Below are positions 1 to 50,078 of a stretch of 50,078 bases of DNA, piece by piece. The DNA comes from Streptomyces otsuchiensis (lineage in GTDB: Bacteria; Actinomycetota; Actinomycetes; Streptomycetales; Streptomycetaceae). A program made the translations under genes and the position numbers. The notes under the pieces are model-generated. The model ran no database searches and was not told the DNA's origin. It was given only the letters and a program-made list of their open reading frames with translations. The first letter of the stretch is position 1, and each line of letters opens with the position of its first letter. The stretch is from positions 1 through 50,078 of the forward strand of contig NZ_BHZI01000004.1 in NCBI RefSeq assembly GCF_004305975.1, in the 5' to 3' direction.

Positions 1-363
1 GGGGAGGGGGCGGTGCGGGCAGGCTCGTTCTGCTGCGTCATCGCAGTGCTCCTGTTCGTCGTCTCGAGGCGCCGTTCGGCGTCCCCGGATCCCTTCCATG
101 GTCGCACCGCACGGCCGTGGCCGAGAAGACCCGGGCGTCATGCCGAAGGAGATGTCGATCACGGAACCCCGGAGGCCCTGCGTGACGTCTCGGACTCCGA
201 GAGCGATGGTGCGACCCCGCTGCCACCGGCCCGACGGGGCACGCGGGAGGGCCCGCCCCGGTGCCCGGGAGCGACACGGAGCGGACACCGCCGATGTGAG
301 TCGGGGGCCCGTACTCGCCTATCGTTCCTGGGGCAATGACGTCACGGCCAGCGAGGGGGACAG
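1..363. other. Non-coding stretch upstream of the EEP gene
   Basis: I see no convincing gene here; the open frames have low-complexity Arg/Pro/Gly content typical of off-frame reading of high-GC DNA. A perfect 8-bp palindrome TGACGTCA lies at 337-344, and a GAGGGGGA ribosome binding site at 353-360 serves the gene starting at 364. No clear promoter hexamers. Confidence 0.5.
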
Positions 364-1380
364 ATGGCACGCACCGAAACCTCCGCCGGAACGCCGGCGC
401 CCGGTGCCGACGACCCGGAGCCGGCTGAGAGCAGAACACCCAAGTGGAGTGATTCCACGGGCCGCTGGCGGCGCGGTCTGATCCTCGCCGGGATCGCCCT
501 GACGGCCGCCGCGGCCATGCTGCTGCACTCCAAGGTGCCCAACGCCATCGGCAACTTCGGGAGTCTGCTCCAGACCTTCCTGCCGTGGCTGGGTCTGGTG
601 ATCCCGGTGGTGGTCGGCTGCGCGCTGCTGCGCCGCTCGGTCTCCGCGCTCGCCGCGGCCCTGGTGACGGCGCTGGTCTGGCTGAACCTCTTCGGGGGGC
701 TGCTGGTCGACAAGACCGGCGACGGCGGCTCGTTGATGGTCGTCAGCCACAACGTCGACGCGGAGAACTCCGACCCGGAGGCCACCGCCCGCAACCTGGC
801 GGGCTCCGGAGCCGACCTGCTGGCGCTCCAGGAGATCCCGGAGGGTCAGGAGGAGGTCTACGACGGCCAGTTGGCACAGGAGTTCCCGTACCACAGCGTG
901 CAGGGCACGGTGGGGCTGTGGAGCCGCTACCCGATGAGCCGGACCCAGGACATCGACATCGGCATGGGCTGGCCGCGCGCCATGCGCTCCACGGTCGCCA
1001 CCCCGCAGGGTGAGGTCGCCGCCTATGTGGCGCACCTGCCCTCGGTCCGGGTGGAGTTCCGGTCCGGCTTCACCGCCGGCAAGCGGGACCGCGCCGCCGA
1101 CACCCTGGCGGAGGCCATCGCGGCGGACAGCCAGGACCGGGTGGTCCTCCTGGGCGACCTCAACGGCACCATGAACGACCGGGCGCTGGCACCGCTCACC
1201 TCCCAGCTGCGCTCCACCCAGGGCGCGGCCGGGGCCGGGTTCGGCTTCAGCTTCCCGGCGGACTTCCCGGTGACCCGGATCGACCAGATCCTCGTGCGCG
1301 GCCTCGAACCGGTCTCGTCCTGGACGCTGCCCGCCACCGGCAGCGACCACCTGCCCGTCGCCGCCCGCCTGGACCTCTGA
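364..1380 (+). CDS. Membrane-anchored endonuclease/exonuclease/phosphatase (EEP) family protein
   Basis: A 338-residue protein. A hydrophilic N-terminus is followed by three hydrophobic helices (about 38-55, 66-88 and 92-112) and then a C-terminal EEP fold (about 120-338). EEP landmarks are visible in order: SHNV, LQE (metal-binding Glu), GDLNGT, RIDQIL and the terminal SDHLPV. The fold hydrolyses phosphodiesters (DNases, sphingomyelinases, inositol phosphatases); with three N-terminal helices the catalytic domain is probably outside the membrane. The substrate cannot be named. GAGGGGGA sits 3-4 bases before the ATG. The gene is monocistronic by spacing and is followed by a heptamer repeat. 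Confidence 0.85.
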   Translation: MARTETSAGTPAPGADDPEPAESRTPKWSDSTGRWRRGLILAGIALTAAAAMLLHSKVPNAIGNFGSLLQTFLPWLGLVIPVVVGCALLRRSVSALAAALVTALVWLNLFGGLLVDKTGDGGSLMVVSHNVDAENSDPEATARNLAGSGADLLALQEIPEGQEEVYDGQLAQEFPYHSVQGTVGLWSRYPMSRTQDIDIGMGWPRAMRSTVATPQGEVAAYVAHLPSVRVEFRSGFTAGKRDRAADTLAEAIAADSQDRVVLLGDLNGTMNDRALAPLTSQLRSTQGAAGAGFGFSFPADFPVTRIDQILVRGLEPVSSWTLPATGSDHLPVAARLDL

Positions 1381-1401
1381 GGGGGCGCGGGGCTCCGCAA
1401 T

Positions 1402-1443
1402 CCGTCACCCGTCACCCGCCATCCGCCATCCGTCATCCGTCAC
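1402..1443. repeat. 7-bp tandem repeat, six units
   Basis: Six consecutive heptamers fit the consensus CCGYCAY without indels, starting 22 bases after the EEP stop codon. No palindromic structure, so it is unlikely to be a simple terminator. It lies between the EEP gene and the guanidine riboswitch. Confidence 0.8.
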
Positions 1444-1560
1444 CCGGTCGTCCACGCGTCGCCGGAGCCCCGCGTCTCGGGGCGGCGGCCGGCGGCGCGG
1501 GGCCGCGTCACCCCCGGTCGCGCAGGGTGTGCGACAGTGGACACAGAGCCCCGACCGGCT

Positions 1561-1602
1561 CCCGGACGAGTGCGTCGTACCCGGACAGGACAAGACGACG
1601 CC
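1561..1602 (+). ncRNA. Guanidine-III (ykkC-III) riboswitch
   Basis: This segment closely resembles the guanidine-III riboswitch consensus as I remember it from the Thermobifida fusca example: CCGGACGAG at 1562-1570, then CCCGGACAGGACAAGA near 1580-1595. Helix P1 is GCGTCGT (1572-1578) paired with ACGACGC (1595-1601); the pseudoknot helix is CCGG (1562-1565) with CCGG (1581-1584). The 3' strand of P1 ends three bases before the GGAGGG ribosome binding site (1604-1609) of the next gene, so ligand binding could directly control translation. The class senses guanidinium and often precedes sugE/gdx genes, which is the case here. Confidence 0.92.
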
Positions 1603-1615
1603 CGGAGGGATCGTC

Positions 1616-1930
1616 GTGGCCTGGTTCTTTCTTGTCGTGTCCGGTGCGCTGGAGGCGGTCTGGGCGACCGCGCTGGGGAAGTCCGAGGGCTTCAGCCGGC
1701 TGGTGCCCAGCATCGTCTTCGGTGTCGCGCTGGTCCTCAGCATGGGCGGTCTGGCACTGGCCCTGCGCACCCTGCCCGTCGGTACGGCGTACGCGATCTG
1801 GGTGGGTATCGGCGCCGTCGGCACAGCCGGCTACGCGATGGCGTTCGGCGGCGAGCCCGCGACGCTGCTGAAGCTGCTGTTCCTCGCCGGCATCGTGGGC
1901 TGTGTGATCGGCCTCAAGCTGGTGCACTGA
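1616..1930 (+). CDS. sugE: SugE/Gdx-type small multidrug resistance protein, guanidinium exporter
   Basis: A 104-residue, four-helix SMR protein. The GTG at 1616 is chosen because GGAGGG lies 6 bases upstream and the length matches the family (about 105). The conserved membrane glutamate is E13 in a GALEAVWA context; a Trp and Lys-Ser-Glu-Gly follow as in SugE/Gdx. SMR proteins work as antiparallel dimers exchanging the cation for protons. The guanidine-III riboswitch immediately upstream points to guanidinium (Gdx function) rather than quaternary ammonium as the physiological substrate. A strong hairpin follows the gene. Confidence 0.93.
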   Translation: MAWFFLVVSGALEAVWATALGKSEGFSRLVPSIVFGVALVLSMGGLALALRTLPVGTAYAIWVGIGAVGTAGYAMAFGGEPATLLKLLFLAGIVGCVIGLKLVH

Positions 1931-1963
1931 CCGCGTCGGCGTCCGCGCTCCGGCGTGGCGGGC

Positions 1964-1996
1964 TGGCGGGCCCCCACCCCCGTGCGGGGCCCGCCA
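1964..1996. terminator. Hairpin terminator after sugE
   Basis: A perfect 11-bp stem: arms 1964-1974 and 1986-1996, loop 1975-1985, beginning 34 bases after the sugE stop codon. No U-tract, as is usual in actinobacteria. It lies between the convergent sugE and nadE genes. Confidence 0.7.
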
Positions 1997-2009
1997 CCGG
2001 CCGGTCGTT

Positions 2010-2085
2010 CGTGCGTCGGCCTGTCGCTCGTGCGCCGGGCGGTCGGCCGTACGCCGGGCGCCCGTTCGCGCGCCGGGCGCGTCAG
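2010..2085. repeat. 19-bp tandem repeat, four degenerate units
   Basis: Units begin at 2010, 2029, 2048 and 2067 with an exact 19-base period; the best-conserved part is CGNNCGYCGG. The last unit runs into the nadE stop codon (2082-2084). Confidence 0.7.
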
Positions 2086-3863
2086 CCCAGGCCCGCGCCC
2101 CCGGCCGCGCCTTCCGCGCCGGTCTCCCGCCAGCGGTTGGTGATCGGCAGACGCCGGTCCTTGCCGAATCCCTTGGGCGAGATCTTGGTGCCCGGCGGGT
2201 ACTGGCGGCGCTTGTACTCGGCGGTGTCCACCAGCCGCAGCACCCGCGTCACCAGCTCGGCGTCGAAGCCCGCCGCGACGATCTCGGCGTGGCCCCGGTC
2301 GCGGTCGACGTACCGCTCCAGGATGGCGTCCAGCACCGGGTAGTCCGGCAGTGAGTCGGTGTCGACCTGGCCGGGGCGCAGCTCGGCGCTCGGCGGCTTG
2401 GTGATCGAGTTCTCGGGGATCGGCGGCGTCCCGCCCTGCCGGGCGGCGTCGTCGTTGCGCCAGCGGGCGAGCCGGAAGACGGTCGTCTTGTAGACGTCCT
2501 TGATCGGGCCGTAGGCGCCCACCGAGTCGCCGTACAGGGTCGAGTAGCCGCAGGCCAGCTCCGACTTGTTGCCCGGCGCCAGGACGATGTGGCCCTCCTG
2601 GTTGGAGAGCGCCATCAGCAGGGTGCCGCGCAGCCGGGACTGGAGGTTCTCCTCCGCGAGCCCGGTCAGCTCCGTCTGGCCCATGTAGGCGGCGAACATC
2701 GGCTCGATCTCCACCGTGCGGAACCGCAGCCCGGTGCGGCGTGCCAGCTCGGCGGCGTCGTCGCGGGAGTGGCCGGAGGAGTAGCGGGAGGGCATCGACA
2801 CGCCGTGGACGTTCTCGGGGCCGAGCGCGTCGCAGGCGATCGCCGCGACGAGCGCCGAGTCGATCCCGCCGGACAGCCCGATCAGCACGGAGCGGAAGCC
2901 GTTCTTGTGCGCGTAGGCGCGCAGCCCCATCACCAGCGCGCCGTAGATCTCCTCCTCGTCGCAGGTGGACGGTGCCACCCGGCCGCCGTACACCGGCTCG
3001 TACCGGGGCAGCGGCTCGGCGGACAGTACCCGGTGGTCGATCCGCAGGCCGTCGTCCACCACCCCGGAGGGCGCCTCCCCGGCGGCGGGCAGCTCCAGGT
3101 CGAGCAGCAGCAGCTCCTCCGCGAACTGCGGCGCGCGGGCGATCACCTCGCCGTCCGCGCCGACCACGATCGAGTCGCCGTCGAAGACCAGCTCGTCCTG
3201 GCCACCGGTCATCGCCAGGTAGGCGGTGGTGCAGCCGGCCTCCTGAGCGCGCTTGCGCACCAGGTCCAGCCGGGTGTCGTCCTTGTCGCGCTCGTAGGGG
3301 GAGGCGTTGACGGACAGCAGCAGCCCGGCTCCCGCCGCGCGTGCCGCCGGTACCCGGCCGCCGTCCTGCCACAGGTCCTCGCAGATCGCGAGCGCCACGT
3401 CGACGCCCCGCACCCGCACCACCGGCAGCGTCTCGCCGGGCACGAAGTAGCGGAACTCGTCGAAGACGCCGTAGTTCGGGAGGTGGTGCTTGGCGAAGCT
3501 GAGCGCGACCTCGCCGCCGTACAGCACGGCGGCGGCGTTCTGCGGCGCGCCGGCGGGCTGGCCCAGCCGGGGGCGGGCGCCGGCCCGGTCGAGGTACCCG
3601 ACCACGACGGGTGTCCCGCCCAGGGCCTCGCCCTCCAGCCGGGCGGCCAGGGCGCGCAGCGCGTCACGGCTGGCCTCCACGAAGGAGCCGCGCAGCGCGA
3701 GGTCCTCCACCGGGTAGCCGGTGAGCATCATCTCGGGGAAGGCGACCAGGTGGGCGCCGTCCGCCGCGGCCTGCCGGGTCCGGTGGACCACGGCGTCCGC
3801 GTTGCCGGAGAGGTCCCCGACGCAGGAGTCGATCTGGGCGAGAGCAAGACGTAGCTGAGGCAC
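2082..3863 (-). CDS. nadE: Glutamine-dependent NAD+ synthetase
   Basis: A 593-residue two-domain enzyme that makes NAD+ from deamido-NAD+, ATP and glutamine in the last step of NAD biosynthesis. Residues 1-270 form the nitrilase-type glutaminase domain with the expected triad E44 (FPEMM), K125 (FAKHH) and C161 (AICEDLW). Residues about 295-593 form the ATP pyrophosphatase domain with the SGGIDS P-loop at 331-336. The GTG start at 3863 gives the conserved N-terminus PQLRLALAQID. It has no ribosome binding site but sits 7 bases after a TAGACT -10 box, suggesting a leaderless mRNA. Divergent from glnA2. Confidence 0.97.
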   Translation of the reverse strand: MPQLRLALAQIDSCVGDLSGNADAVVHRTRQAAADGAHLVAFPEMMLTGYPVEDLALRGSFVEASRDALRALAARLEGEALGGTPVVVGYLDRAGARPRLGQPAGAPQNAAAVLYGGEVALSFAKHHLPNYGVFDEFRYFVPGETLPVVRVRGVDVALAICEDLWQDGGRVPAARAAGAGLLLSVNASPYERDKDDTRLDLVRKRAQEAGCTTAYLAMTGGQDELVFDGDSIVVGADGEVIARAPQFAEELLLLDLELPAAGEAPSGVVDDGLRIDHRVLSAEPLPRYEPVYGGRVAPSTCDEEEIYGALVMGLRAYAHKNGFRSVLIGLSGGIDSALVAAIACDALGPENVHGVSMPSRYSSGHSRDDAAELARRTGLRFRTVEIEPMFAAYMGQTELTGLAEENLQSRLRGTLLMALSNQEGHIVLAPGNKSELACGYSTLYGDSVGAYGPIKDVYKTTVFRLARWRNDDAARQGGTPPIPENSITKPPSAELRPGQVDTDSLPDYPVLDAILERYVDRDRGHAEIVAAGFDAELVTRVLRLVDTAEYKRRQYPPGTKISPKGFGKDRRLPITNRWRETGAEGAAGGAGLG

Positions 3864-3870
3864 GAGGGCG

Positions 3871-3876
3871 AGTCTA
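3871..3876 (-). promoter_or_regulatory. Putative -10 box of a leaderless nadE promoter
   Basis: On the minus strand TAGACT occupies 3876-3871; seven bases separate it from the GTG start at 3863, so a transcript starting at the normal distance begins at or beside the start codon. A -35 match is weak (TCGTCA, 18-base spacer). The rest of the 310-base gap to glnA2 holds no gene and no GlnR-type box that I can find. Confidence 0.5.
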
Positions 3877-4173
3877 CGTGATTAATCGTCTAACTGACGA
3901 GATCTCTCGGGTGCGGCGCCGGTCACTCCGGCGGGCGCGAAGCGAAGGCGGGGACGGAACGGCGCATGACTGCCCGTGAACACCCCCGTGCCCGGCGTTC
4001 ACGCCCTCTGCGAGCCCTGGGGCGCACGCCCCCACACGCCGCTGGCGCCGGGCCGTGACGCGGGTACGCAACGCCCGCGAAACGGTGTGGTGGAATGCTC
4101 ATGTGCCCCCGGGCGGCCCGGGGTCTTCCCAGGGTCCGGTGCCCGGCGGCGTGACCAGCGAGGATGGGTGGAG

Positions 4174-5535
4174 ATGGACAAGCAGCAGGAATTTGTGCTC
4201 CGTACGCTGGAGGAGCGCGACATCCGGTTCGTCCGACTGTGGTTCACCGACGTTCTCGGCTTCCTCAAGTCCGTCGCGGTGGCGCCCGCCGAACTGGAGC
4301 AGGCCTTCGACGAGGGCATCGGCTTCGACGGCTCCGCCATCGAGGGCTTCGCGCGCGTCCACGAGTCCGACATGATCGCCAAGCCCGCGCCCAGCACCTT
4401 CCAGATCCTGCCCTGGCGCGCCGAGTCCCCGGGCACCGCACGGATGTTCTGCGACATCCTGATGCCCGACGGCTCCCCGTCGTACGCCGACCCGCGCTAC
4501 GTCCTCAAGCGCATCCTCTCCAAGACCTCCGACCTCGGGTTCACCTTCTACACCCACCCCGAGATCGAGTTCTTCCTGCTCAAGGACAAGCCCGTCGACG
4601 GCACCCGGCCCACCCCGGCCGACTCCTCCGGCTACTTCGACCACACCCCGCAGAACGTCGGCATGGACTTCCGCCGCCAGGCGATCTCCATGCTGGAGTC
4701 CATGGGCATCTCCGTGGAGTTCTCCCACCACGAGGGCGCGCCGGGCCAGCAGGAGATCGACCTCCGCTACGCCGACGCGCTGACCACCGCCGACAACATC
4801 ATGACCTTCCGGCTAGTCATGAAGCAGGTGGCGCTCGAACAGGGAGTCCAGGCCACCTTCATGCCCAAGCCGTTCTCCGAGTACCCCGGCTCCGGGATGC
4901 ACACCCACCTCTCGCTGTTCGAGGGCGACCGCAACGCCTTCCACGAGACCGGCGCCGAGTACCAGCTCTCCAAGGTCGGCCGCTCCTTCATCGCCGGACT
5001 GCTGCGCCACTCCGCGGAGATCTCCGCCATCACCAACCAGTGGGTCAACTCCTACAAGCGGATCTGGGGCGGCACCAACCGCCCGGCCGGCGCCGGCGGC
5101 GAGGCGCCCTCCTACATCTGCTGGGGCCACAACAACCGCTCGGCGCTGATCCGGGTCCCGATGTACAAGCCCGGCAAGACCGGTTCCACCCGCGTCGAGG
5201 TCCGCTCCCTGGACTCCGGCGCCAACCCCTACCTCGCCTACTCCGTGCTGCTCGCCGCTGGCCTCAAGGGCGTCGAGGAGGGGTACGAACTCCCCGCCGG
5301 GGCCGAGGACGACGTCTGGGCCCTCACCGACGCCGAACGCCGCGCCCTGGGCATCGACCCCCTCCCGCAGAACCTCGGCGAGGCGATCGATCTCATGCAG
5401 CGCAGCGAACTGGTCGCCGAGACCCTGGGCGAGCACGTCTTCGACTTCTTTCTCCGCAACAAGAAGCAGGAGTGGGAGGAGTACCGCTCCGAGGTCACCG
5501 CCTTCGAACTCCGCAAGAACCTCCCTGTGTTGTAG
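4174..5535 (+). CDS. glnA2: GlnA2-type glutamine synthetase homologue (probable gamma-glutamylpolyamine synthetase)
   Basis: A 453-residue type I glutamine synthetase fold. Visible signatures: FTDVLG, GFDGSAIEGFA near the N-terminus, EIEFFL, GSGMHTHLSL, the ATP-binding NSYKR region and RVEVRSLD. The region that carries the adenylylated Tyr (NLYDLP) in GlnA reads PLPQNLGEAIDLM with no tyrosine, so it is probably not a GlnE target. In S. coelicolor the gene beside nadE and near glnE is glnA2 (SCO2241), reported to glutamylate polyamines rather than make glutamine; the call here rests on that context plus the missing Tyr. ATG 4174 is chosen over the in-frame GTG 4168 because GAGG at 4160-4163 is about ten bases upstream. 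Confidence 0.85.
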   Translation: MDKQQEFVLRTLEERDIRFVRLWFTDVLGFLKSVAVAPAELEQAFDEGIGFDGSAIEGFARVHESDMIAKPAPSTFQILPWRAESPGTARMFCDILMPDGSPSYADPRYVLKRILSKTSDLGFTFYTHPEIEFFLLKDKPVDGTRPTPADSSGYFDHTPQNVGMDFRRQAISMLESMGISVEFSHHEGAPGQQEIDLRYADALTTADNIMTFRLVMKQVALEQGVQATFMPKPFSEYPGSGMHTHLSLFEGDRNAFHETGAEYQLSKVGRSFIAGLLRHSAEISAITNQWVNSYKRIWGGTNRPAGAGGEAPSYICWGHNNRSALIRVPMYKPGKTGSTRVEVRSLDSGANPYLAYSVLLAAGLKGVEEGYELPAGAEDDVWALTDAERRALGIDPLPQNLGEAIDLMQRSELVAETLGEHVFDFFLRNKKQEWEEYRSEVTAFELRKNLPVL

Positions 5536-5717
5536 CGCCGTAGCGCCGGTCCGGCGGCGGGTGCGGTGCCCGTACGCCCGCTGTGCCGTGTCGGGGCCGG
5601 TCGGTAGTCTTTTGGCTGGTGGTGCCGCAACTCCGGTGGGTGCGGGGTCGCTTGGGCGCCGCGCTACGGGGCTGGCCGCGCCGGTCCGGCCCGGCACCAG
5701 GGGAGGGGCGTGCTCGG

Positions 5718-7961
5718 ATGAGGCCGTTGGAGTCAGGGGACCCGGGCCGGGTGGGGCCGTACCGGCTGCTGGCGCGGCTGGGCGACGGCGGTATGGGCAC
5801 GGTCTTCCTCGCGGAGAGCCTGGCCGGGGCGCGGGTCGCCCTGAAGTCGATCCGGAGCGGCGCCGCGCACGACGCCGGGTTCCGGGCCCGGTTCGCGCGG
5901 GAGATCCAGGCGGCCGGGATGGTGCGCTCGCCGTGGGTCGCCGCCGTTCTCGACGCCGAGCCCGGTGACGACGGCGGTGCGCCGTGGATCGCCACGGAGT
6001 ACGTGCCCGGGCCGACACTCCACGAACTCATCACCCGCCACGGCCCGTTGCCGGGCCGCAGCGCGGGCGCGCTGGGGCTCGGGCTCGCCCGCGCCCTGGA
6101 GGCGGTACACGGCGCGGGGCTGGTGCACCGTGACGTCAAGCCGTCGAACGTCCTGGTCACCGTCGACGGCCCACGTCTGATCGACTTCGGGGTCGCCCGT
6201 CTGGTCGACGTGGCCGCCACCGGCGGTCTCACCCACACCGGGGCCTCCGTCGGCTCTCCCGGGTACATGTCCCCGGAGCAGGTGCTCGGCCGCCGGGTCA
6301 CGCCCGCGGGCGACATCTTCTGTCTGGGTGGCGTGCTCGTCCACGCCACCACCGGACGGCTTCCTTTCCCCGTCGAGGAGGCGAGCAGTCCGCACGCGCT
6401 GATGTTCGCGGTCGTCCAGAACGAGCCGCGCCTCGACGACGTTCCGGAGGAACTGCGGGACCTGGTGGCCTCGTGCCTGGCCAAGACCCCGGAGGACCGG
6501 CCCGACGGCACCGCGCTGCTGGGAGCGCTGGACCGCTACCGCGCCGGGCTGGACGAGGACGCCACCGCTGACGGGGGCGACCCCTGGCTCCCCGGCCGTG
6601 CGCTCGCGGCGGTCGCGCGCATCTCCGTGCGGGGCATGGCCCGCGTCGACCTGCGGATCTCCGGCGGAGGCGGGGGCGAGAACCCGCTCCCGGGTGAGCC
6701 GCCCCCGGGCGAACCGCCACTTGACGGTGCGGCGTCCGCCGACGAGCCGGTATCCGCCGACGATCCGGGGCACGCGGGAGCACCGGAGGTCCCGGCGCCG
6801 GCCCCGGTCCCGGCCTCCGAGACCGTGCCGGTCCCCGCCTCGGCGGAAGAGGGCGGCACCGCGCCGCCGGTGCCGTGGGGCCCGCCGGAGACCTCGCCCG
6901 GCGTGGCCGCCGATCCGGCGACGGGCTCGGGCACCCCGGGCGGCGACTTCGCGCTGGACGACGACGATGACACCGGAGCCACCGCCAGTACCTCGGAGAC
7001 CACGGACACCTCGGACACCACGGACTCAGCCGCCCCCGCCGCGCAGGACCCGGCCGCTGCCGACCTGCGCTGGTCGGTCCGGGGCAACGCCTCGGTCAGT
7101 GGCTCCGCCACGGCCGGAGCCACGGCCGGGCCCGGGGGCGGCACGGCGCGCGGTGGCCCGAGCGGACCGCCGCGCCCGTCCGGTCCACCGGCCGTCGCCC
7201 ACTGGGATCGTTACCCGGGCCCCGCCCGGCTGGTTTCCCTGCGCAGCGTGGAGACCGCGCTCTACTGGCTGCTCGCCGTCTACGTCGGGTTCAAGCTGAT
7301 CGCCGTCGTCTCCTACGCCGGCTTCATGGGCACCATCGACGAGTGGGAGGCGGCCAACTGGGCCGCGTGGGCCGACATCGACGTGATGACGGAGGACGTG
7401 AGCCTGCTCCTCGGTATCGAGGTGGTGCTGGGGGTGGCGCTCTTCGTCGTGGGGCTGATCTGGTTCTGGCGGGTCCGCAACAACGCCGAGGTGTTCTTCC
7501 CCGGTGAGGCGCGGTACACGACGGGCATGGCCGTGGGCGGCTGGTTCATCCCGCTCGCCTGGTGGGTGATCCCGGCTCAGGTCGCGCGCGACAGCTGGTA
7601 CGCCTCGTTGCCCGACCACTCGCGGGGCCGTTCGGCCGGCGCGGAGGCCCGGCGCGCGCTCGACTGGCCGGGCCGGCACTTCCTCTCCTGGTGGTGGGTG
7701 GCGAACGTCGTCGCGTCGCTGGCCTACCTGGCTCTGTCGTTCACCATCCCGGCGATGACCGAGGTGCCCGACCGCCTCGCCGGGGTCGTGGACTTCGGGC
7801 AGATGTCGTCGCTCGCCGGCTGGACCATCGTCCTCCACCTGCTCTGCGTGCCCATGGCCCTGACCTGCGTCTTCCTGGTGCGGCTCCTCTCCGGGCACCA
7901 GCGCAGCCGCGCCTGGTACCACCTCGGCGGCCACTCCCGGCGCGCGCCGTTCCGCTTCTGA
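5718..7961 (+). CDS. Ser/Thr protein kinase with a C-terminal multi-helix DUF4328 region
   Basis: A 747-residue protein. Residues about 14-275 are a Hanks-type kinase with a glycine-rich loop (GDGGMG), ATP Lys43, catalytic HRD at 137-139, DFG at 156-158 and the SPGYMSPEQ activation segment. About 300-490 is a Pro/Glu/Ala/Thr-rich low-complexity linker with an acidic patch. From about 498 there are five hydrophobic helices (near 513-535, 560-582, 600-620, 655-675 and 697-720) with WFIPLAWW and W-rich motifs typical of DUF4328. All catalytic residues are present, so the kinase should be active and membrane-tethered. ATG 5718 is preceded by GGGAGGGG. It converges on the M23 peptidase gene. The DUF4328 role is unknown. 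Confidence 0.92.
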   Translation: MRPLESGDPGRVGPYRLLARLGDGGMGTVFLAESLAGARVALKSIRSGAAHDAGFRARFAREIQAAGMVRSPWVAAVLDAEPGDDGGAPWIATEYVPGPTLHELITRHGPLPGRSAGALGLGLARALEAVHGAGLVHRDVKPSNVLVTVDGPRLIDFGVARLVDVAATGGLTHTGASVGSPGYMSPEQVLGRRVTPAGDIFCLGGVLVHATTGRLPFPVEEASSPHALMFAVVQNEPRLDDVPEELRDLVASCLAKTPEDRPDGTALLGALDRYRAGLDEDATADGGDPWLPGRALAAVARISVRGMARVDLRISGGGGGENPLPGEPPPGEPPLDGAASADEPVSADDPGHAGAPEVPAPAPVPASETVPVPASAEEGGTAPPVPWGPPETSPGVAADPATGSGTPGGDFALDDDDDTGATASTSETTDTSDTTDSAAPAAQDPAAADLRWSVRGNASVSGSATAGATAGPGGGTARGGPSGPPRPSGPPAVAHWDRYPGPARLVSLRSVETALYWLLAVYVGFKLIAVVSYAGFMGTIDEWEAANWAAWADIDVMTEDVSLLLGIEVVLGVALFVVGLIWFWRVRNNAEVFFPGEARYTTGMAVGGWFIPLAWWVIPAQVARDSWYASLPDHSRGRSAGAEARRALDWPGRHFLSWWWVANVVASLAYLALSFTIPAMTEVPDRLAGVVDFGQMSSLAGWTIVLHLLCVPMALTCVFLVRLLSGHQRSRAWYHLGGHSRRAPFRF

Positions 7962-7976
7962 GCAGTCGGCCGCGGG

Positions 7977-8011
7977 GTGGTGGCGCCCGCCACGGCGGTG
8001 GGCGCCACCAC
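7977..8011. terminator. Bidirectional hairpin terminator
   Basis: Perfect 12-bp inverted repeat, arms 7977-7988 and 8000-8011 with an 11-base loop, in the 59-base gap between the convergent kinase and peptidase genes. Confidence 0.8.
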
Positions 8012-8020
8012 GGCCGCCCG

Positions 8021-9013
8021 CTAGCCGACCAGGGCCCGCCAGGTCACCGGCCCGGCGAGGCCGTCGACCACCAGACGGTTGCCGCTCTGGTACGTGCGCA
8101 ACGCCGACTCGGTGACGCCGCCGAAGTCACCGTCCACCGCGAGCCCCGCGCTCCGCTTGTTCAGCGCGGTCTGCAGCGCCCGGACATGGGAGCCTCCCGC
8201 GCCGCGCCGCAGCGAGTACACCAGCACCGGCCAGGTCTGCGGGCCCACCTGGCCGTCGGCCGCCAGCCCGTTGGCGGACTGGAAGGCCCGCATCGCCCCG
8301 CTGGAGACGGAACCGTAGACGCCGTCGACGAGCAGTCCGGCGCCGCGCCGCTGGTTGAGCAGATGCTGGATCGCCCGCACCCGCTGGCCCGACGCCCCGG
8401 GGTTGACCCGGGACCATCCGCCTCGCAGGTCGACACCGCGCGCGGCCATGAACGGCACCGGGTCGACCGGATTGCCGAGGCTGCCCGAGTGGGTCTCGAA
8501 GTGGACGTGGGGACCGGTGACGTTGCCGGTGGTGCCCATGTCGCCGATCCGCGCCCCGGCGGCGACCCGGGCGTTCAGTGCCACCCGGAAGGCGTCCAGA
8601 TGCCCGTAGTAGGTGAACATGCCGCCCGCGTGCTGGATGACGATGCCGTTGCCGGTCCGGCCGCCGATCACCGCGACTCCGCGGCGGATCACCGTCCCGG
8701 CCGCCGCCGCGTACAGCGGAGTGCCGGAAGGGTTGGAGATGTCCTGTCCCAGATGCAGCCCGCCGCCGCGCGGGGCGTGGAAGCCGCCGCCGGAAGGGAA
8801 GCTGCCCTGCGCCGGGTTGCACCAGGCGCCGTTCATCGCGGTCGTGGCCGGTGCCGCCTGCGCGGTCCCGGGAAGGCCGGTCAGTGCCAGGCCGAAGCCG
8901 GTCCCGACACCGGCCAGCAGCCCGCGGCGGGAGATCCCGCCACGGGCGTCGTCATTGCCGGCGTCGTCACGGGTGTCCGGCCGTGCGTGGTCGTCGCACA
9001 TGTCGTCGATCAC
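8021..9013 (-). CDS. Tat-exported M23 metallopeptidase with two peptidoglycan-binding domains
   Basis: A 330-residue secreted cell-wall hydrolase. A twin-arginine signal (SRRGLLAG, residues 28-35) ends near AQA-A at about 52/53. An M23/LytM domain (about 65-185) carries the zinc ligands H87, D91 and H171 plus catalytic H169 in the PHVHFETH motif. Two PG_binding_1 repeats follow (about 205-262 and 268-330), each with the VDGxxG...A(L/M)RAFQ pattern. It should cleave peptide cross-links in peptidoglycan. The GTG at 9013 follows GAGGAAGA closely; ATG 9001 in the same frame is an alternative. Confidence 0.92.
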   Translation of the reverse strand: MIDDMCDDHARPDTRDDAGNDDARGGISRRGLLAGVGTGFGLALTGLPGTAQAAPATTAMNGAWCNPAQGSFPSGGGFHAPRGGGLHLGQDISNPSGTPLYAAAAGTVIRRGVAVIGGRTGNGIVIQHAGGMFTYYGHLDAFRVALNARVAAGARIGDMGTTGNVTGPHVHFETHSGSLGNPVDPVPFMAARGVDLRGGWSRVNPGASGQRVRAIQHLLNQRRGAGLLVDGVYGSVSSGAMRAFQSANGLAADGQVGPQTWPVLVYSLRRGAGGSHVRALQTALNKRSAGLAVDGDFGGVTESALRTYQSGNRLVVDGLAGPVTWRALVG

Positions 9014-9406
9014 TCTTCCTCGAAGTCATGGCACGGCCGGCGGTTCCGGCCGCGCCGCGGTGGGGGAACGGCGCTGTGACGACGCCGGCGGCGGTCCGGC
9101 GCTGCGAGGGCGTTACCCGCACCCACGCCGCCCCATGCGGCGGCCACCCCGGGACAGGGGTTCCGGAAACGGCGGACGGACGGCGAGGACGCCCGCGACG
9201 CGACGGCTCCCGGGGGCGCGACGGCCGGCCGGCGGCCGAAGCACGTCGCGTCGGACGCCGTCCGCGCGGGGAGTCGTTAGGCTCGACCCGCGGCCGCGTG
9301 CCGCGGACGTCACCGGCGTGACCTGCCCGGACCGGGCCGTACACGCCGGAGCGCGGCCCGGCGCGCCGGGGCGCGCACCCGGGCAGCAATGCAGGAAGGA
9401 CACCAC
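9014..9406. other. Divergent intergenic region between M23 peptidase and glnE
   Basis: 393 bases without a credible gene. It must hold both promoters. I see no cyclic-di-AMP riboswitch on the peptidase side and no GlnR box on the glnE side. GGAAGGA at 9394-9400 is the glnE ribosome binding site. Confidence 0.45.
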
Positions 9407-12397
9407 GTGTCGGTCGGCGGGCGGCGGGACAGCCGGTTCGGGCAGTTGATCAGGCGGGGGTTCAGCGACCCCGCCGCAGCGGTGAAACTGCTGGACTCCG
9501 CGCCGCTGCGGCCCCCCGGATCGGACGGCACCCTGCTCGACGGGCTCGGGGCGACCGCCGACCCCGACCTGGCGCTGCGCTCCCTGGTCCGCCTCGCCGA
9601 GAACCAGCCCGAGGAGGCCGACCGGACGCTGCTGCTGGAGACGCTCAACGCCAGCAAGCCGCTGCGCGACCGGCTGCTCGCCGTCCTCGGCGCCTCCGAG
9701 GCGCTGGGCGACCACCTGGCCGCCCACCCCGACGAGTGGCGCGTCCTCGCCGCCTTCGACACCGCCGACCTCTACCCCGGGCTGCCCGACTTCGAAGCAG
9801 CCCTCGCCGGAGCGGACGACCGCGACCGGCTGCGACTGGGCTACCGCCGCGCGCTGCTGATGATCGCCGCCCGTGACCTCAGCGGAAGCAGCGGATTCAC
9901 CGAGACCGCCGCCGAACTCGCCGACCTCGCCACCGCCACGCTCCGCGCCGCCCTGCGCATCGCGTCCGCCGAGGAACCCGCCGACGCCGAACGCTGCCGC
10001 CTCGCCGTCATCGCCATGGGCAAGACCGGCGGCGGCGAACTCAACTACGTCTCCGACGTGGACGTCATCTTCGTGGCCGAACCGCCGGAGGGGGCCGAAC
10101 CGGAGGCCGAGGGCCCCGCCCTCCAGGCGGCGACCCGCCTCGCCGCCCGGATGATGCGCATCTGCTCGGACACCACGGCCGAGGGCACCATCTGGCCGGT
10201 CGACGCCAACCTCCGCCCCGAGGGTCGCAACGGCCCGCTGGTCCGTACCCTCTCCAGCCACCTCGCCTACTACCACCGCTGGGCCAAGACCTGGGAGTTC
10301 CAGGCGCTCCTGAAGGCCCGGCCCGTCGCCGGGGACCGCGCGCTGGGGGAGGAGTACCACGCGGCCGTGTCCCCGCTGGTGTGGCAGGCGGCCGACCGCG
10401 ACAACTTCGTGGTCGACGTGCAGCAGATGCGCCGCCGCGTCGAGGAGTCGATCCCCGCCGCGCACGCCGAACGCGAACTCAAGCTGGGCCCCGGCGGACT
10501 GCGCGACGTCGAGTTCGCGGTGCAGCTGCTGCAGCTCGTGCACGGCCGCAGCGACGCCGAACTCCGCAGCCCCACCACGCTCGCCGCCCTCGCCGCCCTG
10601 GCCGACGGCGGCTACGTCGGCCGGGCCGACGCCGCCCACTTCGACGCCTCTTACCGTTTCCTGCGCACCGTCGAACACCGCATCCAGCTCTACCGGTTGC
10701 GGCGCACCCACCTGATGCCCGACACCGAGGACGAACTGCGCCGCATCGGCCGCTCACTGGGCTTCCTCAAGGAACCGGTGCCCGAACTGACGCGGGCCTG
10801 GAAACGCCACACCTCGGTGGTGCGACGGCTCCACGAGAAGCTCTTCTACCGTCCGCTGCTGGAGTCCGTCGCCCAACTCGACGCGGGCGAGGCCCGGTTG
10901 TCGCTGGCCGCCGCGCAACAGCGGCTCGTCGCCCTCGGGTACGACGACCCCACCGCCGCGCTCCGCCACCTCAAGGCCCTCGCCTCCGGCGTCAGCCGCA
11001 AAGCCGCGATCCAGCGGACGCTGCTGCCGGTTCTCCTCGACAGGTTCGCCGACTCCGCCGACCCCGACGCCGGACTGCTCGGCTTCCGCAAGGTCTCCGA
11101 CGCCCTCGGCGACACCCCCTGGTACCTGCGGCTGCTGCGCGACGAGGGGGCCGCCGCCGAGAACCTCGCCCGGGTCGTCGCCTCCGGCCGGTTCGCCACC
11201 GACCTGCTGCTGCGCGCACCCGAGGCCGTCTCCCTGCTCGGCGGCGAGGAAGGGCTGCGCCCGCGCGGCCGGGCCGCGCTGGAACAGGAGATCCTGGCCG
11301 CCGTCGGCAGGCACCCCGACTCCGAAGGCGCCATCGCCGCCGTCCGGGGCGTGCGGCGCCGCGAGCTGTTCCGCACGGCGGCGGCCGACGTCATCGAGGC
11401 GTACGCGGAACCCGGCGTCAACGCCGCGACCGTCGACCGCGTCGGGGACGCCGTCACCGCGCTCAACGCCGCCGCGCTCGCCGGCGCCCTGCGCACCGCC
11501 GCCCGCGCCCACAGCGGTGACACCCTCCCCGCCCGGTTCGCCATCATCGGCATGGGCCGGTTCGGCGGCCACGAACTCAACTACGGCTCCGACGCGGACG
11601 TCATGTTCGTCTACGAGCCGCGCGAGGGCGTCGAGGACGCCGAAGCCTCGCGGGCGGCCCACGCCGTCGCCAACGAACTGCGCCGCCTTCTCCAGATCCC
11701 GGCACCCGACCCGCCGCTGCTCATCGACGCCGACCTGCGCCCCGAGGGGAAGAGCGGCCCGCTGGTCCGCAGCCTCGTCTCCTACGAGGCGTACTACCGG
11801 CGGTGGAGCGTCGTCTGGGAGAGCCAGGCCCTGCTGCGCGCCCAGCCGATGGCCGGTGACCCCGGCCTCGGCGAGCGGTTCGTCGCCCTGATCGACCCCA
11901 TCCGCTACCCCGAGGGCGGACCGGGCGAGGACGCCGAACGGGAGATCCGCCGCCTCAAGGCCAGGATGGAATCCGAGCGCCTCCCGCGCGGCGCCGACCC
12001 CACCCTCCACGCCAAGCTCGGCCGCGGCGGCCTCTCCGACGTGGAGTGGACCGTGCAGCTCCTCCAACTGCGCCACGGCTGGGACCACCCCGAACTGCGC
12101 ACCCCCAGTACCCGCCCGGCGCTGGCCGCCGCCCGGGAGGCCGGACTGATCAGCGAGGACGACGCCCAGACCCTCGACGAGGCGTGGCTCCTCGCCAGCC
12201 GTGTGCGCAACGCGGTGCTGCTCGTACGCGGACGGCCGGGCGACACCTTCCCCAACGCCACCCGCGAACTGTCCGGCGTCTCCCGCTACCTCGGCTACGA
12301 GCCCGGCCACGCGGGAGAGATGCTGGAGGACTACCGCCGCACCACCCGTCGCGCCCGCGCCGTGGTGGACCGGATCTTCTACGAGTACGAGAGCTGA
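9407..12397 (+). CDS. glnE: Bifunctional glutamine synthetase adenylyltransferase/deadenylase
   Basis: A 996-residue two-lobed enzyme that attaches AMP to, and phosphorolytically removes it from, a tyrosine of type I glutamine synthetase (GlnA). Two nucleotidyltransferase domains are visible, each with a G-x-GGxELNYxSDxD signature: one near residues 205-222 and one near 715-730. Each is followed by a DxxLRPEGxxGPLVR motif and helical regulatory segments, matching the deadenylase-central-adenylylase layout. GTG 9407 is chosen over ATG 9389 because GGAAGGA (9394-9400) is correctly spaced only for the GTG. In streptomycetes the target GlnA is encoded elsewhere; GlnA2 in this window lacks the target Tyr. 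Confidence 0.97.
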   Translation: MSVGGRRDSRFGQLIRRGFSDPAAAVKLLDSAPLRPPGSDGTLLDGLGATADPDLALRSLVRLAENQPEEADRTLLLETLNASKPLRDRLLAVLGASEALGDHLAAHPDEWRVLAAFDTADLYPGLPDFEAALAGADDRDRLRLGYRRALLMIAARDLSGSSGFTETAAELADLATATLRAALRIASAEEPADAERCRLAVIAMGKTGGGELNYVSDVDVIFVAEPPEGAEPEAEGPALQAATRLAARMMRICSDTTAEGTIWPVDANLRPEGRNGPLVRTLSSHLAYYHRWAKTWEFQALLKARPVAGDRALGEEYHAAVSPLVWQAADRDNFVVDVQQMRRRVEESIPAAHAERELKLGPGGLRDVEFAVQLLQLVHGRSDAELRSPTTLAALAALADGGYVGRADAAHFDASYRFLRTVEHRIQLYRLRRTHLMPDTEDELRRIGRSLGFLKEPVPELTRAWKRHTSVVRRLHEKLFYRPLLESVAQLDAGEARLSLAAAQQRLVALGYDDPTAALRHLKALASGVSRKAAIQRTLLPVLLDRFADSADPDAGLLGFRKVSDALGDTPWYLRLLRDEGAAAENLARVVASGRFATDLLLRAPEAVSLLGGEEGLRPRGRAALEQEILAAVGRHPDSEGAIAAVRGVRRRELFRTAAADVIEAYAEPGVNAATVDRVGDAVTALNAAALAGALRTAARAHSGDTLPARFAIIGMGRFGGHELNYGSDADVMFVYEPREGVEDAEASRAAHAVANELRRLLQIPAPDPPLLIDADLRPEGKSGPLVRSLVSYEAYYRRWSVVWESQALLRAQPMAGDPGLGERFVALIDPIRYPEGGPGEDAEREIRRLKARMESERLPRGADPTLHAKLGRGGLSDVEWTVQLLQLRHGWDHPELRTPSTRPALAAAREAGLISEDDAQTLDEAWLLASRVRNAVLLVRGRPGDTFPNATRELSGVSRYLGYEPGHAGEMLEDYRRTTRRARAVVDRIFYEYES

Positions 12398-12401
12398 TCC
12401 C

Positions 12402-12422
12402 CACCGATCGCGCCGGTGTTTT
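12402..12422 (+). terminator. Possible intrinsic terminator after glnE
   Basis: A short 5-bp stem (CACCG 12402-12406, CGGTG 12414-12418) followed at once by TTTT (12419-12422), beginning five bases after the glnE stop codon. The U-run is unusual in this GC-rich window, but the stem is short. Confidence 0.45.
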
Positions 12423-12590
12423 CACGGAAGGTTCACCCAGGTCACTCTTGAGCGGCGATGTCGCTCATCGTGTTCGTCTCGGTACCACTCGTCAGTGACA
12501 TCGGCTACGTTCTCCGGTAGTAGACGACCGGGGGCGTCCGAACAGCCGTGCCCTCGGCCTGTATTGACGGACCGACAGGGGACGGACCTG

Positions 12591-13283
12591 ATGACAGCCC
12601 GACGCCGTAACCCCGCCGCGCTCGGCGCGGCAGCCCTCACCGCGGCCCTGCTGCTGACCGCCTGCGGCAGCGACGGGGACGATGCCGCCGACGATGTGCC
12701 CGGGATGGGCCAGGGTGGCGACGCCGCACCGAGCCAGGAGCCGGAGAACGGCGAGGAGCCGGAGACGGACGAGGAGGACGCCGGCGACCCTGGCGAACCG
12801 ACGTTCGACTTCCCGGACAACTTCGAGATCGTCATCGACGACGACACCACCGGCGACCCGGAGAAGGACGAACTCCTCCGCGACCACGGCTACGCGCTGA
12901 TGGCGATGATGGAGAGCTACGTCCAGCAGAAGGGCACGGAGAACTTCTCCCGATACTGGACTGCGCCTGTGGACTCGGACTACCTCTACGACTTCGACTG
13001 GTACGCGGATGAGGGGTGGACCCTGGCGGGAGTGCACCGCGTCTACGACCGCGTCGTCTCAGACATCAGCGAGGCCGGTGCGAGCATCGCCTTCTGCGAG
13101 GACGTGGCCGAAGTCCGCACCGAGGACGTGGAGACGGGGGAGCGTGTTCCGGACGAGGCGGAGGGTGAGTACCACCACTTCCTCGAACACCGGATGCGGC
13201 TGGAACGGGCAGAGGGTGACAACTGGCAGGTGAGCGTTTCCTCGTGGGACAGGGGGTCGGAGAAGTGCGCCGATTCGGCCTGA
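12591..13283 (+). CDS. Lipoprotein of unknown function
   Basis: A 230-residue putative lipoprotein: basic N-terminus (RRR), hydrophobic segment and lipobox LLTAC with lipidated C25. A strongly acidic, low-complexity spacer (about 28-85) leads to a domain with FRYW-like aromatic motifs (SRYWTAP, YLYDFDWYADEGW) and a CEDVAEV segment. I do not recognise the domain; streptomycetes carry many such proteins. AGGGGA at 12577-12582 supports ATG 12591. Its last 19 bases overlap the next gene, so the two are probably cotranscribed and translationally coupled. Confidence 0.8.
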   Translation: MTARRRNPAALGAAALTAALLLTACGSDGDDAADDVPGMGQGGDAAPSQEPENGEEPETDEEDAGDPGEPTFDFPDNFEIVIDDDTTGDPEKDELLRDHGYALMAMMESYVQQKGTENFSRYWTAPVDSDYLYDFDWYADEGWTLAGVHRVYDRVVSDISEAGASIAFCEDVAEVRTEDVETGERVPDEAEGEYHHFLEHRMRLERAEGDNWQVSVSSWDRGSEKCADSA

Positions 13284-14251
13284 GTATCGCTACGTGCGGG
13301 ATGGTGGGGGTTGCCGCGTTCACCTTGGCATCGGTCGTTCCAGCGATGGCGATGCAACGGGGCGCCGGCCGTGAGGACGCCTCCGCCGGAAATGAGAGCG
13401 ACGTCATCTGGTCCCAGGTCACCGTTTCCGGAACCGGGACGGGCGGCGCCGGCGGCGGCGCGCCGCTGACTTCCCGGGACACGACCTGGGTGCCGCCCGT
13501 GTGCTGGTTGCAGCCCCTCCACACGCCGGAGGAGTTCGCGGAGTTGATGGCGGACGAACGGGCGCACTCGGGGAGTGCGCAGTCGGACTGGCTGGCGGAC
13601 ATCCGGGCAGTCGACTACCACCAGGGTGAGGACGGCCACTGGTGGGGCACGGTCTTCAACCAGCACCTGCCCGAGGAGGAGGCACGCGGTGAGTGCGCGA
13701 TCCTGCGGGGGAACGAGGTGTGGGTCGAAACCGGCGCGGACCCGCCCGCGGGCGAGGCCGTGGGGCCCGAGATGCTGGCCGAGGTGGCGTACGCCGCGAC
13801 GCGGCTGCCGCCGCCGCAGGCGACTCTGAGGCCGCCGCCGGACGCGCAGCGCGTCAACCTCGACGTGCATGTGGCGCTGGCGGCCGACGCGCTGCCGGGC
13901 CGGGTCACCACCACGGCGAGCATGGATCATCTCGGTGTCCGGTTCGCCGCCACGGTGGTGGCGGTGCCGCGTGAGCTGCGGGTGGAGGCGGGGACGGAGT
14001 ACGCCGATCCGGCCGTCTGTGAGTACCGGCTCGACGGCTCGGAGGTGGACACCGCGGGCGCCGACTGCAACGTCACCTACCGCAGGGCTTCGGACGAGGC
14101 CGGCTATCCGCTGCGGGTGGAGCTGACCTGGGACGTCCACTGGACGGCGTCCGCCGACCCCGACGGGGCGGTGGCGGAGGTGCTGCCCGACGGCTTCACC
14201 GCCAGCGAGCAGCTGGTGACCGTCCGGGAGATCCAGACCGTCGTCCGCTGA
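13265..14251 (+). CDS. Secreted protein of unknown function, paired with the upstream lipoprotein
   Basis: A 328-residue protein with a signal peptide (RRFG..., hydrophobic core, VVPAMA-M cleavage near residue 29). The mature part has a Gly-rich segment, a VPPVCWLQP motif, a long central region and two further Cys near the C-terminus (VCEYRLDG, ADCNVTYR). GTG 13265 is preferred over GTG 13244 because AGGGGG at 13251-13256 is correctly spaced and a clean signal peptide results. The frame overlaps the end of the lipoprotein gene by 19 bases. Family not identified; function unknown. Confidence 0.75.
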   Translation: MRRFGLSIATCGMVGVAAFTLASVVPAMAMQRGAGREDASAGNESDVIWSQVTVSGTGTGGAGGGAPLTSRDTTWVPPVCWLQPLHTPEEFAELMADERAHSGSAQSDWLADIRAVDYHQGEDGHWWGTVFNQHLPEEEARGECAILRGNEVWVETGADPPAGEAVGPEMLAEVAYAATRLPPPQATLRPPPDAQRVNLDVHVALAADALPGRVTTTASMDHLGVRFAATVVAVPRELRVEAGTEYADPAVCEYRLDGSEVDTAGADCNVTYRRASDEAGYPLRVELTWDVHWTASADPDGAVAEVLPDGFTASEQLVTVREIQTVVR

Positions 14252-14296
14252 CCGGCCGCCGGTGTCGTACCCGCGTGAGCGCCCCGAGTTCTCGGC

Positions 14297-15490
14297 TCAG
14301 CGGTGTGCCGAGGGTGCGTGGGCCTTCTCGGGCCGGTCCTGCTTCGGCAGGCGGCCCGGGTCGCCGACGGTGGTGCTGCCGCCGGGCGCGTCGTCCCCGA
14401 CGTGGTCCTTCGTGCCGGTCCGCGCCTCGCCGTCGTCCGGCGTTCCGTCCGGCGTTCCCTCCGGCACGCCGGGCGGGGTTCCGGCCCCGCCGCCGCCGTC
14501 GTGGACGGGGCCGTCCGTCCCGTCGTGACGCGTGCGGGCGCCGTCGGGGCCGCCGTGTCCCGGCGCGCCGTCCGGCCGGTCCGGCTCCGGGCCGCCGCCT
14601 CCCGGGCCGCCGCCTCCCGGGCCGTCGGGGCCGCCGTCGGCCTCGCCCGGTCCCCGGCGGTCGCCGGAGGCCGGCCGGCGCGCGGGGACCGGAACCGGCA
14701 CGGTCTCGGGCGGGACGACCTCACGCGGCAGGCGGTAGCACGGCCGCCCGTACCAGGCCCAGGAGACCGCGAAGCCGAAGGCCAGGCAGATCAGGCCGCC
14801 GACGGCGTCCAGCCAGAAGTGGTTGGCGGTGGCGACGATCACGAAGAGGGTCGCGACCGGGTACAGCGCGCCCAGCACCCGCAGCCACCTGGCGCGCGCC
14901 AGGACGGCGATGGTCAGTCCGCACCACACCGACCAGCCGATGTGCATTGATGGCATGGCCGCGTACTGGTTGGACACCGACTGCATCGACTCCGACGACA
15001 GCGAGCCCCAGGTCTGGTGGATCAGCCCGGTGTCGATGAAGTCCATGCCCTCCATCAGCCGCGGCGGGGCCAGGGGGTAGAGGTAGTAGCCGAGCAGGGC
15101 GACGCCGGTGGTGGCGAAGAGCACCAGGCGGGTCGCGCCGTAGCGTCCCGGGTGGCTGCGGAAGAGCCAGACGAGGACGGCGATGGTCACCACGAAGTGC
15201 AGGGTGGCGTAGAAGTAGTTCAGGGAGACGATCAGCCAGGTGATGTCGTTCACGGCGTGGTTGATCGCCAGTTCGACGGCGAGCCCCATGTCCTCCTGGA
15301 GCTCCCAGATCTGCTGTGCGTGCCGCTGGGCGACCTGGGCCTGCTCGGGGACCGCGTTGCGGATGTAGGAGTACACCGAGTAGCTGACCGCGATCAGCAG
15401 CAGCTCGAACCAGATGCGGGGGCGCCGCTGGCGGCGGAGCCGGCCGAAGGGTCTGCTCGGCGCGGACCGGTCGGTGGTCTCCTGTTCCAC
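14297..15490 (-). CDS. PAP2-family (type 2 phosphatidic acid phosphatase-like) membrane protein
   Basis: About 397 residues with several membrane helices and the phosphatase signatures KxxxxxxRP-poor but PSMHIGWS and ANHFWLDAVGG, i.e. the central SxH and terminal HxxxD motifs of the PAP2/inositol-phosphotransferase group. It probably acts on a lipid phosphate or headgroup at the outer membrane face. The last roughly 110 residues are a disordered Gly/Pro/Asp-rich tail. The GTG at 15490 has AGGA nine bases upstream; an in-frame ATG at 15553 lacks a ribosome binding site but would add 21 residues. Convergent with the secreted-protein gene. Confidence 0.85.
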   Translation of the reverse strand: MEQETTDRSAPSRPFGRLRRQRRPRIWFELLLIAVSYSVYSYIRNAVPEQAQVAQRHAQQIWELQEDMGLAVELAINHAVNDITWLIVSLNYFYATLHFVVTIAVLVWLFRSHPGRYGATRLVLFATTGVALLGYYLYPLAPPRLMEGMDFIDTGLIHQTWGSLSSESMQSVSNQYAAMPSMHIGWSVWCGLTIAVLARARWLRVLGALYPVATLFVIVATANHFWLDAVGGLICLAFGFAVSWAWYGRPCYRLPREVVPPETVPVPVPARRPASGDRRGPGEADGGPDGPGGGGPGGGGPEPDRPDGAPGHGGPDGARTRHDGTDGPVHDGGGGAGTPPGVPEGTPDGTPDDGEARTGTKDHVGDDAPGGSTTVGDPGRLPKQDRPEKAHAPSAHR

Positions 15491-15589
15491 GGGTCCGTGT
15501 CCTGTGTTCACCCGGTGATCATCTTTCGGCCCGACGCTGCTGATTACCCCCATGGGCGGACAGTCTGCCAGAGACGAAAGTCGCGTCGA

Positions 15590-16657
15590 TCATCCCTGGG
15601 TCGGGTCCTGGACGGGGCGGCTCCCCCGTATGGGGGAGGCGATCCCCGAGGCCGCGGCGGTCGATCCGCGCACGACGAGTTCGGGCAGGAAGACGAACTC
15701 GCTGTGGGGCGCGGGCGTCCCGCCGATCTCCTCCAGCAGGGCCCGCACGGCGGCCTGCCCCATGGCGGGGACCGGCTGCCGGATGGTGGTCAGCGGCGGG
15801 TCGGTGAAGGCGATCAGCGGCGAGTCGTCGAAGCCGATGACGGAGAACTCGCCGGGGACCGACAGCCCGCGCTGCCGGGCGGCGCGGATGGCGCCGAGCG
15901 CCATCATGTCGCTCGCGCAGATCGCGGCGGTGCAGCCCCGTCCGATGAGCGCGGTGGCCGCGGCCTGCCCGCCTTCGAGTGTGTAGAGGGAGTGCTCGAC
16001 GAGTTCGGCCGCCTCCGCCTCGCCGGTGCCCAGCTCGTCCCGCAGGGCCCGCAGGAAGCCGGCGGTCTTGCGCTGCACGGGGACGAACCGCGCCGGGCCG
16101 AGTGCGAGGCCGATCCGCCGGTGGCCGAGCGAGACGAGGTGGGTGACGGCCAGCCGCATCGCGGCGCCGTCGTCGGGCGAGACGAACGGGGCGCGCACCT
16201 GGTCGGAGAAGCCGTTGATGAGGACGAACGGGACGCCGTGTCCGCGCAGCCGCTCGTACCGCTCCATGTCGGCGGTGGTGTCGGCGTGCAGGCCGGAGAC
16301 GAAGATGATGCCGGAGACGCCGCGGTCGACCAGCATCCCGGTCAGTTCGTCCTCGGTGGAGCCGCCCGGGGTCTGGGTGGCCAGCACCGGGGTGTAGCCC
16401 TGGCGGGTCAGGGCCTGTCCGATGACCTGGGCGAACGCCGGGAAGATCGGGTTCTCCAGCTCGGGGGTGATCAGGCCGACCAGGCCGGCGCTGCGCCGGC
16501 GCAGCCGGGCGGGGCGTTCGTAGCCGAGGATGTCGAGCGCGGTCAGCACGGCTTCGCGGGTGGTCGCGGCGACACCGGGTTTGCCGTTGAGGACCCGGCT
16601 GACCGTCGCTTCGCTGACCCCCGCCTGGGCTGCGATGTCTGCTAGCCGCGCGGTCAC
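15590..16657 (-). CDS. malR: LacI-family maltose/maltodextrin regulator MalR
   Basis: A 355-residue LacI repressor. The helix-turn-helix occupies residues about 4-30 (LADIAAQAGVSEATVSRVLN) and the periplasmic-binding-like sensor about 60-335. The GTG at 16657 gives the TARLADIA start known for Streptomyces MalR; no strong ribosome binding site is seen. Divergent from malE with CTTGC repeats between them. In S. coelicolor MalR represses malEFG and amylase genes until maltodextrins are present. A close paralogue lies at 22238-23302. Confidence 0.95.
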   Translation of the reverse strand: MTARLADIAAQAGVSEATVSRVLNGKPGVAATTREAVLTALDILGYERPARLRRRSAGLVGLITPELENPIFPAFAQVIGQALTRQGYTPVLATQTPGGSTEDELTGMLVDRGVSGIIFVSGLHADTTADMERYERLRGHGVPFVLINGFSDQVRAPFVSPDDGAAMRLAVTHLVSLGHRRIGLALGPARFVPVQRKTAGFLRALRDELGTGEAEAAELVEHSLYTLEGGQAAATALIGRGCTAAICASDMMALGAIRAARQRGLSVPGEFSVIGFDDSPLIAFTDPPLTTIRQPVPAMGQAAVRALLEEIGGTPAPHSEFVFLPELVVRGSTAAASGIASPIRGSRPVQDPTQG

Positions 16658-16998
16658 AGAACCGGACTGTACCGGGCGCCCGGTGAGGTCGCACACACTC
16701 CGGGTGTTCTGTCCCGGATATCCCGTTCGGTGGACCGGAGGCCGTGTCGTCACCGGGCTGTGCGCGGGTCGTGGGCGGGCTGTGCGCGGGCGGCGCGCGG
16801 GCCGCGGTGCGCTCGTCGGCGGTCGCGTCGGGGCGCGTTGTCACGGCCGGGCATCGTCTTGCAGAAACTTGCCGCAAGGTCTTTCCAAAGTATTGCGCCG
16901 CTGTTACGTTCCTGCTCAGCCCGGCGCCGCAGTGGAGCGGTGCCCCCGGGTGCGGCCCCCCGCGCCCCCTACGGGCCACACCTGTTGAAGGAGTTCAC
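16658..16998. promoter_or_regulatory. malR-malE divergent control region
   Basis: 341 bases without a gene. The operator cluster is at 16858-16878. A possible malE promoter is TTGCCG (16869-16874) with TATTGC (16891-16896) at a 16-base spacer, which would place the operator over the -35 element; this is weak by sequence alone. GAAGGAG (16987-16993) is the malE ribosome binding site. Confidence 0.5.
16858..16878. promoter_or_regulatory. Probable MalR operator upstream of malE
   Basis: CTTGC at 16858-16862 is repeated at 16868-16872 (10-base period), and the second copy forms a perfect palindrome with GCAAG at 16874-16878 around a single central C. This is the CTTGCA-type motif reported for MalR-controlled genes in streptomycetes. 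A related arrangement occurs at the amylase promoter (24104-24120). Confidence 0.8.
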
Positions 16999-18246
16999 AT
17001 GCGGCGCAGCATAGGGACGACGGCTGCCATCGCTGCTCTGGCGCTTGCGGCAACGGCTTGCGGAAGTGACGACTCGGGCGGCGGCTCCGGCGAGGGCGGC
17101 AAGATCACCGTCACCTTCTGGGACACCTCGAACGAGACCGAGGCGAAGGTCTTCAAGGCGGTCGCCGAGGAGTTCTCCACCGTCCGTTCCGATGTCGAGG
17201 TCGACTACGTCAACATCGGCTGGGACGGCGCCCAGGACCGCTTCAAGAACGCCGCGCCCACCGGGGACGCGCCGCAGGTGATGCGTACCGAGGTGGCCTG
17301 GGTCTCCGACTTCGCCAGCCTGGACTACCTGGCGCCGCTCGACGGCACCCCGGCCGTCGAGAACCAGGACGACTACCTGGAGCAGGCCTGGGCCTCGACC
17401 CAGTACGACGGCACGACCTACGCCGTCCCGCAGGTGATCGACACCCTGGCGCTCTTCTACAACAAGGCGCTTCTCGACGAGGCGGACGTGGAGGTGCCGG
17501 AGTCGCTGGAGGACATCAAGGCGTCCGCCGACGCCTTCGAGGGCCTGGAGGCCCCGTTCTACCTGCGTGGTGACGATCCCTACTGGTTCTTCCCCTACAT
17601 CTATGGTGAGGGCGGCGACCTGGTCGACGCCGACGCCGAGACCGTCACCATCGACGACGAGTCCGGTGTCGCCGCGTTCGAGGCGGTGCGGGACCTGCTG
17701 GACTCCGGCGCGGCGATCACCGACACCACCGACGGGTGGGAGTCGATGATGGGCGCCTTCGGCAACGGCGACGTGGCCATGATGATCAACGGCCCGTGGG
17801 CCATCAACGACGCGGCCGAGGCGATCGGCGCGGAGAACCTCGGTGTCGCCCCGGTCCCGGCCGGCTCCGTCACCCAGGGCTCGCCGCAGGGCGGCTGGAA
17901 CTACGGCGTCTACGCCGGGCTGCCCGAGGACGAGATGGAGGCCGCGCAGGAGTTCGTCGCCTACATGAGCTCGGCCGACGTCCAGCAGCGCATCACCGAG
18001 GAGCTGAGCCTGCTCCCGACCCGCGCCTCCGTGTACGAGGTGGAGTCCGTCGCCACCAACGAGATGGTCGAGTTCTTCGCCCCGGCCGTCGAGGTCGCCA
18101 AGGAGCGCGCCTGGATCCCGGAGGGCAACTCGCTCTTCGACCCGCTGAAGGAGGAGGTCGAGGGGATGCTGCTCGGCCAGTCCACCCCCGAGGAGACCGC
18201 GTCGAAGACCGCCGACCGCTACCGGGACCTGCTCGGCTGGCAGTGA
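16999..18246 (+). CDS. malE: Maltose/maltodextrin ABC transporter substrate-binding lipoprotein
   Basis: A 415-residue solute-binding lipoprotein: signal peptide with lipobox ATAC (C21), a Gly/Ser spacer, then an extracellular-binding-protein family 1 fold (ITVTFWDTSN at the mature start; GDVAMMINGPWA in the middle). It captures maltodextrins at the cell surface and delivers them to MalFG. GAAGGAG sits five bases before the ATG. First gene of malEFG-aglA; a strong hairpin follows it before malF. No transport ATPase is encoded in the operon. Confidence 0.95.
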   Translation: MRRSIGTTAAIAALALAATACGSDDSGGGSGEGGKITVTFWDTSNETEAKVFKAVAEEFSTVRSDVEVDYVNIGWDGAQDRFKNAAPTGDAPQVMRTEVAWVSDFASLDYLAPLDGTPAVENQDDYLEQAWASTQYDGTTYAVPQVIDTLALFYNKALLDEADVEVPESLEDIKASADAFEGLEAPFYLRGDDPYWFFPYIYGEGGDLVDADAETVTIDDESGVAAFEAVRDLLDSGAAITDTTDGWESMMGAFGNGDVAMMINGPWAINDAAEAIGAENLGVAPVPAGSVTQGSPQGGWNYGVYAGLPEDEMEAAQEFVAYMSSADVQQRITEELSLLPTRASVYEVESVATNEMVEFFAPAVEVAKERAWIPEGNSLFDPLKEEVEGMLLGQSTPEETASKTADRYRDLLGWQ

Positions 18247-18256
18247 GACCCGCGGC

Positions 18257-18280
18257 CGGGCGGCGCGCACGCGCCGCCCG
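18257..18280 (+). repeat. Intercistronic stem-loop between malE and malF
   Basis: An 11-bp perfect inverted repeat, arms 18257-18267 and 18270-18280, eleven bases after the malE stop codon. Hairpins here in binding-protein operons typically stabilise or partly terminate the mRNA, giving more binding protein than permease. Confidence 0.7.
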
Positions 18281-18333
18281 CCGCACAGCCGGGACAGGGC
18301 AGGACGCAGGAGAACGAGGAGCTGACCGGGCAG

Positions 18334-19404
18334 ATGGCTGACGCGAGCGGCCCGCCGGCGGCCGTGGCCGGGGGCGGCGTGACCGCCCCCGGCCCGGACC
18401 GGGCGACGGACCGGAAGGACACGGCGCCGCGCGGCGCCGGGAACGGGACCCCCGGCGGGCCGGGCGTGGGGACGCGGCTGCGACGCGGCCTGTCCACCCA
18501 CTGGTACGCCTGGGTGATGATCGCCCCGGTGGTCACGGTGATCGGTGTGATCGTCGGCTGGCCCCTGGTGCGGGGTCTGTACCTGACGTTCACCGACGCC
18601 AACGAGGGCAACGTCGAGCGGCGCATCGGTGTCAACACCATCGACGCCACCTACGACTTCGTCGGCCTCCAGAACTACGTGGACGTCCTCGCCGGCGGCC
18701 AGTTCTGGTCCAAGCTGACCTGGACCGTCATCTGGACGGTCTCGTGTGTGGCCATCACCTTCCTCGTCGGCCTGACCCTGGCCAACATGCTCAACCGGAA
18801 GGTCCGCGGCCGGGCGCTGTACCGGATGGCGCTGATCCTGCCGTGGGCCATCCCGGCCTTCGTCTCGATCTTCGCCTGGCGGATGCTGTTCAACGAGCGC
18901 AGCGGCATCCTCAACGCGGCGCTGGAGGGCGGCGGGCTCAGTGCGATGAGCTGGCTGACCGACCCGTTCTGGGCGAAGGTCTCCGTCATCGCGGTGAACG
19001 TCTGGCTCGGTGTCCCCTTCATGCTGATCGCGATGCTGGGCGCGCTCCAGTCGATCCCCTCCGAGCAGTACGAGGCGGCGGAGATGGACGGCGCCGGGCC
19101 GTGGCAGCGGTTCGTGAACATCACGCTGCCCGGGGTGCGTTCGGTCAGCGCCACGGTGGTGCTGCTGAGCTGCATCTGGACCTTCAACATGTTCCCGGTG
19201 ATCTTCCTGCTCACCGGAGGCGGTCCCGTCGGGTCCACCGACATCCTGGTGACCGAGGCGTACAAGCTGGCGTTCCAGCGCAGTCCGCGTGACTTCGCCG
19301 GGTCCGCGACCTGGGGTGTGCTGATCCTGCTGCTCCTGGTCCTGTTCGCCCTGGCCTACCGCCGGGCGCTCCGCAAGCAAGGCGACAAAGAGGGGGTGTG
19401 GTGA
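18334..19404 (+). CDS. malF: Maltodextrin ABC transporter permease MalF
   Basis: A 356-residue permease. The first about 50 residues are a Gly/Pro-rich cytoplasmic tail; six membrane helices follow from about 60, and the EAA loop that contacts the ATPase reads YEAAEMDGAG...LP near 247-270. It pairs with MalG to form the channel. GAGGAG at 18316-18321 is a little distant (12 bases) from the ATG. The stop codon overlaps the malG start region, so translation is coupled. Confidence 0.95.
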   Translation: MADASGPPAAVAGGGVTAPGPDRATDRKDTAPRGAGNGTPGGPGVGTRLRRGLSTHWYAWVMIAPVVTVIGVIVGWPLVRGLYLTFTDANEGNVERRIGVNTIDATYDFVGLQNYVDVLAGGQFWSKLTWTVIWTVSCVAITFLVGLTLANMLNRKVRGRALYRMALILPWAIPAFVSIFAWRMLFNERSGILNAALEGGGLSAMSWLTDPFWAKVSVIAVNVWLGVPFMLIAMLGALQSIPSEQYEAAEMDGAGPWQRFVNITLPGVRSVSATVVLLSCIWTFNMFPVIFLLTGGGPVGSTDILVTEAYKLAFQRSPRDFAGSATWGVLILLLLVLFALAYRRALRKQGDKEGVW

Positions 19405-20378
19405 CGATGGCCACCCAGTCCACCCAGCCGGCCCAGCCGCTCCGGTCCGGCGCCGCCACCGAACCGGCCGCCACCGAACCGGCCGTCACCGGCACCGCCC
19501 CCGGCGGTCCGCCGCCCGGCCGGGCCGGGCGTGGGGAACGCCCGCCGCGGCGGCGTGGGGAACGCGGCCCGCTGGCCTCCTTCGGGCTGCACGCGGGACT
19601 GCTGGTCGGCGCGTTCATCGCGCTCTTCCCGCCGTTCTGGCTGCTGGTCACCTCGTTCAAGCCGCGCAGCGAGTCGTTCTCGCTGTCGCTGGTCTCGGAG
19701 TTCAGCCTCGACAACTACGACCACGTCATCAACAACACGGCGTTCCTGACCTGGTTCGGCAACTCGGTGCTGATCGTGGTCGTGACGACGTTCCTCGCCG
19801 TCTTCATCTCCTCCACCACCGGGTACGCGCTCAGCCGCTTCAGGTTCCCCGGCATGCGCTCGCTGATGTGGACCCTGCTGATCACGCAGATGTTCCCGAT
19901 GGCGGTGCTGATCGTCCCGCTGTACAACCTGATGTCGCGCTACGGCCTGCTCAACCAGCCGGTCGGCCTGATCGTCACCTACCTCACCATCGCGGTGCCG
20001 TTCTGCGCCTGGATGATGAAGGGCTTCTTCGACACCATCCCGGTCGCGATCGACGAGTCCGGCCGGGTGGACGGGCTGACCCCGTTCGGCACCTACTGGC
20101 GGCTGGTGCTGCCCCTGGCCAAGCCCGGCCTCGCGGTCACGGCGTTCTACAGCTTCGTCACCGCCTGGGCCGAAGTCGCCTACGCCACCGCCTTCATGAC
20201 CGGCGAGCAGAACCTCACCCTCGCCGGCGGCCTGCAGACCTTCGTCAACCAGCACACCCAGGACTGGCACACCATGACGGCCGCCGCCGTGCTGATCGCG
20301 GTCCCCGCGGCGCTGGTCTTCGGCTACGCGCAGAGACACCTGCAGGCCGGCCTGACCGCGGGAGCCACCAAGTCCTGA
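19401..20378 (+). CDS. malG: Maltodextrin ABC transporter permease MalG
   Basis: About 325 residues. A Pro/Ala-rich N-terminal tail of some 60 residues precedes six helices, and the EAA loop reads DESGRVDGLTPF...LPLAKPG. Start choice is ambiguous: GTG 19398, GTG 19401 (GTGA overlap with the malF stop) or ATG 19407; AGGGGG at 19391-19396 could serve any of them. I take 19401 for the classic 4-base overlap. A perfect 8-bp hairpin (20414-20421 with 20426-20433) follows before aglA. Confidence 0.95.
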   Translation: MTMATQSTQPAQPLRSGAATEPAATEPAVTGTAPGGPPPGRAGRGERPPRRRGERGPLASFGLHAGLLVGAFIALFPPFWLLVTSFKPRSESFSLSLVSEFSLDNYDHVINNTAFLTWFGNSVLIVVVTTFLAVFISSTTGYALSRFRFPGMRSLMWTLLITQMFPMAVLIVPLYNLMSRYGLLNQPVGLIVTYLTIAVPFCAWMMKGFFDTIPVAIDESGRVDGLTPFGTYWRLVLPLAKPGLAVTAFYSFVTAWAEVAYATAFMTGEQNLTLAGGLQTFVNQHTQDWHTMTAAAVLIAVPAALVFGYAQRHLQAGLTAGATKS

Positions 20379-20413
20379 CCGTCCCCCGCGGAACCCGCCG
20401 GCCACCCACCCCA

Positions 20414-20433
20414 CCGCGGCCGACGGGCCGCGG
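20414..20433 (+). repeat. Intercistronic hairpin between malG and aglA
   Basis: Perfect 8-bp stem with a 4-base loop in the 186-base malG-aglA gap. It may attenuate read-through or mark separate control of aglA; no promoter hexamers are obvious. Confidence 0.5.
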
Positions 20434-20564
20434 CGGGCGGCCGGCGGGCCCGCCCTCTCCCCGTCCACTCCGACTGCGCAAGCGGCCCGACCGGCCGGTT
20501 CCGACCTCCGGCCCACGCGCCGGTGCCGCACCCTCCGGCCGAACCCGACGAACCCAGGGAAGAC

Positions 20565-22241
20565 ATGACCCACCACCTCGCCGACCGCACCCAGCCGGCC
20601 ACCCCCGCCGCGGGGCAGGCAGCGCCCGCCGAGGCCCACTCCGCCCGTGAACTGACGCCCGACTGGTGGCGCGGAGCCGTCATCTACCAGGTCTACCCCC
20701 GCTCCTTCGCCGACGCCGACGGCGACGGCATGGGCGACCTCCCCGGCATCCGTGCCCGGCTGCCGCACCTGGCCGACCTCGGGGTGGACGCCGTGTGGCT
20801 GAGCCCCTTCTACGCCTCGCCGCAGGCCGACGCCGGCTACGACGTCTCCGACTACCGGGCCATCGACCCGATGTTCGGCACCCTCGACGACGCCACCGCC
20901 CTCATCGACGACGCCCATGGTCTCGGGCTGCGCGTCATCGTCGACCTGGTGCCCAACCACTCCTCGGACCAGCACGTCTGGTTCCGTCAGGCGCTGCGCG
21001 AGGGGCCGGGGTCGACCATGCGCTCGCGCTACCACTTCCGGCCCGGCAAGGGCGAGAGTGGCGAACTGCCCCCCAACGACTGGGAGTCGATCTTCGGCGG
21101 CCCCGCCTGGACCCGCACCACCGACCCCGACGGCACCCCCGGCGAGTGGTACCTCCACCTCTTCGCCCCGGAGCAGCCCGACTTCGACTGGAACAGCCCC
21201 GAGGTCCGGGAGGAGTTCCGCTCCGTGCTGCGCTTCTGGCTGGACCGGGGTGTCGACGGGTTCCGCATCGACGTCGCCCACGGCATGGTCAAGGCGGAGG
21301 GGCTGCCCGACATGGGCCGGGCCGGGCAGCTGAAGCTGCTGGGCAACCAGCAGCTGCCCTTCTTCGACCAGGACGGCGTCCACGAGATCTACCGCGACTG
21401 GCGCACCATCCTGGACGCCTACCCCGGTGAGCGCATCGGCGTCGCCGAGGCGTGGACACCGAGCGAGGACCGCACCGCGCTCTACCTGCGCCCCGACGAG
21501 CTGCACCAGGCGTTCAACTTCCACTACCTCAACACCGGGTGGAACGCCGCCGAGCTGCGCCGGGTCATCGACTCCTCGCTGGACGCCATGCGCCCGGTCG
21601 GCGCCCCCACCACCTGGGTCCTCTCCAACCACGACGTGGTGCGCCACCGCACGCGCCTCGGCGAGGTGCCCGGCCGTGACCGCGCCGCGTCGCTGCTGAT
21701 GCTGGCGCTGCCCGGTTCCGCCTACGTCTACCAGGGCGAGGAACTGGGTCTGCCGGAGGTGACCGACCTCCCCGACGAGGTGCGCCAGGACCCGTCGTTC
21801 TTCAAGGACAACGGCCAGGACGGGCTGCGCGACGGCTGCCGGGTGCCGCTGCCGTGGACCCGCGAGGGGACCTCGCTCGGTTTCGGCACCGGCGGCAGCT
21901 GGCTGCCGCAGCCCGCCTCCTGGGGCGAGCTGTCCGTCGAGGCGCAGACCGGTGACCCGTCCTCCACGCTGGAGCTCTACCGCTCCGCGCTCGCGGTCCG
22001 CCGCGAGCACCCGGCGCTGGGCGCGGGCAGCGGGGTGGAGTGGCTGACCGCCCCCGAGGGGGTGCTGGCCTTCCGCCGCACCGCCGAGGGCGGCGCCGCC
22101 TTCGTCTGCGCCGTCAACACCAACGATGTCCCGGTGGAGTTGACCGCCGGTCTCGCCGAGGGCACCGTGCTGCTGAGCAGCGGGCCCTACGACGGTTCGG
22201 GTGTGCTCCCGGCCGACACCACTGTGTGGTGGACCGCGTGA
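20565..22241 (+). CDS. aglA: Intracellular GH13 alpha-glucosidase
   Basis: A 558-residue GH13 enzyme without a signal peptide, cleaving glucose from imported maltodextrins. Motifs run in order: VYPRSFAD, DLVPNHSS (region I), GFRIDVAHG with nucleophile D236 (region II), VAEAW with acid/base E295 (region III) and LSNHD with D357 (region IV). The oligo-1,6-glucosidase/alpha-glucosidase subgroup fits. AGGGAAG precedes the ATG. Last enzyme gene of the mal operon; its stop overlaps the GTG of the second lacI gene. Confidence 0.93.
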   Translation: MTHHLADRTQPATPAAGQAAPAEAHSARELTPDWWRGAVIYQVYPRSFADADGDGMGDLPGIRARLPHLADLGVDAVWLSPFYASPQADAGYDVSDYRAIDPMFGTLDDATALIDDAHGLGLRVIVDLVPNHSSDQHVWFRQALREGPGSTMRSRYHFRPGKGESGELPPNDWESIFGGPAWTRTTDPDGTPGEWYLHLFAPEQPDFDWNSPEVREEFRSVLRFWLDRGVDGFRIDVAHGMVKAEGLPDMGRAGQLKLLGNQQLPFFDQDGVHEIYRDWRTILDAYPGERIGVAEAWTPSEDRTALYLRPDELHQAFNFHYLNTGWNAAELRRVIDSSLDAMRPVGAPTTWVLSNHDVVRHRTRLGEVPGRDRAASLLMLALPGSAYVYQGEELGLPEVTDLPDEVRQDPSFFKDNGQDGLRDGCRVPLPWTREGTSLGFGTGGSWLPQPASWGELSVEAQTGDPSSTLELYRSALAVRREHPALGAGSGVEWLTAPEGVLAFRRTAEGGAAFVCAVNTNDVPVELTAGLAEGTVLLSSGPYDGSGVLPADTTVWWTA

Positions 22242-23302
22242 CCCAGGCTCCGGCCGGGCGCCTCACCCAGGCCCCGGCCGGGCCCGCGCGGCTGGCCGAC
22301 ATCGCCGGGCAGGCCGATGTCAGCGAGGCCACGGTCAGCAGGGTCCTCAACGGCAAGACCGGTGTGGCCGCCGCGACCCGGCAGAAGGTGCTGGCCGCGC
22401 TGGACGTGCTGGGCTACGAGCGGCCGGTGCGGCTGCGGCAGCGCAGCGCGGGGCTGATCGGGCTGGTCATCCCCGAGTTGACCAACCCGATCTTCCCCGC
22501 CTTCGCCCAGGTCATAGAGCAGGTCCTGGCCGGCCACGGCTACACCCCGGTGCTGTGCACCCAGACACCCGGCGGCGCCACCGAGGACGAGCTGGTCGAC
22601 CAGCTCGTCGAACGCGGCGTCACCGGCATCGTCTTCATGTCGGGACTGCACGCCGACACCACCGCCGACCCGGCGCGCTACGTCCGGCTGGCCGGGCGCG
22701 GGGTGCCGTTCGTCCTCATCAACGGGTTCAACGACGCGATCTCCGCGCCGTTCGTCTCCCCGGACGACGCGGCGGCGACCCGGATCGCCGTAGGCCACCT
22801 GCGGAACCTCGGCCACCGGACGATCGGCCTGGCCGTCGGGCCGGGCCGGTTCGTACCGGTCCGCCGCAAGCTGGCCGGCTTTCTGGACGCTGTCGGGCTC
22901 GGGCCGGAACAGGCGGCCGCCCAGGGGCTGGTGCAGCACACCCTCTTCAGCGTCGAGGGCGGCCAGGCGGCGGCCGGTGCGCTGCTTGCGGCGGGATGCA
23001 CGGGCATCGTCTGCGGCAGCGACATGATGGCGCTCGGCGCGATCCGCGCCGCGCGGCAGCGGGGGCTGCGCGTACCGGAGGACGTCTCGGTGGTCGGCTA
23101 CGACGACTCCGACCTGTTCGCCTTCACCGACCCGCCGCTGACCACGCTGCGCCAGCCGGTGCGGGCGATGGCCAGCGCGGCGGTCGACTCGCTGCTGGAG
23201 GAGGTCGGCGGGAACATGGCGCACCACAACGAGTTCGTCTTCCAGCCGGAGCTGGTGGTGCGCGGCTCCACCGCGCCGCCCCCGCTCCCGGCCGCCGTCT
23301 GA
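22238..23302 (+). CDS. Second MalR-like LacI-family regulator
   Basis: A 354-residue LacI protein whose GTG overlaps the aglA stop codon in a GTGA junction, so it is translated with the mal operon. It aligns along its whole length with MalR. The DNA-binding segment differs at only 3 of 27 positions and the recognition helix SEATVSRVLNGK is identical, so both proteins should see the same operators. Sensor-domain blocks are also shared (NPIFPAFAQVI, GLHADTTAD, APFVSPDD, SDMMALGAIRAARQRGL), with divergence mainly at 205-235 and the C-terminus. A 24-base direct duplication at 22241-22288 gives TQAPAG twice at the N-terminus. This is a paralogue, not a degraded copy. Confidence 0.9.
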   Translation: MTQAPAGRLTQAPAGPARLADIAGQADVSEATVSRVLNGKTGVAAATRQKVLAALDVLGYERPVRLRQRSAGLIGLVIPELTNPIFPAFAQVIEQVLAGHGYTPVLCTQTPGGATEDELVDQLVERGVTGIVFMSGLHADTTADPARYVRLAGRGVPFVLINGFNDAISAPFVSPDDAAATRIAVGHLRNLGHRTIGLAVGPGRFVPVRRKLAGFLDAVGLGPEQAAAQGLVQHTLFSVEGGQAAAGALLAAGCTGIVCGSDMMALGAIRAARQRGLRVPEDVSVVGYDDSDLFAFTDPPLTTLRQPVRAMASAAVDSLLEEVGGNMAHHNEFVFQPELVVRGSTAPPPLPAAV

Positions 23303-23380
23303 CGGAACGGACACGGGAGCCGGCGCGGTGCGTGACGGTGCGGTGGTCGTCGTGGCGCCGGGGTGGCGCGCGGGTGGGCG

Positions 23381-23854
23381 TCAGTGCGACGGGACGCCGT
23401 GCCAGGCCGGCGCCTCCGTGGCGTGGTGGGCCAGCGTGACGGTCGCCCCCTCCAGGGCGAACGCGCGCCAGACCATCGCCTCGGCGTGTGCCGTGACCGC
23501 CGCGACGGGCCGGCCGGCGAACGTGTACGGCTCCTCGCTCACGGGTGTCTGACGGGCGCTGTCCCCGAGGTGGAAGCCGAGGTCGCGCCGCAGGCACGCG
23601 GCGGGGCCGAGGTCGGGCTCGCCCGGTCCGGTGTGCCGCCAGGTGGTGAGACTCGCGGGGGAGTCGCCACCGGCGGTGTGCACCGCGAGTGTGCGCAGCA
23701 CGCCGTGATCGGTGCTCGGGCCGGTGATCCAGCTCAGGGCGCCGACCGGCCGTCCGTCCGGGTCGCGGGGCACGGGGGGCGGTCCGAGTGGGTGGAGTTG
23801 CGGGTCGGTGGAGTGGGAGTAGACCGTCCACTCCGGTCGTGTGGCACGGGACAT
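23381..23854 (-). CDS. Conserved hypothetical protein, soluble
   Basis: A 157-residue protein with no signal peptide or membrane helix. It contains SRATRPEWTVYSHSTDPQ near the start and WRAFALEGATVTLAHHA near the end. I do not recognise the family. It is convergent with the mal operon and divergent from the amylase gene. Codon use looks like a real gene (G/C third positions). Confidence 0.65.
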   Translation of the reverse strand: MSRATRPEWTVYSHSTDPQLHPLGPPPVPRDPDGRPVGALSWITGPSTDHGVLRTLAVHTAGGDSPASLTTWRHTGPGEPDLGPAACLRRDLGFHLGDSARQTPVSEEPYTFAGRPVAAVTAHAEAMVWRAFALEGATVTLAHHATEAPAWHGVPSH

Positions 23855-24070
23855 GGCACGACGTTACCCGGCGCGCGCGGCGCGTGTGCGCGTTCCGCCG
23901 GGACGGTACGACTGGGGGAGGGGCCGGTGGGCCCGGTCGGCCGGGCGCGTGAGGCCGCCGTGCGGCGGCCCCCGACCGACCGGGGTGCTGCCGAAGCTAG
24001 CAGTTCGCAATATCTTGCAACAGAGGTTGCGGCGGTGTCTCCCCTGTATTGCAAGGTTGTGTCAGAACTC

Positions 24071-24099
24071 TTGACCACTGGGTGAGCGCGCTCTACGGT
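24071..24099 (+). promoter_or_regulatory. Alpha-amylase promoter
   Basis: TTGACC (24071-24076) and TACGGT (24094-24099) are separated by exactly 17 bases, a good HrdB-type promoter. Transcription would start near 24106, inside the TTGC direct repeat. Confidence 0.75.
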
Positions 24100-24103
24100 C
24101 CTG

Positions 24104-24120
24104 CTTGCAAGGAGTTGCAG
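24104..24120 (+). promoter_or_regulatory. Probable MalR operator at the amylase start point
   Basis: CTTGCAAGGAGTTGCAG holds two TTGCA half sites 10 bases apart, the same period as in the malE operator. It overlaps the predicted +1 position, where a repressor would block initiation. Direct repeats of this type were linked to repression of Streptomyces amylase genes. Confidence 0.75.
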
Positions 24121-24259
24121 AAATTTCAGGCAGCTCCGGGCACGGCCATTTCCCCTCAACGGCCTCGCGGGCACGGCGCGTTGCCCCTCCAGGCTCTCCG
24201 GGCATCCCGACGCTGGGACGGCGGCGGGACGCCCCACCCCACGTCCACTGGAGGCGTTC

Positions 24260-26011
24260 ATGTCCCCTACCGGGTCCAGATCCGGCACTCTGCGGAAGGC
24301 GCGCACCACCGCCGTCGCCGCCACAGCGGCGGCCCTCGCCGCCGTCACCCTCAGCGCCGCCCCCACCGCCCAGGCGGCGCCGCCCGGAGACAAGGACGTG
24401 ACCGCCGTCCTCTTCTCCTGGAACTTCGACTCCATCGCCCGGGAGTGCACCGACCGCCTCGGGCCCGCCGGTTACGGCTATGTGCAGGTCTCCCCGCCGC
24501 AGGAGCACGTCCAGGGCTCGCAGTGGTGGACGCAGTACCAGCCGGTCAGCTACCGGATCGCCGGACGGCTCGGCAACGAGCAGCAGTTCCGGTCCATGGT
24601 GAACACCTGCAACGACGCCGGGGTCGGCGTCGTCGTCGACGCGGTCATCAACCACATGACCGCCGGCTCGGGCAGCGGCACCGGAGGCACCTCCTACAGC
24701 AAGTACAACTACCCAGGGGTGTACGGCTCCCAGGACTTCGGCTCCTGCCGTGAGGACATCCGTCCCGGCGACTACGGCGGGGACCGCTGGCGCGTCCAGA
24801 ACTGCGAACTGGTCGGCCTGGCCGACCTGGACACCGGCAGCACCTACGTGCAGAACACCATCGCCGGCTACATGAACACCCTGCTGGACTGGGGAGTCGC
24901 CGGCTTCCGGGTGGACGCGGCCAAGCACATGCCCGCCTCCCACCTGGAGCAGATCAAGTCGCGGGTCAACGGAGGCGACGTCTACTGGAAGCAGGAGGCG
25001 ATCTACGGCGCCGGCGAGGCGATCGACCCCGCCGAGTACCTGGGGGCCGGTGACGTCCAGGAGTTCCGCCACGCCTTCGACCTCAAGCGGATCTTCCGAG
25101 ACGAACGGCTCGCCTACCTCAACGACTTCGGGCAGAGCTGGGGCTACATGCCCAGCGGCAGCTCCGCGGTGTTCGTCGACAACCACGACACCGAGCGCAA
25201 CGGCTCGACCCTCACCTACCGCGACGGCTCCACCTACACCCTGGCCAACGTCTTCATGCTGGCCTGGCCCTACGGCAGCCCCGACATCCACTCCGGCTAC
25301 GAGTTCACCGACTACGACGCCGGCCCGCCCAGCGGCGGCAACGTCCAGGCGTGCTACCAGAACAACTGGAAGTGCCAGCACGCCTGGACCGAGATCGCCT
25401 CGATGGTCGCCTTCCGCAACGCCACCGACGGCCAGCAGGTCACCAACTGGTGGGACAACGGCAACGACATCATCGCCTTCGGCCGCGGCAACCGCGGCTA
25501 CGTGGTCATCAACCACGAGGGCTCCGCGGTCAACCGCACCTTCCAGAGCTCGCTGCCGGCCGGTGACTACTGCGACGTGCAGTCCGGCCGCACCGTGACC
25601 GTCAACGGCTCCGGCCAGTTCCAGGCGTCGGTGGCCGCCGGCACGGCGCTCGCCCTGCACGCCGGTGCCCGCGACTGCTCGGCAGGCGGCGGCAACCCCG
25701 CGCCCGGCCCGGACCAGGGCCGCGCCGCCTTCGGCGTCACCGCCACCACCCAGTGGGGCGAGACCCTCCACGTCGTGGGCTCGACCCCGGAACTGGGCAA
25801 CTGGAACCCGGCCGCCGCGCTGCCGCTCAGCTCGGCCGACTACCCCGTCTGGAAGCGCGAGGTGGCGATGACCGCCGGGACGTCCTTCGAGTACAAGTAC
25901 CTCCGCAAGCGCGAGGGCCAGTCACAGGTCACCTGGGAGTCCGGCGCCAACCGCTCCGCGACCGTCGGCGCGGGCGGCCTGGTCTCGCTCAACGACACCT
26001 GGCGCAACTGA
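24260..26011 (+). CDS. aml: Secreted alpha-amylase with C-terminal starch-binding CBM20
   Basis: A 583-residue endo-acting GH13 amylase that liquefies starch outside the cell. Signal peptide 1-39/40 (AQA-A). Catalytic barrel about 44-370 with [30 protein letters not shown] (nucleophile D219), KQEAIYG (acid/base E246) and [10 protein letters not shown] (D310). The all-beta C domain runs to about 470; CBM20 is about 487-583 ([26 protein letters not shown]). GGAGG precedes the ATG by five bases. MalR-type operator sites lie at its promoter. Confidence 0.96.
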
Positions 26012-26040
26012 GGTTCGCGCCAGCGGCTCCGCTCCCGCTC

Positions 26041-26100
26041 GTACCCGTACCCGTACCCGTACCTGTGCCTGTACCTGTACCGGTACCCGTACCCGTTCCC
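26041..26100. repeat. 6-bp tandem repeat, ten units
   Basis: Ten uninterrupted hexamers, consensus GTACCC (variants GTACCT, GTGCCT, GTACCG, GTTCCC), with no indels, between the amylase stop and the amylopullulanase start. GTAC makes neighbouring units partly self-complementary. Confidence 0.9.
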
Positions 26101-26199
26101 GGAGTGGACCACGGGCCGTCCGGCGACCTCGCCGGGCGGCCCGCCCCATCGTCGGCACCATCCGCACATCAGCACTCTCACCGCCGAGGAGCACCCACC

Positions 26200-29100
26200 G
26201 TGCTGCGATCCCGCTCCACCCGCCGGGGCCTGGCGGCCGCCGCCACGGCAGGCGTGCTGGCGACGCTGCTCCACGCGTCGCCGGCACCCGCCGCCGAGCC
26301 GCCGCCACCGCCGCCTCCCACCGACGCCGAACTGGCCGCCGAGCCCGACCGGCACCCGCTGACCGCCGAGCAGTTCTACTTCGTGCTGCCCGACCGGTTC
26401 GCCAACGGTGACGAGTCCAACGACACCGCCGGGATCGACGGCGGGCGGCTGGAGCACGGCCACGACCCGGCCGACGAGGGCTTCTACCACGGTGGCGACC
26501 TGCGCGGCCTGATCGACAACCTCGACTACGTCGAAGGACTGGGCACCACCGCGATCTGGATGGCGCCGGTCTTCAAGAACAAGCCGGTACAGGGCGAGGG
26601 CGACGACCTCTCGGCCGGCTACCACGGTTACTGGATCACCGACTTCACCCGGATCGACCCGCACTTCGGCACCAACGACGAACTGGCCGAACTGGTCGCC
26701 GCCGCCCACGACCGCGACATCAAGGTCTTCTTCGACGTCATCACCAACCACACCGCCGACGTCATCGGCTACGCCGAGAACAGCTACGACTACCTCTCCA
26801 AGGGCGCCTTCCCGTATCTCGACGCCGACGGACGTCCCTTCGACGACCTCGACCACGCCGACGGCGGGCCGTTCCCCGAGCTGAACGAGGACTCCTTCCC
26901 CTACACCCCGGCCGTCCCCGGGGCCGAGCGCGAGGTGAAGGTCCCCGCCTGGCTGAACGACCCGACGATGTACCACAACCGCGGTGACTCCACCTTCGCC
27001 GGCGAGAACAGCGTCTACGGCGACTTCTTCGGCCTGGACGACCTGTTCACCGCCCGTCCCGAGGTCGTCGAGGGCATGGCGGAGATCTACCGCACCTGGG
27101 TCGGCGAGTTCGACATCGACGGCTTCCGCATCGACACCGTCAAGCACGTCAACACCGGCTTCTGGACCCAGTGGGCCACCGCGATGAACGAGTACGCGGC
27201 CTCGCAGGGCAAGGACGACTTCTTCATGTTCGGCGAGGTCTACTCCTCGGACGTCGCCGAGAAGGCCCGCTACGTCACCGAGGGACGGCTCGACGCCACC
27301 CTTGACTTCGGGTTCCAGGAGGCGGCCCGCTCCTACGTCTCGCAGGGCGGCTCCGCGCAGCGGCTCGCCGGTCTGTTCGCCGAGGACCACCGCTACGGCA
27401 CCGCCTGGTCCAACGCCTACCAGTCGGTGACCTTCCTCGGAAACCACGACATGGGCCGCGTCGGCCACTTCCTGCGCGAGGACAACCCCGACGCCGATGA
27501 CGCCGAGCTGCTCCGACGGGCGCGGCTGGCCAACGAGTTGATGTTCCTCTCGCGCGGCAACCCCGTCGTCTACTACGGCGACGAACAGGGCTTCACCGGC
27601 TCCGGTGGCGACAAGGCCGCCCGTGCCCCGCTCTTCGCCACGCAGACCCCGCTCTACCTGGCGGACACCAGGATCGGTACCGACGCCGGCCACGACGCCG
27701 ACGCGTACGACACCACCCACCCGCTCTACCGCGCCATCGCCACGCTCTCCGAACTGACCACCGAACACCCGGCGTTGCGCGACGGCACCCAGACCGTCCG
27801 GTACGCGGAGGACGGCGCGGGCGTCTACGCCCACACCCGCACCGACCGCGCCGAGGGCACCGAGTACCTGGTGGCCGTCAACAACGCGACCGAGGACCGC
27901 ACGGTGACCGTGCCGGTCGGGGCCCCGGCCGCCGACTACCACGCGGTCTACGGGACGGACGGGGACACCACCGTCACCAGCTCCGCCGAGGCGACCGTCG
28001 AACTGACCGTCCCCGCCCTGGGCAGTCTGGTCCTGGCCGGCGCCGAGCCGCTGCCCGCACCCGGCTCCGCGCCCACCGTGGAACTCACGCCGCCCGACGC
28101 CGGTTCCCACGGCACCGTCACCCTGGGCGCGGAGGTCACCGGCGGAGCACTCAACCGGGTCGTCTTCGCCGCGCAGACGGGCGACGGGCCGTGGGAGGTG
28201 CTGGGCAGCTCCGACCAGCCGCCCCACCGCGTCACCCACACCGTCCCGGCGGCCACCGCGGAGGGAACCGCGCTGCGCTACAAGGCCGTCGCCGTGGACT
28301 CCTCCGGAGCCACCGGATCGGCCGTCGCCGAGACCACCGCGGGCGCCGCGCCCGCCGAGGAGCCGCCGAGCGCCACCGCCCGTGACTGGGCGGTCGTCCA
28401 CTACCACCGCCCCGACGGCGACTACGACGACTGGTCGCTGTGGGCGTGGGGCGACATCCACGAGGACGAGGAGGGCGCCGAGTGGCCGCAGGGCCGCCCG
28501 TTCACCGGCCGTGACGCCTACGGCGCCTTCGCCTGGATCCGGCTGGCCCCCGGCGCGAGCGAGCTGAACTACCTGATCGTCGACGGCGACGGCAACAAGG
28601 ACACCGACGCCGACCGCCACATCGACCTGGCGGCCACCGGCGAGATCTGGGTCGAGTCCGGCGAGCCGGAGGCGCTGACCGAACGCCCCGAGGACGTCTA
28701 CCCGCCCGCGGACGAGTCCGTCGCCCGCGTCCACTACCACCGCCCCGGCGGTGACTACGACGGCTGGGGCCTCCACGTCTGGACCGGCGCCGCCGAGGAG
28801 ACCGACTGGAGCCGTCCGCTGGAGCCGGTGGAGAGCGACGCGTTCGGCGTCACCTTCGAGGTTCCGCTGGCCGACGGTGCCGCTTCCCTCAACTACATCC
28901 TCCACAAGGGGGACGAGAAGGACCTGCCCGGTGACCAGTCACTGGACCTGAGGGCCACCGGTCACGAGGTCTGGCTGCTCTCCGGCCACCAGCGTCCCCT
29001 GCTCCCCGCCGGCGGCGCGGCCGCCGTCCTCGACCCGACGCAGGCCCGCGCCCACTGGATCGACGAGGAGACCGTCGTCTGGCCGGTGACACCGCAGGCC

Positions 29101-31677
29101 GGCGGCAGCGAGCAGCTCGTCCACCATCCGGACGGCGCGATCGGCGTCGAGAACGGCGCCCTGACCGACGAGGGCCAGTGGCTGCGGCTGAGCCGCACCG
29201 AGCTGACCGACGCCCAGCGCGCCCGCTTCCCGCACCTCGCCGACCAGCAGGCGTTCGCCGTCGACCCCCGCGACGCCCACCGGGCGCAGGAGGCGCTGCG
29301 CGGGCAGCTGATCGCCACCCAGCGCGCCGCCAACGGCGCGCTCACGCAGGCGACCGGGGTCCAGATCCCCGGTGTGCTCGACGACCTCTACGCGGAGGCC
29401 GCCGTCGACGCCGAGCTCGGGCCCGTCTTCCACCACGGCGACGGGACGAAGCCCGGAAAGGGCAAGGAGAAGGAGAAGGGCAAGGGCAAGCCGAAGAAGT
29501 ACACCCCCGGCACGCCGGTGCTCTCCCTCTGGGCACCCACCGCCCAGGAGGTCACGCTCGAACTCGACGGCGAGCAGCACGCCATGACCCGTGACGACGC
29601 CAGCGGCGTCTGGTCCGTGGAGGGCGAGACCGGCTGGCACGGCAAGCCCTACCGCTACCACGTCACGGTCTGGGCCCCCGAGGCGCAGGCGATCGTCACC
29701 AACAAGGTGACCGACCCCTACTCCACGGCGCTCACCACCGACTCCGCCCGCAGTCTCGTCACCGACCTCGGCGACCCGAAGCTCGCACCGCGCGGCTGGG
29801 ACAAGGCCCGCAAGCCCGCTCCCGTCCCGCTGGCCGAGGCGGCCATCCAGGAACTGCACGTCCGGGACTTCTCCATCGGTGACGACACCTCCCGGCACCC
29901 CGGCACCTATCTGGCGTTCACCGAGAAGAAGAGCGACGGCGCACGGCAGCTGAAGGCCCTCTCCAAGGCCGGCACCACCCACGCCCATCTGCTCCCGACC
30001 AACGACACCGGCTCGGTGCCCGAGGAGCCGGCCGACCGCCGCGAACCCGACTGCGACCTCCCCTCCTTCGCGCCGGACTCTCCCGGGCAGCAGGCGTGCG
30101 TGGCGGAGGTACGCGACCAGGACGGCTACAACTGGGGTTACGACCCGGTGCACTTCAACGTCCCCGAGGGCTCCTACGCCACCGACCCGGACGGCACCGC
30201 GCGCACCCTGGAGTTCCGCGAGATGGTGCGCTCCCTCAACGACAACGACCTGCGGGTCGTGGTAGACGTCGTCTACAACCACACCTTCGCCGCCGGACAG
30301 GACGAGAAGTCGATCCTGGACCGCGTCGTCCCCGGCTACTACCACCGGCTGCTGGAGGACGGCACGATCGCCGACTCCACCTGCTGTCCCAACACCGCCC
30401 CCGAGCACGCCATGATGGGCAAGCTGACGGTGGACTCCGTGGTGCTCTGGGCCCAGCACTACCGCGTCGACGGCTTCCGCTTCGACCTCATGGGACACCA
30501 CCCCAAGCAGAACCTGTTGGACGTCCGCGCGGCCCTCGACGAACTCACCGTCGAGGAACACGGGGTGGACGGCAGCGCGGTGGTGGTCTACGGCGAGGGC
30601 TGGAACTTCGGAGAGGTCGCCGACGACGCCCGGTTCGAGCAGGCCACGCAGGAGAACATGGCGGGCACCGGCATCGCCACCTTCTCCGACCGGGCCCGCG
30701 ACGCGGTGCGCGGTGGCGGTCCCTTCGACGAGGACCCCGGGGTCCAGGGCTTCGCCACGGGCCTCTACACCGACCCCAACGACTCCCCGGCCAACGGCGA
30801 CCAGGACGAGCAGCGCGCCCGGCTGATGGCCTACCAGGACATCATCAAGGTCGGACTCACCGGCAACCTCGCCGACTTCGAGTTCACCGCGTCCGACGGC
30901 CGCCGGGTCACCGGCGCCGATGTCGACTACAACGGCTCCCCGGCGGGTTACACCGCGGCGCCGGGAGAGGCCGTCGCCTACGTCGACAAGCACGACAACG
31001 AGGCGCTGTACGACGCGCTGGCCTACAAGCTGCCCGCGCGCACCTCGGCCACCGACCGTGCCCGGATGCAGGTGCTGGCCATGTCCACCGCACTCTTCTC
31101 CCAGGGCCCGGCCTTCGGCCAGGCGGGCAGCGAACTGCTGCGCTCGAAGTCGCTGGACCGCAACAGCTACAACTCCGGTGACTGGTTCAACGCCATCCAC
31201 TGGAACTGCTCGGCCGGCAACGGCTTCGGCCGGGGGCTCCCACCTGCCTGGGACAACGAGGACAAGTGGCCCTACGCCGAGCCGCTGTTGAGCAACCCCA
31301 ACCTGACGGTCGGCTGTGACGAGATCCGCGCCACCGACCGCGCCTACCGGGACCTGCTGACCATCCGGTCGGGCGAGGACGCCTTCGGACTGGCCACCCT
31401 TGGCGAGGTGCAGGAGCAGGTCTCCTTCCCGCTGTCGGGCACCGACCGGGAGACCCCCGGCGTGATCGTCATGCGCGCCGGTGACCTCGCGGTGGTCTTC
31501 AACGCCACTCCGCACCGCCAGTACCAGCACCACCCGTCGCTGGTGGGTGAGGAGTTCACGCTCCACCGGGTGCAGGCCAGGGGCGCGGACCGCACGGTGC
31601 GGTCTGCCACCTTCGACGCCGCGCAGGGCACGTTCGACGTCCCGGCCCGCACGGTCGCGGTCTTCACCGTGAACTGA
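26200..31677 (+). CDS. Secreted alpha-amylase/pullulanase fusion (amylopullulanase)
   Basis: An 1825-residue secreted enzyme with two complete GH13 catalytic modules. The signal peptide carries RSTRRGLAAA and ends near PAPAA-E. Module 1 (about 45-600) has VITNHTAD, GFRIDTVKH (nucleophile D312), FGEVY (E346) and GNHDMG (D417). An Ig/Fn3-like spacer is about 640-720. Two CBM41 starch-binding repeats start near 730 and 840 with HYHRPDGDYD and HYHRPGGDYD. The pullulanase module has an N-domain from about 945, CBM48 near 1102-1195 (LSLWAPTAQEV), then YNH, GFRFDLMGHH (D1429), YGEGWNFG (E1466) and KHDNE (D1599), ending with a DUF3372-type beta domain. Together these cut alpha-1,4 and alpha-1,6 bonds. 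GAGGAG lies eight bases before GTG 26200. Confidence 0.95.
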   Translation: MLRSRSTRRGLAAAATAGVLATLLHASPAPAAEPPPPPPPTDAELAAEPDRHPLTAEQFYFVLPDRFANGDESNDTAGIDGGRLEHGHDPADEGFYHGGDLRGLIDNLDYVEGLGTTAIWMAPVFKNKPVQGEGDDLSAGYHGYWITDFTRIDPHFGTNDELAELVAAAHDRDIKVFFDVITNHTADVIGYAENSYDYLSKGAFPYLDADGRPFDDLDHADGGPFPELNEDSFPYTPAVPGAEREVKVPAWLNDPTMYHNRGDSTFAGENSVYGDFFGLDDLFTARPEVVEGMAEIYRTWVGEFDIDGFRIDTVKHVNTGFWTQWATAMNEYAASQGKDDFFMFGEVYSSDVAEKARYVTEGRLDATLDFGFQEAARSYVSQGGSAQRLAGLFAEDHRYGTAWSNAYQSVTFLGNHDMGRVGHFLREDNPDADDAELLRRARLANELMFLSRGNPVVYYGDEQGFTGSGGDKAARAPLFATQTPLYLADTRIGTDAGHDADAYDTTHPLYRAIATLSELTTEHPALRDGTQTVRYAEDGAGVYAHTRTDRAEGTEYLVAVNNATEDRTVTVPVGAPAADYHAVYGTDGDTTVTSSAEATVELTVPALGSLVLAGAEPLPAPGSAPTVELTPPDAGSHGTVTLGAEVTGGALNRVVFAAQTGDGPWEVLGSSDQPPHRVTHTVPAATAEGTALRYKAVAVDSSGATGSAVAETTAGAAPAEEPPSATARDWAVVHYHRPDGDYDDWSLWAWGDIHEDEEGAEWPQGRPFTGRDAYGAFAWIRLAPGASELNYLIVDGDGNKDTDADRHIDLAATGEIWVESGEPEALTERPEDVYPPADESVARVHYHRPGGDYDGWGLHVWTGAAEETDWSRPLEPVESDAFGVTFEVPLADGAASLNYILHKGDEKDLPGDQSLDLRATGHEVWLLSGHQRPLLPAGGAAAVLDPTQARAHWIDEETVVWPVTPQAGGSEQLVHHPDGAIGVENGALTDEGQWLRLSRTELTDAQRARFPHLADQQAFAVDPRDAHRAQEALRGQLIATQRAANGALTQATGVQIPGVLDDLYAEAAVDAELGPVFHHGDGTKPGKGKEKEKGKGKPKKYTPGTPVLSLWAPTAQEVTLELDGEQHAMTRDDASGVWSVEGETGWHGKPYRYHVTVWAPEAQAIVTNKVTDPYSTALTTDSARSLVTDLGDPKLAPRGWDKARKPAPVPLAEAAIQELHVRDFSIGDDTSRHPGTYLAFTEKKSDGARQLKALSKAGTTHAHLLPTNDTGSVPEEPADRREPDCDLPSFAPDSPGQQACVAEVRDQDGYNWGYDPVHFNVPEGSYATDPDGTARTLEFREMVRSLNDNDLRVVVDVVYNHTFAAGQDEKSILDRVVPGYYHRLLEDGTIADSTCCPNTAPEHAMMGKLTVDSVVLWAQHYRVDGFRFDLMGHHPKQNLLDVRAALDELTVEEHGVDGSAVVVYGEGWNFGEVADDARFEQATQENMAGTGIATFSDRARDAVRGGGPFDEDPGVQGFATGLYTDPNDSPANGDQDEQRARLMAYQDIIKVGLTGNLADFEFTASDGRRVTGADVDYNGSPAGYTAAPGEAVAYVDKHDNEALYDALAYKLPARTSATDRARMQVLAMSTALFSQGPAFGQAGSELLRSKSLDRNSYNSGDWFNAIHWNCSAGNGFGRGLPPAWDNEDKWPYAEPLLSNPNLTVGCDEIRATDRAYRDLLTIRSGEDAFGLATLGEVQEQVSFPLSGTDRETPGVIVMRAGDLAVVFNATPHRQYQHHPSLVGEEFTLHRVQARGADRTVRSATFDAAQGTFDVPARTVAVFTVN

Positions 31678-31694
31678 GACGGGGCCCGGTCCAC

Positions 31695-31732
31695 GGGGCA
31701 CCGACGGTCTGCACCGGGACCGCCGGTGCCCC
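31695..31732 (+). terminator. Terminator after the amylopullulanase gene
   Basis: A 14-bp stem with one mismatch, arms 31695-31708 and 31719-31732, beginning 17 bases after the stop codon. Confidence 0.75.
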
Positions 31733-31784
31733 GCTCGTGTTGCGGGGCGTTGCCGGGCGTTGCCGGATGCGGCCGGACACACGG

Positions 31785-31828
31785 CAGCGCCCCGGTGCCG
31801 GGGCGTGGAACCCGGCACCGGGGCGCTG
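31785..31828. terminator. Second strong hairpin terminator, next to the amidase stop
   Basis: A perfect 18-bp stem, arms 31785-31802 and 31811-31828, with an 8-base loop, ten bases beyond the amidase stop codon on the minus strand. It should end the amidase transcript; with the preceding hairpin the convergent genes are insulated twice. Confidence 0.85.
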
Positions 31829-31838
31829 TGGTCACTGG

Positions 31839-32585
31839 TCAGCCGAAGGTGGCGTTCCAGGTGTCCGGTCCGACGACGCCGTCCACGACCAGACCGGCGC
31901 GGCTCTGCAGGGTGCGGCACGCGCTGTCCGAGGCGGGGCCGTAGCTGGAGTCCACGGCGAGGCTGAAGCCGTGGGCGCTGTTCATCCGCGACTGCCAGCT
32001 GCCCACGCTGGCGTGGTTCATCACCGGGGGCTGCCGGAAGTAGACGCCCGGCCATGCCGGTGCGCCACCGCCGCCGCCGGGGTTGAGCGTCCCGTCCTGC
32101 ACCAGCGGGTACAGGTTGCCCGGGCAGGTCGTGGCGACGTGGTCGCGGTGGCCGTTGACGGCGTTGGCCGCCCCGCCCGAGGACCGCAGCCGGGATATCG
32201 CCATGTGGAAGGCGTCGATCAGCTCGGGCGTGATGGGGTCGTAGTTGCTCGCGCTGCCGCCGGTCAGACCGCACACGGCGTACCAGTTCTGGTTGCCGGG
32301 GTTGGTGCCGTTGGCGGCGGTGCGCTGACCCTCGCCGCGTCCCTCGAAGACGTAGCCGTGGACGCAGACCAGGTGGCTGTAGGCCACGTCGGTCCAGCCG
32401 TTGGTGTCCATGTGGTGGTTCTGGATGCCGCGCACCTGGCCGGCGCAGTCGGCGTGGTTGGTGCGGGCGACGCGGACGCCGTCCACATGGTGCACCGACA
32501 CCCCTCCGCCGGCCGGGGTGATGTTGGTGTTGCTGGAGCGCCGGGCGCGTGCGCCCCACTGGGCGCGGGTCACGAAGGTAGCCAT
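31839..32585 (-). CDS. PGRP/amidase_2-type N-acetylmuramoyl-L-alanine amidase with peptidoglycan-binding domain, no signal peptide
   Basis: A 248-residue zinc amidase that cuts the bond between MurNAc and the stem peptide. The catalytic domain covers about 5-165 with likely zinc ligands H32, H146 and C154 (HHVD, NGHRDH, TTCPG) and Y69. A C-terminal PG_binding_1 domain is about 185-248. The N-terminus ATFVTRAQWGA starts directly at the domain, as in phage endolysins, with no export signal. Its ATG begins one base after the stop of a small Tat-signal gene, and its ribosome binding site (GGGAGG) lies inside the end of that gene, so the two are translationally coupled. Confidence 0.9.
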   Translation of the reverse strand: MATFVTRAQWGARARRSSNTNITPAGGGVSVHHVDGVRVARTNHADCAGQVRGIQNHHMDTNGWTDVAYSHLVCVHGYVFEGRGEGQRTAANGTNPGNQNWYAVCGLTGGSASNYDPITPELIDAFHMAISRLRSSGGAANAVNGHRDHVATTCPGNLYPLVQDGTLNPGGGGGAPAWPGVYFRQPPVMNHASVGSWQSRMNSAHGFSLAVDSSYGPASDSACRTLQSRAGLVVDGVVGPDTWNATFG

Positions 32586-32586
32586 G

Positions 32587-32826
32587 TCAGCCGGCCCTCC
32601 CGTGCAGTCCGCAGTCGACGCTGGCGTTCAGCGGCTCGGTGAACTCTGACTGGGCCGTCCCCGGCGCGTACTGGGCGTGGGGGTGGTTCGGCCGGTTGAC
32701 CACGGCGAGTTCGCCGGAGTCGGCGGCGAGCGCCGGGCTGGCGCAGATGACGGGAAGTGCAACCGCGCCCCCAGCGGCTGCGGCGACGGCGGTCAGAAAC
32801 CCGCGTCGCGACGTGCGTCCGGACAA
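32587..32826 (-). CDS. Small Tat-signal protein, putative export partner of the amidase
   Basis: A 79-residue precursor. The TTG start at 32826 is chosen because GGAGGA precedes it by about 4 bases and it opens directly into a twin-arginine signal (SGRTSRRGFLTA, cleavage near ALA-A at about 35). The remaining about 45 residues are hydrophilic, contain NRPNHPHAQYAPGT and one Cys near the C-terminus, and match no family I know. The stop codon and the amidase ATG are one base apart. Start codon and function are inferred; the frame has G/C-rich third positions up to the stop. Confidence 0.65.
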   Translation of the reverse strand: MSGRTSRRGFLTAVAAAAGGAVALPVICASPALAADSGELAVVNRPNHPHAQYAPGTAQSEFTEPLNASVDCGLHGRAG

Positions 32827-33113
32827 TGCTCCTCCAAAGAGCTGGTCGGTACCGGTGGCGGGCGTTCCCTTTGGGCCCTGTCTGCCCTCACGCCGCCACG
32901 CGCGGTTCGGCTGTACCGCGCGTGCCGGTGAGCGAGGGAAGCGGAACGTCCCACCACCACAGGTGTCGGGACGCTCGTTCCCGCAGTGGCACCGGACATG
33001 ACAATTTTGGAGTGCAGGTCGGGCGGAGCCATCTTCACCGAATCTTTCCGGCCACTTCCCTTGCCTCTGGCCGTAACTGACTGCCTGCCACTCGGCGCGG
33101 AAGCGGGGGCCTG
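32827..33113 (-). promoter_or_regulatory. Structured leader of the Tat-protein/amidase operon
   Basis: 287 bases with no gene. On the minus strand it contains a perfect 10-bp hairpin (arms 32897-32906 and 32915-32924) about 70 bases before the TTG start, and an upstream imperfect GGGACG/CGTCCC inverted repeat near 32946-32972. I could not assign it to a known riboswitch class, and no promoter hexamers are clear. Confidence 0.45.
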
Positions 33114-33449
33114 TCATTCACGCTCCGTCTCGGTGGTGGCCGGTCCGCCCGGCCCGGCCGTCCGGGGGCGGGGCGCCGGTATCAGCGTCGTCGCGGCGAC
33201 CACGTTCAACGCCGCTATGAACAGTAGAAGTTGTTCCGGCGCCAGCCGTCCGGCCAGGAGTGCCGCCAGTGCGGTGCCCGCGGCGGCGGCCGTGATCTTC
33301 AATCCGGCGCCGAGCGTGAAGACCTGCGCCCGGGCACTCGGCGGTGCGTGGTCCGCCCGAATCCGCAGGGTCGCGCTCAGCACCGGGCCCTCACCCGCTC
33401 CCGCCAGTGCGAAGCACAGCGCGCACACCCAGCTGTTCCTCGCGCGCAC
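33114..33449 (-). pseudogene. Truncated MFS transporter, C-terminal fragment
   Basis: The 111 codons read as the last part of a major facilitator permease: GAGEGPVLSATL..., ARAQVFTLGAGLKITAAA, then a hydrophobic helix and a short polar tail. A full transporter needs about 400 residues and twelve helices; only about three remain. Upstream on the same strand (33450-33647) there is no continuation of the family in any frame before the next gene. This looks like a decayed remnant. Confidence 0.65.
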
Positions 33450-33647
33450 GGGTGGCCGCGCACCGGCGACGGTCCGCGCTCGCGCGCCCCGCCCCGCAGA
33501 CGGCAGCCGAGGTTGCCCTGTCCCCGCGTACGCGGCTGGTCCTGCCCGAACGGCGCGACGGGCGGCCGGTTGGCGAGGATCGTTGATCTCCCGTCCACCG
33601 ACCGCCCGTCGGGCGTCGTCGGGCTCGCGCGGTGTGAGCGACCCGGG

Positions 33648-35705
33648 TCAGCCCGCCGCGCTGATGGTGGTGCCGTCGGTGAGTTGGGCGGTGAGTTCGG
33701 CGTCCGCCCCCTCCGCCGCCGGAAGGGTCAGCGTCCGGGACGGGGAACTGCCCGACAGGTCGCCCTCCGCTGTGATCGAGGTGACCCCGGCGCTGCCCGC
33801 CGCCAGCAGGAACCACTCCTGCGCGTCCGACTTCCACAGCACGCCGCTGACCACCTCCGGGCTGCGGTCACCGCACGTCGCCGTGGACTCGGCGCGGGTC
33901 ACCACGATGCCCGGCGCCTCTGCCGCCGCGCGTTCGGCCTGCGGGCTCTGGAACTGGGTCATCACCCGGGCGCCGTCGCCCCGCCAGGTCTCCGCGCGGG
34001 TGCAGACCCAGCTGGCGTCGCCTGCCCCGCCGGGCAGGCTCTGCGCCGCGAACTCGAAGCTGTTGACCGTGCGCACCCCCTCGCCGTTGACGGACTGGAG
34101 ATGGCAGGCGGTGCGCGCCCACTGCTCGGCCGCGGCGGCCGACAGCGGGCTGCCGGGTGCCGAACCCGGCGCACCGTAGGTGAGTTGCGCGGGCAGCAGC
34201 TCGCCGAGGTCGGCGAGGACGGTCGGCGCGGGGGCCGTCGGGACAGCGCCGGACGCACCCGCTTCGCCGTCCCCGGCGGCGGAGGTGAACCGGACCACCG
34301 GGTAGGTCACGCAGTCCTCGCGCCCGAAGGTGTTGGGCACCGGACCGGTCACCCCGTCCTCGTCCAGTTCCAGCTCCTGGGCATCGTCGCCCGGCACCAG
34401 CAGGTCGTGCAGACCTGCCCCGGCCACCCAGGGCGCGGTGAGGTAGCGGGTGGCATCCGCGTCGCGGTTGAGGACCACCGCCGACGTGCCGCCGTCGGCA
34501 CCGTCGGTGCGCGCGAAGTCCAGTACCGAACCGGCGCCTTCCAGCGGCTCGCCGTAACGGACCAGGCGGAGCCCGTCGTGCATGATGACCAGCCGGGCGT
34601 CGCCCACCTCACCCGCGTACAGCAGCTGCGGCGGACCGGCCGCCGGGCCGACGGCCGTCCCCGGAGTGGCGGATACCCGGACCGAGTTGTCCGGTTCGGC
34701 CCACACCGCCAGGGCCCGGCGCAGCAGTTCGGTGTCCTTGGTCGCCGAACCGCGCGGCGGCCACGAGGCGAAGTCCAGCCGGGACGCGTCCTGCCAGGAG
34801 CCGGCCTGGGCCCGCACCATCAGCGAGGGGTCCAGGGCCTGACGGGAGGCCGGGTTGCCGGAGGCGCCGCCGTCACCGGGCAGCAGCGTCAGCAGACCCG
34901 CGCCGACCGCGACCGCCGCCGCGATCCCCAGCGCCGCGCGGCGCCGCCGGCGCCGGCGAAGCAGATCGGTGGGGTGCGCCTGGAGGGTGCACGGGTCGTC
35001 GAGAGCCGGCGGCGCCGCCGCGGGACCGGCCAGCTCGGCCTCCTCGGCGCCGGGCAGCCGCGCGGCGGAGGTCACGGCGCCACGTGCGTGCGACTCACTG
35101 ACGCCCGCCGCCTGCAGCAGCGTCCGGACCTCCTCGCGGCTCAGCCCTTCCATCCGGCCCAGCGCGAAAGCCGCCCTGGTCCCCGAGGAGACCTCCGACA
35201 GCGCCTGTTCCAGAGCCAGTTCGTCGGCGCCACCGGAGCGCGGACGCAGCATGAGGCCGAAGACCCTCGGCAGCAGGGCGGGCGGCCGGGGGAGCCAGCC
35301 GACCTCGCGTCCGGCGATGCGCGGCGACCTGCCCGCGTCCAGCGCGGCGCGCAGCACCCGGAGCCGCACCAGCGCGTATCCCGGGTCGGTGCCCGGACCC
35401 GTCCGGGTGCGCTGGCGGGGGACTGCCGCGGCCTCCTCGGCCACCGACTTGGCGGCGGGCAGCGCCCGCTGGGCGATGGAATGCGCCGTGACGACACGCT
35501 GATGGCGCCCGAGCGAGGTCGGCAGCACCACGTAGGCCAGGCGCACCAGTCGGCGGTAGTGCTCGACGAGAGCCGCCTCCGCCTGTTCCAGCCCGAGCGG
35601 GCCGGAATCCCTGGCGCCGCCGTCCTGGGGTCGCGCGGTCACCGTCGCGGTCGCGCCGCGGTGGGTGTGGCCGTCAGGGCGAGATGGGATCGGAGTGGAA
35701 GACAC
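33648..35705 (-). CDS. Membrane protein with sigma-factor-like cytoplasmic half
   Basis: A 685-residue protein. Residues about 40-95 (EHYRRLVRLAYVVLP) resemble ECF sigma region 2 and about 165-215 (AAFALGRMEGLSREEVRTLL...VSESHARG) resemble region 4. A run of eight arginines and a single TM helix (about 256-277) follow, then a roughly 400-residue outer domain with scattered Cys (EDCVTYP, TACHLQ, SWVCT, TATCGD) that could form disulphides. The sigma part is degenerate, so DNA binding is uncertain. A near-perfect 9-bp inverted repeat (35718-35726 and 35733-35741) lies just upstream of the GTG start and may be an operator. Not a recognised named gene. Confidence 0.75.
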   Translation of the reverse strand: MSSTPIPSRPDGHTHRGATATVTARPQDGGARDSGPLGLEQAEAALVEHYRRLVRLAYVVLPTSLGRHQRVVTAHSIAQRALPAAKSVAEEAAAVPRQRTRTGPGTDPGYALVRLRVLRAALDAGRSPRIAGREVGWLPRPPALLPRVFGLMLRPRSGGADELALEQALSEVSSGTRAAFALGRMEGLSREEVRTLLQAAGVSESHARGAVTSAARLPGAEEAELAGPAAAPPALDDPCTLQAHPTDLLRRRRRRRAALGIAAAVAVGAGLLTLLPGDGGASGNPASRQALDPSLMVRAQAGSWQDASRLDFASWPPRGSATKDTELLRRALAVWAEPDNSVRVSATPGTAVGPAAGPPQLLYAGEVGDARLVIMHDGLRLVRYGEPLEGAGSVLDFARTDGADGGTSAVVLNRDADATRYLTAPWVAGAGLHDLLVPGDDAQELELDEDGVTGPVPNTFGREDCVTYPVVRFTSAAGDGEAGASGAVPTAPAPTVLADLGELLPAQLTYGAPGSAPGSPLSAAAAEQWARTACHLQSVNGEGVRTVNSFEFAAQSLPGGAGDASWVCTRAETWRGDGARVMTQFQSPQAERAAAEAPGIVVTRAESTATCGDRSPEVVSGVLWKSDAQEWFLLAAGSAGVTSITAEGDLSGSSPSRTLTLPAAEGADAELTAQLTDGTTISAAG

Positions 35706-35717
35706 ACTCCGCTGAAC

Positions 35718-35741
35718 GAGTGACCGGCGTGGCGGTTACTC
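35718..35741. promoter_or_regulatory. Inverted repeat upstream of the sigma-like gene
   Basis: GAGTGACCG (35718-35726) and CGGTTACTC (35733-35741) pair with one mismatch across six bases, ending 13 bases before the start codon at 35705. Candidate operator or leader hairpin. Confidence 0.4.
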
Positions 35742-35852
35742 ACCGGCACGGGTGGTGGACGGTTGCGCGGGCGGCCGCGTCGGGCGCACGCCGGGAACGC
35801 GCGCTGCTCCGCGCGTGTGACGACCGGGCCGCCGCGCCGCGTCCGGCCCGGG

Positions 35853-36542
35853 CTACGCGCCGCCCTCCAGCAGCGCCAGCACCGCCATCACCCGGCGGTT
35901 GTCGTCCTCCGACTGCTCCAGCCCGAGCTTGAGGAAGATGTTGGAGGTGTGCTTGGTGACGGCACGTTCCGTCACCACCAGTCGGCCCGCGATGGCCGCG
36001 TTGGACCGGCCCTGCGCCATCAGCTCCAGCACCTCCCGTTCGCGTGGCGTCAGCCGCTCCAGCGGCGACCGGTTGCTGCTGCGCGCCAGCAACTGCCGGA
36101 TCACCTGCGGGTCCATCGCCGTGCCGCCACCGGCCACCCGGCGCACCGCGTCCACGAACTGCTCGGCGTCGAAGACGCGGTCCTTGAGCAGGTAGCCGAC
36201 CCCGCCGGTGCCGTCCGCCATCAACTCCCGCGCGTAGAGCTGTTCCACATGCTGCGAGAGCACCAGCACCGGGGTGCCCGGCCGCTCCCTGCGCGCGGCG
36301 AGCGCGCACTGCAACCCCTCGTCGGTGAACGACGGCGGCAGCCGCACGTCCACCACCGCCACGTCGGGGCGGTGTTCGGCGAACGCGCGGGTCAGCTCCG
36401 GGCCGCTCTCCACGGCCGCGACCACCTCGCACCCGTACGCCTCCAGCAGCCGGACGAGGCCGTCCCGCAACAGGAAGAGGTCTTCCGCGACGAGGACGCG
36501 CAGACGCCGCTCCTCGGCAGGGGCGGCGGGCGTGTCGGGCAT
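35853..36542 (-). CDS. NarL/LuxR-family response regulator
   Basis: A 229-residue regulator. Receiver domain 14-130 with acidic pocket E20/D21, phospho-acceptor D65 (VAVVDVRLPP), and conserved SQ and K (GYLLKDR) positions. LuxR-type HTH about 158-220 (RLTPREREVLELMAQGRSNAAIA, VTERAVTKH). It should dimerise and bind DNA on phosphorylation. Its likely partner is the DesK-type kinase at 39519-40817 on the same strand, normally adjacent in streptomycetes but here separated by about 3 kb of other genes. Confidence 0.94.
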   Translation of the reverse strand: MPDTPAAPAEERRLRVLVAEDLFLLRDGLVRLLEAYGCEVVAAVESGPELTRAFAEHRPDVAVVDVRLPPSFTDEGLQCALAARRERPGTPVLVLSQHVEQLYARELMADGTGGVGYLLKDRVFDAEQFVDAVRRVAGGGTAMDPQVIRQLLARSSNRSPLERLTPREREVLELMAQGRSNAAIAGRLVVTERAVTKHTSNIFLKLGLEQSEDDNRRVMAVLALLEGGA

Positions 36543-36602
36543 GCACCCAGCCTATCGGCGGCCCGATGCCGGGAGCCGCTCCCGATAGTCGGTGGGGCCA
36601 GT

Positions 36603-36622
36603 ATGTACTAGCATAGGTACAT
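36603..36622 (+). promoter_or_regulatory. Operator overlapping the toxin-antitoxin start codon
   Basis: A perfect 6-bp inverted repeat, ATGTAC (36603-36608) and GTACAT (36617-36622), flanks TAGCATAG. TAGCAT (36609-36614) fits a -10 box placing +1 at about 36621, the A of the antitoxin ATG, so the mRNA may be leaderless. Ribbon-helix-helix antitoxins normally autorepress at such palindromes. Confidence 0.6.
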
Positions 36623-36878
36623 GTCGATGAAGCGCACCAATGTCTACGCGGACCCCGCCGACCTGGAGATCATCAAGCGGGCCGCCCAGCGCCGCGGGGT
36701 GAGCGAGGCGGAGATCATCCGTGAGGGCATTCACCTTGCGGCCCTCGCCAGCCAGAGCTGGGATGAGCCGCTCTTTTCGCGTACCTACGCCGGATCGGGG
36801 CGTTCCCCTTCCCAACAGGAGGTGCGGGAGGCAGTGGCGGACGCGAGTCTCCGTGGTGTGGAGCCAGATGCCGCATGA
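36621..36878 (+). CDS. Ribbon-helix-helix (CopG-type) antitoxin
   Basis: An 85-residue protein with an N-terminal ribbon-helix-helix (MKRTNVYADPADLEIIKRAA..VSEAEIIREGI, about 3-40) and a flexible C-terminal half that would bind the toxin. The next gene's ATG overlaps its TGA (ATGA). No ribosome binding site; either ATG 36621 or ATG 36627 could be used, and a leaderless transcript is possible. VapB-like. The lower-GC text of this and the next gene compared with flanking genes suggests recent acquisition. Confidence 0.88.
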   Translation: MSMKRTNVYADPADLEIIKRAAQRRGVSEAEIIREGIHLAALASQSWDEPLFSRTYAGSGRSPSQQEVREAVADASLRGVEPDAA

Positions 36879-37318
36879 TCGTCGTCATCGCTGACACCTC
36901 CGGATTGCTGGCGGCGCTGGATCACACGCACCCAGATCACGGCGCCGCGAACGAGGCGATTAGAGCGGCCGGGTTGCTCGTCATGTCGCCTCTGCTACTC
37001 GCAGAGCTCGATCACGTGGCAACCAGGGAATTGGGCAGGGAGGCGGCGCACACTGCCGTTGACGACATCCGGCGCTGGATGTCGCTCGGCCGGATCGTCT
37101 GCCCACCGATCACAGAACAGCACCTCTCTGCTGCCCAGTTCCTTCGGGTGCGGTATTCCGGGCTCGCCCTTGATCTCGCGGACGCTGTCAATGTGGCGCT
37201 GGCCGCCGACTACGGCACAGACGCGATCCTGACCCTTGATCGCCGTGACTTCCGCGCGGTCCGCCCGCTGGGGCCGCACAAGGCGTTCCGTCTGTTCCCG
37301 GACGACCTGCCGATCTGA
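36875..37318 (+). CDS. PIN-domain ribonuclease toxin (VapC-like)
   Basis: A 147-residue PIN domain. Conserved acidic metal-binding residues are visible: D7 (IADTSG), E44 (LLAELDHV), D100/D103 (LALDLADAVN) and the terminal D122-type (TLDRRDF). PIN toxins cut RNA, often tRNA or rRNA, and are neutralised by the cotranslated antitoxin. Start ATG overlaps the antitoxin stop by four bases. The base composition is visibly less GC-rich than in neighbours. Confidence 0.9.
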   Translation: MIVVIADTSGLLAALDHTHPDHGAANEAIRAAGLLVMSPLLLAELDHVATRELGREAAHTAVDDIRRWMSLGRIVCPPITEQHLSAAQFLRVRYSGLALDLADAVNVALAADYGTDAILTLDRRDFRAVRPLGPHKAFRLFPDDLPI

Positions 37319-37380
37319 CGCGACGCGCCGCCGTGCTGTGCCGGCGTCGACGCCGATGCCGACGTGGAATCGTGTACCGA

Positions 37381-38772
37381 GTGACCGGCTCCGACTTCCT
37401 CCATCTCGACCCGGGCGACGCGCCGCCCCGTGGTCGGACGGCGTGGCTCGTCCAGGAGCTCCGGGAGGCGATCGCCGGTGGCGCGCTGGCGCCCGGCACA
37501 CGACTGCCGGCCAGCCGGGTGCTGGCCGGTGACCTCTCCGTGGCGCGGGGAACCGTGGTCGAGGCCTATCGCCGCCTGGCCGAAGAGGGCCTCCTCATCA
37601 CCAATCGCGGTGGCGGCACCGAGGTTGCCCGGTTCGCCTCGGCTCCGGCCGCACGGGAAGCACTGGAAGCGGAGCCGCCGCCCAGGGCGCTGTTGAACAT
37701 CTCGGCCGGCGTTCCCGATCTCAGCGCGTTCCCGCGTGCCGCCTGGCTGCGCGCCGAACGCCGCGTACTTTCCACGGCGACCTCTCACGACCTGGGGTAC
37801 ACCGACCCGCAAGGCGTTCCGCAACTGCGCGCCGCGCTGGCCCGCTGGCTGGCACGCAGCCGAGGCGTCACCGCCGCGCCAGAGCGGATCATCGTCACCG
37901 CTGGTGTCACCGGAGCGCTGAGCCTGCTCGCCCAGGTGCTACGCGACCGGGGCGTCGCCGAATGCGCCACCGAAGACCCCGGCGCGGAGGGCAACCGCCG
38001 CATCCTCGGCTACTGGCTCGACGCGCTCCATCCCATCCCCGTGGGCCAGGACGGGATGGACGTCGCCGCACTCGCCCGCACCGGCGCCCGCGCCGTCCTG
38101 GTCACTCCGGCGCACCAGTTCCCGACCGGTGTGGTGCTCTCCCCTGCCCGCCGCCGGGAGCTCATCGCCTGGGCGGAGCGGCGGAACGGGATCGTGATCG
38201 AGGACGACTACGACTCCGAGTACCGCTACGACCGCGCTCCGGTGCGCGCCCTGCACGCCGCCGCTCCCGAGCGGATCGTCCACGTCTCGAGCCTCTCGAA
38301 GGTGCTCGCCCCGGGGCTGCGGGCCGGCTGGATGATCGCCCCCGCCTGTCTGCACGAGGAGCTCGTCCGCAAGCGCTGGGCGACCGATCAGGGGTCGCCC
38401 GCTCTGCCGCAACTCGCCCTCGCCGAGCTCATCGACACCGGTGTCCTGGAACGGCACCTGCGCGGTCTCCGCCTGCGGCACCGGGAACGCCGCGACGCCG
38501 CTGTCGCCGCGATCCGCCACCACCTTCCCGGCTGTCGGGTCGAAGGCATCGCAGCCGGGCTGCACCTTCTGGTCTGGCTCCCCGGCCACGTCGACGACAC
38601 CGCTGTCGCCGCGCGGGCAGAAGAGGCTGGCATCGCCGTCCAGCCGCTCTCCGCACACCGCCACGCTCCGGGGCCGCCGGGCCTGATCATCGGCTATGGC
38701 CCGCATCCCGCAGCCCGCCTCGATGCGGCGATCCAGACCATCGGAAGCCGCTCCGGGCTCTCCTCCGCATGA
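37381..38772 (+). CDS. MocR-family (GntR HTH/aminotransferase fold) regulator
   Basis: A 463-residue PdxR/MocR protein. The winged helix (about 15-78: LREAIAGGALAPGTRLPASR, ARGTVVEAYRRLAEEG) is fused to a class I aminotransferase-like domain (about 100-460). The PLP-binding lysine is predicted at K307 in SSLSKVLAPGLRAG, and EDDYDSEYRYD is the usual PLP-pocket segment. Such proteins sense PLP or amine compounds and often control transporters. It is convergent with the LysE gene, whose promoter contains 9-bp direct repeats. GTG 37381 preferred; GTG 37372 is possible. Confidence 0.92.
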   Translation: MTGSDFLHLDPGDAPPRGRTAWLVQELREAIAGGALAPGTRLPASRVLAGDLSVARGTVVEAYRRLAEEGLLITNRGGGTEVARFASAPAAREALEAEPPPRALLNISAGVPDLSAFPRAAWLRAERRVLSTATSHDLGYTDPQGVPQLRAALARWLARSRGVTAAPERIIVTAGVTGALSLLAQVLRDRGVAECATEDPGAEGNRRILGYWLDALHPIPVGQDGMDVAALARTGARAVLVTPAHQFPTGVVLSPARRRELIAWAERRNGIVIEDDYDSEYRYDRAPVRALHAAAPERIVHVSSLSKVLAPGLRAGWMIAPACLHEELVRKRWATDQGSPALPQLALAELIDTGVLERHLRGLRLRHRERRDAAVAAIRHHLPGCRVEGIAAGLHLLVWLPGHVDDTAVAARAEEAGIAVQPLSAHRHAPGPPGLIIGYGPHPAARLDAAIQTIGSRSGLSSA

Positions 38773-38787
38773 CGGCGGCTTCTGCGG

Positions 38788-39411
38788 CTATCGCCGGGAG
38801 AAGGCGAGCATCACGGCCAGGACCAGGAACGAGGCGGCGAACAGGCGGCCGATTCGGCGCATCACGATCGGGCGACCGATCACGTACCGCCGCATCCATG
38901 CCGCGCACGCACCGTAGACGGCGAAGATCAGCAATGTGATCACCATGAACAGCGCGCCGAGACCGGCCATTCGGATTGCGGCGCCATCGACGGAGGTGTC
39001 GACGAAGATCGGCAGGAACACGAAGAAGAACACCGTCAACTTCGGATTCAGCAGGTTCACCAGCACCGCGCCGCCGACCACCCTCGCCGTCGAGACGTCT
39101 CCTCCCGGCGCCTCCTTCTCGCCGAGCGGAGCAAGGACGCCGGTCTGACGCCAGCTGCCCCACGCCATGTACACCAGATAGACGACGCCCAGCCACTTGA
39201 TCGCCTCGAACGCCACCGGACTCGCCGCCAGCGTCGCCGCCGCGCCCGTCACCGCCAGTGCCATGTGCGGCACGACCCCCAGTGTGGACCCCGCCGCGGC
39301 CACCAGCCCCGCCCGCACGCCACGGCCCAGGCCCGCAGCGATCGTGAACAGCGCACCCGTGCCCGGCGTAGCCGTCACGACGATCGATGTCACCCAGAAC
39401 TCAACAGTCAT
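38788..39411 (-). CDS. LysE/RhtB-family amino-acid exporter
   Basis: A 207-residue six-helix exporter. The N-terminal MTVEFWVTSIVVTATPGTG with the TPG motif and LLNPKLTVFFFVFLP are typical. The ATG at 39411 gives the family's usual length (about 205); an in-frame ATG at 39441 would add ten hydrophilic residues. RhtB-type exporters expel amino acids or homoserine-like compounds; which one is unknown. Probably controlled by the adjacent MocR regulator through repeats at 39432-39477. Confidence 0.9.
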   Translation of the reverse strand: MTVEFWVTSIVVTATPGTGALFTIAAGLGRGVRAGLVAAAGSTLGVVPHMALAVTGAAATLAASPVAFEAIKWLGVVYLVYMAWGSWRQTGVLAPLGEKEAPGGDVSTARVVGGAVLVNLLNPKLTVFFFVFLPIFVDTSVDGAAIRMAGLGALFMVITLLIFAVYGACAAWMRRYVIGRPIVMRRIGRLFAASFLVLAVMLAFSRR

Positions 39412-39431
39412 CCAGGCAGACTGCCGCGCGA

Positions 39432-39477
39432 AATGGTCCATGGCACAGTGCCAAATCCATACTGATTCAATGGTCCA
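39432..39477. promoter_or_regulatory. Direct-repeat operator candidate upstream of lysE
   Basis: AATGGTCCA occurs at 39432-39440 and 39469-39477 (37-base spacing), with a partial AAATCCAT copy at 39453-39460 and a 13-base palindrome TGGCACAGTGCCA at 39441-39453. MocR regulators typically bind direct repeats near the promoter they control. Confidence 0.55.
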
Positions 39478-39518
39478 AATCGTCCGCGCTCCTGACCGCG
39501 CCCAGTTGCCCCCGGTGG

Positions 39519-40817
39519 CTAGGTGCCGTCGGTGGTGGTCACCCGGCTGGGGATCTCCATGCTGATCCGGGTGGGCCCGCCCACCGGGCTGGAGACGGCG
39601 AGCACCCCGTCGAACGCGGCCAGCCGCCGTTCGACGCCGCGCAGCCCGGTCCCGGCGGAGAGGTCGGCGCCGCCCCGTCCGTCATCCCCGGCGGCGATCA
39701 GCAGCATGTCCCGGGCGCCGTCGTGGGAGAGGTCGACCCATGCCCGCTCGGCGTCCGCGTGCTTGGCCGTGTTGGTGAGCACCTCGCTGACCGCGAAGTA
39801 CGCCGCCGACTCCACCGGTTCCTCCAGCCGGCCGGGCAGGTCCACCGTCACCTCCACCGGGAGATGGCCGCGCAGCGCCAGGGCGCGGACCGCGTCGCCG
39901 AGGCCGCGTTCGGCGAGGACCGGCGGGTGGATGCCGCGGACCAGGTCCCGCAGCTCCTCCAGGGTCTCCGCCGAGCTCCGCCGCGCCTGCGCCAGCAGCT
40001 GGCGCGCCTGCTCGGGGTCCTTCTCCATCAGTGCCTCGACCGCGCCCAGGCTCATGCCCATGGCCACCAGCCGGGCCTGCGCGCCGTCGTGGAGGTCCCG
40101 CTCGATCCGGCGCAGTTCGGCGGCGGAGGAGTCCAGCGCCTCGTTGCGGGTCTCGGCCAGGGTCTCCACCCGGCGGGTGAGCACCTGCTTCTCGCTCATG
40201 GCCAGCGGCCGGCAGACACGCCAGTGTGTGCGGAGGATCGCCGGGCCGAAGGCGATCCCGACCACGGCCAGCACCAGGCCGAGGACCCCCGCGAGGGTGG
40301 CGGTGGTGGTGCCGGAGACCGGGATGAAGGTGTACCAGTGGGTGCCGGAGGCCGAGACGATCGGCTCCCAGAGCCCGGCCGCCAGCACCAGCCCGTGCAG
40401 CCCCTGGAAGACCAGCGCGGGAGCCAGCAGCGCCGTGGCGAAACCGGCCACCGCGTCGGCGAGCAGCCACCGCACATCCCGCCAGGTCGCCGGATCGCGC
40501 AGCAGCCAGAGGGTGCGCTCCGCCTGCCCGAGCGCCCCCGGCCGCGGCTCGGCGGGGAACGGCAGGTAGGCGGAGGGCAGTTCGACGCCGCCCCACTCGC
40601 GCGCCAGCCGCCGGCGCAGCTGCGCCTGGTTGCGGACCTGTTCCAGCACGGCCGGGGTGGTCAGCAGCCCGACGCCCAGCATGACGAAGGAGATCGACAG
40701 CACCGCCGCGATGAAGAGGCCCAGCGACACCCCGATGGACAGCGCGCTGAGCGCCAGTCCGCGCACACTCGCCTGCAACCCGTCGCGCAACCTGTTCCCG
40801 GTAGCCGTCCCCGCCAT
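39519..40817 (-). CDS. DesK/NarL-type sensor histidine kinase
   Basis: A 432-residue membrane kinase. About four to five hydrophobic segments in residues 18-215 (including an N-terminal pair and VLGLVLAVVGIAFGPAIL) form the sensor part; no large extracytoplasmic domain is present. The HisKA_3 box RRIERDLHDGAQARL contains phospho-acceptor H243, and the ATPase domain has SEVLTNTAKHA and DDGRGG/GTGLRGVERR. Same strand as the NarL response regulator at 35853-36542 and probably its partner; about 3 kb of toxin-antitoxin, mocR and lysE genes lie between. Divergent from the GlcG/HbpS-like gene. Confidence 0.93.
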   Translation of the reverse strand: MAGTATGNRLRDGLQASVRGLALSALSIGVSLGLFIAAVLSISFVMLGVGLLTTPAVLEQVRNQAQLRRRLAREWGGVELPSAYLPFPAEPRPGALGQAERTLWLLRDPATWRDVRWLLADAVAGFATALLAPALVFQGLHGLVLAAGLWEPIVSASGTHWYTFIPVSGTTTATLAGVLGLVLAVVGIAFGPAILRTHWRVCRPLAMSEKQVLTRRVETLAETRNEALDSSAAELRRIERDLHDGAQARLVAMGMSLGAVEALMEKDPEQARQLLAQARRSSAETLEELRDLVRGIHPPVLAERGLGDAVRALALRGHLPVEVTVDLPGRLEEPVESAAYFAVSEVLTNTAKHADAERAWVDLSHDGARDMLLIAAGDDGRGGADLSAGTGLRGVERRLAAFDGVLAVSSPVGGPTRISMEIPSRVTTTDGT

Positions 40818-41159
40818 GTCAGCCTGCCCTCGATCCCCGCCCCGGGCTGTCCGGGCGCAGCCTCAGTCTGCCGCCCCGCGACGGGCCCGGCACACGGCTC
40901 AGACACCGTAGCGGGGGTGTACTTTCCTCCACCCCTCCTCCACCCTCACAGCGCCCGGCGCATGCCCCCGACCGGTCGCCCGGCGGGTGGCTGACCGTGA
41001 CGGCCGCGCGGCGTGCCGTGGCCGGAGGCGGCCGGTGGTTCTGCCACGGTGAGGCGCGGCATCCGGGGAGATGAGCGGGCCCTGAGCCCCCGCGGCAGGG
41101 CGTCCGGAGCCCGTCCGCCGGAGCGCCCCGGCGATGCCCGACCCGAAGGAGTCACGGTC
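40818..41159. other. Divergent region between the kinase and GlcG/HbpS-like genes
   Basis: 342 bases with no credible gene. It should carry both promoters; I see no firm hexamers or operators. GAAGGAG at 41145-41151 is the ribosome binding site of the next gene. Confidence 0.4.
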
Positions 41160-41570
41160 ATGACCACGGTGGAATCGGTGTCCCTGGACGACGCGCGGCG
41201 CGTGATCGCGGCAGGGGAACGGGCGGCGCACGACGCCGGCCAGCCCTGCAACATCGCGGTCGTGGACGCGGGCGGCAACCTTGTCGCCCACATCCGGATG
41301 GACGGGGCCTGGCTGGGCAGCGTCGACATCTCGATCAACAAGGCGTTCACCGCCAGGGCGTTCGACCTCAGCACCGCCGACCTCGCCGGGAACGCCCAGC
41401 CCGGCGCCCAGTTCTACGGCATCCACGCCTCCAACGGCGGCCGGGTGATGATCTTCGCCGGGGGCCTGCCACTGCGGCGCTCGGGCGCCGTGGTGGGCGC
41501 GGTGGGGGTCAGCGGTGGCAGCGGGGACCAGGACCAGGCGGTCGCAGAGGCCGCCGCCGACGCCCTCTGA
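41160..41570 (+). CDS. GlcG/HbpS (DUF336) family heme/cofactor-binding-like protein
   Basis: A 136-residue protein. VSLDDARRVIAAGERAA and NIAVVDAGGNLVAHIRMDGAW match the DUF336 start, and GGLPLRRSGAVVGAVGVSGG the end. The family includes GlcG and Streptomyces HbpS, a secreted heme-binding protein that controls the SenS-SenR kinase pair. Here there is no signal peptide with GAAGGAG/ATG 41160, so it should be cytoplasmic. It is divergent from a NarL-type kinase, echoing the hbpS-senS order. Function unproven. Confidence 0.85.
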   Translation: MTTVESVSLDDARRVIAAGERAAHDAGQPCNIAVVDAGGNLVAHIRMDGAWLGSVDISINKAFTARAFDLSTADLAGNAQPGAQFYGIHASNGGRVMIFAGGLPLRRSGAVVGAVGVSGGSGDQDQAVAEAAADAL

Positions 41571-41651
41571 GCGGTCTCGCCGCCGGCACGGCCCCGCGCC
41601 TGACGGCTCCCTCCCGCCGGGCAGGGCGGGCAGGGGCCGACACGCGCCGAC

Positions 41652-41692
41652 GGCCGTCCCCCACCGCCCGGGGAGGCGGTACGGGGACGGCC
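41652..41692. terminator. Bidirectional hairpin between the GlcG/HbpS-like gene and glnII
   Basis: A 10-bp outer stem (41652-41661 with 41683-41692) and a 6-bp inner stem (41663-41668 with 41675-41680) between two convergent genes. Confidence 0.7.
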
Positions 41693-41750
41693 GCCGGCGC
41701 ACCGGCGCCGTGGACGGGCAGCCGGAAGAACGCGGGGACGGTGCCGGGTG

Positions 41751-42770
41751 TCAGGCCAGGCCGGCCGACTCCAGCTCCGCGCAGCAGGTGTCCACCAGCA
41801 GGCGGGTCACCACATACGGGTCGACGTTGGCGTTGGGGCGGCGGTCCTCGATGTAGCCCTTCTTGTCCCGCTCTACCTGCCACGGGATGCGGACCGAGGC
41901 GCCGCGGTTGGAGACGCCGTAGCTGTACTGGTCCCACGGGGCGGTCTCGTGTGCGCCCGTCAGCCGGTCCTCGACGCCCACGCCGTACTGCTTGACGTGC
42001 TCCAGCGGCTTGCCGTCCTTGCCCAGGGCCTCGCACGCGGTGATGATCGCGTCGTAGCCCTCCCGCATGGCGCGGGTGGAGAAGTTGGTGTGCGCGCCGG
42101 CGCCGTTCCAGTCGCCCTTGGCGGGCTTGGGGTCCAGGGTCGCGGAGATGCCGAAGTCCTCGGCGGTGCGGTAGAGCAGCCAGCGCGCCACCCACAGCTG
42201 GTCGGCGACCTCCAGCGGGGAGAGCGGGCCGACCTGGAACTCCCACTGGCCGGGCATGACCTCGGCGTTGATCCCGGAGATGCCCAGCCCCGCCTTGAGG
42301 CAGTTCTCCAGGTGGGCCTCGACCACGTCGCGGCCGTAGATCTCGTCCGCGCCGACGCCGCAGTAGTAGCCGCCCTGCGGTGCGGGGAAGCCGCCCTCGG
42401 GGAAGCCGAGGGGGCGGGTGCCCTGGAAGAAGGTGTACTCCTGCTCGATGCCGAACAGCGGCTCCTGCGCGCCGAACCGCTCGGCGACCGGGCGCAGCAG
42501 GGCGCGGGAGTTCGACTCGTGGGCGGTGCCGTCGGTGTCGAATACCTCGCACAGCACCAGCTTGTCGTCACCGCCGCGGATCGGGTCCGGGTAGACGGCG
42601 ACCGGGGTGAGCACGCAGTCCGACGCGTGGCCCTCGGCCTGGTTGGTGCTGGACCCGTCGAAGCCCCACTCCGACGGCTCGGCGCCGTCCGCGATGATCT
42701 TGGTCTTGGAGCGCAGCTTCGCCGTCGGCGCCGTGCCGTCGATCCAGATGTACTCGGCCTTGTAGCTCAC
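41751..42770 (-). CDS. glnII: Type II glutamine synthetase
   Basis: A 339-residue eukaryotic-type (GSII) glutamine synthetase that condenses glutamate and ammonia with ATP. It starts NVSYKAEYIWIDG and contains WGFDGSSTNQAEG, LGIEQEYTFFQG and GAHTNFSTRAMR, all typical; the length fits the streptomycete enzyme (about 340). The GTG at 42770 has AAGGAG eight bases upstream. It lacks the GSI adenylylation tail, so it is controlled transcriptionally: a GlnR-type box lies 83 bases upstream. The gene is the usual neighbour of this region in S. coelicolor (SCO2210). Confidence 0.96.
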   Translation of the reverse strand: MSYKAEYIWIDGTAPTAKLRSKTKIIADGAEPSEWGFDGSSTNQAEGHASDCVLTPVAVYPDPIRGGDDKLVLCEVFDTDGTAHESNSRALLRPVAERFGAQEPLFGIEQEYTFFQGTRPLGFPEGGFPAPQGGYYCGVGADEIYGRDVVEAHLENCLKAGLGISGINAEVMPGQWEFQVGPLSPLEVADQLWVARWLLYRTAEDFGISATLDPKPAKGDWNGAGAHTNFSTRAMREGYDAIITACEALGKDGKPLEHVKQYGVGVEDRLTGAHETAPWDQYSYGVSNRGASVRIPWQVERDKKGYIEDRRPNANVDPYVVTRLLVDTCCAELESAGLA

Positions 42771-42852
42771 GTTGGGTGCTCCTTGGGGGCCTGGCGGGGC
42801 AGTGCGGTGCGGATACGCTGCGGCCACGATCCAGCCGCCGGTTTTCCCGGCC

Positions 42853-42879
42853 GTTGCCCGGCTGTTAAACAGAGGTAAC
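42853..42879 (-). promoter_or_regulatory. GlnR box upstream of glnII
   Basis: On the minus strand GTTAC, TTAAC and GCAAC are separated by exactly six bases each (42879-42875, 42868-42864 and 42857-42853), matching the a/b-site GlnR pattern GTnAC-n6-GaAAC with a further half site. GlnR activates glnII under nitrogen limitation. It also lies 46 bases upstream of the divergent oxidoreductase start. Confidence 0.75.
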
Positions 42880-42924
42880 CGTCGCCCCGGCCATCGGGGT
42901 CACGCTCGACAGGAGAGTGCTCGT

Positions 42925-43827
42925 ATGCGATTCGGTCTGCTCGGTACCGGCCCCTGGGCGCAGCGCACACACGGTCCGGCCCTCGCCGGACACCCCGACG
43001 CCGAGCTGGCCGGCGTCTGGGGGCGCCGCCCGGAGGCCGCCCGTGAACTGGCGGACGGCCTCGGCTGCCGTGCCCACGAGGAGCTGGACACGCTGCTCGC
43101 CGACTGCGACGCGGTGGCCATCGCGCTGCCCCCGGACGTCCAGGCCCCGCTGGCGATACGCGCCGCCCGCGCAGGCAAGCACCTGCTGCTGGACAAGCCC
43201 GTCGCCACCACCGTGGCCGGCGCGCGTGAACTCGCCGACGAGGTCGCCTCGGCCGGGGTCGCCTCCGTCGTCTACTTCACGCTGCGGTTCACCAGCGCCC
43301 CGGCCGCCTGGGTGGAGGAGCAGCGCGCCGCCGGCGGCTGGCTGACCGGCAGCGCGCAGTGGCTGTCGTCGATCTACGCGGGAGCGGACAGCGACTTCGC
43401 CGCCTCGCCGTGGCGGCAGGAGCGGGGCGCGCTGTGGGACGTCGGCCCGCACGCCCTGTCCATGCTGATGCCGGTCCTCGGTGACATCGCCGACCTCGCG
43501 GAGGTCCGGGCGCTGGACGGCCCCGGCGACACTGTGGAGCTGCTGCTGCGCCACACCTCCGGCGCGGTGAGCACGGTGACCACCAGCCACACCGTGCCCG
43601 AGCCCGCCGCCACCGTGGCCGCGGAGGTGCGCGGCGCGAACGGGGTCTCCCGGATGCCCGAGTGGAACGGTGACGAGCCGCTGGCGCCCTTCGGGCGGGC
43701 GGTGGACGCGCTGCTGCGCGCTGTGGACGGTGAACCGCACCCGTGTGACGTGCGGTTCGGCGTACGGGTCACCGAGATCCTCGCCGCCGCCGAGGCGTCG
43801 CTGCCCCGCAGGGGCGAGGCGGGCTGA
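42925..43827 (+). CDS. Gfo/Idh/MocA-family NAD(P)-dependent oxidoreductase
   Basis: A 300-residue enzyme with an N-terminal Rossmann fold (FGLLGTGPWA nucleotide motif), the family signature DKPVATT (catalytic-type K91) and WDVGPHALSM (histidine). It is a sugar or inositol-like dehydrogenase; the substrate is unknown. AGGAGAG precedes ATG 42925. It is divergent from glnII and shares its intergenic region, including the GlnR box, so it could be nitrogen-responsive. Confidence 0.9.
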   Translation: MRFGLLGTGPWAQRTHGPALAGHPDAELAGVWGRRPEAARELADGLGCRAHEELDTLLADCDAVAIALPPDVQAPLAIRAARAGKHLLLDKPVATTVAGARELADEVASAGVASVVYFTLRFTSAPAAWVEEQRAAGGWLTGSAQWLSSIYAGADSDFAASPWRQERGALWDVGPHALSMLMPVLGDIADLAEVRALDGPGDTVELLLRHTSGAVSTVTTSHTVPEPAATVAAEVRGANGVSRMPEWNGDEPLAPFGRAVDALLRAVDGEPHPCDVRFGVRVTEILAAAEASLPRRGEAG

Positions 43828-43893
43828 CCCGCGCCCTCTCGCGGCGCCCCACGGAAAGCCGGTGTTCCGGACCGCTCCGGCCCGTCGCTTCGC

Positions 43894-43931
43894 CCGTTCG
43901 GCTCCGGCCCGTCGTGGCCGGAGCCGAACGG
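43894..43931 (+). terminator. Strong hairpin terminator after the oxidoreductase
   Basis: A perfect 16-bp stem, arms 43894-43909 and 43916-43931, with a 6-base loop, about 65 bases after the stop codon. Confidence 0.8.
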
Positions 43932-44012
43932 CGGCGGGCTGATCGGGTTGGGGCGCCGCGCGGGCCGGTGTCGCCGGGCGGTGGGCCGGCTTCGCCATGA
44001 GATCAGTGGAGG

Positions 44013-44810
44013 GTGACAAGCGACTCATCGGATAAGACCCCGTTCGGTCGCCGGGTCGTCCTCGGCGCCGCCGCGTGTGCCGGACTCGTCGGCCTGAACC
44101 GGCTGCTGACCTCCGCCGACCGCCGGGCCGCCGGTGATACCTTCGCCGCCATGTCCCCCACGGGAGACCCCTCCGCCGAGGACCCCGCCGGGGCGCCGGG
44201 ACGGCGTCCGGTCGAGGTCCGCACCGCCGCGGACCGCACCCTCGACGTCCCCGGCCGCCGGATCGCCCTCACCTTCGACGACGGCCCCCATCCCGAGCAC
44301 ACCCCGCAGGTTCTGCGGGTGCTGCGACAGCACGGGGTGACCGCCACCTTCTTCGTCATCGGCGAGAACGCCGAGCGCCACCCCGACCTGCTGCGCGCCG
44401 TCGCCGACGAGGGCCACCTGGTCGCCAACCACTCCTGGACCCACCCGCAGCTCACCCGGCTGTCACGGACCGCGGTCCGTGAGGAACTGGGCCGCACCAG
44501 CGACCTGCTGGCGTCCGCGCTCGGCGCCGCCCCACGATGGGCCCGCGCGCCCTACGGGGCGTGGGACCGCGCGTCGCTGGGGATCTGCGCCGACCTGGGC
44601 ATGGTCCCCCTCGGCTGGTCGATCGACACCAACGACTGGGCCGCGCCCGGAGTCGGGGCCATCTCCACCGCCGTGCTCGACGGCGCGCACTCCGGCGCGG
44701 TCGTGCTCGTCCACGACGGCGGCGGGGACCGCTCGCAGACGGTGTCCGCCCTCGGGCACTACCTGCCCCGGCTGATCGACCGCGGCTACCAGCTCGTGCA
44801 GCCGGTCTGA
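44013..44810 (+). CDS. Polysaccharide deacetylase (NodB-family carbohydrate esterase)
   Basis: A 265-residue enzyme. The N-terminus GRRVVLGAAACAGL resembles a short twin-arginine or signal-anchor segment. The NodB domain (about 82-262) has all signatures: LTFDDGPH (D89, D90), ANHSWTHPQ (H140, H144), RAPYG, WSIDTNDW and LVHDG. It removes N- or O-acetyl groups from cell-wall or extracellular glycans. GTG 44013 is the first usable start but GGAGG abuts it, so the N-terminus is uncertain. Confidence 0.88.
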   Translation: MTSDSSDKTPFGRRVVLGAAACAGLVGLNRLLTSADRRAAGDTFAAMSPTGDPSAEDPAGAPGRRPVEVRTAADRTLDVPGRRIALTFDDGPHPEHTPQVLRVLRQHGVTATFFVIGENAERHPDLLRAVADEGHLVANHSWTHPQLTRLSRTAVREELGRTSDLLASALGAAPRWARAPYGAWDRASLGICADLGMVPLGWSIDTNDWAAPGVGAISTAVLDGAHSGAVVLVHDGGGDRSQTVSALGHYLPRLIDRGYQLVQPV

Positions 44811-44873
44811 CGGGGACGGAAGCGCCGGACCGGGCTGGTGGACGGGCAACCGGGCGGGTGGACGGGCCCAGGC

Positions 44874-45236
44874 TCAGCGACGCCGGGACGCGTCCAGCAC
44901 CGCCTCGTCGGTGCGGGCGACCACGGCGCTGCCGTCGTCGGCGGTGATGATCGGCCGCTGGATCAGCCGCGGATGGGCCGCCAGCGCCGCGATCCACCGG
45001 TCACGGGCAGCGGCCTCCTTCGGCCAGGACGCGACACCCAGCTCCTTCGCCTCGGGCTCCTGGGTCCGCGTGATGTCCCACGGCTCCAGCGCCAGCCGGC
45101 CGAGCACCGCCCGGATCTCCTCCTCCGAGGGCACATCCTCCAGATAGCGCCGGACGGTGTACGAGGCGCCCTCCGCCTCCAGCAGTCTCACGGCACTGCG
45201 GCACTTCGAGCACTTCGGGTTGACCCAGATCTCCAT
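44874..45236 (-). CDS. ArsC/Spx-family protein with a CxxC motif
   Basis: A 120-residue thioredoxin-fold protein. EIWVNPKCSKCRSA at the N-terminus puts C9 and C12 in a CSKC motif; arsenate reductases usually have a single CSxS cysteine, while Spx-type proteins have CxxC. The RPIITADDG segment and conserved Arg are present. It may be a reductase or redox adaptor; arsenate reductase activity is not certain. ATG 45236 begins at the domain start. Confidence 0.85.
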   Translation of the reverse strand: MEIWVNPKCSKCRSAVRLLEAEGASYTVRRYLEDVPSEEEIRAVLGRLALEPWDITRTQEPEAKELGVASWPKEAAARDRWIAALAAHPRLIQRPIITADDGSAVVARTDEAVLDASRRR

Positions 45237-45656
45237 GGCGCACACGCTACGCGGCGAGCCGGGGTCCCGGCGGACACCGTCCAGGGCGGAGGACCGAGGG
45301 CGGAGGCCCGAGGGCGGAGCACGGAGGGCGGACGCGGGCGGCGGTGGCCCCAGCGCCCGAGGGCGCACCCGCGGTGGAGCCGGGAAGCTCAGCACCCCAC
45401 CCCCGCAAGGGAGTTGAGGACCCGAACCGGAGTGCGCCGGGTATGTGATGTGCGCCCCAAAGAAGCCGAATCCGGTTTCCCTGCCGCTGGATACGGGCAG
45501 CGGCTCACTGTGGCCGCCGTCGCTGCCGGCCCGTCAGCCCGTCGAGGCGTCCCGGCCGCGTGACGCGAAGGGCAGGCCCGCGAGGGCCGCCGCGCTCCGC
45601 CCGGTGACCGCTGACGAGTTGCTCGCACTTTTCTGGTTCCTGACGCGAAAGGCACT
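45237..45656. other. Intergenic region with a 14-bp tandem repeat
   Basis: 420 bases without a credible gene. It carries the tandem repeat at 45283-45338 and a sequence rich in A/T for this window near 45450-45475. A 73-codon open frame at 45445-45666 lacks a ribosome binding site and family features and is not called. Confidence 0.5.
45283..45338. repeat. 14-bp tandem repeat, four units
   Basis: Units start at 45283, 45297, 45311 and 45325; the shared part is AGGGCGGA at the beginning of each, with variable last six bases. It is exactly periodic, just upstream of the ArsC/Spx gene start. Confidence 0.85.
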
Positions 45657-46166
45657 ATGCCTGTGAAGCACTCCCGCTCTCTCGCCCAGCCCACCGCCGC
45701 CGTCTCCGGCGCCGCCGCCGCAACCGCCGCTGTCAGTGCCGCCGACGACACCGGCGCGTTCGGGCACTTCCTTGAGCAGGTCCGCTACGAGGGCGCCTAT
45801 CCCACCCGTGAGCGGGCCGAAGAGGCCGTTCGGCACGTCCTGGCCGCGCTCGGCGGGCAGATCGGCGGCGCCGAGCGCGCCGACCTCGCCGCCTGCCTGC
45901 CCGGACCGGCCGCCCGCCTGCTGACCCGTGCCCGCCCGGCGGCCCAGCCGCTCTCCGGCTGGGAGTTCGTCCAGGAGCTGACCGCCCGTACCGGCGGCAG
46001 CCCGGCCACCACGCGCTGGGAGGTCGGCGCCGTGCTGCACGTCGTCGCCCGGGGCGCGGGCCGGGAGCTGCTGGACCGTGTCCTCCGTTCCCTGCCCACC
46101 GGTTACGCGCTGCTGTTCGGCCGCTCCGAGCTGGTCGGCCGCGACGACCTCGCCTCCGCCGCCTGA
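45657..46166 (+). CDS. DUF2267-family protein
   Basis: A 169-residue soluble protein. After an Ala-rich start (about 1-30) a DUF2267 domain (FLEQVRYEGAYPTRERAEEAVRHVL...LGGQI, then LLDRVLRSLPTGYALLFGR) runs to the end. AAAGG is five bases before the ATG. The family is widespread in actinobacteria and of unknown role. A bidirectional terminator follows. Confidence 0.85.
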   Translation: MPVKHSRSLAQPTAAVSGAAAATAAVSAADDTGAFGHFLEQVRYEGAYPTRERAEEAVRHVLAALGGQIGGAERADLAACLPGPAARLLTRARPAAQPLSGWEFVQELTARTGGSPATTRWEVGAVLHVVARGAGRELLDRVLRSLPTGYALLFGRSELVGRDDLASAA

Positions 46167-46185
46167 CCGTCCGGTCCTGATCCCC

Positions 46186-46253
46186 GGCCGCGCCGGGGAG
46201 CACGGTGTGCCACCGCCGCCCGCGGTGGCCGCGCCGTCCTCCCCGGCGCGGCC
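46186..46253. terminator. Bidirectional terminator with nested hairpin
   Basis: A perfect 15-bp inverted repeat (46186-46200 with 46239-46253) encloses a second 8-bp hairpin (46209-46216 with 46222-46229), giving a cruciform-like structure between the convergent DUF2267 and lacI genes. Confidence 0.85.
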
Positions 46254-46331
46254 GTTTCGTGTGCCGGCTGCGTGTGCGCTCTCGCGTGCCGTTCCCGGGT
46301 CCGCTCCCGCGCCGCCCGGCGTCGCGGGGGC

Positions 46332-47339
46332 TCAGCGCGAGGTGCGGGGTGCGCGGGTGGAGCCACGCGGTATGAGCGTGGGCGTGGCGGTCAACGTCAC
46401 CGGCGGGCCGGTGTCATCGCCCCGGTCCAGCAGCAGCCGCAGCGCTCCCTGCGCCACCTGGTCGAAGGGGACCCGGACGGTGGTCAGCGGCACCGGGAGG
46501 CGGCTCGCCACCGGGATGTCGTTGTAGCCGACCACCGAGAGGTCCTCGGGAACGCGCAGTCCGAGATGGTGCGCGGCGGCGAGCACGCCGATCGCGGTGT
46601 TGTCGTTGACGGCGAACACGGCGGTCGGCCGGTCGGAGCGGCTCAGCAGCCGGCGTCCGGCGCCCTCGCCGGCCTCCATGGAGAAGGAGTCCCCCTCGAC
46701 CAGTCCCGGTTCGTAGGGAACGCCCAGCTCCGCCAGTGCGTCGCGGTAGCCCTCGTGGCGGCGTACGGCGCTGGAGGCGTAGACCGGGCCGCCGACGAGG
46801 CCGATCCTGCGGTGCCCGAGGTCGAGCAGATGCCGGGTGGCGAGGCGGGCCCCGAGCCGGTCGTCCCCGACGGAGGCCGGGCCGCGCCCGTCGGTGCGCA
46901 GCGCCAGCACGCGGGGCACCGCGCGACCGGGGCCCGGCGGTTCGGGCTCGGGGGCGTCCAGTCGTGCGGTGGTCAGGATCAGGCCGTCCACCCGGCGCCG
47001 GAGGAGGGACTGGGCGGCGCGCTGCTCCGCCTCGGGGTCGTCCTCGGTCCCGGCGACCACGGAGAAGATCCCGCGCGCGGCGCCGGCGGCGGCGATCTCC
47101 TCGTAGAGCATCGCCATCACGGTGTCCGTCAGCCTCGGGACGATCACGCCGATGGTGCTGGTGCCCGCCCGCCGCAGCCCGGAGGCCAACGGGTCGCGCA
47201 CATAGCCGAGTTCGGCGGCGAGTCGGCGTACGCGCTCCGCCGTGGCGCTGGAGGAGCGGGGAAGCCGCTCGTCCAGGACGCGCGAGACCGTCGACGTGCT
47301 GACTCCCGCGGCCTTCGCCACGTCCCGGATCGTCACCAT
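46332..47339 (-). CDS. LacI-family transcriptional regulator
   Basis: A 335-residue repressor with HTH 2-28 (TIRDVAKAAGVSTSTVSRVL) and a periplasmic-binding-like sensor about 60-330. It is divergent from the DHDPS-family/transporter operon with a paired AAACGTTCC operator in between, so it probably represses that operon and itself until an inducer, likely the transported substrate, appears. It is distinct from the MalR pair in the recognition helix. Confidence 0.93.
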   Translation of the reverse strand: MVTIRDVAKAAGVSTSTVSRVLDERLPRSSSATAERVRRLAAELGYVRDPLASGLRRAGTSTIGVIVPRLTDTVMAMLYEEIAAAGAARGIFSVVAGTEDDPEAEQRAAQSLLRRRVDGLILTTARLDAPEPEPPGPGRAVPRVLALRTDGRGPASVGDDRLGARLATRHLLDLGHRRIGLVGGPVYASSAVRRHEGYRDALAELGVPYEPGLVEGDSFSMEAGEGAGRRLLSRSDRPTAVFAVNDNTAIGVLAAAHHLGLRVPEDLSVVGYNDIPVASRLPVPLTTVRVPFDQVAQGALRLLLDRGDDTGPPVTLTATPTLIPRGSTRAPRTSR

Positions 47340-47382
47340 GCGGCGAGCCTACCGTCACCGGTGATCGTCCGGCTCCGACCTC

Positions 47383-47437
47383 TTGACCGGGAAGAACCGT
47401 GGAGTTCATAGTGTGGAAACGTTCCTGCAAACGTTCC
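47383..47437 (+). promoter_or_regulatory. LacI operator and promoter of the lyase/transporter operon
   Basis: AAACGTTCC occurs at 47417-47425 and 47429-47437, exactly 12 bases apart; the first lies in the near-palindrome GGAAACGTTCC. AACGTT cores are typical LacI-family operators. TTGACC (47383-47388) and CATAGT (47407-47412), 18 bases apart, make a promoter whose start would fall inside the operator. Confidence 0.7.
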
Positions 47438-47453
47438 CATGAAGGGGTTACCC

Positions 47454-48374
47454 ATGACTGAGATCGACCTCCGTGGCCTCGTCCCCGCTCCGGTCACGCC
47501 GTTCACCGCGGACGGCGCCGTCGACCACGAGGCGCTCGCCTCCTACGGGCGCTGGCTCGCCGGCTTCGACGGCGTCAAGGGCCTGGTCTGCCTCGGGCAC
47601 GCGGGCGAGGGCACCTTCCTCACCCAGGACGAGCAGGTGGCCGTCATCCGCACCCTGGTGGAGGCGGTCGGCGGCAAGACGCCGATCATCGCCGGCATCA
47701 CCGGAGAGGGCACCGCCGTCGCGGCGGCCGAGGCCCGCCGGGCCGTGGACGCGGGCGCCGCCGCCGGACTGCTCTACCCCTCGCACGGCTGGCTGCGGTT
47801 CGGCTTCCAGAAGGGCGCGCCGCAGGACCGCTACCGCGTGGTGCACGAGGAGTCCGGCCTGCCCCTGATCCTCTTCCAGTACCCCGACGTCACCAAGGCC
47901 AGCTACGACCTGGAGACCCAGCTGGAGATCGCCGCCCAGCCCGGAGTCTTCGCCACCAAGAACGGCGTCCGCAACATGCGCCGCTGGGACACCGAGATCC
48001 CGGTGCTGCGCGCCGAGCACCCCGAGCTGCAGATCCTGACCTGCCACGACGAGTACCTGCTGCACACCATGTTCGACGTCGACGGCGCCCTGGTCGGCTA
48101 CGGCGGCCTCGCCCCCGAACCGCTCATCGAGCTGATCGAGGCAGGCAAGGCCCGCGACTACGCCGCCGCCCGCGCCCTCCACGACCGGCTGCTCCCGGTC
48201 ACCAAGGCCGTGTACCACCGCGGTTCCCACATGGAGGGCACCGTCGCCCTCAAGCTGGGACTGAAGGCCCGTGGCATCCTGCCCTCCGCGGCGGTACGGT
48301 CGCCGCTGATCGACCTCACACCTGCCGCCGAGCAGGAGATCCACCTCGCGCTGAAGTCCGCCGAGCTGGTCTGA
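47454..48374 (+). CDS. Dihydrodipicolinate synthase/N-acetylneuraminate lyase-family protein
   Basis: A 306-residue class I aldolase fold. The Schiff-base lysine is K169 (VFATKNG), the Tyr is Y143 (FQYPDV) and the carboxylate-binding region is LGHAGEG, a variant of the usual G-T-T-G-E. The variant motif and operon position suggest a catabolic 2-oxo acid or sugar-acid lyase or dehydratase rather than lysine biosynthesis. AAGGGG is six bases before the ATG. The transporter gene follows after about 300 bases with a hairpin between. Confidence 0.88.
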   Translation: MTEIDLRGLVPAPVTPFTADGAVDHEALASYGRWLAGFDGVKGLVCLGHAGEGTFLTQDEQVAVIRTLVEAVGGKTPIIAGITGEGTAVAAAEARRAVDAGAAAGLLYPSHGWLRFGFQKGAPQDRYRVVHEESGLPLILFQYPDVTKASYDLETQLEIAAQPGVFATKNGVRNMRRWDTEIPVLRAEHPELQILTCHDEYLLHTMFDVDGALVGYGGLAPEPLIELIEAGKARDYAAARALHDRLLPVTKAVYHRGSHMEGTVALKLGLKARGILPSAAVRSPLIDLTPAAEQEIHLALKSAELV

Positions 48375-48381
48375 GCCACAC

Positions 48382-48434
48382 CGGTGCCCCGGGGCCGGGC
48401 GCCGTCGCGCCGACACCGCCCGCCCCGGGCACCG
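48382..48434 (+). repeat. Intercistronic hairpin before the transporter gene
   Basis: Arms 48382-48395 and 48422-48434 pair over 13 bp with one bulged base. It may attenuate read-through into the transporter gene. The rest of the 301-base gap 48375-48675 holds no gene that I can support. Confidence 0.5.
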
Positions 48435-48675
48435 CACGGACGAAGGGACACAGGCGGCCCCGGCCCGCCCGCCTCAGGGCGCGCCGCCGCCGTCGCCACC
48501 ACCGGCCCTGCCCCGGGCAGCGGCCCCCTTCCGACGCGCGCCGCACCTCCCGCGGCGCCACCCCTCCATCGAACGACCGCCGCGCGCTGCCTCCCGGCCG
48601 GCGCCCCGGTCCGTGGACAACGCCGTCTCGACCGACCAAACCCACCCCGGCCGTGGAGAGCGAGGAACGATCACC

Positions 48676-50049
48676 GTGTCCGAGCGCACGCATCATCCGG
48701 ACGTCACGAACGTACCGAGAGACACCCCGACCACCACCGACGCAGCGACCACCACCGGCACCCCGCCTCCGTCCGGGGCCGGTCCCGGTGCCGGTGACAC
48801 CGCACCGGACGCGCCGGACGCACCGGACGCACCGGCTCCGCCGTCCGGCCGGCTGGCGCGCGGCGTCCGCCTGCTGGCCATGATCGGCCCGGCCTTCGTC
48901 GTCGGCTCCTGGCAGTTCGGCCCCGGCGCGCTCACCGCCGCCGTACAGGCGGGCAGCGGCTACGGCTACGCCCTGATCTGGGTGGTCGTCCTGTGCAACC
49001 TGCTGATGCTGGCCTTCGCCGACATGAGCATCCGCGTCGGCATCATGTCCGGCACCAGCCTGATCGCCACCATCAAGCAGTACTGCGGCGCCCTGGTCGC
49101 CAAGCTCTCCGGCGTCGGCCTGTTCGTCATCACCCTGATGTTCTCCGTCGGCAACGCGGTCGGCTCCGGTCTCGGGCTCTCCCTGCTCTTCGGCGGCTCC
49201 GTCATCTGGTGGTCGCTCGCCTGCACCGCGCTGGTCGCCTGCGTGCTCCTGGCGCGACGGCTCTACCGGGCGATCGAGAAGGCGCTGCTGGCCGTGGTCG
49301 CCACCATGGCCCTCTCCTTCGTCGTCACGGCGTTCCTCTCCGGGCCCGAGTGGAGCGCCGCCGGTGAGGGGTTCATCCCCTCGCTCCCGGCGGGCGCCGG
49401 GCTGCTCATCGTCGCGATGGTCGGCACCAACTTCTCGATGAACGCCGCGTTCTTCGCCTCCTACGCCAGCCGGGAACGTGGCCTCAAGCGCGAGCAGTAC
49501 CGGCAGACCACCATCGTCGACACCATCCCCGGCATCGTGGCGCCCGGCATCATGACGGTCCTGGTGCTGATCACCGCCGCCACCGTCCTCGGCGGCAACG
49601 GCGAGGAGGCGAGCTTCGGCGACCTCGCCGGGGTGCTGGAGCCCGTCGCCGGTGAGGCCGGCCGGATCATCTTCGCCCTGGGCTTCTTCGGCGCCGCGTT
49701 CTCGTCGATGCTGGCCAACGCGACGGCCGGCTCGACCGTCCTAGCCGACGCCTTCGGCTGGGCCCGGGAGGTCTCCGCGCTGCCGGTGCGGCTGGGAATC
49801 CTCGGCATCCTGGCCTTCGGCGCGGCCGTGACCGTCATCGCCGGTTCTTCACCGGTTCAGCTGATCATCATCGCCCAGGCGCTGACCGTGCTGGTCAAGC
49901 CGCTGCTCGGAGTGGTGCTCCTGGTCCTGGCCAACAACCGCACGCTGATGGGCCCGCTCGGCAACGCGTGGTGGCAGAACGTCTGCGGTGCGGCCGGAGT
50001 GCTCCTGGTCGTCGGCACCTCGATCCATCTGGCGCTCAACCTCTACTGA
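48676..50049 (+). CDS. NRAMP-fold transporter with degenerate metal-binding motifs
   Basis: A 457-residue transporter with an acidic, Pro/Asp-rich N-terminal tail (about 1-58) and roughly eleven membrane helices. It aligns with NRAMP/MntH in helix 1 (GPAF...QAGSGYGYALIW), but the metal-site DPGN reads GPGA (82-85), and in helix 6 the MPH motif reads SMN (MVGTNFSMNAAFF, about 247-260). Without these ligands it is unlikely to move Mn2+ or Fe2+ in the normal way. Cotranscribed with a DHDPS-family lyase under a LacI regulator, it may carry an organic acid. GTG 48676 has GAGGAA about eight bases upstream. Ends 29 bases before the window edge. Confidence 0.85.
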   Translation: MSERTHHPDVTNVPRDTPTTTDAATTTGTPPPSGAGPGAGDTAPDAPDAPDAPAPPSGRLARGVRLLAMIGPAFVVGSWQFGPGALTAAVQAGSGYGYALIWVVVLCNLLMLAFADMSIRVGIMSGTSLIATIKQYCGALVAKLSGVGLFVITLMFSVGNAVGSGLGLSLLFGGSVIWWSLACTALVACVLLARRLYRAIEKALLAVVATMALSFVVTAFLSGPEWSAAGEGFIPSLPAGAGLLIVAMVGTNFSMNAAFFASYASRERGLKREQYRQTTIVDTIPGIVAPGIMTVLVLITAATVLGGNGEEASFGDLAGVLEPVAGEAGRIIFALGFFGAAFSSMLANATAGSTVLADAFGWAREVSALPVRLGILGILAFGAAVTVIAGSSPVQLIIIAQALTVLVKPLLGVVLLVLANNRTLMGPLGNAWWQNVCGAAGVLLVVGTSIHLALNLY

Positions 50050-50078
50050 CGCCGGGCCGCCGCACGCGCCCCCGCCCC

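Follow-up and report, generated by a model that had tools for sequence, protein, structure and literature searches.

The closest described systems belong to the NRAMP family (PF01566). Canonical Nramp/MntH transporters (SLC11) carry DPGN in helix 1 and MPH in helix 6. The motifs of these proteins, of the Mg2+-transporting NRMT and of NRAT are described as retaining the helix 1 aspartate throughout, that of NRMT being DxxG-TxxA/T (PMC8806188). Other Nramp-related proteins have neither DPGN nor MPH. A 2026 preprint reports them to be paraphyletic to the canonical Nramps and finds the metal site to be older than the proton path (PMC12873925); the Cellier papers present them as outgroups within PF01566 (PMC9606685, PMC10606218).

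For transport of an organic compound by an NRAMP-family protein there is a precedent. The nearest one is PxpT of Corynebacterium glutamicum, reported to be needed for growth on 5-oxoproline; metal transport is not excluded by its authors (PMC13274462). Two further proteins are reported Mn importers: overexpression of YcsG raises cellular Mn in Bacillus subtilis (PMC10448178), and deletion of MumT (A1S_1266) lowers it in Acinetobacter baumannii (PMC5050338). Both sets of data, as reported, are from whole cells. Both genes reside in 5-oxoproline-type operons, the MumT case having been followed via an A. baumannii protein that fits MumT (NZ_CP077849, 2583500-2594000). The operon of this candidate reads LysR/NRAMP/PxpA/hydro-lyase/PxpBC-like/biotin-carboxylase; the hydro-lyase is a putative one and the PxpBC-like protein a fusion. 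It looks 5-oxoproline-type, and the Mn role reported for MumT has to be seen in this light. The protein displays GPGF in helix 1, F-S-V-G-N in helix 3 and TVGGY in helix 6. A relative encoded on the Klebsiella pneumoniae plasmid pKpN06-SIL is 60% identical to it, and its gene is followed by an annotated PxpA gene; the gene order after this NRAMP gene is that of the candidate mum operon, here under a GntR regulator.

Reports on proteins of this kind thus point both ways, and the LacI/lyase/NRAMP cassette described here adds independent evidence on the organic side. Judged from the titles and abstract openings of the papers listed, no literature on a lyase/NRAMP cassette was found, nor did the literature yield transport, growth or expression data for the clade of the carrier.

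The locus in Streptomyces otsuchiensis

The window, i.e., the whole stretch of DNA that was analysed (50,078 nucleotides), is an entire contig, and the gene of interest ends 29 bases before the contig does. A sequence-only reading of this DNA had placed an NRAMP-fold transporter there, cotranscribed with a lyase that faces a LacI repressor across an operator, and had proposed that the transporter lost its metal ligands and now carries an organic substrate of the lyase. The arrangement was confirmed: the LacI and lyase genes diverge, a palindrome lies between them, and the NRAMP-type gene follows the lyase (Table 1).

Table 1. Features of the regulator-lyase-carrier cassette (positions in the window)
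Feature	Position	Strand	Basis or remark
LacI-family repressor, 335 aa	46332..47339	-	divergent from lyase
Promoter-like TTGACC-18-CATAGT	47383..47412	+	directly 5' of operator
Palindromic LacI operator (putative) GAAACGTTCCTGCAAACGTTCC	47416..47437	+	single genome site
DHDPS-family Schiff-base lyase, 306 aa	47454..48374	+	PF00701 116.1 bits (cut-off 22.1), alignments
Lyase-carrier gap, 301 nt, 81% GC	48375..48675	+	intergenic
NRAMP-related carrier gene, 457 aa	48676..50049	+	GTG start, conserved; PF01566 247.1 bits
Carrier helix 1 motif G82-P-G-A85 (DPGN in MntH)	48919..48930	+	alignment, five MntH rows
Carrier helix 6 motif T251-N-F-S254-M-N256 (A-x-x-M-P-H in MntH)	49426..49443	+	alignment

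With the DHDPS/NAL superfamily (DapA, NanA, KdgD, HOGA) the lyase shares PF00701, the GxxGE loop and the Schiff-base lysine, K169 aligning with that of DHDPS. The open reading frame list starts it at the ATG at 47439; the probable start is the ATG at 47454, because this one is conserved. The lyase differs from the superfamily in having H49-A50 and F141 where aligned DHDPS proteins usually have Thr-Thr and Tyr, which we take to have catalytic roles there; the chemistry of this subfamily may therefore be unusual. Its scores also stay under the curated cut-offs of all seven NCBIfam models that it matched (e.g., DapA equivalog, 107.9 against 206.15). The solved structures that match best are named DapA/DHDPS, and no substrate was identified from the solved-structure matches or the literature.

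The regulator shares 58-60% identity with its counterparts in the corresponding cassettes of Neorhizobium, Agrobacterium and Marivivens. Even with two mismatches allowed, the 6.15-Mb draft genome contains no second copy of its putative operator. Eight cassettes with a divergent LacI gene, from Actinomycetota and Alphaproteobacteria, were aligned (three Streptomyces, three Rhizobiaceae, Marivivens and Azospirillum; Klebsiella variicola was left out), and the operator core GnAACGTTCC-n4-AnCGnTCC does not vary among them. The cassette of Agrobacterium tumefaciens, aligned separately, fits it as well. The promoter-like site was found once, as compared to a mean of 0.0 in shuffled sequences. Two riboswitch matches in the region were both far under their gathering scores and were discarded.

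The carrier protein

The protein belongs to the PF01566 family (E 3.6e-73; 247.1 bits against a Pfam gathering cut-off of 29.8). The GTG start codon and the preceding GAGGAACGAT are common to two Streptomyces relatives. Residues 1 to about 60 form a low-complexity extension rich in Ala, Pro, Thr and Asp, which the aligned relative from Neorhizobium lacks.

The references for canonical proteins were five MntH rows (Escherichia coli, Klebsiella, Paraburkholderia and two Streptomyces). E. coli MntH shows DPGN in helix 1 and ATIMPH in helix 6. The alignment with all five rows agrees with the earlier assignment of GPGA in place of DPGN and of SMN in place of MPH. None of the five aligned ligand positions of the carrier (G82, A85, T251, S254, N256) is occupied by Asp, Glu, His, Met or Cys. 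The deviation is not restricted to the metal site. Among 13 charged positions that are invariant in the MntH rows, one is retained (E201), two are conservatively changed (K72 to R120 and R86 to K134, E. coli to carrier numbering) and ten are replaced, D34, D109, E112, H211, R327 and R328 of E. coli being among them. Both acids of helix 3 have given way to S157 and N160, respectively, and both arginines of helix 9 to L369 and P370; the canonical proton path is hence missing besides the metal ligands. What remains in common with canonical Nramp/MntH is the fold family, E201 and the general helix context. NRMT and the carrier share a Thr in helix 6 at the position of the canonical Ala; the motifs otherwise differ (GxxA-TxxS in the carrier). 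An AlphaFold2 model built from an alignment of three sequences reached a pLDDT of 38 and a pTM of 0.23.

Whether the ligands were ever lost, as the sequence-only reading had it, appears doubtful. If Nramp-related proteins are paraphyletic to the canonical Nramps, as the preprint reports (PMC12873925), this type of carrier may never have had metal ligands.

Of course, the protein could be a divalent-metal importer (Mn or Mg) with an unusual site, perhaps one that supplies a cofactor to the pathway. It scores 88.1 bits with the NCBIfam model Nramp_1, "divalent metal transporter", for which the cut-off is 50, but falls short of the canonical models NF001923 (MntH; 130.1 against 430) and TIGR01197 (49.1 against 272.5). 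It is also the sole PF01566 match in its draft genome. The latter argument was dropped, because DPGN occurs in only 2 of 29 Streptomyces PF01566 loci outside the clade, a search that may have missed some loci. The divergent YcsG and MumT, reported as Mn importers (PMC10448178, PMC5050338), lend the idea more weight, candidate MumT having GPGF; their data, however, are those of whole cells with genes in 5-oxoproline-type operons. The same motifs in metal carriers would count against the sequence-only reading, and candidate MumT goes part of the way: it has GPG in helix 1, though its helix 6 is different. Against metal import stands the absence of any Asp, Glu, His, Met or Cys from the five ligand positions, while even NRMT and NRAT are described as keeping the helix 1 Asp (PMC8806188). 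Control by an orthologous LacI rather than by a metalloregulator points the same way, as do the MFS or TRAP transporters that fill the same slot elsewhere (see below). To our knowledge, Schiff-base lyases of the DHDPS family need no metal. Import of a metal is therefore highly improbable.

The same cassette with other transporters

The arrangement recurs in another phylum. On a plasmid of the alphaproteobacterium Neorhizobium petrolearium a LacI gene diverges from a lyase gene, which is followed by an NRAMP gene, as in the window; the products are 59% (LacI), 67% (lyase) and 55-56% (carrier) identical to ours. This carrier is the one outstanding relative among 84 matching plasmid records.

When plasmids were searched with the lyase of Neorhizobium (E up to 1e-60), 54 records matched. 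In 51 of them an MFS gene lies directly 3' of the lyase, 50 by coordinates and that of K. variicola by annotation; the 50 are on the same strand, with 151-390 nt between the end of the lyase match and the start of the MFS match. The remaining three are the NRAMP gene of N. petrolearium, a TRAP-TAXI transporter in Marivivens and a Microvirga locus with no adjacent transporter, where hydantoinase/oxoprolinase genes, an FAH-family gene and a tripartite-tricarboxylate binding protein are found. Many of the 54 records stem from near-identical strains (18 from Agrobacterium, for instance), so that independent cases are far fewer.

The exchange concerns the third gene. Agrobacterium fabrum C58 and N. 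petrolearium share LacI proteins of 77% and lyases of 87% identity, yet the third gene encodes an MFS protein in the former and an NRAMP protein in the latter. In Marivivens sp. LCG002 a LacI 58% identical to that of the window and a lyase 82.6% identical to that of Neorhizobium precede the TAXI-family TRAP transporter. The best model for all five MFS proteins tested was aromatic-acid/H+ symport, at scores below the cut-off. Five beta- and gammaproteobacterial cassettes were viewed. In four of them a porin gene comes after the MFS gene (OprD-type in two); the fifth, that of K. variicola, has no porin there, and its LacI gene is not divergent. A LysR regulator takes the place of LacI in five of the lyase loci viewed, including the four beta- and gammaproteobacterial ones with a porin.

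MFS and TRAP transporters and porins of the kinds seen carry organic solutes. The simplest reading is therefore that all versions of the cassette import the organic acid that the lyase uses as its substrate, and the NRAMP-related carrier is most likely an organic-acid importer too, because the same regulator-enzyme set elsewhere uses unrelated organic-acid transporters. The sequence-only reading holds in part: its central proposal, an NRAMP-like carrier for an organic substrate of the lyase, is supported by the conservation of the cassette and by the exchange of transporters at the same position, while the loss of ligands, the GPGA/SMN signature and the co-transcription call for correction.

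The carrier might also move another compound of the pathway, be it by export of the lyase product, by exchange of substrate and product, or by uptake of a precursor. A sequence does not reveal in which direction a carrier works, and the class of the third gene varies, which leaves room for such variants. TRAP transporters, however, are uptake systems, and these as well as the porins that accompany four MFS versions point to uptake. We consider such roles very unlikely.

Proposed function

Uptake of an organic acid by the NRAMP-related carrier under control of LacI, followed by cleavage by the lyase, is in our view quite probably what the cassette achieves. This reading is supported by the same LacI/lyase/NRAMP order in two phyla, by the exchange of transporters and by the precedent of PxpT. 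Gene order, motifs, operator conservation and exchange of the third gene (the transporter) only are what is directly seen.

From its position and conservation, the operator, which directly follows the putative promoter of the lyase, would be occupied by LacI as long as inducer is absent. Once expressed, the carrier would import a small organic acid, and the lyase would cleave it via a Schiff base on K169 to central metabolites, as the chemistry of its family suggests. By analogy to the family, transport would follow a LeuT-type alternating access. The unwound G-P-G-A segment of helix 1 may offer its backbone amides to the carboxylate of the substrate; a glycine-rich helix 1 segment, to which this proposed site can be likened, is known from amino-acid carriers of the APC superfamily. 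T251, S254 and N256 of helix 6 would replace the metal ligands by side chains capable of hydrogen bonding. As the residues of the canonical proton path are absent, coupling would have to use another ion or another route, or the protein may be a uniporter.

What makes the cassette valuable is that regulator, operator and enzyme stay constant while the transporter behind them comes from any of three unrelated classes. This amounts to a clean natural experiment; the identity of the substrate and the functional equivalence of the transporters thus become testable by gene replacement.

Relatives of the carrier

The tree comprised 32 rows, the Rhodococcus row, which had formed a long branch in an earlier tree, being left out. 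The carriers of the window, of two Streptomyces and of Neorhizobium group at 100/100. This clade joins five haloarchaeal GPGS/FSIA proteins at 96/96 (94/91 in the earlier tree of 31 rows). The deepest fork is weak (61/27).

The haloarchaeal sister proteins, annotated as "Nramp family", are 31-36% identical to the window carrier and likewise have no acidic ligand in helix 1; they differ by an Ala in place of Asn256, and their five loci contain no lyase/LacI cassette. Gfo/Idh/MocA oxidoreductase genes are instead found within the 6-7 kb flanks of all five. Ten further plasmid loci, a small and chosen sample with flanks of 5-7 kb, hold other types of NRAMP; such genes were found at none of them.

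Candidate MumT shares the GPG of helix 1 with the window carrier at 24% identity, its TVGGY of helix 6 differing from NFSMN, and it belongs to another clade (96/96 for that of the window, with the weak deepest fork to be kept in mind). PxpT, YcsG and MumT resemble the window case in combining an NRAMP-family protein with a catabolic operon, PxpT and YcsG being compared by description only. The neighbours in the PxpT/MumT group are pxpABC genes; in the window they are the lyase and LacI, seen on the upstream side only.

A conserved GPGA/SMN clade, as the sequence-only reading had anticipated, did not emerge. The motifs are GPGN/SIN in Neorhizobium and GPGS/SIA in the haloarchaeal sister group, and GPGA/SMN was accordingly abandoned as a clade signature. 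What is constant across clade and sister group is the missing acid. Nor is its absence from helix 1 rare, another idea that had to be given up: Gly is found there in 22 of 33 rows of a chosen sample. In eight of them an acid follows three residues further on, while 14 have none at either ligand position, and all 14 read GPG[ANSTF]. An organic-catabolic gene lies beside or near 11 of the 14, namely those of the window, Neorhizobium, five haloarchaea (Gfo/Idh/MocA), two further haloarchaea (hydantoinase/oxoprolinase) and two with PxpA. The other three are S. spiramenti and S. bohaiensis, where the contigs break, and a Pseudoalteromonas GPGT row without an evident catabolic neighbour at its locus. 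Rows other than GPG can have such a neighbour as well: an FAH-family gene occurs near the Alicyclobacillus row with its NRMT-like DAGG motif. On two haloarchaeal plasmids, GPGT-type NRAMP genes are directly followed by the genes of hydantoinase/oxoprolinase A and B, which makes a second catabolic setting of organic compounds for NRAMP proteins that lack the ligands.

It is tempting, though slightly less than an even bet, to regard the entire cross-domain GPG clade (Streptomyces, Neorhizobium, haloarchaea and, distantly, PxpT/MumT) as organic-anion carriers with a carboxylate-binding site, from which metal transport by canonical Nramps would be derived. The relatives seen, those of the GPG type included, are annotated as "Nramp family divalent metal transporter", a naming that would then be wrong. 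If the GPG branch indeed carries organic acids, the names, the metabolic models based on them and the presumed ancestry of metal Nramps would all have to change.

Distribution in Streptomyces

The contig scan of genomes revealed two close relatives of the carrier, in S. spiramenti and S. bohaiensis. No other member of the clade turned up in 61 genomes of the genus, our own included, the next best match reaching 79 bits at 26% identity. The lyase is rare, being detected in 2 of 131 genomes of the genus at 1e-60 and in 1 of 98 genomes of the class at 1e-40, our own being counted in both sets, which overlap.

Only in the window and in N. petrolearium were lyase and carrier seen to share a contig. 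In S. bohaiensis the lyase and LacI genes, whose products are 93% and 75% identical, lie at the end of one contig and the carrier gene at the start of another, without an exact overlap between the two contig ends. In a further Streptomyces draft (G207) the lyase and LacI are present, again at 93% and 75% identity, and there is no NRAMP match; S. spiramenti has the carrier and no close match to the lyase. The contigs of G207 and S. bohaiensis stop 46-47 nt past the lyase, where the window has the GC-rich gap, and the carriers of S. bohaiensis and S. spiramenti start 422-433 nt from a contig end. The split occurrence is thus possibly due to draft assemblies that break in this gap.

Co-transcription of lyase and carrier had been taken for granted in the sequence-only reading. 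It is possible, as the coding strand showed no terminator-like site in the gap of the window, but the length and the 81% GC of this gap make it an assumption. The carrier might then be a mere neighbour with its own promoter and function, and the gap, whose last 77 nt right before the start codon are 82% conserved in the two Streptomyces, would fit that. So would the Neorhizobium gap of 255 nt, where a perfect GC-rich inverted repeat of 10 bp without a T-run right after the lyase stop could have weakened read-through, and the split occurrence in the drafts of G207 and S. spiramenti. The identical order of three genes in two phyla, however, argues against this, and on the coding strand of the Neorhizobium gap, too, no terminator-like site was detected. 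That the two genes are unrelated neighbours is very unlikely.

A common PF01566 type of Streptomyces is a different one: its helix 1 reads GAGD and its helix 6 GGVGGT, which is neither canonical nor NRMT.
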